Source of the DNA: Nitrospirota bacterium
GTDB taxonomy: Bacteria > Nitrospirota > Thermodesulfovibrionia > UBA6902
Length of the DNA: 47,139 nt
Direction: 5' to 3'
NCBI GenBank assembly: GCA_016213945.1
Contig: JACQZF010000075.1
Span: 1-47,139, forward strand
The notes beneath the pieces were generated by a model. That model was not told the DNA's origin. It saw nothing but the letters and a program-made list of their open reading frames with translations, and searched no databases. The translations under genes were made by a program, and so were the position numbers. Positions 1 through 47,139 of the stretch are shown here, piece by piece. Positions within the stretch are counted from its first letter, which is position 1. Every line of letters begins with the position of its first letter.

Positions 1-73
1 GGAGGGCTTGTTTGCTGAGTTGAACCAGTTTTTGTATCTTCTTGACTGTCCCATATATCTTTACAGATTTCAT
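1..73 (-). CDS. 5' end of a gene running off the left edge, possibly a transposase
   Basis: Reading leftward on the minus strand, an ATG at 73 sits 4 nt after a GGAGG and opens a frame that reaches the window edge without a stop. The first residues read MKSVKIYGTVKKIQKLVQLS. From memory this resembles the start of helix-turn-helix/DDE transposases of insertion sequences, but 24 residues are too few to be sure. It lies just 3' of the large secreted-protein gene on the same strand. The 60 bp between them hold a GACAC...GTGTC inverted repeat around TCCTTT/AAAGGA (about 74-100), which could be an element end or a hairpin. Confidence 0.4.
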   Translation of the reverse strand, partial: MKSVKIYGTVKKIQKLVQLSKQAL

Positions 74-132
74 GACACCTCCTTTTTAAAGGATAGTGTC
101 ATTATGCTTTATGTAGCTTTATTTATGCAATG

Positions 133-2745
133 CTATATAGTAACATATATGCCATAACCCTGAGAACCCCACGTCATAGTCATCCCGCTTATCGTGTTGT
201 TGCTGATTACAGGCGAGCCGTTCTCTATCTTTATCCCATACCACGCATCACTGTTGTTTATCGTACAACCCGTTATCGTCGGCGAGGAGTTTTTAATATC
301 AATAGCCCTGTAATTGTACCAACAATCACTCCATCCGCAACTGCCGTATCCTGCATGTTCAATTGTGCAGTTCTCAATCCTGCTTCCGCTTGACCCCGCT
401 CCGTCAAACCATATTCCATCCCATTGACCTTGTCCTGCTACAGACGTAAACGTCACTCCGGTTGCAGTCAATGTCCCGTATGCCGTGATTCTTGCTCCTT
501 GTCTTAACTTCACTGTCCGTCCTGATACAATTGTCAGGCTTGCTCCTTCCGCTATTGTTAATCCATCTGTTCTGTAAACTATAGTCCCCGGCTCATTCCA
601 GTATATATTTGTATTGATAGTCCCTAATACATACAGATCTGCTGTCGTGTTGTTTGAATAAGTGTTGCCACTGATCAGGGGATTTCTATCATAATATGTA
701 AAAATGCCGTAACCATTTCCACTAAAAGTGTTGCCCGTATACGTCCCTCCGCCGGATGTGTATATCCCATAATTGATATTGCCGCTTATCGTGTTGCCCG
801 TATACGTTCCTCCGCTACTGCCGTCTACGCATATACCGTAAACATTATTAGTTATTGTATTGCCTGTCACGGTTGGAGATGAGTTGTTGTAAACGTATAT
901 CCCAGAATTGCCAAACCCGTTTACCGTATTGTTGCTGATTACAGGCGAGCCGTTATCTACCCATATTCCGTAACTTGAAGCGCTGTTGTTTAGCGTATTG
1001 CCCGTTATTGTCGGTGAGGAGTTCTTGATACTTATAGCCTTGGGAGAATAACAATCACTCCAACCACAATAATTACCTCTGACATGCTCTATCACACTGT
1101 TTTCAATCCTGCTGTTTGTTGAACCCATCCCCTCAAAGTATATCCCTTGCCACGGGTTCACTCCGTCTGCCCATGTGAACTTCACCCCGCTTGCATTCAA
1201 TGTCCCGTAAACTGTGATTGGAGCGCCACTGGTGAGCTTTATTATCGATCCCGGCTCTATCGTAAGGGTCGCCTCATTTGCAACAGTAATACTTCCCTGC
1301 ACTACATAAGTCCAGCCACTATACCATGTCTCATTTCCATAAACGGTATGCGATGAAATGTATATATCACCAGCGGAGGTTACTTCATAAGATCCCTGAT
1401 TGCTGCTCACGTTTCTTGTATCATCTACGGCCCACCATGTATACACACCGAGCGGCTTGTCCATTGGAACAGTGTAAGGCGTCTCAAAGTATCCTGCAGA
1501 ATTGGTGCTTAACGTCAGCGTAGGATACTCCGTACCGTCAGGCTTGCGGAAATGAAGTATTACATTACTATCGGGCGTCAATCCTGTCCCCCATTGCTTT
1601 ATGGTAGCCCCGTGAGGAACTTTTGTCATTGACTGTTCAATATAGGGATTAAAAGGCGGGACTGTTATCGTGTATGAAACATCATTGCTTCTCTTTCCAG
1701 TTGTATTATCTATTGCCCACCATGTGTATGTTCCTACTTCTTTATTGAGAGGGGCTGTATAAGAAATACTGAAATTACCGGATGAGTCCGTGTTTACAAT
1801 TTGAGTTGGGAATTCTGTACCGTCAGGCTTACGGAAATGAAGCGTTGCAGTGCTATTAGGAAAAAATCCGGAACCCGATTGAGAAAAGGTTGTTCCCGGA
1901 GGGCCGGAGAGGTTGGGTTGTGTAACAGAAGGACTGACGGATAAATATTTATCTAACGTTAATAGAAACCTGCCTGTATATTTGACAGCTTGATTTAGTT
2001 GGTTTTTTATAAAGTTTTTTTCATTAGAACTTGCAACAACAATACTTATAGAAAATATATCTGTATTATTCGAGGAATAAAAGCCCGCTGCTCCATCTGA
2101 GCAACCCAGTACTAAACCACCACACCATGGTTGTCCAGTCCCATTATTTTGCCAATAATTAGAAAAATCAAATACAATGACATTGTCGATTGTTTGTTGT
2201 TTTGCCTGATTATAAAAATATGTTGCAGGGTCAGAAGAGTTGCTTGTTCCAGATATTGTCTGCGTAGATAAGTCATGAATAATCAAATATTCATCGGCGA
2301 CCCGTTCAAAATTATCATAAACTATATGGTTAGGGTCGTAATGAGGGATATTAAATGCATGGGCAGGGACATTCATGTCTTCAATTAAATGGATGCAATA
2401 ACCTAATTTTTCTGCTGCGATGTTTGATTCGCCCCTCTGATATTTTTGATACTCATTTAAAAAATCCTTGAACAATGTTGGAATATCTCCGCCATTTCTT
2501 GCAGGGTATCCTCCGTGAGCATTAGTATCATAATCCGGGGTATAAGTATATCCGTTTATCAGATTCCAGTTTGTCTCCAGAAATTCATTTGTGAGTTGAG
2601 ATGATACGCTGTTATATACGGCATCCCCGATTATGTTGTGTGTAGATTGTGAACCGCCCGGGGTACTCCATGACCACCATGCAAAGACATTGGACGTCAA
2701 AAGGAATAAAATCAGAAGCGATAGAAATACAATCTTGCGAGCCAT
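133..2745 (-). CDS. Secreted zinc-dependent phospholipase C-like protein with two Ig-like domains and a parallel beta-helix
   Basis: This 870-residue exported protein begins with a signal peptide (about 1-22); cleavage after NVFA would leave Trp23 at the N-terminus. Residues about 30-260 resemble the zinc-dependent phospholipase C / S1-P1 nuclease fold: His36, then an HxxxDxxxxxH block (His119, Asp123, His129) and His135. In the B. cereus and C. perfringens enzymes the N-terminal Trp is itself a zinc ligand, so the WW terminus fits. Two ~85-residue Ig-like modules (about 275-360 and 366-455) each carry the signature LHFRKPDGTE. The rest is NosD/PbH1-type right-handed beta-helix with NSSPTITGNTxxN repeats, and a ~120-residue segment occurs twice. 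A good RBS (GGGAGGGG) precedes the ATG. The substrate is unknown; lipid, nucleic acid or surface adhesion are possible. The last beta-helix coils stop abruptly near the left-edge element, so C-terminal truncation cannot be excluded. Confidence 0.8.
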   Translation of the reverse strand: MARKIVFLSLLILFLLTSNVFAWWSWSTPGGSQSTHNIIGDAVYNSVSSQLTNEFLETNWNLINGYTYTPDYDTNAHGGYPARNGGDIPTLFKDFLNEYQKYQRGESNIAAEKLGYCIHLIEDMNVPAHAFNIPHYDPNHIVYDNFERVADEYLIIHDLSTQTISGTSNSSDPATYFYNQAKQQTIDNVIVFDFSNYWQNNGTGQPWCGGLVLGCSDGAAGFYSSNNTDIFSISIVVASSNEKNFIKNQLNQAVKYTGRFLLTLDKYLSVSPSVTQPNLSGPPGTTFSQSGSGFFPNSTATLHFRKPDGTEFPTQIVNTDSSGNFSISYTAPLNKEVGTYTWWAIDNTTGKRSNDVSYTITVPPFNPYIEQSMTKVPHGATIKQWGTGLTPDSNVILHFRKPDGTEYPTLTLSTNSAGYFETPYTVPMDKPLGVYTWWAVDDTRNVSSNQGSYEVTSAGDIYISSHTVYGNETWYSGWTYVVQGSITVANEATLTIEPGSIIKLTSGAPITVYGTLNASGVKFTWADGVNPWQGIYFEGMGSTNSRIENSVIEHVRGNYCGWSDCYSPKAISIKNSSPTITGNTLNNSASSYGIWVDNGSPVISNNTVNGFGNSGIYVYNNSSPTVTGNTITNNVYGICVDGSSGGTYTGNTISGNINYGIYTSGGGTYTGNTFSGNGYGIFTYYDRNPLISGNTYSNNTTADLYVLGTINTNIYWNEPGTIVYRTDGLTIAEGASLTIVSGRTVKLRQGARITAYGTLTATGVTFTSVAGQGQWDGIWFDGAGSSGSRIENCTIEHAGYGSCGWSDCWYNYRAIDIKNSSPTITGCTINNSDAWYGIKIENGSPVISNNTISGMTMTWGSQGYGIYVTI

Positions 2746-2767
2746 AACATCCCCTCCCTGTAAATAA

Positions 2768-3157
2768 TTATTTTGCAGCTTTCAAATAATCACAGATAAT
2801 TTCTTCCAATATATCTTTTATATCAGGCACAGCAGACTGCGTGATATTGCCTTTAATATGCTTGTGCCCGGCAAAAGGCAATGATGGTTTATGCGACGCA
2901 TTATCATACCTGAATATAAGCTTGCCGTCTTTATCCTGATAATGAAATGAATACGCAAGCTTTTCAGTCTGATATCTGAGATCTAAATATTCCGTCATGA
3001 CCAATTTAGAGTCATCAATAAATATCAGACCACCTTTTATCAAACCAATTTTATCCGTCCTGGCGTCGGTCATAAACTCAGACGAGAGTATCAACCCGGT
3101 TTTTGAATACTCTTTGGTTACCTCCATGATCTTCGAGAGATAATCAGTTAGCAACAT
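2768..3157 (-). CDS. TumE-family (DUF6516) toxin
   Basis: This 129-residue protein matches, by recognition, the DUF6516/TumE toxin family of type II-like toxin-antitoxin systems. The segments YSFHYQDKDGKLIFRYDN and HKPSLPFAGHKH are the family hallmark (aromatic/acidic stretch, then a His-rich GHKH motif). It overlaps the upstream antitoxin gene by 14 bp, the usual antitoxin-first order, which implies translational coupling. No signal peptide or membrane segment is seen. The biochemical target of this subfamily is not something I can derive from the sequence. Neighbouring DUF2442 and antitoxin-relic genes suggest a small addiction-module cluster. Confidence 0.75.
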   Translation of the reverse strand: MLLTDYLSKIMEVTKEYSKTGLILSSEFMTDARTDKIGLIKGGLIFIDDSKLVMTEYLDLRYQTEKLAYSFHYQDKDGKLIFRYDNASHKPSLPFAGHKHIKGNITQSAVPDIKDILEEIICDYLKAAK

Positions 3158-3437
3158 ATTCTATGTCTTTCAGTTTTCCAAGGTCCTCTATGATTCTCTC
3201 TTTTATTCTCAATTCCCCCGACCACCTGACATAATCTTCATCGCCGCCTCGCAGATCATCAGCAGTGACCCCTTTCAGAAAATCAGACGAGGATATGGAA
3301 TACTTTTCCTCAAACTTTGCAATTTCTTTATTTGTTTTGTCCAGTCCGATCTCGAGCCTCTTTATTTCTGCTTCAATGGCTGATTTGACAATATCTGAAA
3401 TATCGCCTTTATCAGATGTTATTTTAACTTTTGACAT
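3144..3437 (-). CDS. TumA-like antitoxin
   Basis: This 97-residue acidic/basic helical protein lies directly upstream of, and overlaps, the TumE-type toxin gene. It has a long charged helix (about 20-48: AEIKRLEIGLDKTNKEIAKFEEKY), probably coiled coil, then the conserved-looking block TADDLRGGDEDYVRWSGEL (about 58-76). Position, size and overlap identify it as the cognate antitoxin. A GGGAGG sits 8-9 nt before the ATG. A second, broken copy of the TADDLRGGDED block lies at 3846-3945, showing that this antitoxin type was once present twice. Confidence 0.7.
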   Translation of the reverse strand: MSKVKITSDKGDISDIVKSAIEAEIKRLEIGLDKTNKEIAKFEEKYSISSSDFLKGVTADDLRGGDEDYVRWSGELRIKERIIEDLGKLKDIEYVAN

Positions 3438-3533
3438 GACTTGTTACCTCCCATACAACAATCTATACGATAACAGGAATTTTCTGACAGATATTTATTA
3501 GTTAACCAGCTATCTCCAGTGGTTGTCCCATAA

Positions 3534-3812
<279 letters not shown>

Positions 3813-3845
3813 TTAAAAAGCTCTGATGTTCAAACACCAGTTTTT

Positions 3846-3945
3846 CTATATCCCGAATAACATGTGACACAATACCTTTGTTTCCGGCAAGCCATATGGG
3901 TCTAAATCTTCATCGCTGCCTCTTAGATCGTCAGCAGCGACAAAC
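3846..3945 (-). pseudogene. Relic of a second TumA-type antitoxin (C-terminal part)
   Basis: Reading the minus strand from about 3945 gives FVAADDLRGSDEDLDPYGLP and onward to a TAG at 3846-3848. The AADDLRGSDED block is nearly identical, at DNA level too, to TADDLRGGDED of the intact antitoxin (3235-3275). There is no start codon or N-terminal helix in frame and no toxin gene beside it. I read this as the decayed tail of a duplicated or separately acquired antitoxin. The rest of the 3801-4220 gap holds a candidate promoter and a palindromic repeat. Confidence 0.6.
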
Positions 3946-4072
3946 CCCAAAGCGCTGTTATTTTGTACTGATGAAATTTACTGATAAGATAATTTATTAA
4001 ACAACTCAAATGTGATGGTTGTCAAGGAAAATATTATTTACCTTTTTCTCAGCCCTGCTTTTGAGTTAACCC

Positions 4073-4101
4073 TTGAAAAAACTCAGGGTAATTGCTAAAT
4101 T
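4073..4101 (+). promoter_or_regulatory. Candidate sigma70 promoter for the aromatic operon
   Basis: TTGAAA (4073-4078), 17 bp, TAAATT (4096-4101). Transcription from here would give a ~110-nt leader containing the large palindrome at 4143-4204 before pheA. A closer TGCGATAAT at 4209-4217 looks like an extended -10 but is only 3 nt from the pheA ATG. No functional evidence beyond the match. Confidence 0.4.
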
Positions 4102-4142
4102 AACGTTCACAATAAATTGTCCTGTTATCATGAATACTGGAA

Positions 4143-4204
4143 TGTCATTCCGGCTTGTCCGGAATCTTTATTAAAGAAGGATTCCCGACCAGGCGGGAAT
4201 GACA
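4143..4204. repeat. REP-like palindrome (TGTCATTCC ... GGAATGACA family)
   Basis: The outer arms TGTCATTCC/GGAATGACA enclose two further short hairpins (CCGGCTTGTCCGG and CCCGACCAGGCGGG). Related copies occur at 31896-31920 and 38703-38786. The spread over unrelated loci marks an interspersed palindromic repeat rather than a gene-specific leader, although here it must be transcribed in the pheA leader if the 4073 promoter is used. Confidence 0.75.
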
Positions 4205-4220
4205 AACGTGCGATAATATT

Positions 4221-5288
4221 ATGTCTGACCTTAACGAACTGAGAAAAAAGATTGACGAGATCGACCAGCGCATCCTTGAACTGCTGAACAAGAGGGCGGA
4301 GACCGCCATTGAGATCGGCAAGGCGAAGCAGGACAAACATCTGAGCATACATTCGCCTGAGAGAGAAAGGGAGATACTCAAGAGACTCACGGAGAAGAAT
4401 CCCGGCCCGTTTCCCTCTAATGTCCTCAAGCTGCTCTATGAGGAAATACTTTCAGCATCGCTTTCATTGCAGCAGCCATTGAAGGTTGCGTATCTCGGTC
4501 CTTCGGCGACTTTCACCCACCTGGCGGCGAGCAGGAAGTTCGGCTCCTCGGCGGAGTATCTGCCCGTAAGCAACATAAGGTCGGTTTTCGAGGCCGTCTC
4601 AAGAGGCAAGGCCCAGTACGGCGTGGTGCCCATCGAAAACTCGACGGAAGGGGTGATCAATTACACGCTCGACATGTTCGTGGATTCCGATCTGAAAATA
4701 GCCTTTGAGATAATGCTTGAGATAAGACATAATCTCCTGTCAAAGACCGGGAAAAAATCCGACGTAAAGAAAATTTACTCGCATCCCCCTGCAACGGCCC
4801 AGTGCAAGGTATGGCTTGAAAGGAATTTTCCGGGTGTTCCAATTCTGGAAGAAATGAGCACTGCCGCGGCGGCCAAACGCGTCAGTAAAGACCCGTCAGC
4901 AGCCGCTGTTGCAAGCGAGCTCGCGGCCTCGGTCTACAATCTCCGGTTTATTGAAAAGGGCATTGAGGACTATAAAAATAATTTCACCCGCTTCCTTGTT
5001 ATCGCAAAAGAGTCTTTGCCCAGAACAGGCAACGACAAGACATCCGTTATGCTGTCCATAAAAGACAGGGCAGGCGCGCTTTATTCTATACTGAGGCCTT
5101 TTGCAAGACACAAGATCAGCCTTTCCAAGATCGAATCAAGGCCCTCGAGGAGAAAGGCGTGGGAATATATTTTCTTTGTTGACATGGAAGGGCATATAGA
5201 AGATAAAGGAGTAAAAAAAGCAATTGATGAAGTGAAGAAGGAATGCCTCTTTCTGAAAGTGTTAGGCTCCTACCCGTCTGCGGAATAG
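4221..5288 (+). CDS. pheA: Bifunctional chorismate mutase / prephenate dehydratase (P-protein)
   Basis: This 355-residue P-protein converts chorismate to prephenate and then phenylpyruvate, committing carbon to phenylalanine. The N-terminal AroQ chorismate mutase (about 1-80) shows LRKKIDEIDQRILELLNKRA. The prephenate dehydratase domain (about 88-265) begins KVAYLGPSATFTHLAA and contains the catalytic-region TRF motif in NNFTRFLVI. The C-terminal ACT domain (about 275-355) has the ESRP motif (SKIESRPSRR) that binds phenylalanine for feedback inhibition. Length is normal for the fusion. It heads the run pheA-hisC-tyrA-aroA. The ATG at 4221 has no Shine-Dalgarno sequence. Confidence 0.97.
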   Translation: MSDLNELRKKIDEIDQRILELLNKRAETAIEIGKAKQDKHLSIHSPEREREILKRLTEKNPGPFPSNVLKLLYEEILSASLSLQQPLKVAYLGPSATFTHLAASRKFGSSAEYLPVSNIRSVFEAVSRGKAQYGVVPIENSTEGVINYTLDMFVDSDLKIAFEIMLEIRHNLLSKTGKKSDVKKIYSHPPATAQCKVWLERNFPGVPILEEMSTAAAAKRVSKDPSAAAVASELAASVYNLRFIEKGIEDYKNNFTRFLVIAKESLPRTGNDKTSVMLSIKDRAGALYSILRPFARHKISLSKIESRPSRRKAWEYIFFVDMEGHIEDKGVKKAIDEVKKECLFLKVLGSYPSAE

Positions 5289-5329
5289 CTGACAGCTTAC
5301 AGCTATTAGCTATTAGCTTTTTTTAAATT

Positions 5330-6415
5330 ATGATACACACACCTGAACATATAAAAAGCCTCAAGCCGTATGTCCCCGGCAAGCCTATGGAAGAGCTTGA
5401 AAGGGAGCTTGGGATCACAGGCGCGATCAAGCTTGCGTCCAATGAAAATCCTCTTGGCCCGTCGCCCCTTGCGCTTAAGGCCCTGCGGGAAGGCATGAAA
5501 GGGTTGAACAGATATCCGGACGGGAGCTGTTATTATCTCAGGCAGGCATTGTCGGAGAAATTAAAGGTCAGCCCCGAAGAGATATTATTCGGCAACGGCT
5601 CCAATGAAATAATCGAACTGGCAGTCAGGACCTTTCTCAATCCCGGAGATGAAGCGATAATGGCGCATCCGTCATTTGTCGTATACTCGACAATCGTGCA
5701 GGCCGCACAAGGCAGGAATATAATTGTCCCGCTTAAAGACCAGCGGCATGACCTTCCTGAAATGGCGTCGAAGATAACGGAGAAGACGAAGATCGTTTTT
5801 ATCGCAAACCCGAACAATCCCACCGGCACAATCAATACGAAAGAAGAGATGGATGCATTTATGGAGAAAGTCCCTGACGGCGTGCTTGTCGTTGTTGACG
5901 AGGCATATTGTGAATATGTCTCTTCACCGGATTACGCGGACAGCATGAAATATTTCAGGGCGAACAGGGACATTCTTGTCCTGAGGACATTTTCTAAAAT
6001 ATACGGCCTTGCGGGGCTGAGGATCGGATACGGGATCGCGAACCCAGCGATCATTACCGGGATGAACAAGGTGCGTCAGCCTTTTAATATTAACTCTCTG
6101 GCGCAGAAGGCCGCCCTCGAAGCGCTGAAAGACGAGGGACATATTGCAAAGACAAGGCGGACGAATGAAAGAGGGAGAAAATATCTCTATAAAGAATTTA
6201 AGGCGCTGAAGCTTGATTATGTGCCTACAGAGGCGAATTTTATTTATGTGCCTTTGAAAGATAATTCATCCGCTCAGTTGTACAACGACCTTCTCAAAGA
6301 AGGAGTTATTGTCAGGCCGATGGGGCCTGACGCAGTGCGTATCACGATAGGGCTCCCTGAGGAGAACAAGAGACTGATAGAGGCATTAAGGAAGATCCAG
6401 AGTTATGAATTATGA
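5330..6415 (+). CDS. hisC: Histidinol-phosphate / aromatic aminotransferase (HisC family, PLP)
   Basis: This 361-residue class I/II aminotransferase belongs to the HisC family. It shows KLASNENPLGPSP near the N-terminus, NPNNPTGT for cofactor/substrate contacts, DEAYCEY, and the PLP-lysine segment TFSKIYGLAGLRIGYG. By family it transaminates histidinol phosphate. Its place between pheA and tyrA, with no other his gene in view, suggests that it serves as the aromatic aminotransferase for phenylpyruvate/hydroxyphenylpyruvate, or is bifunctional. The start has no RBS; the 41-bp gap to pheA is a run of AGCT/TATTAGC simple repeats. Its stop overlaps the tyrA start (ATGA). Confidence 0.9.
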   Translation: MIHTPEHIKSLKPYVPGKPMEELERELGITGAIKLASNENPLGPSPLALKALREGMKGLNRYPDGSCYYLRQALSEKLKVSPEEILFGNGSNEIIELAVRTFLNPGDEAIMAHPSFVVYSTIVQAAQGRNIIVPLKDQRHDLPEMASKITEKTKIVFIANPNNPTGTINTKEEMDAFMEKVPDGVLVVVDEAYCEYVSSPDYADSMKYFRANRDILVLRTFSKIYGLAGLRIGYGIANPAIITGMNKVRQPFNINSLAQKAALEALKDEGHIAKTRRTNERGRKYLYKEFKALKLDYVPTEANFIYVPLKDNSSAQLYNDLLKEGVIVRPMGPDAVRITIGLPEENKRLIEALRKIQSYEL

Positions 6416-7284
6416 AATCAGGCATGAAGATAAACTTTAAACACATTGCGATAATCGGGGTTGGACTCATCGGCGGCTCCTTTGCCATGGCCCTTAAGAA
6501 GCAGGGATTCAAGGGCAGGATAACCGGCCTCGGCAGAAAGAAAGAGAACTTAATAAAGGCGAAGAAGCTTGGTGTCATAGACGATTATTCCACGGATTAC
6601 GCGGAGGGAATTAAAGACGCTGACCTGGTCCTGCTTGCGGTACCCGTGGGCCAATTTGAGAGAATTGTAAAAAGTATCAGGGGCAGCATGAAAAAGGGCG
6701 CGATAGTTACGGACGTTGGAAGCGTAAAGGCGCAGATCGTGAAAAAGATCGGGCCGCTGATGCCGGAAGGCGTTCACTTTGTCGGGGCACATCCCATTGC
6801 GGGCAAGGAATGTTCAGGCATAAGTTGCGCCTCGGCAGACCTGTTTAAAAATGCGAGATGCATTATCACGCCCGGTCTGAAGACAAACAAAGCGGCGCTG
6901 AATAAAATCGTCAGGCTCTGGAAGAATGTCGGCAGCAGGACGCTTTTCATGTCTCCTGAAGAACATGACCTTATCTTTGCAGCGGTAAGCCATCTGCCTC
7001 ATGTGGCCGCGTACAGTCTGGTCAACAGCATAATGAAATTAGATGACAACATACTTCATCACGGGGGAAAAGGCTTGCGTGATATGACCAGGATCGCCTT
7101 GAGCCCTTCAGAGCTTTGGCGTGACATCTGCGCTTACAATAAAAAGAATATTCTGAAGACACTCAAGAAGCTCTCGTCTTCCATAGCACACATCACAAAG
7201 CTTATTGAGACATCGGACTGGACGGCCCTTGAGAAGGAATTCAGGAAGGCCAAAGAGGCGAGACAAATCCTTGAGTCAGATTAG
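6412..7284 (+). CDS. tyrA: Prephenate dehydrogenase
   Basis: This NAD(P)-dependent prephenate (or arogenate) dehydrogenase makes 4-hydroxyphenylpyruvate for tyrosine. The 290 residues start with a Rossmann motif (IAIIGVGLIGGSFA). Further on come VTDVGSVK, the substrate-binding GAHPIAGKE segment and AAVSHLPHVAAYSL, all typical of TyrA. It has no ACT or chorismate mutase extension. The ATG overlaps the hisC stop in an ATGA; an internal ATG at 6424 (MKINFKH) is an alternative start. The gene overlaps aroA if aroA begins at the TTG at 7271. Confidence 0.95.
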   Translation: MKSGMKINFKHIAIIGVGLIGGSFAMALKKQGFKGRITGLGRKKENLIKAKKLGVIDDYSTDYAEGIKDADLVLLAVPVGQFERIVKSIRGSMKKGAIVTDVGSVKAQIVKKIGPLMPEGVHFVGAHPIAGKECSGISCASADLFKNARCIITPGLKTNKAALNKIVRLWKNVGSRTLFMSPEEHDLIFAAVSHLPHVAAYSLVNSIMKLDDNILHHGGKGLRDMTRIALSPSELWRDICAYNKKNILKTLKKLSSSIAHITKLIETSDWTALEKEFRKAKEARQILESD

Positions 7285-8602
7285 TATCAAACATAAAGGT
7301 CCTCTTCGGGGAGAACTTACCCCGCCTCCGGACAAATCAATCTCTCACCGCGCGATAATCCTTTCATCTCTTGCAGAAGGTAAAAGCATTGTCAGGAATT
7401 TCCTTTACGCTGAAGACCCCCTGAGCACCATCGGCGCGTTCAGGCAAATGGGGGTGGAGATAGAAGTCAAAAGCCAGAAAACAGACTACCCCCCCATCCC
7501 CCCCTCATCAAGGGGGGGTGAAGGGGGGGTAATAATAATCAATGGCAAGGGGCTTTCGGGTTTGAAAGAACCGAAGGGTGAAATTGACTGCGGGAATTCT
7601 GGGACGACTATGAGGCTTCTCTGCGGCGTGCTTGCGGGACAGCCTTTTTCAGCGACCCTTAAGGGCGATGCCTCTTTAAGCCGCAGGCCTATGAAAAGGG
7701 TGATAGAACCTATCACGCAGATGGGCGCGGTTTTCAAATCGGAGAGCGGTCATCCGCCATTAACTGTAACAGGCGGGCAGCTAAAACCAATACGTTACAA
7801 ATCCCCTGTTGCCAGCGCGCAGGTGAAGTCAGCGATACTGCTTGCGGGGCTTTATTGCAACGGCATTACTTCTGTGAGCGAGCCTGAGAGATCAAGAGAC
7901 CACACGGAGCGGATGCTCAAGGCATCAGGCGCGGATTTAACAATTGACGGATTGACCGTGAGCGTCAGAGGCAGGGCAAAACTGGACCCTTTCGAGATGA
8001 CCGTCCCGGCAGATTTTTCATCAGCCGCGTTCTTCATTGTGGCGGGTATCATCGTCCCGGGTTCCGGGGTTTTAATAAAGAACGCGGGCATCAATCCCAC
8101 AAGAGTTGGTTTAATTGAAATCCTGAAGTCTATGGGCGCTCATATCAGGCTTGAGAACAAGAGGGAGGTTTCAGGCGAGCCTGTGGCTGATATTTCCGTA
8201 ACACATTCGCAACTTTCAGGCATTGAGATCGGCGGAGATTTAGTTCCCAGGTCCATTGACGAATTCCCCATCCTCTGTGTAGCAGCGGCATTGGCCCATG
8301 GCAAAACAAAAATAACGGGCGCAAAGGAATTACGTGTCAAGGAGTCGGACAGGATTGCTGCGATGGCTGCTGAATTGCGAAAGATGGGAGTCAATGTTGA
8401 AGAGCTTGAGGACGGCCTGATCATTGAAGGAAGAGAAAAATTAAAGTCCGCAAGCATTCAAAGCTACGGCGACCACAGGATAGCAATGTCCATGGCAATA
8501 GCCGCGCTAATGGCCGATGGAGAGACCACAATCTCAGATACCGATTGCATCAACACATCCTTCCCGGGGTTTGTTGAGATATTAGAGAGGCTGCAATGGT
8601 AA
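7271..8602 (+). CDS. aroA: 3-phosphoshikimate 1-carboxyvinyltransferase (EPSP synthase)
   Basis: EPSP synthase joins PEP to shikimate-3-phosphate, the step before chorismate. Family motifs are clear: GPLRGELTPPPDKSISHRA at the N-terminus, DCGNSGTTMRLLCG, ASAQVKSAILLAGL, the KESDR segment and the C-terminal YGDHRIAMS. I chose the TTG at 7271 because it gives the standard N-terminus. The frame is open upstream to another TTG at 7205, but that part lies within tyrA and has no family match. A GAGGCGAG lies ~10 nt upstream. Residues 73-87 are encoded by a 45-bp G/C-run palindrome (7487-7531) inserted in frame, absent from ordinary EPSP synthases. Confidence 0.93.
   Translation: MSQISIKHKGPLRGELTPPPDKSISHRAIILSSLAEGKSIVRNFLYAEDPLSTIGAFRQMGVEIEVKSQKTDYPPIPPSSRGGEGGVIIINGKGLSGLKEPKGEIDCGNSGTTMRLLCGVLAGQPFSATLKGDASLSRRPMKRVIEPITQMGAVFKSESGHPPLTVTGGQLKPIRYKSPVASAQVKSAILLAGLYCNGITSVSEPERSRDHTERMLKASGADLTIDGLTVSVRGRAKLDPFEMTVPADFSSAAFFIVAGIIVPGSGVLIKNAGINPTRVGLIEILKSMGAHIRLENKREVSGEPVADISVTHSQLSGIEIGGDLVPRSIDEFPILCVAAALAHGKTKITGAKELRVKESDRIAAMAAELRKMGVNVEELEDGLIIEGREKLKSASIQSYGDHRIAMSMAIAALMADGETTISDTDCINTSFPGFVEILERLQW
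7487..7531. repeat. In-frame palindromic element inside aroA
   Basis: The arms TACCCCCCCATCCCCCCCT and AGGGGGGGTGAAGGGGGGGTA flank CATCA. The element is 45 bp, exactly 15 codons, and encodes YPPIPPSSRGGEGGV in a surface-loop position between two conserved segments of EPSP synthase. Similar G-run palindromes occur in dinG (39580-39627), in a methylase linker (about 37546-37588) and between genes (31798-31943). Confidence 0.85.
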
Positions 8603-8608
8603 AAATTA

Positions 8609-8618
8609 ATGCTATAAT
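8609..8618 (+). promoter_or_regulatory. Extended -10 element directly before rnr
   Basis: TGCTATAAT (8610-8618) is a consensus extended -10 (TGn-TATAAT). It ends 6 nt before the rnr ATG at 8625, and no Shine-Dalgarno sequence is present. A start of transcription ~7 nt downstream would place the 5' end at or next to the AUG, that is, a leaderless mRNA. The -35 region is poor, as allowed for extended -10 promoters. Confidence 0.5.
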
Positions 8619-8624
8619 TTTCTC

Positions 8625-10721
8625 ATGATCCCAAAAGACATTCAGGAAAAAGAAGCCATTCTTGGTTTCATCAAGACTACCGCAAGGCCAGTAAGCATCC
8701 GGGAGATCGCTGTTGCGCTGGGCATTCCCAAGAAAGAGAACAGGACTGTCAAGAGGGCGCTGAGATCATTGGTCCAGTCAGGAGATCTTTTCAAGACCCG
8801 TTACGGCCTTTACGGCCCCGTAGAACAGATGAACCTCGCCACGGGATTTTTTGAGGCGCACAGGGACGGATTTGGTTTTGTGGTCCCCGACAAGCCCGGT
8901 GAACGGGACCTTTTTATTCCGCCCCGAAAAACTTCCGGCGCAATGTCCGGTGACAAAGTTATCGCCCGCGTAGACAGCCCCGCGAGAAGGGAAGGCTGCA
9001 TTATAAAAATCCTTGAGCGCGCCCAGAAGAAAGTGGTGGGCACTTTTACCCGCGACGGAAATATGTTCTATGTGAAGCCGAAGAGCAGGAAGATACCGGT
9101 CGGCATATTGATCAGCCCCGCAAACAGGGCGGGAGCAAAGAGCGGCAATAATGTAGTCGTAGAACTCACTTCGTATCCGAGCGCAATAAAGCCGCCGGAG
9201 GGGAAGGTATTAAAGGTCCTGCCTGACATTGTTGAGCCGGTACACGAAATAGAAATGATCATCGAAGAATTCTCCCTTCCCCTGAAATTCCCTGCTGCTG
9301 TGCTCTCCGAAGTAAAAGAGCTGTCAGGAGAAATTGAGATGCGGAAGAGGGTGGATTGCCGCAGCCTTTTGACTGTGACCATTGACGGTGAGACTGCAAA
9401 GGATTATGACGATGCGGTATCGATCAGCAGGACAGCGGACGGGTTCGTCCTTCATGTTCATATCGCGGACGTGAGCTATTACGTGCCGTGGGATTCGGCG
9501 ATTGATCTGGAGGCAAGGCGCAGGGGCACAAGTGTCTATTTCCCCGGCAGTGTGATCCCGATGCTCCCGGAAAAGCTTTCAAATAATTTATGCAGCCTCG
9601 TGCCGCAACAGGACAGGCCCACGTTCACTGCCGAGATGCACTTTGACATGAAAGGCCGGATACTGAAAAAGGACTTCTACCCAAGCGTCATTCACAGCAA
9701 CGAGAGGATGACTTATACATCTGTAAAAAAGATACTCGTGGACCACGACAGAGCAGAACGCGAAAAATACGGATACCTCCTTGAAAGCTTCGTGATGATG
9801 GAAGAGCTTTGCGACATACTGAGGACGCAGAGGATGAAGAGGGGCAGCCTTGATTTTGATCTGCCTGAACCCGAGGTGCTCCTTGATATACAGGGAAGGC
9901 CGGAGGCGATTGGCAGGGCTGAGCGCAATCTCGCGCATATGATCATTGAAGAATTCATGATAGCGGCGAATGAGGCCGTTGCCTCTCACCTTGAGGCCCT
10001 TGAGCTGCCGTCAATTTACAGGATACACGAAAAGCCCGACCCTCACAAGCTTGATGAGCTAAGGCCCATCTTTCAATCCTTCGGCCTGCATTTCAAAAAG
10101 CCGGATGCCGGGACATTCCAAACTCTCCTGAAAAAGATACAGGGGACTGTCGAGGAGACCCTGCTGAATATCCTGCTTTTGCGCTCTCTGAAACAGGCAA
10201 AGTATTCCACTGAAAACACGGGGCACTTCGGACTTGCCTCTGAAAGCTACACACACTTTACTTCTCCGATCAGGCGTTATCCCGACCTTGTCGTCCACAG
10301 GATACTTAAGGAAGCCCTGAGCAGGAAAAAGATCTCCAAGGAGAAGAGGGAATATTTTGAAAAACTTCTGCCGGAGATAGCCGCTCAATCCTCAAAGACG
10401 GAACGGACCGCGGACGAGGCTGAAAGAGAGATAGTCAACGCCATGAGGGTGTGGTTTATGAAAGACAAGGTCGGCGACGAATACGCCGGCATCGTGTCCA
10501 ATATTTCATCCAAAGGGATGAGGGTCCAGTTGAAGGAATTTTTTGTCGAGGGCTTTCTTCACGTCTCCTCAATACCCGATGACTATTACAGGTTTGACGA
10601 GCAAACCTACCGTCTCATCGGCAGGCGGAGGAAGAAGACATTTTCCGTCGGCAAAGAAGTCAATGTGCGGATAGAGCGTGTTAATATTGAAGAGAGAGAG
10701 ATAGTGCTGGGTTTAGTGTAG
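8625..10721 (+). CDS. rnr: Ribonuclease R (RNB family 3'-5' exoribonuclease)
   Basis: The 698 residues show the RNase R layout. A winged-helix N-terminal region (about 1-65, IREIAVALGIPKKENRTVKRALRSL) comes first, followed by cold-shock/OB domains (GFGFVVPDKPGERDLFIPP). The RNB catalytic domain has DCRSLLTVTIDGETAKDYDDAVSI, whose aspartates bind magnesium. The C-terminal S1 domain (about 620-698) ends VNIEEREIVLGLV. It degrades structured RNA processively from the 3' end. It follows aroA by 22 bp but has its own extended -10 element. Its stop abuts, with no gap, the stop of the convergent minus-strand pilin gene. Confidence 0.95.
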   Translation: MIPKDIQEKEAILGFIKTTARPVSIREIAVALGIPKKENRTVKRALRSLVQSGDLFKTRYGLYGPVEQMNLATGFFEAHRDGFGFVVPDKPGERDLFIPPRKTSGAMSGDKVIARVDSPARREGCIIKILERAQKKVVGTFTRDGNMFYVKPKSRKIPVGILISPANRAGAKSGNNVVVELTSYPSAIKPPEGKVLKVLPDIVEPVHEIEMIIEEFSLPLKFPAAVLSEVKELSGEIEMRKRVDCRSLLTVTIDGETAKDYDDAVSISRTADGFVLHVHIADVSYYVPWDSAIDLEARRRGTSVYFPGSVIPMLPEKLSNNLCSLVPQQDRPTFTAEMHFDMKGRILKKDFYPSVIHSNERMTYTSVKKILVDHDRAEREKYGYLLESFVMMEELCDILRTQRMKRGSLDFDLPEPEVLLDIQGRPEAIGRAERNLAHMIIEEFMIAANEAVASHLEALELPSIYRIHEKPDPHKLDELRPIFQSFGLHFKKPDAGTFQTLLKKIQGTVEETLLNILLLRSLKQAKYSTENTGHFGLASESYTHFTSPIRRYPDLVVHRILKEALSRKKISKEKREYFEKLLPEIAAQSSKTERTADEAEREIVNAMRVWFMKDKVGDEYAGIVSNISSKGMRVQLKEFFVEGFLHVSSIPDDYYRFDEQTYRLIGRRRKKTFSVGKEVNVRIERVNIEEREIVLGLV

Positions 10722-12185
10722 CTACCTGTCGGTTCCCGTAAAATTGACCTGGGCGTTTTTGTTGCTGTCAGCCGATTCCGCTGAGCTGTATGATAATGAC
10801 GCCTGAACTGCGCCTCCGCAGGTCCCGTTATTTGTCGAGTAACGATAAATTGTTTCCCCGGAATTGAGCTGTAATGTCCCGGTTGTAATTTCATTGTTAT
10901 TGTTCACCCTTCTGCATGTGCTGTCAATGATAAAGTCACGCCGCGAGCCAGTATTGTTCCAGACCCTGTACGCAGTTTGTGAGGCGCTGGATGCGGCAGG
11001 GTTTATCGCAAGTGAAAGATTTTTCGAGGCGGTCCTTGAAGCGCTGTCAGTAACGGTCACGCTGATCTGATGAGTGCCTTCTGCTCCCGCTGCCGGTGTT
11101 CCTGTTATTGTATTTCCGCTGCATATAATTCCTCTTGAGGTAATAGCGGCAGGACACGTCAGCCCCCACGTATATGAAGAACTGCCGCCAGTGGCGCTGA
11201 TAGTTGCTGTATAACCCTGCCCGACCGTACCGTAACTCAGGATCTCCGTGGTTATCTTCGGATCATTCGGATTGATCGTGATCGAAAAACTTTTCGTCGC
11301 TGATCTTGCTTCCGCATCTGATACATTTACAGTAAAATTATAACTTCCGTCCAGTATCGGCGTGCCTGATATAATTCCGCCTGTGGTCAAGCATAACCCT
11401 GTATTTACAAATGCAACTGGATAATCTGTTCCGGTGCAGCCGTTTGAACCCTGACTTTGGCCGACAACACTCCATGTGTAGCCGGGCGTTCCGTCAGTCG
11501 CATCAAGTGTTGTTGATGAATAGGCAATCTCCTCTGTCCCTGTAGGCAGGCTGTCCGTCACTATCCTGAAGGAATTACAGAGCTGCTGTCTCAATGTATT
11601 TATGTCCTGATACATCACAATGTCGTCGTAAGCAGGGCTGTCAGCGCCTCCAGTACAGATAGTTGCTGTCCCTGTGTCAACTATAGTAAACGGTGACGCA
11701 GCGCCTGTCTGATTACACAGGGTTTCCCCCTGACTGAATACGATAAACGCTACGTTTGATTTGCTTACGCCCCTGTCATTCACCGTAAGATATGTCCCTC
11801 CTGACGGGGCTGTTGTGCAGAGGCTTGATGCGTCTAATCCGGTTGCAAAATAATACTGCAAATTTCCGTTGTAAGAATCAGTGGTCCTTGTGCTGAGGAC
11901 CGTCAGATTTGGAGGCAGCCTTTTGTTGGCTGCTGCGTATCCTGATATTGTTTCGTAAACCACTTTAACCGTATTCCTCGTCTCGGTGAGCTTCGCCCTC
12001 CTTGTCAGAGGCCCAAGCATACTGACACCCATTCCAATCAACAAACCCACGATTACCAGCACGATTGAAATCTCAACGAGGGTGAAACCTGCCCTTCGGG
12101 AATTCAAAATTGAAAATTTAAAATTCAAAAAAACTGCTTTCCCGGCTTCTGACTTCTGACTTCTGACTTCTGACTTTATGTTCAC
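10722..12185 (-). CDS. Prepilin-like protein with Ig-fold (putative Ig/cadherin-like) repeats
   Basis: This 487-residue protein has a type IV prepilin N-terminal signature, G33|FTLVEISIVLVIVGLLIG, with Glu at +5 of the mature protein. It is thus processed by prepilin peptidase and inserted in the pilus or type II secretion pseudopilus. The distal part holds two Ig-like repeats (LDGSYNFTVNVSDAEARSATKSFSITI and a similar EGTHQISVTVTDSASRTASKNLSLAI), known from surface adhesins. The 33-residue leader is long and encoded by simple repeats (TCTGACT units at about 12147-12178), so a start at a downstream TTG closer to the RRAGF motif is possible. The ATG overlaps the preceding small gene by 4 bp. 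Confidence 0.8.
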   Translation of the reverse strand: MNIKSEVRSQKSEAGKAVFLNFKFSILNSRRAGFTLVEISIVLVIVGLLIGMGVSMLGPLTRRAKLTETRNTVKVVYETISGYAAANKRLPPNLTVLSTRTTDSYNGNLQYYFATGLDASSLCTTAPSGGTYLTVNDRGVSKSNVAFIVFSQGETLCNQTGAASPFTIVDTGTATICTGGADSPAYDDIVMYQDINTLRQQLCNSFRIVTDSLPTGTEEIAYSSTTLDATDGTPGYTWSVVGQSQGSNGCTGTDYPVAFVNTGLCLTTGGIISGTPILDGSYNFTVNVSDAEARSATKSFSITINPNDPKITTEILSYGTVGQGYTATISATGGSSSYTWGLTCPAAITSRGIICSGNTITGTPAAGAEGTHQISVTVTDSASRTASKNLSLAINPAASSASQTAYRVWNNTGSRRDFIIDSTCRRVNNNNEITTGTLQLNSGETIYRYSTNNGTCGGAVQASLSYSSAESADSNKNAQVNFTGTDR

Positions 12186-12373
12186 GACTGCCTCTTGTAG
12201 AGATAAAATACAATCATTATATTCCCGATCAGGTTCACCAGTATCGCGGTCCTCGTCCTTATTATTACTTCACCCATTTGTGTATCAGGCGGGATCCAGA
12301 AAAGATAATATCCGCACAACACGAGCGCCAACCCGATCATCCCTGACAGCTTTATGAAGAGTGTTTTGTACAT
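12182..12373 (-). CDS. Small two-helix membrane protein
   Basis: This 63-residue hydrophobic protein has two predicted membrane segments (about 7-26 and 44-58) separated by a short polar loop (PPDTQMGEVIIRTR). No family is recognised. It overlaps the start of the pilin-Ig gene by 4 bp on the same strand, so the two are almost certainly cotranscribed. A role in pilin assembly or anchoring is a guess from context only. A strong bidirectional terminator-like hairpin lies just upstream at 12402-12429. Confidence 0.55.
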   Translation of the reverse strand: MYKTLFIKLSGMIGLALVLCGYYLFWIPPDTQMGEVIIRTRTAILVNLIGNIMIVFYLYKRQS

Positions 12374-12401
12374 TGCAACTCAATGTTAAACCAGTATAAG
12401 C

Positions 12402-12429
12402 AAAAAGGGGCGAATTCTCGCCCCTTTTT
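12402..12429. terminator. Rho-independent terminator hairpin
   Basis: AAAAAGGGGCGA, a short loop and TCGCCCCTTTTT form a perfect stem with an A-run on one side and a T-run on the other, so it can act in both directions. It follows the pseudopilin gene (12463-13050, minus) and precedes the small membrane-protein gene on the same strand, separating the two units. Confidence 0.85.
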
Positions 12430-12462
12430 CATGTTATGTTGAAAAGACCATTCCTTATGACT

Positions 12463-13050
12463 TTAAAGTGCATAACTGAGATCAACAATGGTGCCTGCTA
12501 CATAAGCTGCGCTTGACTGGACAGTGCCGGTGTCAAATACACCATCGTCGAATTTTATATCTATGATATTAGCTACCTCAGCGGGAATATCATTAACAAG
12601 GATGCGATTTTTTATGCCGATTCCATTGGCAAAAATAAGGTCGCCGATGCCATAGACATCCCCATATGGATGACGGGGCAGTGACGCAGGCCCGGTAGCA
12701 TTTGGATCTCCTGACAAAAGACCCGCAAACCGCAAGGCTTGCCATGCTTCTTGTGATTCACCGCCAGGAGTAAGTTCAGCGCCTCCTATTTGCCCGTTTC
12801 CGTCACCAGCGGCAACGCTACCCCAACGGGCATTTGCACCAGGGTCATCACCGGGAAATGCATTATATTTGTCTAAATATGAAAAATAAGCGACAGATAT
12901 TCCCTGAATATCGTTCATCAGTCTTTTGTTTTTGGCGTCATCGATCATTGCCTGTCCTTTCAGAACAGCTCCGATCAACAACCCGATAATTATCATCACT
13001 ATCGATAGCTCGATGAGCGTGAAGCCTTTCTCTCTAAGTTCTTTTTTCAT
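12463..13050 (-). CDS. Type II/IV pseudopilin-like protein
   Basis: These 195 residues begin with a short leader and canonical class III signal, MKKELREKG|FTLIELSIVMIIIGLLIGAV, with Glu at mature +5. The following helix (DDAKNKRLMNDIQGISVAYFSYLDKYNAFPGDDP) and small C-terminal globular region are typical of minor pilins or GspG/H-like pseudopilins. It should be cleaved by prepilin peptidase and assembled at the inner membrane. It is a single-gene unit ended by the hairpin at 12402-12429. No assembly ATPase or secretin gene is in view, so the pilus or secretion system it belongs to cannot be named. Confidence 0.85.
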   Translation of the reverse strand: MKKELREKGFTLIELSIVMIIIGLLIGAVLKGQAMIDDAKNKRLMNDIQGISVAYFSYLDKYNAFPGDDPGANARWGSVAAGDGNGQIGGAELTPGGESQEAWQALRFAGLLSGDPNATGPASLPRHPYGDVYGIGDLIFANGIGIKNRILVNDIPAEVANIIDIKFDDGVFDTGTVQSSAAYVAGTIVDLSYAL

Positions 13051-13166
13051 TTATTCCTCCCCGAATTTGAAAGTTACCAAAAAAAAGTATTGGTTTATCA
13101 AGTTTTCAACTAATATATCGGAAGAAATTTCTGGAAACTTAAATAATATGCGGTATGGGGTATCTT

Positions 13167-13202
13167 GCGAGCAGAGGTTTGATTAATCAAACCCCTACTC
13201 GC
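13167..13202. terminator. Hairpin immediately after folP
   Basis: GCGAG...CTCGC arms continue into GGTTTGATTAATCAAACC, giving a long near-perfect stem-loop that starts 3 bp past the folP stop. There is no clear T-run on either side, so it may be a transcript-stabilising or weak terminator structure. It belongs to the palindromic-repeat-rich character of the intergenic DNA. Confidence 0.55.
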
Positions 13203-13204
13203 AG

Positions 13205-14065
13205 CTAAAAGACTTGCTTTAACCTGTCTGCGGTCCTTGCGACTCTGACCATCTCTTTAACGTCATGGACCCTGATAATATTCGCGCCGTTGAATATTCC
13301 GATGGCAATGGCCGCGGCCGTTCCTTCTACTCTTTCGGTAACAGGAAGGTCTCCGAGGATTTTACCGATGAAGGCCTTTCTTGACGGTCCTAAGAGTATC
13401 GGTTTCTCAAGGCCGGTAAATTCGTCCAGTCGTTTTATGATTTCAAGATTATGTTCGACAGTTTTCCCAAAACCTATTCCGGGATCGATAATGATCTTAT
13501 CTTCGGCGATCCCCGCGTTTCGTGCAATCCCGATTCCCTCTCTCAGGTAATCAATTATTTCGGGAATGAGTGCGTTATAGACGGGGTCCTTTTGCATGTT
13601 TTTTGGAGTGCCTTTTATGTGCATGATTACAACAGGCACATCATGTCTTGCCGCGACACGCGGCATCTCAGGATCAAATCTCAATCCGCTGATGTCATTT
13701 ATCATGGAAGCTCCTGCTGAAACGGCAGCCTCTGCGACAGAGGATTTATACGTATCGATTGATACAGGAATATTAATCTTGTCCGCGATTGCTTCAATGA
13801 CAGGGACGACCCGCTTTATTTCCTCGTTTGCGGAGATCTTCTCTGCGCCGGGCCTTGTGGACTCTCCTCCTATATCAATGATATCAGCGCCGTCATCCCT
13901 AATTCTGAGCGCCTGTTCAACGGCTTTATTTTTGTCGAAGTATTTGCCGCCGTCAGAGAAGGAATCCGGGGTGACGTTTAATATCCCCATGATGAAGGCG
14001 CGTTGTGAGAAGTCAAAACTGAAATTTTTCCAACTGAGTTTCAAGCAGCCTCCCGGTGTGAGCAT
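13205..14065 (-). CDS. folP: Dihydropteroate synthase
   Basis: Dihydropteroate synthase condenses p-aminobenzoate with the pterin pyrophosphate in folate synthesis. It shows the two family signatures, IMGILNVTPDSFSDGGKY (pterin/phosphate binding) and ADIIDIGGESTRPGAEKI, then VSIDTYKSSVAEAA, MINDISGL and the C-terminal IRVHDVKE. The ATG at 14065 (286 aa) has no RBS. A TTG seven codons further in (protein starting MKLSWKNF) has GGGAGG 4 nt upstream and may be the real start. It lies 3' of ftsH on the same strand, a common ftsH-folP pairing, but an 86-bp gap with a palindromic repeat separates them. Confidence 0.95.
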   Translation of the reverse strand: MLTPGGCLKLSWKNFSFDFSQRAFIMGILNVTPDSFSDGGKYFDKNKAVEQALRIRDDGADIIDIGGESTRPGAEKISANEEIKRVVPVIEAIADKINIPVSIDTYKSSVAEAAVSAGASMINDISGLRFDPEMPRVAARHDVPVVIMHIKGTPKNMQKDPVYNALIPEIIDYLREGIGIARNAGIAEDKIIIDPGIGFGKTVEHNLEIIKRLDEFTGLEKPILLGPSRKAFIGKILGDLPVTERVEGTAAAIAIGIFNGANIIRVHDVKEMVRVARTADRLKQVF

Positions 14066-14077
14066 TTTGAAATTGTT

Positions 14078-14117
14078 GCAGCATCAAAAAAAGACCCTGA
14101 AACGAGTTCAGGGTGAC
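14078..14117. repeat. Interspersed repeat (ACCCTGAA...TTCAGGGT family), copy 1
   Basis: ACCCTGAA, ACGAG, TTCAGGGT (14094-14114) is preceded by TTGCAGCAT and followed by GAC. The copy at 21431-21487 has the same order: a TGCTGAA-type hairpin, AAAGACCCTGAA, TTCAGGGTGAC. Both lie between genes. Confidence 0.7.
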
Positions 14118-14151
14118 AAAATTAATCGATATGATATTCAATAAGCTTAAT

Positions 14152-16008
14152 CTACGACGATGTTTCTGAGGCGACATTTGTTTCACTTGCTGTCTCAGAT
14201 TTTGGAGAATCACCGTTTGTGCCCTGAATTATGGCCTCTATTTCAGCGGCATCGAGGGTCTCTTTTTCACGCAGGGCCTGCGCGACTTTAAAGAGAGTTA
14301 CCTTGTTCTCAATGAGGAGACGTTTTGCATATTCGTATCTTTCAGTAATAATGGTCCTGACTTCTTCGTCAATGTCTTCCGCAGTCCTCTCGGAATAGTC
14401 TTTGTGTCTCGTGATTTCCTTGCCTAAAAAGATCTGTTCCTCGCGCTTCCCGAAAGTGAGGGGGCCCAGCTTGTCGCTCATTCCCCACTCGCATACCATT
14501 TTTCTCGCGAGGTCAGTGGCCCTCTGAAGGTCATTGCCCGCCCCGGTTGTCATATGCCCAAGCGCGATCTCTTCAGCCGCCCGTCCGCCCATTAAAACCG
14601 CTAACATGTTTAAAATGTGTTCCCTTGAATAAGTGTATCTGTCGTCGATAGGAAGCTGCTGGGTTATGCCAAGCGCCATGCCGCGCGGGATAATGCTGAC
14701 CTTGTGAAGCGGGTCGGTCCCAGGGGTCAGCTTTGCCACAAGGGCGTGGCCTGCCTCATGGTGCGCTGTATTGTTCTTTTCATCTTCGGACAGGATCATG
14801 CTCTTTCTTTCCTTGCCCATCATGACCTTGTCTTTTGCGTCTTCAAAATCCACCATCTCGACTTTTGTCTTTGACTTTCTGGCTGCGTTCAACGCGGCTT
14901 CATTAATAAGATTGGCAAGGTCCGCGCCTGAAAATCCCGGCGTTCCTCTTGCAAGCACTTCCATGTTTACATTTTCATCAAGCGGGATCTTTTTAATGTG
15001 GACCTTGATTATCTCAAGTCTTCCTTTTACGTCAGGATGAGGCACAACAACTTGCCTGTCAAATCTTCCAGGCCTCAAAAGCGCGGGGTCCAGCACGTCG
15101 GGCCTGTTTGTTGAGGCAAGCACGATAATGCCTTCATTCGGATCAAAACCGTCAAGCTCCACAAGAAGCTGATTCAGCGTTTGCTCACGTTCATCATGAC
15201 CGCCTCCAAGTCCAGCTCCCCTGTGACGTCCCACGGCATCAATTTCATCAATGAAGATAATGCATGGTGAACTCTTCTTGGCCTGATCAAAAAGGTCTCG
15301 CACCCTTGATGCGCCTACACCGACAAACATCTCTACGAAATCAGATCCGCTGATTGAAAAAAACGGCACGCCTGCCTCGCCTGCAATGGCCCTCGCAAGA
15401 AGCGTCTTTCCGGAACCCGGAGGGCCAACAAGCATCACGCCTTTAGGGATCTTCCCGCCAAGCCTCTGGAACCTCTGGGGGTCTTTCAAAAATTGTATGA
15501 TTTCCTGGACCTCTTCTTTAGCCTCTTCGATCCCGGCCACATCCGCGAAGGTTATTTTTATCCCTTTTTCAGATACAAGCTTGGCCCTGCTCCTTCCGAA
15601 AGAGAGAGCTTTGTTGCCGCCGGTCTGCATTTGTCTCATAAAAAACACCCATAGAAAGACGAGCAGGATGACCGGGCCAAAGTTAAAAAGGATATTCAGA
15701 TACCACGGCGTGTGATCGGGCTTTGCGGAAATCTTTATGCCTTTATCCCTCAGCTCTTTTATGAGGTCGGGATAATCAGGAGCGTATGACTTGAATTTCG
15801 CCCCGCTTTTCAGTGTACCGATTATTACATTCTCCGGTTTTTTTATGGTGACTTCCGTTACCTCGCCCTGCTGTAACTTTGTCATGAAATCGGAAAAAAC
15901 AATCTCGTCATCGGGTTTGGATGTATCGAGGAGATTGAAGGCGAGGATCATCATCAAACCGAATAAGACCCAAATAACTATACTTTTATACAAATTACGT
16001 CCCTCCAT
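14152..16008 (-). CDS. ftsH: ATP-dependent zinc metalloprotease FtsH
   Basis: This membrane-anchored AAA+ protease degrades misfolded membrane proteins and regulatory proteins. The 618 residues hold two membrane segments (about 8-26 and 109-125) around a periplasmic domain. Next come the AAA domain with Walker A GPPGSGKT (195-202), Walker B IIFIDEID (250-257) and the SRH region ([20 protein letters not shown]), then the M41 peptidase with zinc motif HEAGH (417-421). The start codon is preceded not by a clear RBS but by a TGGTAATAA extended -10 six nt upstream (minus strand 16023-16015), so the message may be leaderless. folP follows downstream. Confidence 0.97.
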
Positions 16009-16014
16009 ATCGCG

Positions 16015-16023
16015 TTATTACCA
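16015..16023 (-). promoter_or_regulatory. Extended -10 element directly before ftsH
   Basis: On the minus strand, TGGTAATAA ends 6 nt before the ftsH ATG (16008). No Shine-Dalgarno sequence intervenes (CGCGAT only). The spacing matches that at rnr and tatA and would give a leaderless or nearly leaderless transcript. Confidence 0.45.
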
Positions 16024-16119
16024 CTAAGATTAACATATTCCCTTTTGTATTGCCAATGGGTTGGACTTGCCTTTCTTGCGGTTGTAAATGATTTGCGAAG
16101 TGTGCTTAAATATTCGTCT

Positions 16120-17358
16120 ATGAAAAATATATTCCTGATTGACGTAACAAACAGGGACGGGGTGCAGACTTCGCGTATTTTATTAAGCAAGCTCGCCAAG
16201 ACGATGCTTAATATTTATCTTGATGAAATGGGGGTTTTCCAGAGCGAAATCGGGTTCCCCACTTTGAAGCACGAGATGAATTATATAAACGCTAATCTTG
16301 AGCTTGCCCAAAAAGGCGTTATTAAAAGGATGCATCTTGAGGGATGGTGCAGGGCCATAAAGGAAGACATTGAACTGACCTTTAAGAATTGTCCTGACAT
16401 CAGGCACTTGAATATTTCGATTTCCACCTCAGACATAATGATCCAGGGGAAATTTCAGGGTAGAAAGACCTGGAAGGACATTATGAATTCAACGGTAGAG
16501 GCCCTGAAGTCAGCAAAAGCCATGGGAGCTGAGACCGTCGGGGTAAACGCAGAGGATGCCTCGCGGACTGATATAGAGAAACTCATAGAGTTGTCGCTCG
16601 CGGCCAAAGAGAACGGAGCAACCCGTTTCAGATACTGCGATACGCTCGGCGCGGACGACCCGATTACAATTTATCAAAGGATAAAGAAGATTGCTGAGGC
16701 AACGCAATTCCCCGTTGAAATGCATTGTCACAACGACCTCGGCATGGCGGAGGCCGTGTCCGTTGCCGGGGCACAGGGCGCTATTGAAAGCGGAGTTGAC
16801 GCTTACATCAATACGACAATCAACGGCTTTGGAGAAAGGGCCGGCAACTGCGACCTTGTTTCCACGATACTTGCGCTGAAATATTCTCACGGCTTTGCGG
16901 CGAAATTTCATCTTGACGAGCGCGTTGACTCAAAGAAATCATGGAAGATAGCGCGCTATGCGTCGTATGCATTCAATATCCCGATCCCGATAAGCCAGGC
17001 CGGAGTGGGGGCCAATGCCTTTGCGCATGAATCAGGCATCCATGCTGACGGCGCCCTGAAGGACAGGCGTAACTATGAACTTTATGATCCTGAGGACGTC
17101 GGCAGGGGAGAACCCGAGTTTTCCCAGACAGGCAGAATTATAACTACCGGCGAATATGGCGGGCTAAAGGGCTTCATGCATGTTTATGATCATCTTGGAA
17201 TACAATTCCAGAATGACAAAGAGGCGAGACGGATCCTCGAACTTGTGCAGTACGCAAACCTGCATACACAGAAGCCTCTCACTGATGACGAATTGAAGTT
17301 CATTGCTGAACATCCCGAGATAGCGGTCAAGATACTGACGGTCACGCCGCAGTTTTAA
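16120..17358 (+). CDS. Homocitrate synthase / isopropylmalate synthase family enzyme, candidate Re-citrate synthase
   Basis: This 412-residue DRE-TIM-type Claisen condensing enzyme starts MKNIFLIDVTNRDGVQTSR. The metal/substrate R-D-G motif is at strand 1, YCDTLGADDP follows, then the metal-ligand HCHNDLGMAEA and INTTINGFGERAGNCDL. The C-terminal HESGIHADG motif is present. It lacks the LeuA C-terminal regulatory domain, so it is of homocitrate-synthase/NifV/Re-citrate-synthase type. The next gene is isocitrate dehydrogenase, and no nif or leucine gene is near, which favours acetyl-CoA + oxaloacetate to citrate for glutamate synthesis. That role is inference. I chose ATG 16120 over an upstream in-frame start because the family begins there; TTGTAA-N18-TTAAAT lies just before it and no RBS is seen. 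Confidence 0.85.
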   Translation: MKNIFLIDVTNRDGVQTSRILLSKLAKTMLNIYLDEMGVFQSEIGFPTLKHEMNYINANLELAQKGVIKRMHLEGWCRAIKEDIELTFKNCPDIRHLNISISTSDIMIQGKFQGRKTWKDIMNSTVEALKSAKAMGAETVGVNAEDASRTDIEKLIELSLAAKENGATRFRYCDTLGADDPITIYQRIKKIAEATQFPVEMHCHNDLGMAEAVSVAGAQGAIESGVDAYINTTINGFGERAGNCDLVSTILALKYSHGFAAKFHLDERVDSKKSWKIARYASYAFNIPIPISQAGVGANAFAHESGIHADGALKDRRNYELYDPEDVGRGEPEFSQTGRIITTGEYGGLKGFMHVYDHLGIQFQNDKEARRILELVQYANLHTQKPLTDDELKFIAEHPEIAVKILTVTPQF

Positions 17359-17427
17359 ATGGTCCGAAATTTATTTTTTCAACTGCGCTGCGTAACTTTT
17401 ATTGACTGAACAGGAGAGGAATAAATC

Positions 17428-18507
17428 ATGTACAAAATTACACTAATCCCCGGCGACGGCACAGGGCCGGAGATAACAGAAGCAGTAAGAAGGGTGCTTG
17501 AAGCCACAGGTGTTTCATTTGAATGGGACATCCAGAACGCCGGTGAAGACGTGTATCACCAGGAAGGGGACCCGCTGCCGGACAGGGTCATTGAATCCAT
17601 CAAGAGGAACAAGGTCGCGCTCAAAGGCCCGATAACCACCCCGGTGGGAACAGGATTCAGGAGCGTGAATGTCACGCTAAGACAGGCGATGGACCTTTAC
17701 ACTTGCCTTAGACCGTGCAAATCATATCAGGGCGCAAGGACCAGATACGAAAATATCGACCTTGTCATCGTAAGAGAAAACACCGAAGACCTTTACGCCG
17801 GTATCGAGTATCAAAAAGATTCCGAAGGCGCAAAGGCGATCATTGACCTCGTGAAAAAATTTTCTAAAAAGGACATTCGCACTGATTCAGGCATAAGCAT
17901 AAAGCCGATCTCCGTCTTCGGAACGGAGCGCATTGTCCGTTTCGCTTTTGAGTACGCGCGTAAAAATAAGAGGCGAAAAGTGACCTCGGTGCACAAGGCC
18001 AATATAATGAAGCACTCGGACGGATTGTTCCTGGAAGTCTCAAGAGAGGTCGCCAAAAAATATCCTGATATTGAATTTGAAGACAGAATCATCGATAATA
18101 TGTGTATGCAGCTTGTTCAAAAACCTGAACTCTACGATGTGCTGGTGCTGCCGAACCTTTACGGCGACATTATTTCAGACCTTGCCGCAGGACTGATCGG
18201 GGGGCTCGGTCTCGCCCCGGGCGCGAACCTCGGCAGTGAATATGCAGTTTTCGAGGCGACCCACGGAAGCGCTCCGAAATACAAGGGGCTCAACAAGGTA
18301 AATCCCCTTGCAATGATGCTCAGCGGAGTAATGATGCTGAGACACCTTGGAGAAACAGCGGCAGCGGAGAAACTCGACAGCGCCATTGCTTCAATAATAA
18401 AAGAGGGGAAACACGTCACTTATGACATGAAGCCGTCCCCTGACGACCCGGCTGCTGCGACGACATCAGGTGTCGCCGACGCCATCATCTCAAAAATCAT
18501 AAAATAA
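17428..18507 (+). CDS. Isocitrate dehydrogenase (NAD-type, isocitrate/isopropylmalate DH family)
   Basis: This 359-residue beta-decarboxylating dehydrogenase has [13 protein letters not shown], the substrate-binding SVNVTLRQ (S-x-N-x-x-L-R, characteristic of isocitrate rather than isopropylmalate enzymes), [16 protein letters not shown], the [12 protein letters not shown] segment and [25 protein letters not shown]. The short size resembles bacterial/mitochondrial NAD-dependent IDH and homoisocitrate dehydrogenase. With the preceding citrate/homocitrate-synthase-like gene it would make 2-oxoglutarate. A good RBS (GGAGAGG) precedes the ATG. Homoisocitrate dehydrogenase is the main alternative. 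Confidence 0.88.
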
Positions 18508-18511
18508 AAAA

Positions 18512-19774
18512 ATGGACCCTGAGACGCTAAGTTTTATACTTATAATAATCTGTCTGCTATTCATTGCCTTACTGTCCAGCTCGGAAGTGGCTTTTATATC
18601 CGTCAACAGGATCAGGCTGCGTCATCTCATCGAAAAAGGAAGCAGCAACGCCGCGATAGTCCAGAAGATCCGCGACCAGCATGACCGCCTCTTCAGCGCC
18701 GTAATTCTTTCAGGGAATCTGTTCACCGTTCTTGCCACTTCTATCGGCACGGCATTGGCAATAGACTATTTTGGAGAAGACAAAGGCATAATCATAGCAA
18801 CTATTGTGATAACTATCCTGACCGTTGTCTTTGGCGAACTTACGCCGAAAACCTTTGCCGTTACTTACGCAGAGGGAATTTCCCTCGCGCTTGCAAGGCC
18901 GATGGAGATGTTCATAAAATTCATCTCGCCCTTTGTGTGGGTCTTCAACAAAATGTCAAACGGGATTATCCGCATGTTCGGAGGCGAGATAAAACCCGCC
19001 CCGCAGTTCTTGACGGAAGAAGAGATGAAGTCGATGATAAAGATCGGCGAAGAGGAAGGGGCCCTGGAAAAAGAAGAAAAAGAGATGCTGCACAATGTCT
19101 TTGCATTCGGGGACAAAAAAGTCACCGAGGCCATGGTCCCGAGGACTGAGATAGCGGCAGTCCCTGAAGACGCCCTCGTAGCCGACGTCCTTTCCCTTGT
19201 ATCGGGTGAAGGCTATTCCCGTTATCCCGTTATCATGGAAAACGTGGACAACATTATCGGAGTTTTATATGTCAAGGATATTCTAAGAAAAATGTCCAGA
19301 GAGGAAGTTTCCCCGAATTCCCCGATTAAGAGTTTTATCAGGGACGCGTATTACATACCGGAGAGCAAAATGGTCACGGCGCTGCTTGATGAGATGCAAA
19401 AGAACAAATTTCAGATCGCTATTGTCCTTGATGAACACGGGGGCACGGCGGGACTTATAACGCTTGAAGACATCATGGAAGAAATTGTCGGCGGGCTTCA
19501 GGACGAATTTGAGGCCATAGAGGCTGAGAAGGAAGTCGAGATAGTTGACGAGAGGACCTTTGTGGTGTCAGGCTCGACCGGCATAGATGAGATCAACGAG
19601 CTTGTCGGCATTGAGATTGCCAGCCAGGAATATCACACCATAGGCGGCTTGTTGTTCGGACTGTTCGGGCGTCTGCCGAAAATCGGAGAACAACTTCGGT
19701 ATCACGGCCTCAGGTTCCTCATCCTTGAGATGGACGGCAAGAAGATAGAGAAGGTAAAGATAACGAAACTGTAG
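18512..19774 (+). CDS. CNNM/CorC-HlyC family membrane protein with CBS pair
   Basis: These 420 residues hold a DUF21/CNNM membrane domain (about 1-190; SSSEVAFISVNRIRLR, VVFGELTPKTFAV). A CBS pair (about 205-330; VPRTEIAAVPEDALVADVLSLV...GEGYSRYPVI, FQIAIVLDEHGGTAGLITLEDIMEEIVG) follows, and a C-terminal CorC_HlyC domain (about 340-420). The family is implicated in Mg2+/Co2+ homeostasis; the old name haemolysin is misleading. It starts 4 bp after the isocitrate dehydrogenase stop with no RBS, suggesting reinitiation. Its TAG stop lies in the first arm of the palindrome at 19771-19804. Confidence 0.92.
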   Translation: MDPETLSFILIIICLLFIALLSSSEVAFISVNRIRLRHLIEKGSSNAAIVQKIRDQHDRLFSAVILSGNLFTVLATSIGTALAIDYFGEDKGIIIATIVITILTVVFGELTPKTFAVTYAEGISLALARPMEMFIKFISPFVWVFNKMSNGIIRMFGGEIKPAPQFLTEEEMKSMIKIGEEEGALEKEEKEMLHNVFAFGDKKVTEAMVPRTEIAAVPEDALVADVLSLVSGEGYSRYPVIMENVDNIIGVLYVKDILRKMSREEVSPNSPIKSFIRDAYYIPESKMVTALLDEMQKNKFQIAIVLDEHGGTAGLITLEDIMEEIVGGLQDEFEAIEAEKEVEIVDERTFVVSGSTGIDEINELVGIEIASQEYHTIGGLLFGLFGRLPKIGEQLRYHGLRFLILEMDGKKIEKVKITKL

Positions 19775-19804
19775 TAGGGGCGAACGGCCGTTCGTCCCTA
19801 CTAC
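19771..19804. repeat. GTAGGGGCG-type palindromic repeat overlapping a stop codon
   Basis: GTAGTAGGGGCGAACGG and its near-complement CCGTTCGTCCCTACTAC form a near-perfect hairpin. The TAG stop of the CNNM-family gene is inside it. Other family members are at 40681-40709, 43421-43441 and 44289-44317. It could serve as a terminator though it lacks a T-run. Confidence 0.75.
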
Positions 19805-19871
19805 AGCCTATGACCAGCATCATAGGCATGCCGTGTTCCGTGTTGTATCATAAAAATAAAAAGAGGTGCAT

Positions 19872-20120
19872 ATGTTAAAAGATGGTTGTCCCGGAAGCAA
19901 AGATATAAAGCAACCGAAACCGGAAGATATAAAATGTCGTCACTGCGGCAAGGAAATAGAAATATGGAGTGATGAGACCGAGGCCAGGTGCAAGCATTGC
20001 GGGCAGATGAATATGCGCGCAATCGGGCCGACGTGTCTTGACTGGTGCGCTTTTGCAAAAGAGTGCGTCGGCGAGGCGAAGTACAAGAGGCTGAAGGCAG
20101 GCTCCGCAGGCAGGAATTAA
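19872..20120 (+). CDS. Small zinc-ribbon protein
   Basis: This 82-residue protein has the spacing CRHCGKEIEIWSDETEARCKHCG, two CxxC knuckles 16 residues apart that form a zinc ribbon. A conserved-looking tail follows, C-L-D-W-C-A-F-A-K-E-C-V-G, with three more cysteines. Similar small proteins occur in anaerobes, sometimes labelled phosphohydrolase without support. The ATG at 19872 follows AAGAGGTG at 4-5 nt; a GTG two codons upstream falls inside that RBS and is rejected. Function is unknown: metal or RNA binding is possible. It stands alone between the CNNM gene and the convergent tatC. Confidence 0.75.
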   Translation: MLKDGCPGSKDIKQPKPEDIKCRHCGKEIEIWSDETEARCKHCGQMNMRAIGPTCLDWCAFAKECVGEAKYKRLKAGSAGRN

Positions 20121-20135
20121 TTAACCACTTTCCCT

Positions 20136-20915
20136 CTACGCGCTTTCTTCAGCGGATTTCTTCTTGTTCAGGATCCTCGATGCCAATAACCCCGCTTCAT
20201 ACAATATCAGCATCGGCACGGCCATGAGTATCTGGTTGAATGCGTCCGGCGTAGGGGTCAATACAGCAGCGAGAATAAATACAACCAGCACAGCGTATTT
20301 CCTGTTCTTGGCCAGGAAATCCGTTGTCACAACTCCCATCCTTGTGAGGAACACTATAACAACTGGCATCTCAAAAACAGCCCCAAATGCCAGGATAAAT
20401 TTCAGACAGAAGTCTATATATTTTTCCGCCGATATCATCGGCTTGATATTCTGCGTTTTGTAATTAAGCAGGAAGTCAATTGCAAAAGGCAGGATAATAG
20501 CAAAACAAAAAAGGGCGCCTGTCAGAAAGAGAAACGTCGTTGTAAAGATGAACGGTACGGCGTATTTTTTTTCTTTCGGCAGCAGGCCAGGGGCGATGAA
20601 TTTCCATATCTCCCAGAAAATAACAGGCGAGCTGATTATGCACGCGCTGATGAGGGCGATTTTCATGTGCATCCAGAAGGCCTCTGCGGGTGCGAGGAAA
20701 ACAAGATATAAATCCGGATTTTGTGCAGGGATGAAGGAGATATAAGGGCTCTTTAATGAAAAAGCGATGGTGCTGCGCATCGGCTCAGTTAAAAGCCCGA
20801 AGATATATTCGGAGTAGTAAAAACAAATTCCGAAGGCAATGCCTACTGTTGCCAGCGTTATGACGATCCTGTTTCTTAATTCGACAAGGTGTTCTGTAAG
20901 CGGCGCTTTATCCAT
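20136..20915 (-). CDS. tatC: Sec-independent protein translocase TatC
   Basis: TatC is the multi-spanning receptor of the twin-arginine pathway, which exports folded proteins. The start MDKAPLTEHLVELRNRIVI carries the conserved N-terminal E-H-L-x-E-L-R block. Six hydrophobic segments follow, with FWEIWKFIAPGLLPKEKKYA (conserved F-x-P-G-L) after the second and FGAVFEMPVVIVFLTRMGV later. I chose the ATG at 20915 because it overlaps the tatA stop in ATGGATAA, a coupling arrangement. An ATG at 20951 gives 12 extra Lys/Gln-rich residues (271 aa) and cannot be excluded. Confidence 0.95.
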   Translation of the reverse strand: MDKAPLTEHLVELRNRIVITLATVGIAFGICFYYSEYIFGLLTEPMRSTIAFSLKSPYISFIPAQNPDLYLVFLAPAEAFWMHMKIALISACIISSPVIFWEIWKFIAPGLLPKEKKYAVPFIFTTTFLFLTGALFCFAIILPFAIDFLLNYKTQNIKPMISAEKYIDFCLKFILAFGAVFEMPVVIVFLTRMGVVTTDFLAKNRKYAVLVVFILAAVLTPTPDAFNQILMAVPMLILYEAGLLASRILNKKKSAEESA

Positions 20916-21264
20916 CTTTCCCTGATTCTGTTTTTTCTTTTTTCTCCTCATCAGGTGCAGCGCCTGCTTTATCTACAGCCTGGTTTTCCGGTTTTTTATT
21001 TTCAACCACCTCAGTTATTTTGTTGATTTCAGGCTCAATAGATTTGTAGATGGAGTCTGTCAAATCGGTTTTTATGTCTTTTATTTCCTTTGCTACGTTT
21101 AATTCAGACTCATCTATGGAATCCTTCAGGTTGCTTATTGCAGCCTTGAGCTCTCTTATCCCTTTGCCGAGCGTCCTGCCAAGCTCCGGCAGTCTCTTGG
21201 GACCGAAGACCAGAAAGGCCACTATGAATATTACGATCAGTTCCTGTGCGCCAAGGTCAAACAT
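20908..21264 (-). CDS. tatA: Tat translocase subunit TatA/TatB
   Basis: This 118-residue protein has an N-terminal membrane helix (MFDLGAQELIVIFIVAFLVFGPKRLPELGR), the FGPxxLPELGR hinge, an amphipathic helix (LGKGIRELKAAISNL) and a charged disordered tail. MFDLG and the Gly-Pro recall TatB, while the ELG hinge recalls TatA; as the only such gene here it may do both jobs with TatC. The gene overlaps tatC by 8 bp. A TTGACA-N18-TATTGT promoter ends 7 nt before the ATG and no RBS is present, so translation is probably leaderless. Confidence 0.93.
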   Translation of the reverse strand: MFDLGAQELIVIFIVAFLVFGPKRLPELGRTLGKGIRELKAAISNLKDSIDESELNVAKEIKDIKTDLTDSIYKSIEPEINKITEVVENKKPENQAVDKAGAAPDEEKKEKTESGKDG

Positions 21265-21271
21265 TAATTGA

Positions 21272-21301
21272 ACAATATCAGAAAAAGTCGCCGGGTGTCA
21301 A
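21272..21301 (-). promoter_or_regulatory. Promoter of tatA-tatC
   Basis: On the minus strand: TTGACA (21301-21296), 18 bp, TATTGT (21277-21272). The tatA ATG begins at 21264, 7 nt beyond the -10 box, where transcription is expected to start. Confidence 0.65.
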
Positions 21302-21347
21302 TTTGCATATTTTTTAAATTTTATTTGTGCGGCATGAACTGTAACGA

Positions 21348-21376
21348 TTGTATAATCTGAGAAGAAATCTTATAAT
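21348..21376 (+). promoter_or_regulatory. Candidate promoter of dapA
   Basis: TTGTAT (21348-21353), 17 bp, TATAAT (21371-21376). A second TATAAT at 21351-21356 overlaps the -35 box. The leader to dapA would be ~140 nt and includes the palindromic repeat at 21431-21487. Confidence 0.5.
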
Positions 21377-21430
21377 TTGTGTTATTGATTTTAACTGGAA
21401 GATTGCCAAAACTCTAATGACTTGTAATAA

Positions 21431-21487
21431 TGTCATGCTGAATTTGTTTCAGCATATTAAAAGACCCTGAAAAGAATTCAGGGTGAC
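21431..21487. repeat. Interspersed repeat (ACCCTGAA...TTCAGGGT family), copy 2
   Basis: Two adjacent hairpins, ATGCTGAA/TTCAGCAT and ACCCTGAA/TTCAGGGT, are bounded by GTCA and TGAC so that the whole unit is an inverted repeat. It matches the copy at 14078-14117 in sequence and order. It lies in the dapA leader. Confidence 0.75.
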
Positions 21488-21522
21488 GGTCAAAAAAATT
21501 AATTATAAATAGAGGAGGATAT

Positions 21523-22401
21523 ATGTTTAAGGGTTCAATAGTTGCGATAGTTACGCCGTTTAAGAACGGAAAAGTTGATGAAAAAGCTTTAGGCGAGCTG
21601 ATTGAATGGCACGTTAAAGAAGGGACCAACGCCATTGTGCCGTGCGGGACAACAGGTGAGTCGGCCACACTCGATTATGAAGAGCATTACAGGGTCATTG
21701 AGATAACCGTAAAAGCCGTCAATAAGCAGATACCTGTCATTGCCGGAACAGGTGCAAACGCAACGGATGAAACCATCATGATTACGAAGAAGGCAAAAGA
21801 CCTGGGCGCTGACGGCGCGCTCCTTGTATCGCCTTATTACAATAAACCCACACAGGAAGGTTTGTACAGGCATTACAAAGCCGTTGCCGAGGCAGTCGAT
21901 ATTCCAATGCTTCTTTATAATGTACCCGGACGTACCGCGGTGAATATGCTCCCGCAAACGGTTGCAAGGCTTGCCGGGGTAAAGAACATTGTCGGAATTA
22001 AAGAAGCCACAGGCGATATGAGACAGGCAAGCGATATCATAAGGCTTTGCGGGGACCGGTTTGCCGTCATTTCAGGCGACGACTTTACAACTTTCACAAT
22101 GCTGGCGCTTGGCGGGAAAGGGGTCATCTCTGTTTCAGCCAACGTCGCCCCGCGTGATGTATCAGCGATGATAGCGGCCTGGGAGGCAGGCAATATTGAT
22201 GAAGCAAGAAGGCTGCACTTCAAGCTTGAGCCGTTAAACCAGTCGATGTTTATAGAGACCAATCCTATCCCGGCAAAGACCGCCCTGAGCATGATGGGCA
22301 AGATCCAGGAGGAGTTCAGACTGCCGCTTTGTCCGATGAGCAGTGACAATAAGGAAAAACTGAGGAATGTACTTGTAAATTACGGTGTTGTATCAAAATA
22401 G
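21523..22401 (+). CDS. dapA: 4-hydroxy-tetrahydrodipicolinate synthase
   Basis: DapA condenses pyruvate with aspartate semialdehyde, the first committed step to lysine and diaminopimelate for peptidoglycan. The 292-residue TIM barrel shows the pyruvate-binding GTTGES (Thr43-Thr44), LYNVPGRT with Tyr132 and Arg137, and the Schiff-base lysine in VGIKEATGD (Lys160). The length is standard. AGAGGAGG lies 6-7 nt before the ATG. No other lysine-pathway gene is adjacent; the next transcript downstream is the 6S RNA. Confidence 0.97.
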   Translation: MFKGSIVAIVTPFKNGKVDEKALGELIEWHVKEGTNAIVPCGTTGESATLDYEEHYRVIEITVKAVNKQIPVIAGTGANATDETIMITKKAKDLGADGALLVSPYYNKPTQEGLYRHYKAVAEAVDIPMLLYNVPGRTAVNMLPQTVARLAGVKNIVGIKEATGDMRQASDIIRLCGDRFAVISGDDFTTFTMLALGGKGVISVSANVAPRDVSAMIAAWEAGNIDEARRLHFKLEPLNQSMFIETNPIPAKTALSMMGKIQEEFRLPLCPMSSDNKEKLRNVLVNYGVVSK

Positions 22402-22422
22402 GTTTTTTTGATGAAATATTTC

Positions 22423-22451
22423 TTGATAAATTGGTGACTTTTCTGTTATAA
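22423..22451 (+). promoter_or_regulatory. Strong sigma70 promoter of 6S RNA
   Basis: TTGATA (22423-22428), 17 bp, TTATAA (22446-22451). It is placed so that transcription would start at about 22458, exactly at the 5' side of the long closing stem of the 6S-like RNA. It lies just after dapA. Confidence 0.8.
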
Positions 22452-22457
22452 AAAGTA

Positions 22458-22650
22458 AAAAGGAGATGCACCTGCCTTGTTTGTGAAGAAGGAGAAAAAC
22501 TTGTTCCGACATTTAGATATTTTTGGGAACCGGCGTAAAGCAAGTGTTGTGCGCCCGGATAGGGATTTGCCTGATCTTGCTTTCAAGGTACCCACCTGTG
22601 TAAACAGGGATTCAAGTTTTTTTCCTACACGGCAAGGTGGGTCTCTTTAT
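22458..22650 (+). ncRNA. ssrS: 6S RNA (global regulator of RNA polymerase)
   Basis: About 193 nt with mutually complementary ends: 5' GGAGATGCACC-TGCC pairs with 3' GGCA-AGGTGGGTCTCT (one bulge), forming the closing stem. The 3' half carries the recognisable 6S pattern: an ACCCACCTG hairpin closing with CAGGG, then ATTCAAG and a CACGGCAAGGTGGG strand. A promoter ends 7 nt upstream and an unpaired central region lies between the arms. 6S RNA mimics an open promoter, sequesters the housekeeping sigma holoenzyme in stationary phase and templates pRNA. An open frame of ~70 codons across it is fortuitous. Exact ends are estimated. Confidence 0.85.
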
Positions 22651-22706
22651 TTCGCAGTTGCGGTGGAAAATTCAGCTAACAGCTTTTGACAGTCAGGGTT
22701 TCTGGT

Positions 22707-22847
22707 ATGGATAATTATAAAGATATCGCTAAAATTTCAAGACCTCGTGAAAATTGTTTTAGATTTCTTTTGCTTTTGAAGATACATCAGCAGAATGATT
22801 TTAACGGGGCTGATAATAAGATAGATTTGAATTCTCCTGTAATTTAA
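22707..22847 (+). CDS. Possible small protein (46 aa), weak
   Basis: Between the 6S RNA and rarA a short frame reads MDNYKDIAKISRPRENCFRF and onward to a TAA. No RBS or family match is visible. I list it only because the 22651-22927 stretch otherwise holds nothing but the rarA leader; it may well be non-coding. Confidence 0.15.
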   Translation: MDNYKDIAKISRPRENCFRFLLLLKIHQQNDFNGADNKIDLNSPVI

Positions 22848-22927
22848 TCCAGTCAAAACCTTTCTGTCCGAAGTCCTGTCTTTTTCCCCTCACTGCATCA
22901 CGGAGGTTGGGGAGGAACTCCCCCACA

Positions 22928-24193
22928 ATGGAGCTTTTAAGAACGGCAAAAAAGGCCCCCCTCGCATGGAGGATGCAGCCGCAAAGTCTCGACGAATTCG
23001 TCGGCCAGGCGCATATACTCGGCCAGGGGAAGCCCCTCAGGGAAGCCATCGAGAGGGACTCGATATCTTCACTCATTTTATATGGCCCGCCGGGGACCGG
23101 AAAGACCGCGCTGGCACATATCGTTGCCAAAAAGACCCACGCGCATTTCATGTCCCTCAACGCCGTTACCTCAGGGATAGCCGATATTAAGGAGGCATTG
23201 AAAGAGGCGAGGGGCGTGGACAGGGCCATACTTTTTATAGACGAGATCCACAGGTTCAATAAAGTTCAGCAGGACGCTTTACTGCCCGATGTGGAAAACG
23301 GCATTGTGACACTGATAGGGGCGTCAACGCAGAACCCTTTTTTCTCAATAATCCCTGCGCTGTCATCAAGGTCAATGGTCTTCCAGCTTTTCCCTTTAAA
23401 AGAGGCGGAAATAAAAGTCATGTTCCAGCGTGCCCTGCAAGACCGGGAAAAGGGGATTGGCGAGCTGGAGATAAAACTGGAGCCGGACGCCGCGGACTTC
23501 ATCGCAACAATGTGTGAAGGCGATGCGAGAAGGGCCTTGAACATTCTTGAGATGGGCGCCTTTATTATCAAAAGCACAAACCGTGCTTCATTCGATATTA
23601 AGCTGGCAAAAGAGGTCCTGCAGAATAAGACGCTATACTACAGCGAAGATGAACATTTCGATACCATATCGGCTTTTATAAAAAGCATGAGGGGCAGCGA
23701 CCCTGACGCAGTTTTATACTGGCTGGCAAAGATGATAGAGGCTGGAGAAGACCCGCTTTACATCGCCCGCAGGATCGTGATCTGCGCGTCGGAGGACGTG
23801 GGCAATGCAGACCCCAGGGCGCTTGAAATAGCGGTCGCCGCTTTTCAGGCGGTCGAGTCGATCGGCATGCCTGAGGGACGCATCCCGTTGGCCCAGGCGG
23901 CGATCTATATCGCGCTGGCCCCAAAGAGCAATTCATCTTACAAAGGGATAGACAACGCCCTGACATATGTCAGGGAGGAAAGGCTTTCGCCTGTGCCGTC
24001 ATACCTGAAAAGCGCAAACTATAAAGGCGCGTCACGCCTCGGCGCAGGAACAGGATACAAATATCCGCATGATTTTAAAGGTCATCATGTGGACCAACAA
24101 TACATGACCAACAATAAAAATTTCTTCTTCCCATCAGACCAGGGATACGAGAAGATATTCAAGAAGAGACTAAGTAAAAGGAGGAGCAGATAA
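22928..24193 (+). CDS. rarA: Replication-associated recombination protein A (RarA/MgsA, AAA+ ATPase)
   Basis: RarA is a clamp-loader-like AAA+ ATPase acting at stalled replication forks. The 421 residues start [27 protein letters not shown] (the usual family start). They show Walker A GPPGTGKT (53-60), Walker [13 protein letters not shown], sensor [11 protein letters not shown], and the C-terminal tetramerisation region ([36 protein letters not shown]). A TTG at 22907 is in frame upstream but the extra residues are atypical. The RBS region is within a 9-bp inverted repeat, GTTGGGGAG/CTCCCCCAC. The stop overlaps rny by 1 nt (TAATG). Confidence 0.95.
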
Positions 24194-25746
24194 TGATTAA
24201 CATCGTGGTTATTGCCGCAGGTCTTATCGTCGGTTTTGTGCTGTCGTTCATATACTTCAAAGTTAGCACAAGCAAAAAGTCCAAAGAGCTCGAAGAAAGG
24301 GCGCAGAGACTTTTGCATGAAGCTGAAAAAGAGGCCGCCAACCTGAAAAAAGAGGCGCAGCTTGAGGCCGCTGATACGGGTCTCCGTTTAAAGGCAGAGG
24401 CTGAAAAAGAGCTGAAAGAAAGGCGCTCGGAACTCAACCTTTTTGAAAAGAGGGTCCGGCAGAGAGAAGAGATGTTCGACAGGAAATTAGAGCAGCTTGA
24501 CAGGAAGGAAACCTTCTTCAGCAAGAAGGAAAGGGAGTTCAACAACAGGGAAAAGGGGCTGCAGGAGAAAGAGCAGAACGCTGAAGCCATTTTGAAAAAA
24601 CAGAACGAAGTTCTGGCCCAGGTTGCAAACCTTTCAGTTGACGACGCAAAAAATGAGCTTATGCACAGGATCGAAGAAGAGTCGAGATATGAGGCGGCAA
24701 AGATAGCGAAACGCATTGAAGATGAAGCAGTTGAGTCTGCCGACAGAAAGTCCAAGGAGATCATGAGCATTGCCATTCAGCGGTATGCGAACGAGTACGT
24801 CGCCGACTACACTATCTCAACTGTCAGCCTTCCAAATGACGAGATGAAGGGAAGAATAATCGGCAGAGAGGGCAGGAACATCAGGACGCTTGAAGCCGCA
24901 ACAGGAGTTGAATTCATAGTAGACGATACCCCCGAAACGGTTTTACTGTCCTGTTTTGACCCTGTAAGAAGGGAGATCGGAAGGATATCACTTGAACGTC
25001 TCATCGCTGACGGCAGGATACATCCTACCAGGATCGAGGAGATTGTAGAGAAAGTCAGGAAGGAGATTGATGCGTTAATAAAAGAAGAAGGCGAGAAGGC
25101 CATTTTTGACCTTGGTCTTCACGGCATACATCCTGAACTTGTAAGGCTGATCGGAAGGTTGAGATACAGGACATCATACGGCCAGAACGTTCTTCAGCAT
25201 TCAAGGGAGGTTGCGTCCCTGGCAAGCATGATGGCCGGAGAACTCAGGGTTGATTCAAAACTTGCAAAAAGGGCCGGGATACTCCATGACATAGGAAAGG
25301 CCGTGGACAGTGAAGTTGAAGGCACGCATCAGGGAATCGGCGCCGATTTGGCGAGAAAGTACGGAGAGAACGCCAAGGTTGTTAACGCCATTGCAGTGCA
25401 TCACGGGGAAGGCGACCCGGCAACTGTAGAGGCCTCGCTTGTTGCTGCGGCAGATGCCCTTTCCGCTGCGAGACCCGGAGCGAGAAAAGAAACTCTGACT
25501 GATTATATAAAACGTGTTGAGAAACTTGAAGAGATAGCGACTTCAGTGGAAGGCGTAAACAGGTCCTATGCGATACAGGCAGGAAGGGAAGTGCGGATCA
25601 TCGTGAAACCCGATGAGGTGAATGATGAGTTGTGTGCTCAGATCTCAAGGACCCTTGCCAAGAAGATAGAGGGTGAGCTTACTTATCCGGGACAGATCAA
25701 GGTTACGGTGATCAGGGAATCAAGATTTGTGGAGTACGCGAAATAA
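24193..25746 (+). CDS. rny: Ribonuclease Y
   Basis: RNase Y is a membrane-bound endoribonuclease that starts mRNA decay. The 517 residues have an N-terminal membrane helix (about 1-22), a long charged coiled coil (about 28-185) and a KH domain ([30 protein letters not shown]). The HD domain contains [15 protein letters not shown] and [12 protein letters not shown], whose His-Asp pair binds metal. It is one nucleotide into the end of rarA and is followed by ymdB, the usual rny-ymdB pairing. The AAGGAGG RBS lies at the end of rarA. Confidence 0.97.
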
Positions 25747-25827
25747 ATAAGAATAATGGGACAAAGGCACAGAGGCACAAAGGCTCAGAGCTGATTACTC
25801 TTTGTCCCTTTGCGCCTGCTAATTATT
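25747..25827. repeat. GGCACAGA/GGCACAAAGG simple repeat and inverted repeat
   Basis: GGGACAAAG, GGCACAGA, GGCACAAAGG in tandem is followed by the complement CTTTGTCCC. This repeat-derived hairpin forms the whole rny-ymdB gap; a related ACCACAGAGGACACAGAG lies after ymdB (about 26622-26642). Confidence 0.55.
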
Positions 25828-26610
25828 ATGAAAATATTATTCATTGGAGACATTGTTGGGAAGCCGGGAAGGAAGGCCGTCAAGGATGGGCTTCCCGACC
25901 TTATTAATAAATTAAAGATAGACTTTGTCATTGCAAATGGGGAAAATGCAGCCGGCGGTTTTGGAATAACTCAGGAGACTGGGGAAGAGATACTCTCCCT
26001 CGGCGTTCACGTGCTTACTTCCGGGAACCATATATGGGACAAGAAAGACGCGCTCTCATATATTACGAAGGAAAACCGGCTGCTGCGACCCGCCAATTAT
26101 CCTTCAGATGTTCCGGGATTCGGAAGCATAGTCATGAGCACCGCTGCCGGTGATAAGATCGCTGTTTTAAATCTCTCCGGCAGGGTTTTTATGAACCAGC
26201 TTGATTGCCCTTTTCAGGTGGCGCAGAAAGAACTGTCCGCGCTTAAAAAACAGGCCAAAGTCATCATCGTTGATTTCCACGCGGAAGCAACATCGGAAAA
26301 ATCTGCGATGGGCTATTTCCTTGACGGAGAGGTAAGCGCCGTTATCGGCACCCATACTCACGTTCAGACTGCGGACGAAAAGATACTTCCAAAAGGCACA
26401 GCGTTCATCACGGACGTTGGAATGACGGGACCGGCGGACTCCGTCATCGGAGTGAAGAAGGAACAGATAATACAGAAATTTCTCACGCAAATACCTGTCC
26501 GTTTTGAAACCGCAAAGGGCGAATCAGTGCTTTCCTGCGTTGCATTGGAGATCAATTCAAAGACAGGAATGGCGACATCCATCCAGAGACTGCATCTGAC
26601 TTTCGCTTAA
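25828..26610 (+). CDS. ymdB: YmdB-type metallophosphoesterase (2',3'-cyclic nucleotide 2'-phosphodiesterase family)
   Basis: These 260 residues match the TIGR00282/YmdB family of calcineurin-like phosphoesterases. They show KILFIGDIVGKPGRKAV (metal ligand Asp8), VIANGENAAGGFGIT (Glu39, Asn40), LTSGNHIWDKKD, VDFHAEATSEK and the C-terminal GTHTHVQTAD with metal-binding histidines. Family members act on cyclic nucleotides and modulate RNase Y-linked processes. I chose the ATG at 25828 (MKILFIG); an upstream in-frame start adds six non-conserved residues. There is no RBS. Confidence 0.93.
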   Translation: MKILFIGDIVGKPGRKAVKDGLPDLINKLKIDFVIANGENAAGGFGITQETGEEILSLGVHVLTSGNHIWDKKDALSYITKENRLLRPANYPSDVPGFGSIVMSTAAGDKIAVLNLSGRVFMNQLDCPFQVAQKELSALKKQAKVIIVDFHAEATSEKSAMGYFLDGEVSAVIGTHTHVQTADEKILPKGTAFITDVGMTGPADSVIGVKKEQIIQKFLTQIPVRFETAKGESVLSCVALEINSKTGMATSIQRLHLTFA

Positions 26611-26655
26611 TTCAGCAGAAGCAAACCACAGAGGACACAGAGATTTTAAATGCAA

Positions 26656-26689
26656 ACAAGGAGTTCCGGTGTTGATTGGAACTCCTTGT
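26656..26689. terminator. Bidirectional hairpin between ymdB and HU
   Basis: ACAAGGAGTTCC and GGAACTCCTTGT form a perfect 12-bp stem with a 10-nt loop in the convergent gap. The poly-T tract is weak, but position and strength support termination of both genes. Confidence 0.75.
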
Positions 26690-26701
26690 GCGTTGAAGTA
26701 A

Positions 26702-26974
26702 TTATTTTATTGCTTGTTTGAGAGCTTTTCCGGCAGAAAATCTTGGGACTTTTGCAGCAGGTATTTTTATTTCCGCTCCTGTTCTCGGGTTGCGGCCTTT
26801 TCTGGCTTTTCTTTTTGAAACAGAGAAGGTCCCAAATCCGACGAGGGTCACTTTTCCGCCTTTCTTAAGCGTTTTTGTAACTCCGTCAATCAGAGAATCA
26901 AGCGACTTTGCAGCGGCAGCCTTTGATATCCCGGCCCCGTTTGCAACTGCATCAATCAGTTCAGCTTTAGTCAT
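26702..26974 (-). CDS. hup: DNA-binding protein HU
   Basis: HU bends and compacts DNA as a homodimer or heterodimer. The 90 residues show [21 protein letters not shown], the beta-saddle [25 protein letters not shown] and the arm tip with the DNA-intercalating Pro region ([18 protein letters not shown]). AGGAGG precedes the ATG. A TTGACA-N17-TATCTT promoter lies ~50 bp upstream, and the 5' leader contains a TTGATGTT/AACATCAA hairpin (about 26998-27020). Confidence 0.97.
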
Positions 26975-27025
26975 GTATTCCTCCTTTCATAAAAAAATTG
27001 ATGTTCAAAAAAACATCAATGATGA

Positions 27026-27054
27026 AAGATACCAAAGGCATAAATGTTTGTCAA
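27026..27054 (-). promoter_or_regulatory. Promoter of the HU gene
   Basis: On the minus strand: TTGACA (27054-27049), 17 bp, TATCTT (27031-27026). A short leader with a TTGATGTT hairpin follows before the HU start codon. Confidence 0.75.
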
Positions 27055-27198
27055 TGCTTTTTGACTAATAGAAAGATTAAATTTTATGAATGAAAAAACA
27101 TCGCCTGTTTCCATTCATGAAATGTTCGAGGGACCCATATATTGCGGACTGTAAAATATTTATTTGTTTTGATGAAGTGAAAAGCAGAATCCTGGGAA

Positions 27199-27966
27199 CT
27201 ATTTCAGAAGCTCGACATACTCCAGGGCTTCCCTGCTTCTTTTGATATCTCTATCTTTCTCAGCCACTATCCTGAAATGCTCAAGCGCCCTGCTTCTTTC
27301 CCCTGACCGGAGGAATGATTTTGCAAGTTCCCAGTGGGCGTCCATATAATCAGGCATAATGGCTATCGCCTTTGAGAACTCATCAATAGCGGAACGGTCA
27401 TCTCCGAGTTTCACATAGACAAGACCGAGGTTGAAGTTTGCTACCGGGAAGACCGGGTTTCTGATGAGCGCCTCTTTGAGGACTTTCGCGGCGCTGTCAT
27501 AGTCGCCTTTTTTGTAATACGCATACCCCATGCTTGAATACGCCCTTTCAGGCGTGAGGAATAACGGGTTGTTCAATGCAGCCGTAAAGTATTTGATAGC
27601 CTCATCCCAGTTTTCCATGTCTAAATATACTACCCCGAGATTGTTCATCGCGTCAGAATAATTCGGATCTAAGGATATCGCGCGCTTGTAATAGGTAACG
27701 GCTTCATCATATTTCCTGTATCGCGAGCTGATGTGTCCGAGATAAGTATACGTTTCCTTGTTTTTCGGGTCCAACTGGAGCGCCTTCTGAAATTCTATAT
27801 GCGCCTCATTAAGCTGGCCGGTGCTTAAATAAACGGACCCGAGCTTGTTGTGTCCCTCCGCCTCCTTCATGTCTTCAGGGTTAGTCATGGTAGCGCACGA
27901 GGCAATAAACAGCGCGAAGAGTAAAGAGCAGAGAACAGAATTTATGAAGACGTATGATTTTGGCAT
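27199..27966 (-). CDS. TPR-repeat lipoprotein, PilF/PilW-like
   Basis: A lipoprotein signal (MPKSYVFINSVLCSLLFALF then I-A-S-C, lipidated Cys24) is followed by about six tetratricopeptide repeats (HNKLGSVYLSTGQLNEAHIEFQKALQLDP, YTYLGHISSRYRKYDEAVTYYKRAI and so on) to residue 255. Size and layout match PilF/PilW, the pilotin that helps the type IV pilus secretin PilQ reach the outer membrane. That fits the pilins elsewhere in the window, but generic TPR lipoproteins look alike. The frame is open upstream to 28131, but a TTGAAT-N17-TTAAGT promoter at 28037-28009 and the lipobox support ATG 27966. Confidence 0.8.
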   Translation of the reverse strand: MPKSYVFINSVLCSLLFALFIASCATMTNPEDMKEAEGHNKLGSVYLSTGQLNEAHIEFQKALQLDPKNKETYTYLGHISSRYRKYDEAVTYYKRAISLDPNYSDAMNNLGVVYLDMENWDEAIKYFTAALNNPLFLTPERAYSSMGYAYYKKGDYDSAAKVLKEALIRNPVFPVANFNLGLVYVKLGDDRSAIDEFSKAIAIMPDYMDAHWELAKSFLRSGERSRALEHFRIVAEKDRDIKRSREALEYVELLK

Positions 27967-28008
27967 AAGTGTTTGTGATCCTCCCGGCAATGCATAACTA
28001 CAGGCTAA

Positions 28009-28037
28009 ACTTAACAGAAACAAGTTAAAGAATTCAA
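28009..28037 (-). promoter_or_regulatory. Promoter of the TPR lipoprotein gene
   Basis: On the minus strand: TTGAAT (28037-28032), 17 bp, TTAAGT (28014-28009), about 43 bp before the chosen start codon. Confidence 0.55.
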
Positions 28038-28070
28038 GGAGCGCGTGTATTATGCGAGGCCATTTTTTGC

Positions 28071-28115
28071 TTGACAAATCATTGCCGTTATGATTCAATT
28101 GAATCAATTGAATCA
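28071..28115 (+). promoter_or_regulatory. Promoter with a 25-bp palindromic operator
   Basis: TTGACA (28071-28076) is followed after 17 bp by TTCAAT (28094-28099) as -10. Positions 28091-28115 form a perfect 25-bp palindrome about a central A: the half-site TGATTCAATTGA is mirrored, giving three GAATC/GATTC boxes. It covers the -10 and probable start of transcription for the gene at 28137, so binding of a dimeric regulator there would repress. The winged-helix protein encoded at 28736-29296 is one candidate. Confidence 0.65.
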
Positions 28116-28136
28116 TCCCAATGGAGGACATAAGTA

Positions 28137-28367
28137 ATGAATGAACTGAGCAACAAAGTGTTGAGCGCCTACGTCAGGGGTATTTACAGCAAATATGAAG
28201 AAAGATGTTCCATCGACCCCCAGCAGCTTCAGAAGATCATGTCCGAACACGGGATTAATTATGTGGACCATAGCTGCTGCGACGGCTTCTGCCCGGATTG
28301 CGAACAGGTCCTAAGCTGCGAGGCTTATGAAGAGTTAAAAGGCGAGTGGGAGGGCTTTTATACTTAG
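28137..28367 (+). CDS. Small Cys-rich protein, unknown
   Basis: This 76-residue soluble protein has an N-terminal helical region and a compact cysteine cluster (H-S-C-C-D-G-F-C-P-D-C, then C six residues on; plus Cys24), suggesting zinc or Fe-S binding. I do not recognise the family. GGAGG lies 9 nt before the ATG. It is the first gene after the 25-bp palindrome and is followed without gap by the next gene (TAG then ATG), so the two are an operon. Confidence 0.65.
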   Translation: MNELSNKVLSAYVRGIYSKYEERCSIDPQQLQKIMSEHGINYVDHSCCDGFCPDCEQVLSCEAYEELKGEWEGFYT

Positions 28368-28670
28368 ATGGAAAAACTCATCGGTATAGGATTTTACCGA
28401 AAGGAGCAATGGCCCCTTTTGCTTGAAAGCGCCGATGACATCGATGCGATGGTAAAAGTGTACGACGAGTGGATGAAAGGGATCCAGAAACTTATCGAAA
28501 ATATGAGGATGGAAGGGATCGAGCCCGTTACTGTGGATATAGATATTAATGAACTATTAGAATATTGCAGGGGACATAATCTGAAAAACAACGGTGAGAC
28601 GCGATCACAGTTTGTAGCGGAATTATTGAGAAGCGGGAGAAGTGAAAAAGCCGGGCATTGTTCTTTATAA
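28368..28670 (+). CDS. Conserved-looking small protein, unknown
   Basis: This 100-residue acidic, helical protein (LIGIGFYRKEQWPLLLESADD, YDEWMKGIQKLIENMRMEGIEP) has a central VDIDINELLEYC segment. No signal peptide, membrane segment or known motif is seen. It starts directly after the stop of the Cys-rich gene. Its last codons lie in the loop of a GCCGGGC/GCCCGGC hairpin (28650-28680), which may attenuate transcription into the STAS gene. Confidence 0.65.
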   Translation: MEKLIGIGFYRKEQWPLLLESADDIDAMVKVYDEWMKGIQKLIENMRMEGIEPVTVDIDINELLEYCRGHNLKNNGETRSQFVAELLRSGRSEKAGHCSL

Positions 28671-28680
28671 AGCGCCCGGC
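28650..28680. terminator. GC hairpin at the end of the unknown gene
   Basis: GCCGGGC (28650-28656) and GCCCGGC (28674-28680) form a stem whose loop contains the stop codon of the preceding gene. There is no T-run, so attenuation or processing is as likely as termination. Confidence 0.5.
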
Positions 28681-28735
28681 GGAAATATCCGCAGTCCTTA
28701 TCCTGCCATGCCTGGTATTACGGTCAAAAAAAAGT

Positions 28736-29296
28736 ATGCAAACGTACAACATTTACAAGATCCTGAAAGAAGAACTCAAGAACGGTTCATCTGACCTTGT
28801 CACGAGGACGTCGGGACAGGCGATACGCCGGAGGATCGAGCGGGACATGGAGAATGAAAAAGACGGCGAGGTCATCGCCCTCGATTTCTCGAAGATCGGG
28901 ATAATTGATTACTCCTGCGCTGATGAAATAATCGCAAAGCTCATCACACGTTTGCTCGGTAACGAATACGGCGATAAATATGTCCTCCTCACCGGCCTCA
29001 GTGACAACCAGAAGGAAAACATCGAAGTCGCCCTTGAGAGGAAGGACCTTGCAGTGGCGGCTGAGATGAGAGACGGGGAGAGGGTCCTGCTCGGCAACCT
29101 CCACAATTACCTCCAGGACACGCTCGACGCTATCCGGAAAAAAGGCAAGCTGACAGCAAAGGAACTCTCCGAGCTCAAAAAGATCGAGGCCAACACAAGC
29201 GGCACACGCCTGCTGAACCTCCACAAAAAAAGATTGGTCAGAAAGGTCGATGAGATCAAAAACGGCGCAAGGGTGTGGGTGTATGAGGGGTTGTGA
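28736..29296 (+). CDS. STAS-like (DUF4325-type) domain fused to a winged helix
   Basis: The 186-residue protein from ATG 28736 has a STAS/anti-sigma-antagonist-like core (about 45-120): GEVIALDFSKIGIIDYSCADEIIAKLI, with a serine in the switch-like loop. A C-terminal winged-helix-like segment (about 135-186) follows: LTAKELSE, SGTRLLNLHKKRLVRKV and a wing ARVWVYE. A STAS sensor joined to a DNA-binding module could link partner binding or phosphorylation to transcription; this is inference. An in-frame TTG at 28658 would add residues encoded by the preceding hairpin and is rejected. It is the last gene before the defence island, 19 bp upstream of a restriction-enzyme gene. Confidence 0.65.
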   Translation: MQTYNIYKILKEELKNGSSDLVTRTSGQAIRRRIERDMENEKDGEVIALDFSKIGIIDYSCADEIIAKLITRLLGNEYGDKYVLLTGLSDNQKENIEVALERKDLAVAAEMRDGERVLLGNLHNYLQDTLDAIRKKGKLTAKELSELKKIEANTSGTRLLNLHKKRLVRKVDEIKNGARVWVYEGL

Positions 29297-29315
29297 GGGG
29301 AAAGGAAATATTTAA

Positions 29316-29990
29316 ATGAAACTTAAACTGACGATTGATATTTTAATTAAAGAAGCAAAAGTATTTTGCGAGATTGAATCAACATTTGGTAACCCCGATT
29401 TATTCGGGATAACTGACGGCAAGGCTGTCGGCACTTTTATAGAACACAAGTTTCACAATTATCTTTTATTAAAATATAAATATCCGGTTGGTTCATCCGC
29501 AAATGGCATTGACATGCCTTCTGAAGATATAAACACAGACATTAAAGTTACCTCTATTAAACAGCCTCAATCATCATGCCCCTTCAAAAATGCAAGGCAA
29601 AAGATATATGGACTCGGCTACAATCTACTAATATTTGTTTATGAGAAGAATGATGACCCGAAAAAGATAGTAGCAAGATTAAATTTTGTAAGCTGTTCGT
29701 TCATCCATAAAAACCGCACTGCTGATTATCAACTAACACGCACTATCCGTCAAATGCTTGAAAATGACGCGAATGCAGAAGATATAGTTGCGTATCTGGC
29801 AGACCGTAATTTACCTGCTGACGAAATTACCATGAATAAGTTGGCACAAGAAATATTAGCGAATCCGCCGGAGCAAGGTTACTTGACCATATCAAACGCG
29901 CTGCAATGGCGGTTGCAATATGGAAGGGTCGTAGATTTAAATGAGGAAGTTCAGGGTATAGTCAAAATAGTCAGCAAAGCAGGGAGTTGA
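29316..29990 (+). CDS. Type II restriction endonuclease (PD-(D/E)XK), partner of the next gene
   Basis: This 224-residue protein has a plausible PD-(D/E)XK core: helix Glu43 in FIEHKFHNYLLLKY, then Gly-Ile-Asp66 and Asp75-Ile-Lys77 in GIDMPSEDINTDIKVTS, followed by hydrophobic strands (YNLLIFVYEK). It overlaps the next gene's leader: its TGA lies within the RBS region of the N6-adenine methylase, a typical R-M pair. I cannot name the recognition site. Base composition is more AT-rich than the housekeeping genes. It opens the 9.4-kb run of restriction-modification genes. Confidence 0.75.
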   Translation: MKLKLTIDILIKEAKVFCEIESTFGNPDLFGITDGKAVGTFIEHKFHNYLLLKYKYPVGSSANGIDMPSEDINTDIKVTSIKQPQSSCPFKNARQKIYGLGYNLLIFVYEKNDDPKKIVARLNFVSCSFIHKNRTADYQLTRTIRQMLENDANAEDIVAYLADRNLPADEITMNKLAQEILANPPEQGYLTISNALQWRLQYGRVVDLNEEVQGIVKIVSKAGS

Positions 29991-29995
29991 TAATA

Positions 29996-31825
29996 ATGCA
30001 ATCTGCAATAAGACATTTACAGTCTGATACTGTCCAATATCTTAAAGCAAGGTTGGGCGATATATCGGCTTTCGATATTGCCAATGATTTATTAGTCGCT
30101 ATTTCCGGCATCGATATGTTCTTCAGAAATCAAGAGGATTTTCTTGCAACGAAGGAACTCCTTAAGCCGTGCTTTGCAGTTTCTGAGGAGACTGATAGAC
30201 GTGAATATGGAGATTTTCAGACCCCGTCCAAATTGGCAGACTCAATATGTTCGCATCTGACTGCGGAAAATATATCGCCGGATGTAATAATTGAACCCAC
30301 TTTCGGCAAAGGCTCGTTCCTGCTTTCAGCCGTCAAGTTGTTTGGCGAAGTAAAAGAAATCTATGGGGTCGAAATCCACGAGCCGTATTATTGGCAGACT
30401 AAATTCAGCATCCTTGAATATTTTATAAACAACCGAAAACAGAACAAGCCAAAGATATTTCTCTACCACAACAATGTTTTTCAATTTGATTTTGGAACGA
30501 TTGAGAAATCCATCGGCAGGCATAATGTTTTGATATTAGGCAATCCGCCGTGGGTGACCAATTCCGAATTGGGAAGCCTGGATGCGCACAATCTTCCCGG
30601 CAAAAGCAATTTCAAAGCGCTTAATGGACTTGATGCTATTACCGGCAAGGGGAATTTTGACATCTGTGAATATATCATCCTGATGATGATCAAGTTGTTT
30701 TCAAAGTATAACGGACATATGGCGATGCTGACAAAGAATGCTGTGATTAAAAACCTGATCTACGATTTACCGAAGATGAACTATAACATTCACAATTCAT
30801 CAGCCCTGAGAATTAATGCCAAAGAACACTTTGACGCTTCGGTAGAGGCCTCGTTATTCAAATGCAGCTTTGGCAGGGATGATAACCAATCCGCTTTTTT
30901 GTGCAAGGTCTCAATGCTTGCCTCTCCAAATGTTGTTGAAAATACATTCGGGTGGGTCAGGGACAAATTTGTTTCCGATATGACTTCTTACGGAACACAT
31001 AAAAAATATGACGGCGTTTCCCAATACATATGGAGGCAGGGAATAAAACACGACTGCTCAAATATCATGGAGCTTGACTCGCTGTCGGGTAATAAATATC
31101 GCAACGGCTTAGGGCAGGAGATGAATATTGAAAATGACATGATATACGGGCTGATAAAAAGTTCCGATTTGCATTCTCCGGTAATAACGCAGCATCGAAA
31201 ACATGTAATCGTAACGCAGAGAATGATCGGCGAAAGCACAGCGCATATAGAATATCAGTCACCGAAACTTTATCAATACTTGCTACAGAACAAACATCAC
31301 TTTGACCAGAGGAAATCAAGTATTTATAAAAACAAACCGTTGTTTTCAATATTCGGAGTGGGAGAATATTCTTTTAAACCGTATAAAGTTGCGATCTCCG
31401 GTCTTTATAAACGCTCATCCTTTTCTCTGGTATTACCTGTGAACGGCAAGCCTCTTATGCTGGATGATACTTGTTATCATTTAGGTTTCGATAACATAAC
31501 CGACGCTATTTTTGTATGGGCTGTTTTGAACAGCGTACATGTTCAGGAACTGCTTGCTTCAATAACTTTTCTGGATGCCAAGCGACCGTATACGAAAGAT
31601 GTTTTAATGAGACTCGATATCAATCAGGTCGCTTGTGACATGACGTATGAAGAAATCGTTGCTCAGATTGGGTCATTAGACAAGACAATGATAGTTGATG
31701 TTAATGAAGACAAATGGATTATCTTTCGTGAACAGTTTACTAATGTGAAAGACAAAGGAGGAGATCAGCCGTCTTTGTTTGCATGTCAGATTTTAATTCC
31801 CTCGCCCCTTGCGGGAGAGGGTTAG
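29996..31825 (+). CDS. N6-adenine DNA methyltransferase (Eco57I/TaqI-like)
   Basis: This 609-residue gamma-class methylase has YGDFQTP (residues 71-77), SAM motif I EPTFGKGSF (100-108), motif II IYGVEIHEP and the catalytic motif IV NPPW (183-186). The large C-terminal part serves as target recognition domain. It protects the host at the site cut by the preceding nuclease. ATG 29996 is chosen (GGGAG 8 nt upstream) over a TTG at 29987. The last residues, SPLAGEG, come from a palindromic repeat starting at 31798, so the original C-terminus has been replaced or extended. Confidence 0.88.
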   Translation: MQSAIRHLQSDTVQYLKARLGDISAFDIANDLLVAISGIDMFFRNQEDFLATKELLKPCFAVSEETDRREYGDFQTPSKLADSICSHLTAENISPDVIIEPTFGKGSFLLSAVKLFGEVKEIYGVEIHEPYYWQTKFSILEYFINNRKQNKPKIFLYHNNVFQFDFGTIEKSIGRHNVLILGNPPWVTNSELGSLDAHNLPGKSNFKALNGLDAITGKGNFDICEYIILMMIKLFSKYNGHMAMLTKNAVIKNLIYDLPKMNYNIHNSSALRINAKEHFDASVEASLFKCSFGRDDNQSAFLCKVSMLASPNVVENTFGWVRDKFVSDMTSYGTHKKYDGVSQYIWRQGIKHDCSNIMELDSLSGNKYRNGLGQEMNIENDMIYGLIKSSDLHSPVITQHRKHVIVTQRMIGESTAHIEYQSPKLYQYLLQNKHHFDQRKSSIYKNKPLFSIFGVGEYSFKPYKVAISGLYKRSSFSLVLPVNGKPLMLDDTCYHLGFDNITDAIFVWAVLNSVHVQELLASITFLDAKRPYTKDVLMRLDINQVACDMTYEEIVAQIGSLDKTMIVDVNEDKWIIFREQFTNVKDKGGDQPSLFACQILIPSPLAGEG

Positions 31826-31943
31826 TGTGAGAGAGGGGAAGTTCCCCTCTAACAAGAGGGGATTAAGGGGTGTGTTTTAGGAACGGATTTTAGTTGGTCA
31901 TTCCGGCTTGTCCGGAATCAACCCCTCTTTGAAAAAGAGGGGT
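31798..31943. repeat. Cluster of G/C-run palindromes and a REP-like unit
   Basis: In order: CCCTCGCCCCTTGCGGGAGAGGG type, overlapping the methylase stop; AGAGGGGAAGTTCCCCTCT, followed by a half unit CAAGAGGGGATTAAGGGG; GGTCATTCCGGCTTGTCCGG (31896-31920, same family as 4143-4204); and ACCCCTCTTT/AAAGAGGGGT (31921-31943). Nested insertions of several repeat types explain most of this gap. No gene is seen to 32039. Confidence 0.8.
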
Positions 31944-32039
31944 CAGGGGAGATTTATTGACCGGAAGGCGGATAAGGGGACATTTAAGGGAGTGAGGAAG
32001 GAGAGATAGATTGTTTCAATTGTTATATGGAGGAGAAGA

Positions 32040-33569
32040 TTGAAAACATTTGTAAGTACTTTATTAGCGTCAATAGTTGTTTTAATATTTGGATATTATT
32101 TTAATCTTGAAAAAGCTGACATTAGATATACCTTGTCAGAGAGAATACCAATTAGTTTTTTAGATGGAAACAATAAAGGGAGCGTACAACAATTAGAAAT
32201 AAAAAATGTGGGAAATGCTGAGGCTCGGAATGTTCTAATTGTTATTAAGGGAGAAATAACCAATTACCAACTTGAAAAATATTCGCAAGCTGATGAAGTC
32301 AAAGAATTTAAAAAAGACAATTCATTGGAAATAGCATATTTGTCTTTACCACCCCAAGGTAGCTTAAAACTTATTTTGAAATCTGTTGGTATGAGTATAC
32401 AAAAATGGGACATATCTATTAAGCATAGTAAGGGAATAGGAACAGAAGCTCTTGCTCAGCAAGGGATGTCAACATCAACAATACTGACAGGGTCAGTACT
32501 AATTTTTTATATATTGCTCTTTACATTTTTCGGTATACGGTGGAGGATTGATGATTTCGTGAGAGATTCTAATTATAATCCAGATAAGATTCTTAAAAGA
32601 ACCAAGCCTTATTTTATAAGTGATAAAAAATGGAATCACATTAGAAAAGAATCTATTAAACAAAAAATAGACAAAGAGACCTATCGCATGGTAGGTAGTG
32701 TTGATGAATCCATCAGCTATATACTTTTATCTAATGACAAGCCCGAATATTTAGATGATGAGGAATGGAATGTTGTACTAAAAAAAGCTTCTGAAAAACT
32801 ATATGATCTCTTATTGGGACAGATTATAGCAGACTATTCGCATTATACAATTTCAAAGGTGATAAATATTCCATTCCCTAAAAACCTGCCTGAAAGACTA
32901 CAAAGCGAAATTAAAGAAAAATTAAATAAATTATATTTTAAAAAGCTTTCTGAAGATTTGGAATATACAAGTGCGCCTGTGAAATTTATTGAAGATCAGA
33001 GGCTTAATGTTTTAACCGATAATGATATCAACAAATTAAAAAAACAGGCATATGATCTTGAATTTAAGAAACTTCCTAATGTCTTTGATCCAAGAGAAGC
33101 AAAAATATTTTTAGATAATGGAAGACCAAAATGGATAACTGATGATGACTATGAATTAATGGAGTCTCGTGCATCAATGTCGATCGAACTTGATTCATTG
33201 AAGCAAAAATATATTTATTTATTTACAACACTAAAGAATATAATTAATCAACGTTCATTAGAATCGAAAAAACCTGATGTGATATCTGAGGAAGAATGGA
33301 ATAAATTAGTTGAAATAGAAAAAGACATCAGAATTCTCAGTGAGGAAAACAGAAAAAAAGACATTGAACTTTCAGCAGAAAAAAATAACGTGCAGTCTCT
33401 AAAAGAAAAAATTGAACGACAGTTAAATATCATTCATGAATTTTTGAATGACCCAAGTGTTATAAACCGAATTGAAGAATATAACAATGTTTTTGCACCA
33501 GGAAATTTTGAAAATTTACAAAGATTAGCATCCACCATAAACAACTTAAAAAGCTCTAACATTAAGTAA
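32040..33569 (+). CDS. Membrane-anchored protein with repeated KPxxISDEEWN-like motif, unknown
   Basis: This 509-residue, strongly AT-rich gene starts TTG after GGAGGAG. A first membrane segment (about 5-21) and a second (about 148-166) enclose an extracytoplasmic beta-rich domain (QQLEIKNVGNAEARNVLIVIKGEI). The remaining ~340 residues are cytoplasmic. That part carries a motif four times (KPYFISDKKWN at 189, KPEYLDDEEWN at 234, RPKWITDDDYE at 362, KPDVISEEEWN at 411), with a weaker copy RLNVLTDNDIN at 321, ending in a coiled coil (about 422-465). I recognise no family. The setting between two restriction-modification pairs suggests a defence-related or effector role; that is inference. Confidence 0.75.
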   Translation: MKTFVSTLLASIVVLIFGYYFNLEKADIRYTLSERIPISFLDGNNKGSVQQLEIKNVGNAEARNVLIVIKGEITNYQLEKYSQADEVKEFKKDNSLEIAYLSLPPQGSLKLILKSVGMSIQKWDISIKHSKGIGTEALAQQGMSTSTILTGSVLIFYILLFTFFGIRWRIDDFVRDSNYNPDKILKRTKPYFISDKKWNHIRKESIKQKIDKETYRMVGSVDESISYILLSNDKPEYLDDEEWNVVLKKASEKLYDLLLGQIIADYSHYTISKVINIPFPKNLPERLQSEIKEKLNKLYFKKLSEDLEYTSAPVKFIEDQRLNVLTDNDINKLKKQAYDLEFKKLPNVFDPREAKIFLDNGRPKWITDDDYELMESRASMSIELDSLKQKYIYLFTTLKNIINQRSLESKKPDVISEEEWNKLVEIEKDIRILSEENRKKDIELSAEKNNVQSLKEKIERQLNIIHEFLNDPSVINRIEEYNNVFAPGNFENLQRLASTINNLKSSNIK

Positions 33570-33585
33570 TGGGAAAAATTTATTA

Positions 33586-35052
33586 ATGCCTAACCGCCGT
33601 TCATTCAAAACAGACGAAAGTTTTTTAGAGAAGCTTGCCATCGGAGCTATAGGTACTCGTGCGGTCTTTGCTGATTTGTCGAGACAGGGACATAAGCCTA
33701 TTGAGCTTGAACGCGGCTCGATGAATTACAAGATATGGAAGAACATCAAAATCAAACGGCTGCGTGTGCCGGATATTCTCTGCCTGAATTGCGCAACACG
33801 AGTTGAAGCCCGTGCAAAGACCAAACTGGAAATCAGCATGTCTCACTCTCTTGCAGATCCTGAGCGAGGTTGGGACAAGGGCCTGACAGATCATGATGTT
33901 GTCGCTTTTTCGATATGCAGGAAAGTCGGAGGAGGACCAATAGATTGGCAAGCCGATTCTCTGATTCAGTATGTTTCAGTTAGAGAATTAAGAAAGACTT
34001 TTGATGAAAAACGAGTAGTCATCGAAAAACCAAAGGGAGCAGGAGAGGGATTCGAGCTTCGAGTTACATGGCCAAGTGCAATTGCCAGCAGTGCTGGTAT
34101 CATTAGCGAAGTAACACCTTCACGATTGAAGTTTAAGCGAAAGTCAGACGAGCGAACGATTTCACTAAGTCTTTCAAAGAAGGGTATCCCACTTCAACCG
34201 TTGGTTAAAACTGGTGATACGATAATCACGGGTCAGATAATTGCCTCTGTCATTCCCGTTTTTTCATCTTTTATTTGCGGAATCGATTCTACTGCAGAAA
34301 TATTTCTTGCAATGCTTGCATCCCCATCGGTTGCCGACCGCTATACCGCTGCAAAGGCTCTTTCTAATTTTGAAAACAGTTCAATCTCTGAGATTTTGAA
34401 AGAGCGTATGAATGACGCACGAGAGCATATTTATGTCAGGTTGGAATCTGCTGCCGGACTCGCGCGCTTGAAACAGAGCAGCGGTATGGAATTCATTACG
34501 CAGACTCTTCATGGTGAATATTTGGAACACAGACTTGAAGGAATTATCATTTTGGGAGAGATTCAGTTGCCGGAATCGCAAAAGATTCTGACTGCTTCTC
34601 TTTTAGATAAAGAGCAGCATCCGGAAATTCGTGCAGGCGCGGCGTGGGCATTAGGTGAGTTAAAACAGCCTGACAGTGTAGATGCGCTTATTCAGACATT
34701 TTCAGAACTTGCAGAGCCTATAAGAATTGAAGCGGTACGGGCACTCCGTAAGATATCAGAGATTGAGACAGGGAATATTATTTCCAAGTTGCCTTCTTCT
34801 AAAGAAGATCAGCGCGCAGGAATTGCATGGTCTATAAGTAGATCAGGTAATGTCGTGGTTGATGATCTTTCCCGAATTATGGTGGACAATGATGCACGCC
34901 GATGGGTAGCTTATATCCTGGGAATGCAGAATCAGGAAGTATATTTAGACAAAATAGAGTCGCTGCGTAATTTCGATCCAGAAGTTTACTTTGCAGTAAC
35001 AGTCTTATGGAAGATAATAGGCAGTTGGATTTATAACCTTGAGGAGTACTGA
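33586..35052 (+). CDS. HEAT-repeat protein with possible N-terminal nuclease domain, R-M partner
   Basis: In this 488-residue protein, residues about 1-225 form a separate domain with RVPDILCLNC (Pro62-Asp63), RVEARAKTKLEISMSHS (Glu74, Lys78/Lys80) and DHDVVAFSICRK. This is an order compatible with a PD-(D/E)XK fold, though spacing is not textbook. Residues about 240-470 are HEAT/PBS-lyase-type helical repeats (YTAAKALSNF, IYVRLESAAGLARL, EIRAGAAWALGELKQPDSVDALI, IRIEAVRALRKI). It ends 2 bp before a PvuII-type methylase and so occupies the restriction enzyme's position. It could be the nuclease, a target-binding accessory protein, or both. Confidence 0.65.
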   Translation: MPNRRSFKTDESFLEKLAIGAIGTRAVFADLSRQGHKPIELERGSMNYKIWKNIKIKRLRVPDILCLNCATRVEARAKTKLEISMSHSLADPERGWDKGLTDHDVVAFSICRKVGGGPIDWQADSLIQYVSVRELRKTFDEKRVVIEKPKGAGEGFELRVTWPSAIASSAGIISEVTPSRLKFKRKSDERTISLSLSKKGIPLQPLVKTGDTIITGQIIASVIPVFSSFICGIDSTAEIFLAMLASPSVADRYTAAKALSNFENSSISEILKERMNDAREHIYVRLESAAGLARLKQSSGMEFITQTLHGEYLEHRLEGIIILGEIQLPESQKILTASLLDKEQHPEIRAGAAWALGELKQPDSVDALIQTFSELAEPIRIEAVRALRKISEIETGNIISKLPSSKEDQRAGIAWSISRSGNVVVDDLSRIMVDNDARRWVAYILGMQNQEVYLDKIESLRNFDPEVYFAVTVLWKIIGSWIYNLEEY

Positions 35053-35054
35053 GA

Positions 35055-36098
35055 ATGTTTATACCACAGAAAGCGTTATATAAAACACAAATGGGAGAAG
35101 CTTATGTTGGCGATTCATTAGATTTGCTAACAAAACTCCCTGCTGAATCTGTTGATTTGGTAATAACTTCTCCGCCATTTGCGCTTCAACGAGAAAAAGA
35201 ATATGGAAATAAAAAGCAGGATGATTATGTAGACTGGCTTCTGCAATTTGCAGAGCCGATTAAGCGTGTACTGAAACAGACCGGAAGTTTTGTGCTGGAT
35301 TTAGGCGGAGCGTATGTCAGCGGTAGACCCGTTAGGTCGCTTTATAATTACAGGGTTTTATTGCGCCTGTGCGATGAATATGGGTTTCATTTGGCAGAAG
35401 AGTTTTTTTGGCATAATCCTGCCAAGTTGCCGTCACCTATTGAATGGGTAAACAAGAGGAAAATTCGCGTTAAGGATTCTGTAAACACAGTCTGGTGGCT
35501 TTCAAAAACTGACTTCCCAAAAGCTGATGTGCGGAATGTTCTTGTGCCTTATTCAGAAAGGATGAAGAAATTATTAGAAGACAGCGAGCGATTTTATCAT
35601 CCCAAGAAGCGTCCTTCTGGTCATGATATAAGCAGTAAGTTTGCATCAAACAACGGAGGAGCGATACCCCCGAACCTCTTGCAAATTTCCAATACGGAAA
35701 GCAATTCACAATACCTACGTTACTGCGTATCTGTGGATATTAAAGGGCATCCCGCAAGATTTCCTGAGAAGCTCCCGGCTTTTTTTATTCAATTCCTTAC
35801 CGAACCCGGAGATGTTGTTCTTGATATCTTTGCCGGGTCAAATACAACTGGGGCAGCGGCTGAGAATGCTGGTAGACACTGGATCGCCTTTGAAAAAGAC
35901 AAAAACTATTTATCGGCCTCAGCGTTTCGGTTTTTGGACGAGATGTCTCATGATGAGCTTACTAAGTTTTGGAGCGATGCTTTGTCTTCTGAACAAACAA
36001 TAGAGATTTTGAAAAGACAAAAAGAGATGGTTTTAATGGAAGATAAAGTAAATTATAACGCGCGAAATAAGGGACGGCGGAAGGGTGTGAGTGTATGA
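35055..36098 (+). CDS. N4-cytosine DNA methyltransferase, M.PvuII-like
   Basis: This 347-residue beta-class methylase carries catalytic motif IV TSPPF (38-42) near the N-terminus and SAM motif I as VLDIFAGSNTTG near the C-terminus. From memory, long stretches (SPPFALQREKEYGN, LPSPIEWVNKRKIRVKD, SGHDISSKF, PPNLLQISNTESNS, GHPARFPEKLP) closely parallel M.PvuII, which modifies CAGCTG, so this site is a reasonable prediction. The preceding HEAT protein, not a small PvuII-type nuclease, is its neighbour. It starts 2 bp after that gene. Confidence 0.88.
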   Translation: MFIPQKALYKTQMGEAYVGDSLDLLTKLPAESVDLVITSPPFALQREKEYGNKKQDDYVDWLLQFAEPIKRVLKQTGSFVLDLGGAYVSGRPVRSLYNYRVLLRLCDEYGFHLAEEFFWHNPAKLPSPIEWVNKRKIRVKDSVNTVWWLSKTDFPKADVRNVLVPYSERMKKLLEDSERFYHPKKRPSGHDISSKFASNNGGAIPPNLLQISNTESNSQYLRYCVSVDIKGHPARFPEKLPAFFIQFLTEPGDVVLDIFAGSNTTGAAAENAGRHWIAFEKDKNYLSASAFRFLDEMSHDELTKFWSDALSSEQTIEILKRQKEMVLMEDKVNYNARNKGRRKGVSV

Positions 36099-36157
36099 GA
36101 GGTTATGAGGAAAATAAAATAGAAAATTGAAAGCTTGAAGTTATTATGGAGGTTGCA

Positions 36158-36763
36158 ATGGAGCATTTAGCTTGGCCAGCAATGACCTTAATTTTAGGAT
36201 TGGTTTTCATGCTATTGTTTAGGAAAGATGTATCTTCATTTCTTGGAAGAACTCAAAAGATAGGAAAGGATGGAATTCAAACATCATTTCCTCAAGTCCA
36301 ACAGGCTACAGACAAAGAATCATCTATTGAAGAACTAATAAAAGAATTCAGTAGTGTAGCAATTAGAGAACAAGAAGATAATATTAAAAAAGAATTAGAG
36401 AAGAAAGGCTTCCAACACCCCCAAGATAAAATAAATTTATTAATAAGACATCTTGCGATTAGTCAATTAGCTTTTCACTTTGAACGTATTAATGCTACCA
36501 TCTGGAGAAGTCAAATTTTAATTCTTGAACATCTTAATTCAAGAGAAGCTGAGAATAGTGAATCAATAAAATCTTTTTATGATTATGCAGCTAAATTATA
36601 TCCAGAAACATTTGCAAATTATTCTTTTGAACAATATGTACAATTCCTAATTCAGTTTGATCTTATCAGATATGAGGGTCAAAGATATTGTATTACTAAT
36701 CTTGGCCGTGAGTTTTTAGTTTATATTGCTGCTACAGGACAAACAAAAAGTCGTTTATTTTAA
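36158..36763 (+). CDS. Membrane-anchored protein with C-terminal winged-helix-like region, unknown
   Basis: This 201-residue AT-rich gene has one N-terminal membrane helix (about 4-21, AWPAMTLILGLVFMLLF), a charged linker, a helical middle (HLAISQLAFHFERINATIWRSQILILEHLN) and a C-terminal segment (FEQYVQFLIQFDLIRYEGQRYCITNLGREFLVYI) that looks like a winged helix. ATG 36158 is chosen because GGAGG lies 5-6 nt upstream; an ATG at 36146 would precede that RBS. It sits 12 bp upstream of a methylase gene. The family is unknown; it may be a membrane-tethered sensor or effector of the island. Confidence 0.65.
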   Translation: MEHLAWPAMTLILGLVFMLLFRKDVSSFLGRTQKIGKDGIQTSFPQVQQATDKESSIEELIKEFSSVAIREQEDNIKKELEKKGFQHPQDKINLLIRHLAISQLAFHFERINATIWRSQILILEHLNSREAENSESIKSFYDYAAKLYPETFANYSFEQYVQFLIQFDLIRYEGQRYCITNLGREFLVYIAATGQTKSRLF

Positions 36764-36775
36764 ACAGGGGAAAAT

Positions 36776-38101
36776 ATGCATCCTAACACCACCATAATCA
36801 TCGGCGATAGCCGGAGGATGGACGAACTTAAAGATGAGTCTGTTCATCTCGTTATTACTTCTCCGCCATATTGGCAGTTGAAGGACTATGGCAACGGAAG
36901 TCAGATAGGGTTTAATGATTCATACGAAGACTACATCAATAACCTCAATCTTGTCTGGAAGGAATGCTACAGGGTTTTGCATAAAGGTTGCCGGCTGTGC
37001 GTCAACATCGGAGACCAGTTTGCCCGGTCTGTTTATTACGGCAGGTACAAGATCATTCCTATCAGAGAAGAGATAATCAAGTTCTGTGAGACGATCGGGT
37101 TTGATTACATGGGGGCAATTATCTGGCAGAAGGTTACTACTTGCAACACGACGGGCGGGGCTACGGTTATGGGTTCTTTTCCATATCCAAGAAACGGAAT
37201 AATCAAACTCGATTATGAATTTATCCTGATATTCAAGAAGCTCGGTGACTCGCCGAAAGTCAGCCGGGATGTCAAAGAAATATCCAAACTTACCACAAAA
37301 GAATGGAATGAATATTTTTACGGACACTGGAATTTCTCCGGGGAAAAGCAGGACAAGCATCTTGCCATGTTCCCGGAAGAACTGCCGAAGCGATTGATAA
37401 AGATGTTCAGCTTTGTCGGCGATACCGTGCTTGATCCATTCTTAGGAAGCGGGACAACCTGTCTTGCCGCAAAAAGATTAGAAAGACAATCTGTTGGTTA
37501 TGAAATAAATAAAGACTTTTTACCTGTAATAAAAGAAAAGTTGAAAAGTCCCACTTTGAAAAAGGGAGATGCAGGGGGGGGGTTAGATAAAAACCCGAAG
37601 GACATGGAGGTCATTATTCAGCAGAAGAAGCCGGTAGACTTCAAAAAAGAGATCCTTAATCTGCCGTATATTTTTAAAGACCCTGTAAGGTTCGACAAGA
37701 AAGTTGATCCGAAGAAATTAAAATTCGGTTCGAAGATAGATAAGGGCTCCTCTCAGCATAGAGAGACTTATTATTCCGTCAAAGAAATAGTAAGTCCTGA
37801 GATTGTCATCCTGAATAATGATTTAAAAGTCAGGTTGCTTGGCATTGCAGAAAGAAAAGAAATAAACGGGAAGGCGATCCAGTTCTTAAAAGAAAAACTG
37901 AATGGCGAAAAAGTGTTTCTCAAGTTTGATACCACAAAATATGACAGTAAAGGCAATCTCTTGTGTTACCTCTATCTGAAGAACAAAACATTCATCAATG
38001 CTCATTTGATAAAAAATAAATTGGCACAAGTTGATTCTTCTTTGAACTTCAAATATAGAAATAAATTTATTGCCATTCAAGAAAATGGAGGGGTCATTTA
38101 G
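36776..38101 (+). CDS. DNA methyltransferase fused to a degenerate SNase-like domain, partner of an MjaI-type nuclease
   Basis: This 441-residue protein carries a beta-class methylase in residues 1-255: motif IV TSPPY (28-32) and SAM motif I TVLDPFLGSGTTC (217-229), either N4-C or N6-A specificity. A palindromic-repeat-like linker (about 258-271, TLKKGDAGGGLD) follows. Residues about 334-425 resemble a staphylococcal-nuclease OB fold (VRLLGI, FLKEKLNGEKVFLKFD, DSKGNLLCYLYLKNKTFINAHLI). Compared with SNase, Arg35 is kept (Arg353), but Asp40, Glu43 and Arg87 are Ala358, Lys361 and Asn394, so it should not cut. It pairs with the CTAG-type nuclease 1 bp downstream, so CTAG modification is likely. 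Confidence 0.82.
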   Translation: MHPNTTIIIGDSRRMDELKDESVHLVITSPPYWQLKDYGNGSQIGFNDSYEDYINNLNLVWKECYRVLHKGCRLCVNIGDQFARSVYYGRYKIIPIREEIIKFCETIGFDYMGAIIWQKVTTCNTTGGATVMGSFPYPRNGIIKLDYEFILIFKKLGDSPKVSRDVKEISKLTTKEWNEYFYGHWNFSGEKQDKHLAMFPEELPKRLIKMFSFVGDTVLDPFLGSGTTCLAAKRLERQSVGYEINKDFLPVIKEKLKSPTLKKGDAGGGLDKNPKDMEVIIQQKKPVDFKKEILNLPYIFKDPVRFDKKVDPKKLKFGSKIDKGSSQHRETYYSVKEIVSPEIVILNNDLKVRLLGIAERKEINGKAIQFLKEKLNGEKVFLKFDTTKYDSKGNLLCYLYLKNKTFINAHLIKNKLAQVDSSLNFKYRNKFIAIQENGGVI

Positions 38102-38102
38102 A

Positions 38103-38690
38103 ATGAAGATAAAACTCACGAACGAAGATATCAGAAAGTCTTTGGAGATTTCTTCGCCATCATTTCCTAAATATGCATCTTTAATAATTAACCTTGCTAA
38201 CAGATTTTCACAAGGGACGAGACCCAAAGTTGTTGGGCAATTAACAGATTTAATACAGGAATTTTCAGGAAAAACTTTTGAAGAATGGGAGCAATGGTAT
38301 TTACAGAAATATCCAGATGCCATAAAAACGGCAAAAGAAAAAATCCTGTCAATGCTTGAGAATCTTAAGGATGCAATGCACAAGATTGATGAAAATATGG
38401 TCAATGAATGGGTGAAAGACCTTGTTATCGTTCAGACATTTATCGGTCTTCAATTTCAGGAAGCAATTTTGAGGAAGGCTGCTGAGATTAAAGGTGTTGA
38501 TTTCAGACTATCTGAAAGTTCAGATGAATCGAAGGGAATTGATGGATATATTGGAGACGTTCCTGTTTCGATAAAACCAGAGACTTATAAAACACAGGAA
38601 TATTTAACTGAGAATATAAACGTAAAAATTATCTTTTATAAAAAAACTGACAACGGGATTGAGGTAGATTATGGCGAGGTCATTGACTAG
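38103..38690 (+). CDS. MjaI-type restriction endonuclease (probable CTAG specificity)
   Basis: The 195 residues match, by recognition, the MjaI restriction-endonuclease family, whose prototype cuts CTAG. Catalytic-looking residues are Glu120 (FQEAILRKAAEI), Asp147 (GIDGYIGD) and Ser156-Ile-Lys158 (VPVSIKPETYK), a PD-(D/E)XK arrangement with the acidic residue before the Lys replaced. The segment EWEQWYLQKYPDAIKTAKEKI is also family-like. It follows the methylase stop by 1 bp with GGAGGGG ~10 nt upstream of ATG 38103. CTAG is rare in many bacterial genomes, which would ease acquisition of this system. Confidence 0.85.
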   Translation: MKIKLTNEDIRKSLEISSPSFPKYASLIINLANRFSQGTRPKVVGQLTDLIQEFSGKTFEEWEQWYLQKYPDAIKTAKEKILSMLENLKDAMHKIDENMVNEWVKDLVIVQTFIGLQFQEAILRKAAEIKGVDFRLSESSDESKGIDGYIGDVPVSIKPETYKTQEYLTENINVKIIFYKKTDNGIEVDYGEVID

Positions 38691-38702
38691 ATGCAAAGAA
38701 TC

Positions 38703-38786
38703 TGGATTCCCGTTTTCACGGGAATGACGGAATGATTCCGGGCATTCATCCTTCGCAGTGCTGCGGAGAACGGAAGCCGGAATGAC
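38703..38786. repeat. REP-like palindromes between the defence island and dinG
   Basis: ATTCCCGTTTTCACGGGAAT (38706-38725) is a perfect hairpin. It is followed by a second unit with a CAGTGCTGCGGAGAACGG-type centre ending GCCGGAATGAC. Same GTCATTCC/GGAATGAC family as 4143-4204 and 31896-31920. It fills the 118-bp gap at the right border of the restriction island. Confidence 0.75.
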
Positions 38787-38808
38787 TGTTGAATTGATGG
38801 AGATATAA

Positions 38809-40743
38809 TTGGATCAATTAAAGAACGCTTTTAAAATCCTGAAAAAAGAATTCCCGCACTACGAGGACAGACCGCAGCAGAGGGAGATGGCGGAGGCGGT
38901 GTTTTCCTGTCTTCAAAATAATAAGAGGCTGCTTGTGGAAGCCGGGACCGGGGTCGGGAAATCATTTGCCTATCTCATCCCGGCGATATTGTCGAATGAA
39001 AAGACGATCATCTCTACAGCCTCGATCGCGCTTCAGGACCAGCTCATAAACAAGGACCTGTCATTTCTTCAAAGGGCCATGCCGCAGAGGTTTTCCTTTG
39101 CCATGCTCAAGGGCAAGAACAATTATCTCTGCCTGAAACGCGAACGCGAATTTTCGGAGATGACTGAATCCTTCATCAGGTTTCGCGAATGGGCGGCTGA
39201 GACTGAGACAGGCGACAAGGATGAGCTTTCATTCATCCCTGATTTCTGGTCGAGGGTCTGCGGTGATTCAAACGACTGCGGAGTTACGCAGTGCCCTTTT
39301 TACAGCGAGTGTTTTTATTACGCGCATTTCAAGAATCTTTTTAAGAAAGACATTATCGTGGTCAACCACCACATTCTCATGTACGACCTCCTGTCGGGAT
39401 TCAACATGCTTCCCTTTCATAAGCAGTTGATCGTTGATGAGGCGCACCAGATTGAAAACGTTGTCTCGCATGTCTTCGGCAGTGTACTGAGTCATTCGCA
39501 TGTGATATGGCTCCTCTATCGCCTCAGAGGATTGAAGATAGCGGTGGACCAGCTTTTTCCGCAGGTGGATTCGTTTTTTAACTCCTCACAACCCCCGCTT
39601 AAGTTAAGAGGGGGCGCAGGGGGAGTTAGCAGGGACAGGGGGACAACTTTGATCCCTGATCATATAGTCGAAGGATTGAAAAAGCTGAAAGAGCATCTTG
39701 CGCTTGATAAGGTGCTTCACAGGCTGAATCTCTACAAAGACTCGGCTGAGAGTGAGGAGTTGAGGGACCGGGCGGAAACGACAATGCTTTACGTAAGGTC
39801 TCTTGAAGTCACGATAGATGATTTTATCGCGCGGGAAGATGAAGGCAAGGTCTATTACATGACGGTCAACAAAAAAACGCTGGAACTGAAGAGCAATCTT
39901 GTCGAGTCCAAGAAACCGTTTTGCGACATGTTGAACGGTTATGAAAGCGTGGTAATGACATCCGCTACCCTGACGACAGCGGGAGAATTCAATTATATAA
40001 AAGAGAGACTCGGCATTTCGGACCTTGAGAACGGGTTTGATGAGATGGTGATCGGGTCGCCTTTTGATTACAAGGTGCAGGCGCTCCTTTACCTTGATAA
40101 GAAACTGCCTACCCCTGACAGGGAGAACAGTCAGCTTTTTCAGACGGAGAGTCTCAGGGTAATTGAAGGACTTATCAATGCCTCAAAGGGCAGGGCGCTG
40201 GTGCTCTTTACTTCATACAGCCACCTGCGGTTTGTGTCTGAAAATATTAAAACTGAGTATCCATTCAAGTCACAGGGCGAAATGCCGCCTGCAAGATTGA
40301 TCGATTGGTTCAAGGCCACTCCTGATTCAGTCCTCCTTGCGACCGCTACATTCTGGCAGGGGATCGATATCAAGGGCGAAGACCTGAGCCTCGTGGTGAT
40401 CGTCAAAATGCCTTTTGGTTCTCCCGGAGACCCTGTGTACGATGAACGGTGCAAGAGGCTGGGTTCCCGCTGGTTCAACGACCTCGCGCTTCCCTCAGCC
40501 ATTCTTCAATTGCGTCAGGGTTTCGGACGTCTCATAAGAAGCTCTGACGAGCGCGGCGTGGTCGCCATCCTCGACGGACGGCTTGTTAAAAGTTCATACG
40601 GCAGGAACATCATAGCTTCTCTGCCGGAGATGGATGTTGTGCATGACATCGAAGATGTGAAGATGTTTTTCAGTTCTGAAGTAGGGGTGGGTTTAAAACC
40701 CGTCCCTGTAAAGCGGGCCAAAGGAATAAAGAGCAAATGTTGA
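38809..40743 (+). CDS. dinG: DinG/XPD-family ATP-dependent DNA helicase
   Basis: This 644-residue superfamily 2 helicase has Walker A AGTGVGKS (45-52), STASIALQDQL (Ia), the Fe-S cluster cysteines (Cys108, then Cys151, Cys157, Cys162 and Cys168 in CGDSNDCGVTQCPFYSEC), LIVDEAHQIENV (DEAH), MTSATLTT and the C-terminal LRQGFGRLIRSSDERGVVAILDGR (motif VI). It unwinds 5'-3', resolving replication-transcription conflicts. The start is TTG with GGAG 8 nt upstream. Residues 258-273 come from an in-frame palindrome (39580-39627), and near the C-terminus VGVGLKPVPV is encoded by another repeat (40681-40709). Confidence 0.93.
   Translation: MDQLKNAFKILKKEFPHYEDRPQQREMAEAVFSCLQNNKRLLVEAGTGVGKSFAYLIPAILSNEKTIISTASIALQDQLINKDLSFLQRAMPQRFSFAMLKGKNNYLCLKREREFSEMTESFIRFREWAAETETGDKDELSFIPDFWSRVCGDSNDCGVTQCPFYSECFYYAHFKNLFKKDIIVVNHHILMYDLLSGFNMLPFHKQLIVDEAHQIENVVSHVFGSVLSHSHVIWLLYRLRGLKIAVDQLFPQVDSFFNSSQPPLKLRGGAGGVSRDRGTTLIPDHIVEGLKKLKEHLALDKVLHRLNLYKDSAESEELRDRAETTMLYVRSLEVTIDDFIAREDEGKVYYMTVNKKTLELKSNLVESKKPFCDMLNGYESVVMTSATLTTAGEFNYIKERLGISDLENGFDEMVIGSPFDYKVQALLYLDKKLPTPDRENSQLFQTESLRVIEGLINASKGRALVLFTSYSHLRFVSENIKTEYPFKSQGEMPPARLIDWFKATPDSVLLATATFWQGIDIKGEDLSLVVIVKMPFGSPGDPVYDERCKRLGSRWFNDLALPSAILQLRQGFGRLIRSSDERGVVAILDGRLVKSSYGRNIIASLPEMDVVHDIEDVKMFFSSEVGVGLKPVPVKRAKGIKSKC
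39580..39627. repeat. In-frame palindromic element inside dinG
   Basis: A 48-bp unit with ends AACTCC/GGAGTT and inner CCCCCGCTTAA / GTTAAGAGGGGGCG encodes 16 residues including SQPPLKLRGGAGGV. Length is a multiple of three and the reading frame is kept. Same class as the aroA insert at 7487-7531. Confidence 0.85.
40681..40709. repeat. GTAGGGG-type palindrome encoding the dinG C-terminal tail
   Basis: GTAGGGGTGGGTTT and AAAACCCGTCCCTGT form a near-perfect hairpin read in frame as VGVGLKPVPV (residues 625-634), ten codons before the helicase stop. Same family as 19771-19804, 43421-43441 and 44289-44317. Confidence 0.75.
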
Positions 40744-41132
40744 AACTCAGGGGACATCATCTGATCTGCCTTCATTTCTTTAACGGGGAAGGTTACGACT
40801 CTGCCTTTGTTGAAAATCTCAAAGATGTTTTAAACAGATCACAAAAGGAAGAGATCGAGGTTTGCGAGGGAGCGGACGCTGTTTGCGAAAAATGTCCTTA
40901 TCTCAAAGGCGATAAATGCGGGTATGACGCGCAGGCGGATAACGAAATAAAAAAGATGGACAATAAGGCTTTGATGTATCTCAAAGTGAGACCGGGTGCA
41001 AGAATTAAATGGCAGGAGATAAAAGAAGCGGTCTCCGGATTATTTCCGCAATGGTTTAGCGAATATTGTGTAGAGTGTGACTGGAAAAAGGTGTGCGTGA
41101 AAAATCAGGATTATCAAAAGCTGAGAGCTTAA
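40737..41132 (+). CDS. DUF1284 domain protein
   Basis: These 131 residues match DUF1284: LRGHHLICLHFFNGEGYDSAF at the N-terminus, then cysteine pairs CEGADAVCEKCPYLKGDKCGYDAQ and, near the end, CVECDWKKVC. The many cysteines suggest an Fe-S cluster or zinc; the function is unknown. The ATG overlaps the dinG stop by 7 bp (ATGTTGA), so translation is coupled. The gene is followed by AGCT-rich simple repeat and the broken sixA. Confidence 0.85.
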   Translation: MLKLRGHHLICLHFFNGEGYDSAFVENLKDVLNRSQKEEIEVCEGADAVCEKCPYLKGDKCGYDAQADNEIKKMDNKALMYLKVRPGARIKWQEIKEAVSGLFPQWFSEYCVECDWKKVCVKNQDYQKLRA

Positions 41133-41141
41133 AAGCTTAAA

Positions 41142-41554
41142 GCTCGCGCAGTCTTTCCGAAAAAGGCATTGCTGATGTAAAGAAGGTTGCGGCTTTTGCA
41201 GCATCGCTGGATATCACAGTGAAAAAGATATGCCACAGCGGGAAGATGAGGGCCCTTCAGACCGCTCAGATACTGGCTGAGCGCCTGACATTCGACAAGG
41301 GACTAACCAAGGCAGAGGGACTGGAACCGATGGATGACCCGGAGGTCTGGCTTTCCTGGCTTGGCGAGATGAAAGAGGACATGGCCGTAGTCGGACACCT
41401 GCCGCATTTAAGCAGGCTTTCTTCATTGCTTCTATGCGGAGACAAGGAGAAAAATTTAATAGACTTCAAGATGGGCGGCGTTGTATGCTTGAAAGGGTTT
41501 GAAGACGGCAAATGGACCGTTGAGTGGATGATAACACCGGAGATGATTAAGTGA
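41142..41554 (+). pseudogene. sixA: 5'-truncated sixA (phosphohistidine phosphatase)
   Basis: After a TAA at 41139-41141 the frame reads SLSEKGIADVKKVAAFAASL, then ICHSGKMRALQTAQILAERL, VVGHLPHLSRLSSLL and a normal C-terminus. These are clear SixA histidine-phosphatase features, including the second catalytic His (GHLPH). The N-terminal strand with the catalytic LVRHGxA motif and the following D-x-x-R-x-L segment is absent: upstream lies only AAGCTTAAAGC simple repeat after the DUF1284 stop. A GTG at 41219 could start a shorter product, but it would also lack the nucleophilic histidine. The downstream rmuC start overlaps the stop (GTGA). Confidence 0.75.
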
Positions 41555-43077
41555 CAATGCTGGTTTTAACAGGTCTGGTTTCAGTTGCAATTGTTCTTTT
41601 AATTGTACTATTGACGCGGAGCTTCGGTCCAAAGCTGCTGCAGATAGAAGCTCAGTTGTCGTCTTTTGAAAAGAACCAGGAGAGGACGGAAAGGGCGTTA
41701 AAGGATGAGATAGCCAAGAACAGGGATGAAACCGCCAGCAATTCAAAACAATTGCGGGAAGAAATAGTTGTTAGTATGACGAATATTGCCAACTTGCAGA
41801 AAGACCAGCTCGATATCTTTTCAAATCAACTGACCGCCCTGACTGCTTCAAATGAAGATAAACTTGGCAGGATGACTCAAACGGTTGAGGAAAAATTAAG
41901 GCTGCTGCAGGAGCAGGGGACCTGTAATGCGAAGGACAACAGGGACGAGATGAGTAAATCTTTAAAGTCCTTTGAAGAGAAGTTCAGCGCAAGCGTTAAG
42001 GAATTCAATGAGCTTCAGAAGCAGAAATTCAACGACCTGTCAAATAAACAAACTGAACTCATTCAGTCAACCGAGATGAAATTAGACAAGATGAGAGAAA
42101 CCATCGAAGCAAGGCTGAAGTTAATTCAGGATGACAACAGCGAGAAGCTCGAAAAGATGCGCGCCACAGTCGATGAAAAGCTTCACAAGACCCTTGAGGA
42201 AAGGCTCAGTCAATCCTTTAAGATAGTCAGCGAACGACTGGAACTGGTGCATAAAGGATTGGGGGAAATGCAGAACCTGGCTGTCGGCGTCGGTGACCTT
42301 AAAAAGGTTTTATCGAATGTTAAGACCCGCGGGATAATCGGAGAAATAATGCTGGGTAATATCCTGGAGCAGATATTAACTCCTGACCAGTATGCACAAA
42401 ACGTGGCCACTAAAAAAGGCAGCAGGGACAATGTGGAATTTGCGGTCAGGCTTCCCGGAAAAGACGATTCAGGAGATGTGGTCTATCTGCCACTGGATTC
42501 CAAATTCCCAAGGGAGAACTATGAAACATTGGTTGACGCTTATGAGCATGGGAACCCGGCAGCGATTGAAGAAGCCGGGAAACTCCTTGAAGGCAACATT
42601 AAGAAATTCGCCAAAGACATAAGAGACAAATATATTGATCCACCGAATACAACAGATTTCGGAATTATGTTTCTACCGGTCGAGGGGCTCTACGCTGAAA
42701 TAGTGCGGAGGCCGGCGCTGCTTGAAGTTTTACAGAGAGATTATAAAATAATGATCGCAGGGCCGACGACCTTGTCCGCATTTTTAAACAGCCTGCAGAT
42801 GGGATTTAGGACCCTGGCGATTGAGAAGCGTTCAAGCGAAGTGTGGAAGATTTTAGGGGCTGTTAAAACCGAATTCGACAAATTCGGAGGTGTGTTAAGA
42901 AAGGCCCAGGAAAAGATAAACCAGGCGAGCGAAGAAATACACAACCTGGTCGGGACGAGGACAAGGCAGATACAGAGCAAACTGAAAAGCGTTCAGGAGC
43001 TGCCTGTGCAGGAATCCAAACTGTATTTATTTGATGAAGCAGATAATGAAAACGAAACAACAGAAGAAAACACTTAA
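41551..43077 (+). CDS. rmuC: DNA recombination protein RmuC
   Basis: This 508-residue RmuC-family protein has an N-terminal membrane helix (MTMLVLTGLVSVAIVLLIVLL), a long coiled coil (about 30-240) and the RmuC nuclease-like domain (about 255-440): KTRGIIGEIMLGNILEQILTPDQYAQN, VVYLPLDSKFPRENYE, FGIMFLPVEGLYAEI. The K-F-P region is part of a PD-(D/E)XK-like fold. The family limits DNA inversions and has been tied to phage restriction. I take the GTG at 41551 (GGAG 8 nt upstream, overlapping the sixA stop); ATG 41557 is an alternative. Confidence 0.93.
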   Translation: MTMLVLTGLVSVAIVLLIVLLTRSFGPKLLQIEAQLSSFEKNQERTERALKDEIAKNRDETASNSKQLREEIVVSMTNIANLQKDQLDIFSNQLTALTASNEDKLGRMTQTVEEKLRLLQEQGTCNAKDNRDEMSKSLKSFEEKFSASVKEFNELQKQKFNDLSNKQTELIQSTEMKLDKMRETIEARLKLIQDDNSEKLEKMRATVDEKLHKTLEERLSQSFKIVSERLELVHKGLGEMQNLAVGVGDLKKVLSNVKTRGIIGEIMLGNILEQILTPDQYAQNVATKKGSRDNVEFAVRLPGKDDSGDVVYLPLDSKFPRENYETLVDAYEHGNPAAIEEAGKLLEGNIKKFAKDIRDKYIDPPNTTDFGIMFLPVEGLYAEIVRRPALLEVLQRDYKIMIAGPTTLSAFLNSLQMGFRTLAIEKRSSEVWKILGAVKTEFDKFGGVLRKAQEKINQASEEIHNLVGTRTRQIQSKLKSVQELPVQESKLYLFDEADNENETTEENT

Positions 43078-43095
43078 ACCAAAAAGGAGGGCATT

Positions 43096-43374
43096 ATGGC
43101 GGAAAAATTGAATCACGAGGAGTTCATTAAAAAGGCGATTGTGAGCCTGAGGAAGGAAGGCTACAAAGGGATACACACTGTGTATTCGGGATTCAACACT
43201 GCGTTCAAAAAATACTTTGACGGTGAAGACCCGATAAAGGTCACTAACCAGCTCGCCTCTGAAGGGAAGATAGTCGTGAGGCCGGTCAAAGGCGGTGTCA
43301 TGCTTTACCTCCCTGAAGAAGCCCCGCAAATGAAAAACGCCGGAGAAGACGCGTTAAAGAAGATGGGTTTATAA
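43096..43374 (+). CDS. Small conserved-looking protein, unknown
   Basis: This 92-residue soluble protein (MAEKLNHEEFIKKAIVSLRK, YKGIHTVYSGFNTAFKKYF, PIKVTNQLASEGKIVVRPVKGGVMLYLP) has the helix-helix-beta-hairpin rhythm of a winged-helix domain with a basic wing. I recognise no named family. AAAGGAGG lies about 7 nt before the ATG. It follows rmuC by 18 bp and is probably in the same operon. Confidence 0.7.
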   Translation: MAEKLNHEEFIKKAIVSLRKEGYKGIHTVYSGFNTAFKKYFDGEDPIKVTNQLASEGKIVVRPVKGGVMLYLPEEAPQMKNAGEDALKKMGL

Positions 43375-43420
43375 GAATATTAGTAGATAGTAGTCGGTAG
43401 GCAGGAGTAAGAATTTGTAG

Positions 43421-43441
43421 GGGCGAGGCGGTGCCTCGCCC
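43421..43441. repeat. GGGGCGAGGC palindromic repeat
   Basis: GGGCGAGGCGGTGCCTCGCCC, preceded by TTGTA, forms a tight hairpin. The 43381-43415 stretch before it is TAGTAGATAG/TAGTCGGTAG simple repeat. GTAGGGGCG-family member. Confidence 0.7.
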
Positions 43442-43474
43442 TTGTTTAAGAAAGGATTGAAAGGACAAAATCTT

Positions 43475-44273
43475 ATGTCAAATATTCTGGAACAGTCAAT
43501 TGAATTACGAAAGATATGGGGAGCATTCAGGCAGGCGAGGGTGCTCCTTACAGCCAATAACTACAGGGTGTTTGATCTTCTGACAAAACCTCAATTAGCA
43601 AAGGCGATCGCAAAAAAGCTGAACACGGATTTGAGGGCAACAGGAATTTTGCTTGATGCGCTGACAGGTCTTGGACTTCTGAAAAAACAAAATGACAGAT
43701 ATCAAAATACAATCCTCTCTTCCGGGTTCCTTGTCTCCGGCAGCCCGCATTATCAGGGCAACATTATCAATCATGCCGAGACATTGTGGCAGAACTGGTC
43801 TGGACTTGATGAGATTTTAAAGACCGGAAAACCCTATCGCAAGGCGCATGACCATGAGGCCTTTATCCTTGGAATGAACGACCTCGCATCATTGAAGGCC
43901 GGGAATGTCATCGATGCGATAGGTCTTAAAGGTGTGAAAACCGCTCTTGATCTTGGCGGAGGCCCCGGCACTTATTCAATCGCAATGGCGCAGAAGGGCG
44001 TCGCGGTAACACTCTTTGACAGACCGGAAACAGTTAAGATCGCAAAGAAGGTTATCTCCTTGTTCCTCCCCTTATCTAATATCAATTTTCTCCTGGGCGA
44101 TTTCAATCATGATGATATCGGCAAAGGCTACGATCTGATATTTGCCAGTCAGATACTTCATTCAAATTCCGTGAAGGAAAATATAGATGAAGGGCTGGCT
44201 CCTGAAGCTGGGTCTGAAAAACATTTCAGGGAAATCTGTTGATGATTCAGTGTTGATAAGCGCGAGGAAATAA
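43475..44273 (+). pseudogene. SAM-dependent O-methyltransferase with internal deletion and frameshift
   Basis: The reading frame from ATG 43475 gives a dimerisation/winged-helix N-terminus of the acetylserotonin/hydroxyneurosporene O-methyltransferase type (FRQARVLLTANNYRVFDLL...LLDALTGLGLLKK). The SAM motif VKTALDLGGGPGTYSIAMA follows, with YDLIFASQILHSNS after it. It then departs from the family and stops at 44240-44242. In another frame the sequence from about 44206 reads KLGLKNISGKSVDDSVLISA and onward to TAA at 44271, which looks like the authentic family C-terminus. Roughly 80 expected codons between are missing. The junction is near 44190-44207. Confidence 0.7.
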
Positions 44274-44288
44274 TTTTTATTTGTTTGT

Positions 44289-44317
44289 CGCAGGGGCAGG
44301 TTTGAAACCTGCCCCTA
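44289..44317. repeat. GCAGGGGCAGG/CCTGCCCCTAC palindromic repeat
   Basis: AGGGGCAGG, TTTGAAA, CCTGCCCCT is a perfect palindrome in the gap before the dGTPase gene. Same family as 19771-19804, 40681-40709 and 43421-43441. Confidence 0.8.
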
Positions 44318-44335
44318 CAAATTTACAAAACAATC

Positions 44336-45364
44336 ATGACTATTCGAGAACAGACAGAAGCTATAGAAAAACAGATCCTTCATCCCAATGCGTGTCTGAG
44401 TTCGCAGAGCAAGGGCAGGCAGAAGAAGGAGAAGGAAGACGACATCCGCACCTGCTTTCAGCGTGACAGGGACAGGATCATCCATTCAAAGGCGTTCAGG
44501 AGATTAAAGCACAAGACGCAGGTCTTCCTTGCCCCTAAAGGCGATCATTACAGGACGCGGCTGACGCATACGCTTGAGGTCTCGCAGATCGCAAGGACCA
44601 TTGCGCGGGCGCTAAGGCTCAATGAAGACCTCACAGAGGCCATTGCGCTCGGACACGATCTGGGGCACACTCCTTTCGGCCATGCGGGAGAAGATGTTTT
44701 ACGCGAGATCTATCCCGGAGGGTTTAAGCACTATGAACAGAGCCTCAGGGTTGTCGATGTGCTTGAGAGAAACGGGCAGGGACTTAACCTGACCCATGAG
44801 GTGAGGGACGGAATTGTAAAGCATTCAAAAGGGAAGGGGGAGATATTTTCTTCCCGCAACAGGAGCGAGACCCTCGAAGGACAGATAGTAAGGGCCTCGG
44901 ACGCAATCGCGTATATCAATCATGACCTTGATGACTCGTTGAGGGCCGGGGTCCTCAAGCGTTCTGAACTGCCGCCCGAATTTCTCAGGATCGGGGAGAC
45001 CCACGCAAAGAGGATCGGCGCGATGGTAAGGGACGTAATTAATTACTCTATTTCTACGGGACTGAAAGAGGTTTCCATGGGCGATGAGATGAAGGCGACC
45101 ACACACGCGATGAAAGATTTTCTTTATAAAAACGTTTATGAGCGCGATCTTTCAAAGAAGGAATTCAAGAAGGCGAGGAAGATACTTCTCGACCTTTACA
45201 ATTATTACATGGAGCATTCCGACGAGGTGTTCAAAGAATTCCCTAAGGAATCAATTGACAATAAGGAGAGGATGGTATGCGATTTCATAGCGGGGATGAC
45301 TGACAGGTTTGCGCTGCTTACATACGAGCGCCTTTTCCTCCCCCAGCCGTGGCTGGTCCTCTAA
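44336..45364 (+). CDS. dgt: dGTPase-like deoxynucleotide triphosphohydrolase (HD domain)
   Basis: This HD-superfamily dNTP triphosphohydrolase hydrolyses dGTP or other dNTPs to nucleoside and triphosphate. The 342 residues show [22 protein letters not shown], the metal ligands in [19 protein letters not shown] and [16 protein letters not shown] (HD pair), and [12 protein letters not shown]. The length fits the short deoxyguanosinetriphosphate triphosphohydrolase-like class rather than E. coli Dgt. No RBS precedes the ATG; TACAAATTTACAAA from the adjoining repeat lies just upstream. Some family members act in phage defence by dNTP depletion, but here a housekeeping role is more likely. Confidence 0.92.
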
Positions 45365-45412
45365 CAAAACTTTGACAGTTCTTTCCAATGTATATCGCTA
45401 ATTTAAAAATAT

Positions 45413-45435
45413 AATTTGCATATATTACGCAAATT
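45413..45435. promoter_or_regulatory. AATTTGC/GCAAATT inverted repeat upstream of the IHF gene
   Basis: AATTTGC (45413-45419) and GCAAATT (45429-45435) are separated by 9 bp of ATATATTAC in a very AT-rich stretch, about 30 bp upstream of the -35 box. It may bind a dimeric regulator or nucleoid protein, possibly IHF itself. Confidence 0.4.
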
Positions 45436-45463
45436 ACATATAATTTTCTTGAAGCTGATTATA

Positions 45464-45492
45464 TTGACAACGAGGATATGTCCTCTTATAAT
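45464..45492 (+). promoter_or_regulatory. Perfect consensus sigma70 promoter for the IHF-MerR operon
   Basis: TTGACA (45464-45469), exactly 17 bp, TATAAT (45487-45492). The spacer contains the inverted repeat GAGGA-TATG-TCCTC (45472-45485), which may be an operator. Such a full consensus is rare and suggests strong, probably repressible expression. Confidence 0.85.
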
Positions 45493-45516
45493 TTTTAAAA
45501 ATTAACAGGGGGTTTT

Positions 45517-45795
45517 ATGACAAAAGCGGATTTAGCTGATAAGCTTTATGAAAAGATCGGTCTTCCGAAAAAGGAAGCGGCTGCGATAGTAGAGACTCTT
45601 TTTGAATCAATGAAAAGTATCCTCGCTGACGGGGAATCAATAAAGATAACCGGGTTCGGTACCTTCCTTGTCAGAAAGAAAGGCTCCCGCCGGGGAAGAA
45701 ACCCGAAGACAGGGACCGAGCTTGAAATAGAGCAGAGAAGAGTGGTAACCTTTAAGCCCAGTCTACAGTTTAAAGATCTTGTTGAGAAGGTATAA
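45517..45795 (+). CDS. ihfA: Integration host factor / HU family DNA-bending protein
   Basis: This 92-residue HU/IHF fold shows MTKADLADKLYEKIGLPKKEAAAIVETLFESMK, then ITGFGTFLVRKKGSRRGRNPKTGTELEIEQRRVVTFKPS. The E-I-x-x-R-R-V-V-T-F-K-P-S end of the arm is typical of IHF-alpha rather than HU. It bends DNA at specific or non-specific sites. GGGGG serves as RBS 6 nt before the ATG. It precedes a MerR-type gene by 6 bp, the same order as himA-merR-like pairs in many bacteria. The second IHF subunit is not here. Confidence 0.93.
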   Translation: MTKADLADKLYEKIGLPKKEAAAIVETLFESMKSILADGESIKITGFGTFLVRKKGSRRGRNPKTGTELEIEQRRVVTFKPSLQFKDLVEKV

Positions 45796-45801
45796 TCCTC
45801 T

Positions 45802-46143
45802 ATGGGGACTTCACCAGAGAAGAAGGTAAGTTCTGATAGGCTCTTTTATAAAATTGGCGAAATCAGCGAGATAACCGAGTTAGAGTCTTACGTTTTGAGA
45901 TACTGGGAAACCGAGTTCCCTTTTCTTAAGCCGCGCAAGAATAAGACAGGTCAGAGGATTTATACCCGGAAGGACCTTGAGATTATTCTTCAGATAAAGA
46001 ACCTTCTTTATAAAGAAAAGTATACGATCGCAGGCGTCAGAAAGATCTTCGGAGAAACTCCGGCCAAGAAGAGTTCTGTTTCTATCCAGACGATCCAGGA
46101 GATCAGGAAGAAGTTAAAGGAGATAGTGAGTATTTTAAAGTAA
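45802..46143 (+). CDS. MerR-family transcriptional regulator
   Basis: This 113-residue protein has an N-terminal MerR winged helix ([70 protein letters not shown]). A short C-terminal helix follows for dimerisation (about 90-113). There are no effector-domain cysteines, so it is not a metal sensor of the MerR/CueR type. Cotranscribed with the IHF gene, it resembles the small MerR-like proteins often found next to himA, of unknown target. The tRNA-Pro gene begins 6 bp after the stop. Confidence 0.9.
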
Positions 46144-46146
46144 AGC

Positions 46147-46225
<79 letters not shown>

Positions 46226-46265
46226 TTTTTCCCCTTAATAAATCAATACGTTACAAGCATACCTA

Positions 46266-46353
46266 AGCTAACCTCTAAAACCCGAAAAACCTTTTGGTCG
46301 TGACTTTAGCCCAAAAGGTAATACTTCTGTACAGAACATTACGGAGGTTAGCT
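46266..46353 (+). promoter_or_regulatory. Nested inverted repeats in the integrase leader, covering its RBS
   Basis: The outer arms AGCTAACCTC (46266-46275) and GAGGTTAGCT (46344-46353) are perfect complements. The downstream arm contains the Shine-Dalgarno GGAGG and ends at the ATG. The inner arms ACCTTTTGG (46289-46297) and CCAAAAGGT (46311-46319) form a second perfect stem. In the mRNA the outer stem would hide the RBS; in DNA these could be binding sites for the recombinase or an excisionase. Confidence 0.7.
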
Positions 46354-47019
46354 ATGGGTATTTATCAAAGAAACGGACGTGAAGGATGGTACATGGATTT
46401 TATTTTCAATGGAACAAGGGTCAACCGGTATGCAGGAAAAACTAAAACAGAGGCGAAAAGAGTTGAGGATGAAATTAAAACAAAACTGCGACTGAAGATG
46501 CTGAATGTATCAGATTTGAAGGCAGAAGGCGGTGTTCTTTTAACTATCGCCGCTGATGAATATCTTGAGCACGTAAAGCTCACACTTTCTCCGAGGACGT
46601 ATGAAATGGAATCGGAAGATTACAAACACCATATCAAGGAATTCTTTTCAAAATATTGCCTCGAAGATATCGATAATAGTTTATTGCTTCGCTTTCAGGC
46701 AGGGCAGAAATCGAAAAATTATGCAAACAGGACAGTAAACATCCATGTAGGGCTGGTACGGAAGATAATGAAGTTTGCCAGGAAAAAAGGGTATATCCAG
46801 AATATAGGAGACCTTGAATAGCCCATGCTTCGTGAGCCGAAAAAAATTCATGCGTTTTTTACTTTTGAAGAATATGAAAAACTGATACAGAATTTTTCTC
46901 ATGATTTAGGCGCAAAGAGAACCCGATTTGCAAGACATACAGGCTTGAGGCCTTCAGAGCTTACATATCTGACGTGGCCCGATGTGGACTTTGAGAACGA
47001 GCCCTCTGTGTCAATATAG
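46354..47019 (+). pseudogene. Tyrosine recombinase (integrase), interrupted
   Basis: The N-terminal arm-binding domain (MGIYQRNGREGWYMDFIFNG), core-binding SAM-like domain (ADEYLEHVKLTLSPRTYEMESEDY) and the start of the catalytic domain (FARHTGLRPSELTYLTWPDVDFEN, with the box I Arg) are all in one frame. A TAG at 46819-46821 splits it. The frame then ends at 47017-47019, soon after box I, so box II and the catalytic tyrosine are missing. The end coincides with a TGTGTCAATATAG sequence at ~47007 that may be the end of an insertion element. It is the decayed integrase of an element once inserted at tRNA-Pro. Confidence 0.8.
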
Positions 47020-47139
47020 TTGAGACACCTCCCCTATGATAAATTAGAGTAGAAGGCGGGGAGGAGAAAAAGAAATGATAGCTGAAAAGACCAACACAGG
47101 CCGTAATATTGAAAGAGCCAGTTTGGCAACAGAGAAACC
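47007..47139 (+). mobile_element. Possible left end of an insertion sequence with first codons of its gene
   Basis: At ~47007 the integrase sequence gives way to TGTGTCAATATAGTTGAGAC, with GTGTC...GACAC arms (47008-47028) as in a terminal inverted repeat. Then GGGGAGGAG and an ATG at 47075 open a frame beginning MIAEKTNTGRNIERASLATE that runs off the window. I do not recognise the protein. The other end of the element is outside the window, so this is tentative. Confidence 0.4.

Follow-up and report, generated by a model that had tools for sequence, protein, structure and literature searches.

Gene pair and genomic setting

A HEAT-repeat gene and a DNA methylase gene lie 2 nt apart in the same orientation, the HEAT gene first, within the window (the entire 47,139-nt stretch of Nitrospirota DNA analyzed here; Table 1). 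The methylase matches M.PvuII (1boo_A) across residues 5 to 313 (E = 1.4e-135), is 62% identical over 310 residues to the annotated methylase of Proteus vulgaris plasmid pPvu1, and carries a DIFAGS motif in addition to its SPPF motif. Its neighbor is an open reading frame for a HEAT-repeat protein by curated profile, with Pfam matches above the gathering cut-offs to HEAT_2 (6.3e-18; 65.3 bits against a cut-off of 27.7) and HEAT_PBS (5.1e-11). Searches of NCBIfam, PADLOC, and PHROGs named no family for it beyond generic HEAT.

Table 1. Features of the HEAT-methylase pair (window coordinates).
Feature	Position	Strand	Basis
HEAT-repeat protein, 488 aa, proposed restriction endonuclease	33586..35052	+	ORF, ATG start
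Predicted PD-(D/E)XK-like nuclease domain, residues 10-150	33613..34035	+	Fold matches; most conserved part
P62-D63, candidate catalytic PD	33769..33774	+	Invariant in 12 aligned members, three subfamilies
E74-x-R76-x-K78, candidate catalytic half-motif, predicted strand 71-78	33805..33819	+	Invariant in 12 members
Barrel-sandwich-hybrid domain, RNA polymerase beta-like, residues 163-225	34072..34260	+	Structural alignment; weak RnfC_N match
HEAT-repeat arm, residues 235-482	34288..35031	+	Pfam HEAT_2/HEAT_PBS; helical pairs in model; alpha-Rep matches
M.PvuII-type (N4-cytosine) DNA methylase, 347 aa	35055..36098	+	ORF, ATG start
SPPF catalytic motif, methylase residues 39-42	35169..35180	+	Sequence and alignment to M.PvuII

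No R.PvuII-like nuclease accompanies the methylase. An HMM that recovered all six of the plasmid R.PvuII homologs on which it was tested found no such reading frame in the window or in any locus with a HEAT gene, and a PF09225 search of the window's whole genome returned no match. A preliminary description of this DNA had reported a methylase paralleling M.PvuII along nearly its full length, a 488-residue HEAT-repeat neighbor with PD and E-x-x-x-K elements in its N-terminal domain, and no R.PvuII of about 157 residues alongside. All of these observations hold.

The surrounding region is a restriction island. After the HEAT-methylase pair comes a second restriction-modification pair, consisting of a methylase whose C terminus carries a thermonuclease-like (SNase) domain (36776-38101) and an MjaI-family endonuclease (38070-38690; Pfam RE_MjaI, E = 3.8e-67). 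A third pair (29316-31825) combines an endonuclease matching NF052465 (E = 4.5e-102) with an Eco57I/Alw26I-type methylase. In a congener (locus L037), a methylase 85% identical to the SNase-domain methylase of the window (5662-6951, minus strand) is followed by a 227-aa protein (4995-5678, minus strand) that differs from the MjaI-family protein and has no Pfam match; by eye it is perhaps GIY-YIG-like. The two loci thus present another apparent nuclease swap. The 509-aa gene upstream of the HEAT gene was considered as a system component and dropped, because it is not conserved with the pair.

Domain organization and predicted structure of the HEAT protein

The HEAT protein, whose length is fixed at 488 aa in most family members, is predicted to have three parts. 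An AlphaFold model (11 sequences; pLDDT 88, pTM 0.83) places a barrel-sandwich-hybrid domain between the nuclease-like N terminus and the HEAT repeats; the preliminary description had recognized the two outer parts and missed the middle one. The barrel domain aligns with the RNA polymerase beta barrel-sandwich at a VIA Z of about 10 (rmsd 1.8 Å over 60-62 residues, 23-26% identity). The HEAT arm has a net charge of -9; that of the nuclease and barrel domains is positive.

The N-terminal domain probably belongs to the PD-(D/E)XK superfamily, judging from predicted structure. Because a fold search with the full-length protein was swamped by HEAT proteins, this domain was folded separately and compared by Foldseek and VIA. 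The models display the alpha/beta core of the superfamily, with a mixed four-stranded sheet and flanking helices; a fold check of residues 1-225 had been proposed at the outset. Most Foldseek matches were to Holliday junction resolvases of archaea, the best with E 0.036 and probability 0.89. VIA ranked I-Ssp6803I (Z 7.7), Hjc (7.5), SPARDA (7.2), MspI (6.6), DpnI (6.5), R.PvuII (6.2), and HinP1I (5.7) ahead of RecU, SwaI, and EcoRV, and PD-(D/E)XK nucleases account for nearly all of the best 48 rows (Z 4-7.7). Each single match is modest, every Z lying below the tool's comfort line of 8, so we assign the fold on the consistency of the list and not on any one score.

A PDB sequence search with a profile of the N-terminal domain gave no significant match, and comparison with a viral-structure library gave weak matches only, to uncharacterized or Hjc/RecU-like entries. 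The HEAT protein falls outside the R.PvuII family by Pfam (no PF09225 match), and profile-profile comparison of the N-terminal domain with R.PvuII detected no similarity. We therefore do not claim descent from R.PvuII.

Candidate active site

The putative catalytic residues show no variation in an alignment of 12 members, drawn from three subfamilies. Its invariant positions include E40, E42, P62, D63, E74, R76, K78, W96, D97, and D104, and D63, E74, R76, and K78 are retained down to about 37% identity. In this alignment, the invariance of the PD and E-x-x-x-K elements far exceeds chance. The spacing is PD-X10-E-x-R-x-K, with arginine (R76) at the position of the canonical E-x-K lysine and a lysine (K78) two residues on. 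Replacement or migration of this lysine is documented in the PD-(D/E)XK superfamily (PMC1189080). In the models, D63 falls just before a predicted strand (residues 64-66), and E74, R76, and K78 alternate along theirs, so that the three side chains would share one face. Every comparison, within subfamily 1 as well as between subfamilies, shows stronger conservation in the nuclease domain than in the barrel or HEAT part; across subfamilies, identity is 44% in the nuclease domain versus 22-24% in the arms.

Distribution and linkage to DNA methylases

The HEAT-protein family is rare. A scan of genome contigs yielded ten further full or partial relatives and one remnant, from Nitrospirota, Verrucomicrobiota, a Methanophagales archaeon, and the omnitrophote Velamenicoccus. 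Viral contigs contributed two relatives, and genome searches added more. In the phylum of the window, 7 of 395 genomes carry a member; the Verrucomicrobiota search gave 1 of 288, and that of the phylum to which Velamenicoccus belongs gave 1 of 334. For the archaeal phylum that includes the Methanophagales genome, the count is 6 of 345, made up of three full-length genes, one short form, and two fragments. With the HEAT protein or a member of subfamily 2 as query, tblastn returned no match in phages or plasmids.

A DNA methylase adjoins the HEAT gene in every locus with a readable flank, mere remnants aside. The preliminary description would have been contradicted by a lack of both conserved linkage and an N-terminal nuclease fold; the linkage is conserved, and the fold is predicted. 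Members of subfamily 1 have the HEAT gene immediately before an M.PvuII-type methylase gene, in tandem and 1-22 nt apart or overlapping. Methylases of this type abut the HEAT gene in Nitrospirota, Verrucomicrobiota, Omnitrophota, Methanophagales, and one viral contig. Subfamily 2 comprises two genomes of the window's phylum (L033 and L034) and the viral contig L041, whose protein is 44% identical to that of the window in the nuclease domain and 22% in the HEAT part. Here the HEAT gene is divergent from a methylase of about 600 aa, N6_N4-type with a zinc ribbon and unlike M.PvuII. The M.PvuII-type pairing first described is correct for the window, and a second subfamily with another methylase had been missed. 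A short archaeal form (L075, 319 aa) has the nuclease motifs and HEAT repeats but no barrel domain; its gene is tail-to-tail with that of an M.PvuII-type methylase. The link is therefore kept through differing gene order, orientation, and methylase class, which is the behavior expected of a restriction nuclease.

No gene other than the HEAT gene and the methylase is constant across loci. In two archaeal genomes (L076:374-2812 and L077:6503-8938), an AAA_23/SMC-like ATPase of about 811 aa sits directly upstream of the HEAT gene and is possibly an added component there. The two contigs classed as viral are IMGVR_UViG_3300031624_000224 (L032), with a HEAT gene and an M.PvuII-type methylase, and IMGVR_UViG_3300045950_000278 (L041), with a HEAT gene and the methylase of about 600 aa.

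Methylase phylogeny and probable target site

HEAT-paired and R.PvuII-paired methylases form a single clade. In a tree of 24 methylases, this clade (support 100/100) is separate from methylases paired with HNH or Mrr proteins. Its members also have common target-region signatures, for example SPIEWVNKRKIR and an FY-containing segment before RPSGHDI. By sequence relationship and clade, the window methylase is thus of the M.PvuII type. Common ancestry and common signatures make CAGCTG the best guess for its site, which is probably the same as that of M.PvuII on sequence grounds.

Plasmid relatives of the methylase adjoin R.PvuII homologs (PF09225; six plasmids, by HMM), MTaX1-HNH_2 proteins, or Mrr_cat proteins, and this variety of partners sets a precedent for nuclease swaps. 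At one locus (L004), a HEAT pair is accompanied in the vicinity by another M.PvuII-like methylase, whose neighbor is an Mrr_cat protein.

Avoidance of CAGCTG in the host was considered as a sign of restriction and proved uninformative. The host genome contains few sites, 164 in 3.5 Mb. Within the genus, densities are 30-47 per Mb in genomes with the system versus 10-72 in congeners without it, the latter being equally poor in sites.

Coevolution and decay of the gene pair

The HEAT gene and the methylase coevolve and are under purifying selection. Their pairwise distances are correlated (Mantel r 0.91, a value reached in 0 of 5,000 permutations), and the HEAT gene has a dN/dS of 0.08-0.10.

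Decay, where seen, is one-sided. At L006 the HEAT gene has two stops, and at L038 it has lost about 360 codons in frame, including the whole nuclease domain; the methylase is intact at both. Both records are metagenome assemblies and that of L038 contains some N, so either break could be an assembly error. Among the loci found, none had an intact HEAT gene without a methylase. This asymmetry is expected if the HEAT protein acts as a toxic nuclease for which the methylase is the antidote.

The genome with the intact pair L003 also has a HEAT gene remnant (L012:8001-8200; the first 54 codons, in two frames) followed directly by another methylase. The same island holds relatives of two further window genes, the methylase at 29987 and the STAS-like gene at 28658.

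Discussion

The HEAT-methylase pair is best explained as a two-gene restriction-modification system in which the HEAT protein is the cognate endonuclease in the place of R.PvuII, a reading to which we assign a probability of roughly 0.8. Since the pair recurs in bacteria, archaea, and viral contigs, it most likely represents an undescribed type of such system. Of the two options first put forward, a new HEAT-armed restriction enzyme and a methylase recruited to another scheme, the predicted PD-(D/E)XK-like core and the conserved methylase linkage favor the former. The methylase would protect its own site, probably CAGCTG, through N4-cytosine methylation. The HEAT protein would cut unmarked DNA with its N-terminal domain, using D63 and E74 together with R76/K78. 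The HEAT superhelix, joined in most members by the barrel-sandwich domain, may bind DNA or the methylase and so set which unmethylated sites are cut.

The arms are likely the seat of specificity, because the nuclease domain is always the better conserved part. They might read DNA themselves or dock to the methylase. DNA binding by HEAT-like repeats has a precedent in AlkD-type glycosylases (PMC8282808, PMC4433238); these enzymes are not nucleases and have no sequence-family match with the HEAT protein, so the precedent is an analogy only. Given the negative HEAT arm and the positive nuclease and barrel domains, DNA contact by the barrel with dimerization or docking by the HEAT arm is a real alternative within the same model. 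We infer cleavage, CAGCTG recognition, and DNA reading by the HEAT arm. More tentatively, the family could be a natural modular nuclease: the PD-(D/E)XK-like core would stay conserved and keep its chemistry, and a DNA-reading HEAT superhelix would direct it and be exchanged together with the methylase partner, whether M.PvuII-type or the unrelated one of about 600 aa.

In favor of a restriction enzyme, we count the linkage, a pairing that withstands rearrangement, the predicted fold, the invariant residues, coevolution, one-sided decay, the methylase clade, and the earlier nuclease swaps. Against it, we count the modest fold matches (Z < 8; Foldseek E 0.04 at best), the arginine in place of the E-x-K lysine, the lack of a profile match to R.PvuII, the HEAT arm charge of -9, and the absence of a CAGCTG avoidance signal. 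HEAT repeats are also more often protein-binding scaffolds than sequence-specific DNA readers.

The HEAT protein might instead be a partner of the methylase that does not cut (a scaffold, a specificity or targeting subunit, or a regulator) and whose nuclease fold has lost catalysis. The usual protein-binding role of HEAT repeats, the arginine at the E-x-K position, and the tight coevolution with the methylase would all suit such a role. We consider it unlikely, however, because D63, E74, R76, and K78 do not vary even between members only about 37% identical, and they lie in the most conserved part of the protein. Furthermore, M.PvuII works alone, and the methylase that resembles it stays intact where the HEAT gene is broken. 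An active nuclease of another kind is somewhat less likely still: an abortive-infection effector, or a structure- or modification-specific enzyme, held in check by methylation or the methylase. Holliday junction resolvases and the SPARDA effector nuclease are indeed among the closest folds, and HEAT arms occur in other defense proteins such as DSR2. Yet the pair has the normal layout of type II systems: two constant genes, one of them for a solitary type II methylase, with R.PvuII replaced beside the same methylase clade and no constant third gene.

The persistence of the methylase where the HEAT gene is not intact (L006 and L038) could also point to an epigenetic regulator, with the HEAT gene an unrelated neighbor or part of another scheme. 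Such an arrangement is very improbable. It is contradicted already by the linkage, since the two genes adjoin in every readable locus, in two domains of life and three gene arrangements, and the Mantel correlation of 0.91 stands against it as well.

Comparison with described systems places the methylase in a known group and sets the nuclease apart. The pair resembles the PvuII system (R.PvuII, C.PvuII, and M.PvuII of pPvu1) in methylase clade, target-region signatures, and presumably site. Its nuclease differs, having 488 aa with barrel and HEAT domains rather than the 157 aa of R.PvuII and neither a PF09225 match nor profile similarity. The controller gene is absent from the window's pair, and the genes are co-oriented with the nuclease first, whereas those of PvuII are divergent. 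With PD-(D/E)XK nucleases of the Hjc, DpnI, MspI, and SPARDA kind, the HEAT protein has in common its predicted core topology and a PD followed, after 10 residues, by an E on the next strand; it differs in having E-x-R-x-K for E-x-K and in the fused barrel and HEAT domains. The MTaX1-HNH_2 and Mrr_cat partners likewise stand as swapped nucleases beside a solitary methylase of the same family, although their nuclease domains are unrelated and their methylases form a separate clade. Type II systems are recognized by a solitary methylase genetically linked to an endonuclease, and the conserved HEAT-methylase adjacency has this form if, as we infer, the HEAT protein cuts. The best reading is therefore a new endonuclease family standing in for R.PvuII, beside a methylase of the known M.PvuII group and in a type II layout.

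Our literature search, with subscription papers and REBASE outside its scope, found no paper on a type II restriction enzyme with HEAT repeats, and a large review of type II enzymes uses the word HEAT once at most. Such pairs may already have putative entries in REBASE. Because of their fast divergence, most new type II restriction enzymes are recognized only through their methylase neighbor. For the family described here, recognition draws on its linkage, its predicted fold, and a set of invariant residues, and its members come from bacteria, archaea, and viral contigs. Its combination of a nuclease, an RNA polymerase-like barrel, and a HEAT arm is a build that the literature search did not find among described type II enzymes, and it raises the question of whether a HEAT superhelix can read DNA sequence for a nuclease. 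A single methylase clade that is served by R.PvuII in some genomes and, on our reading, by a HEAT enzyme in others would constitute a natural experiment.
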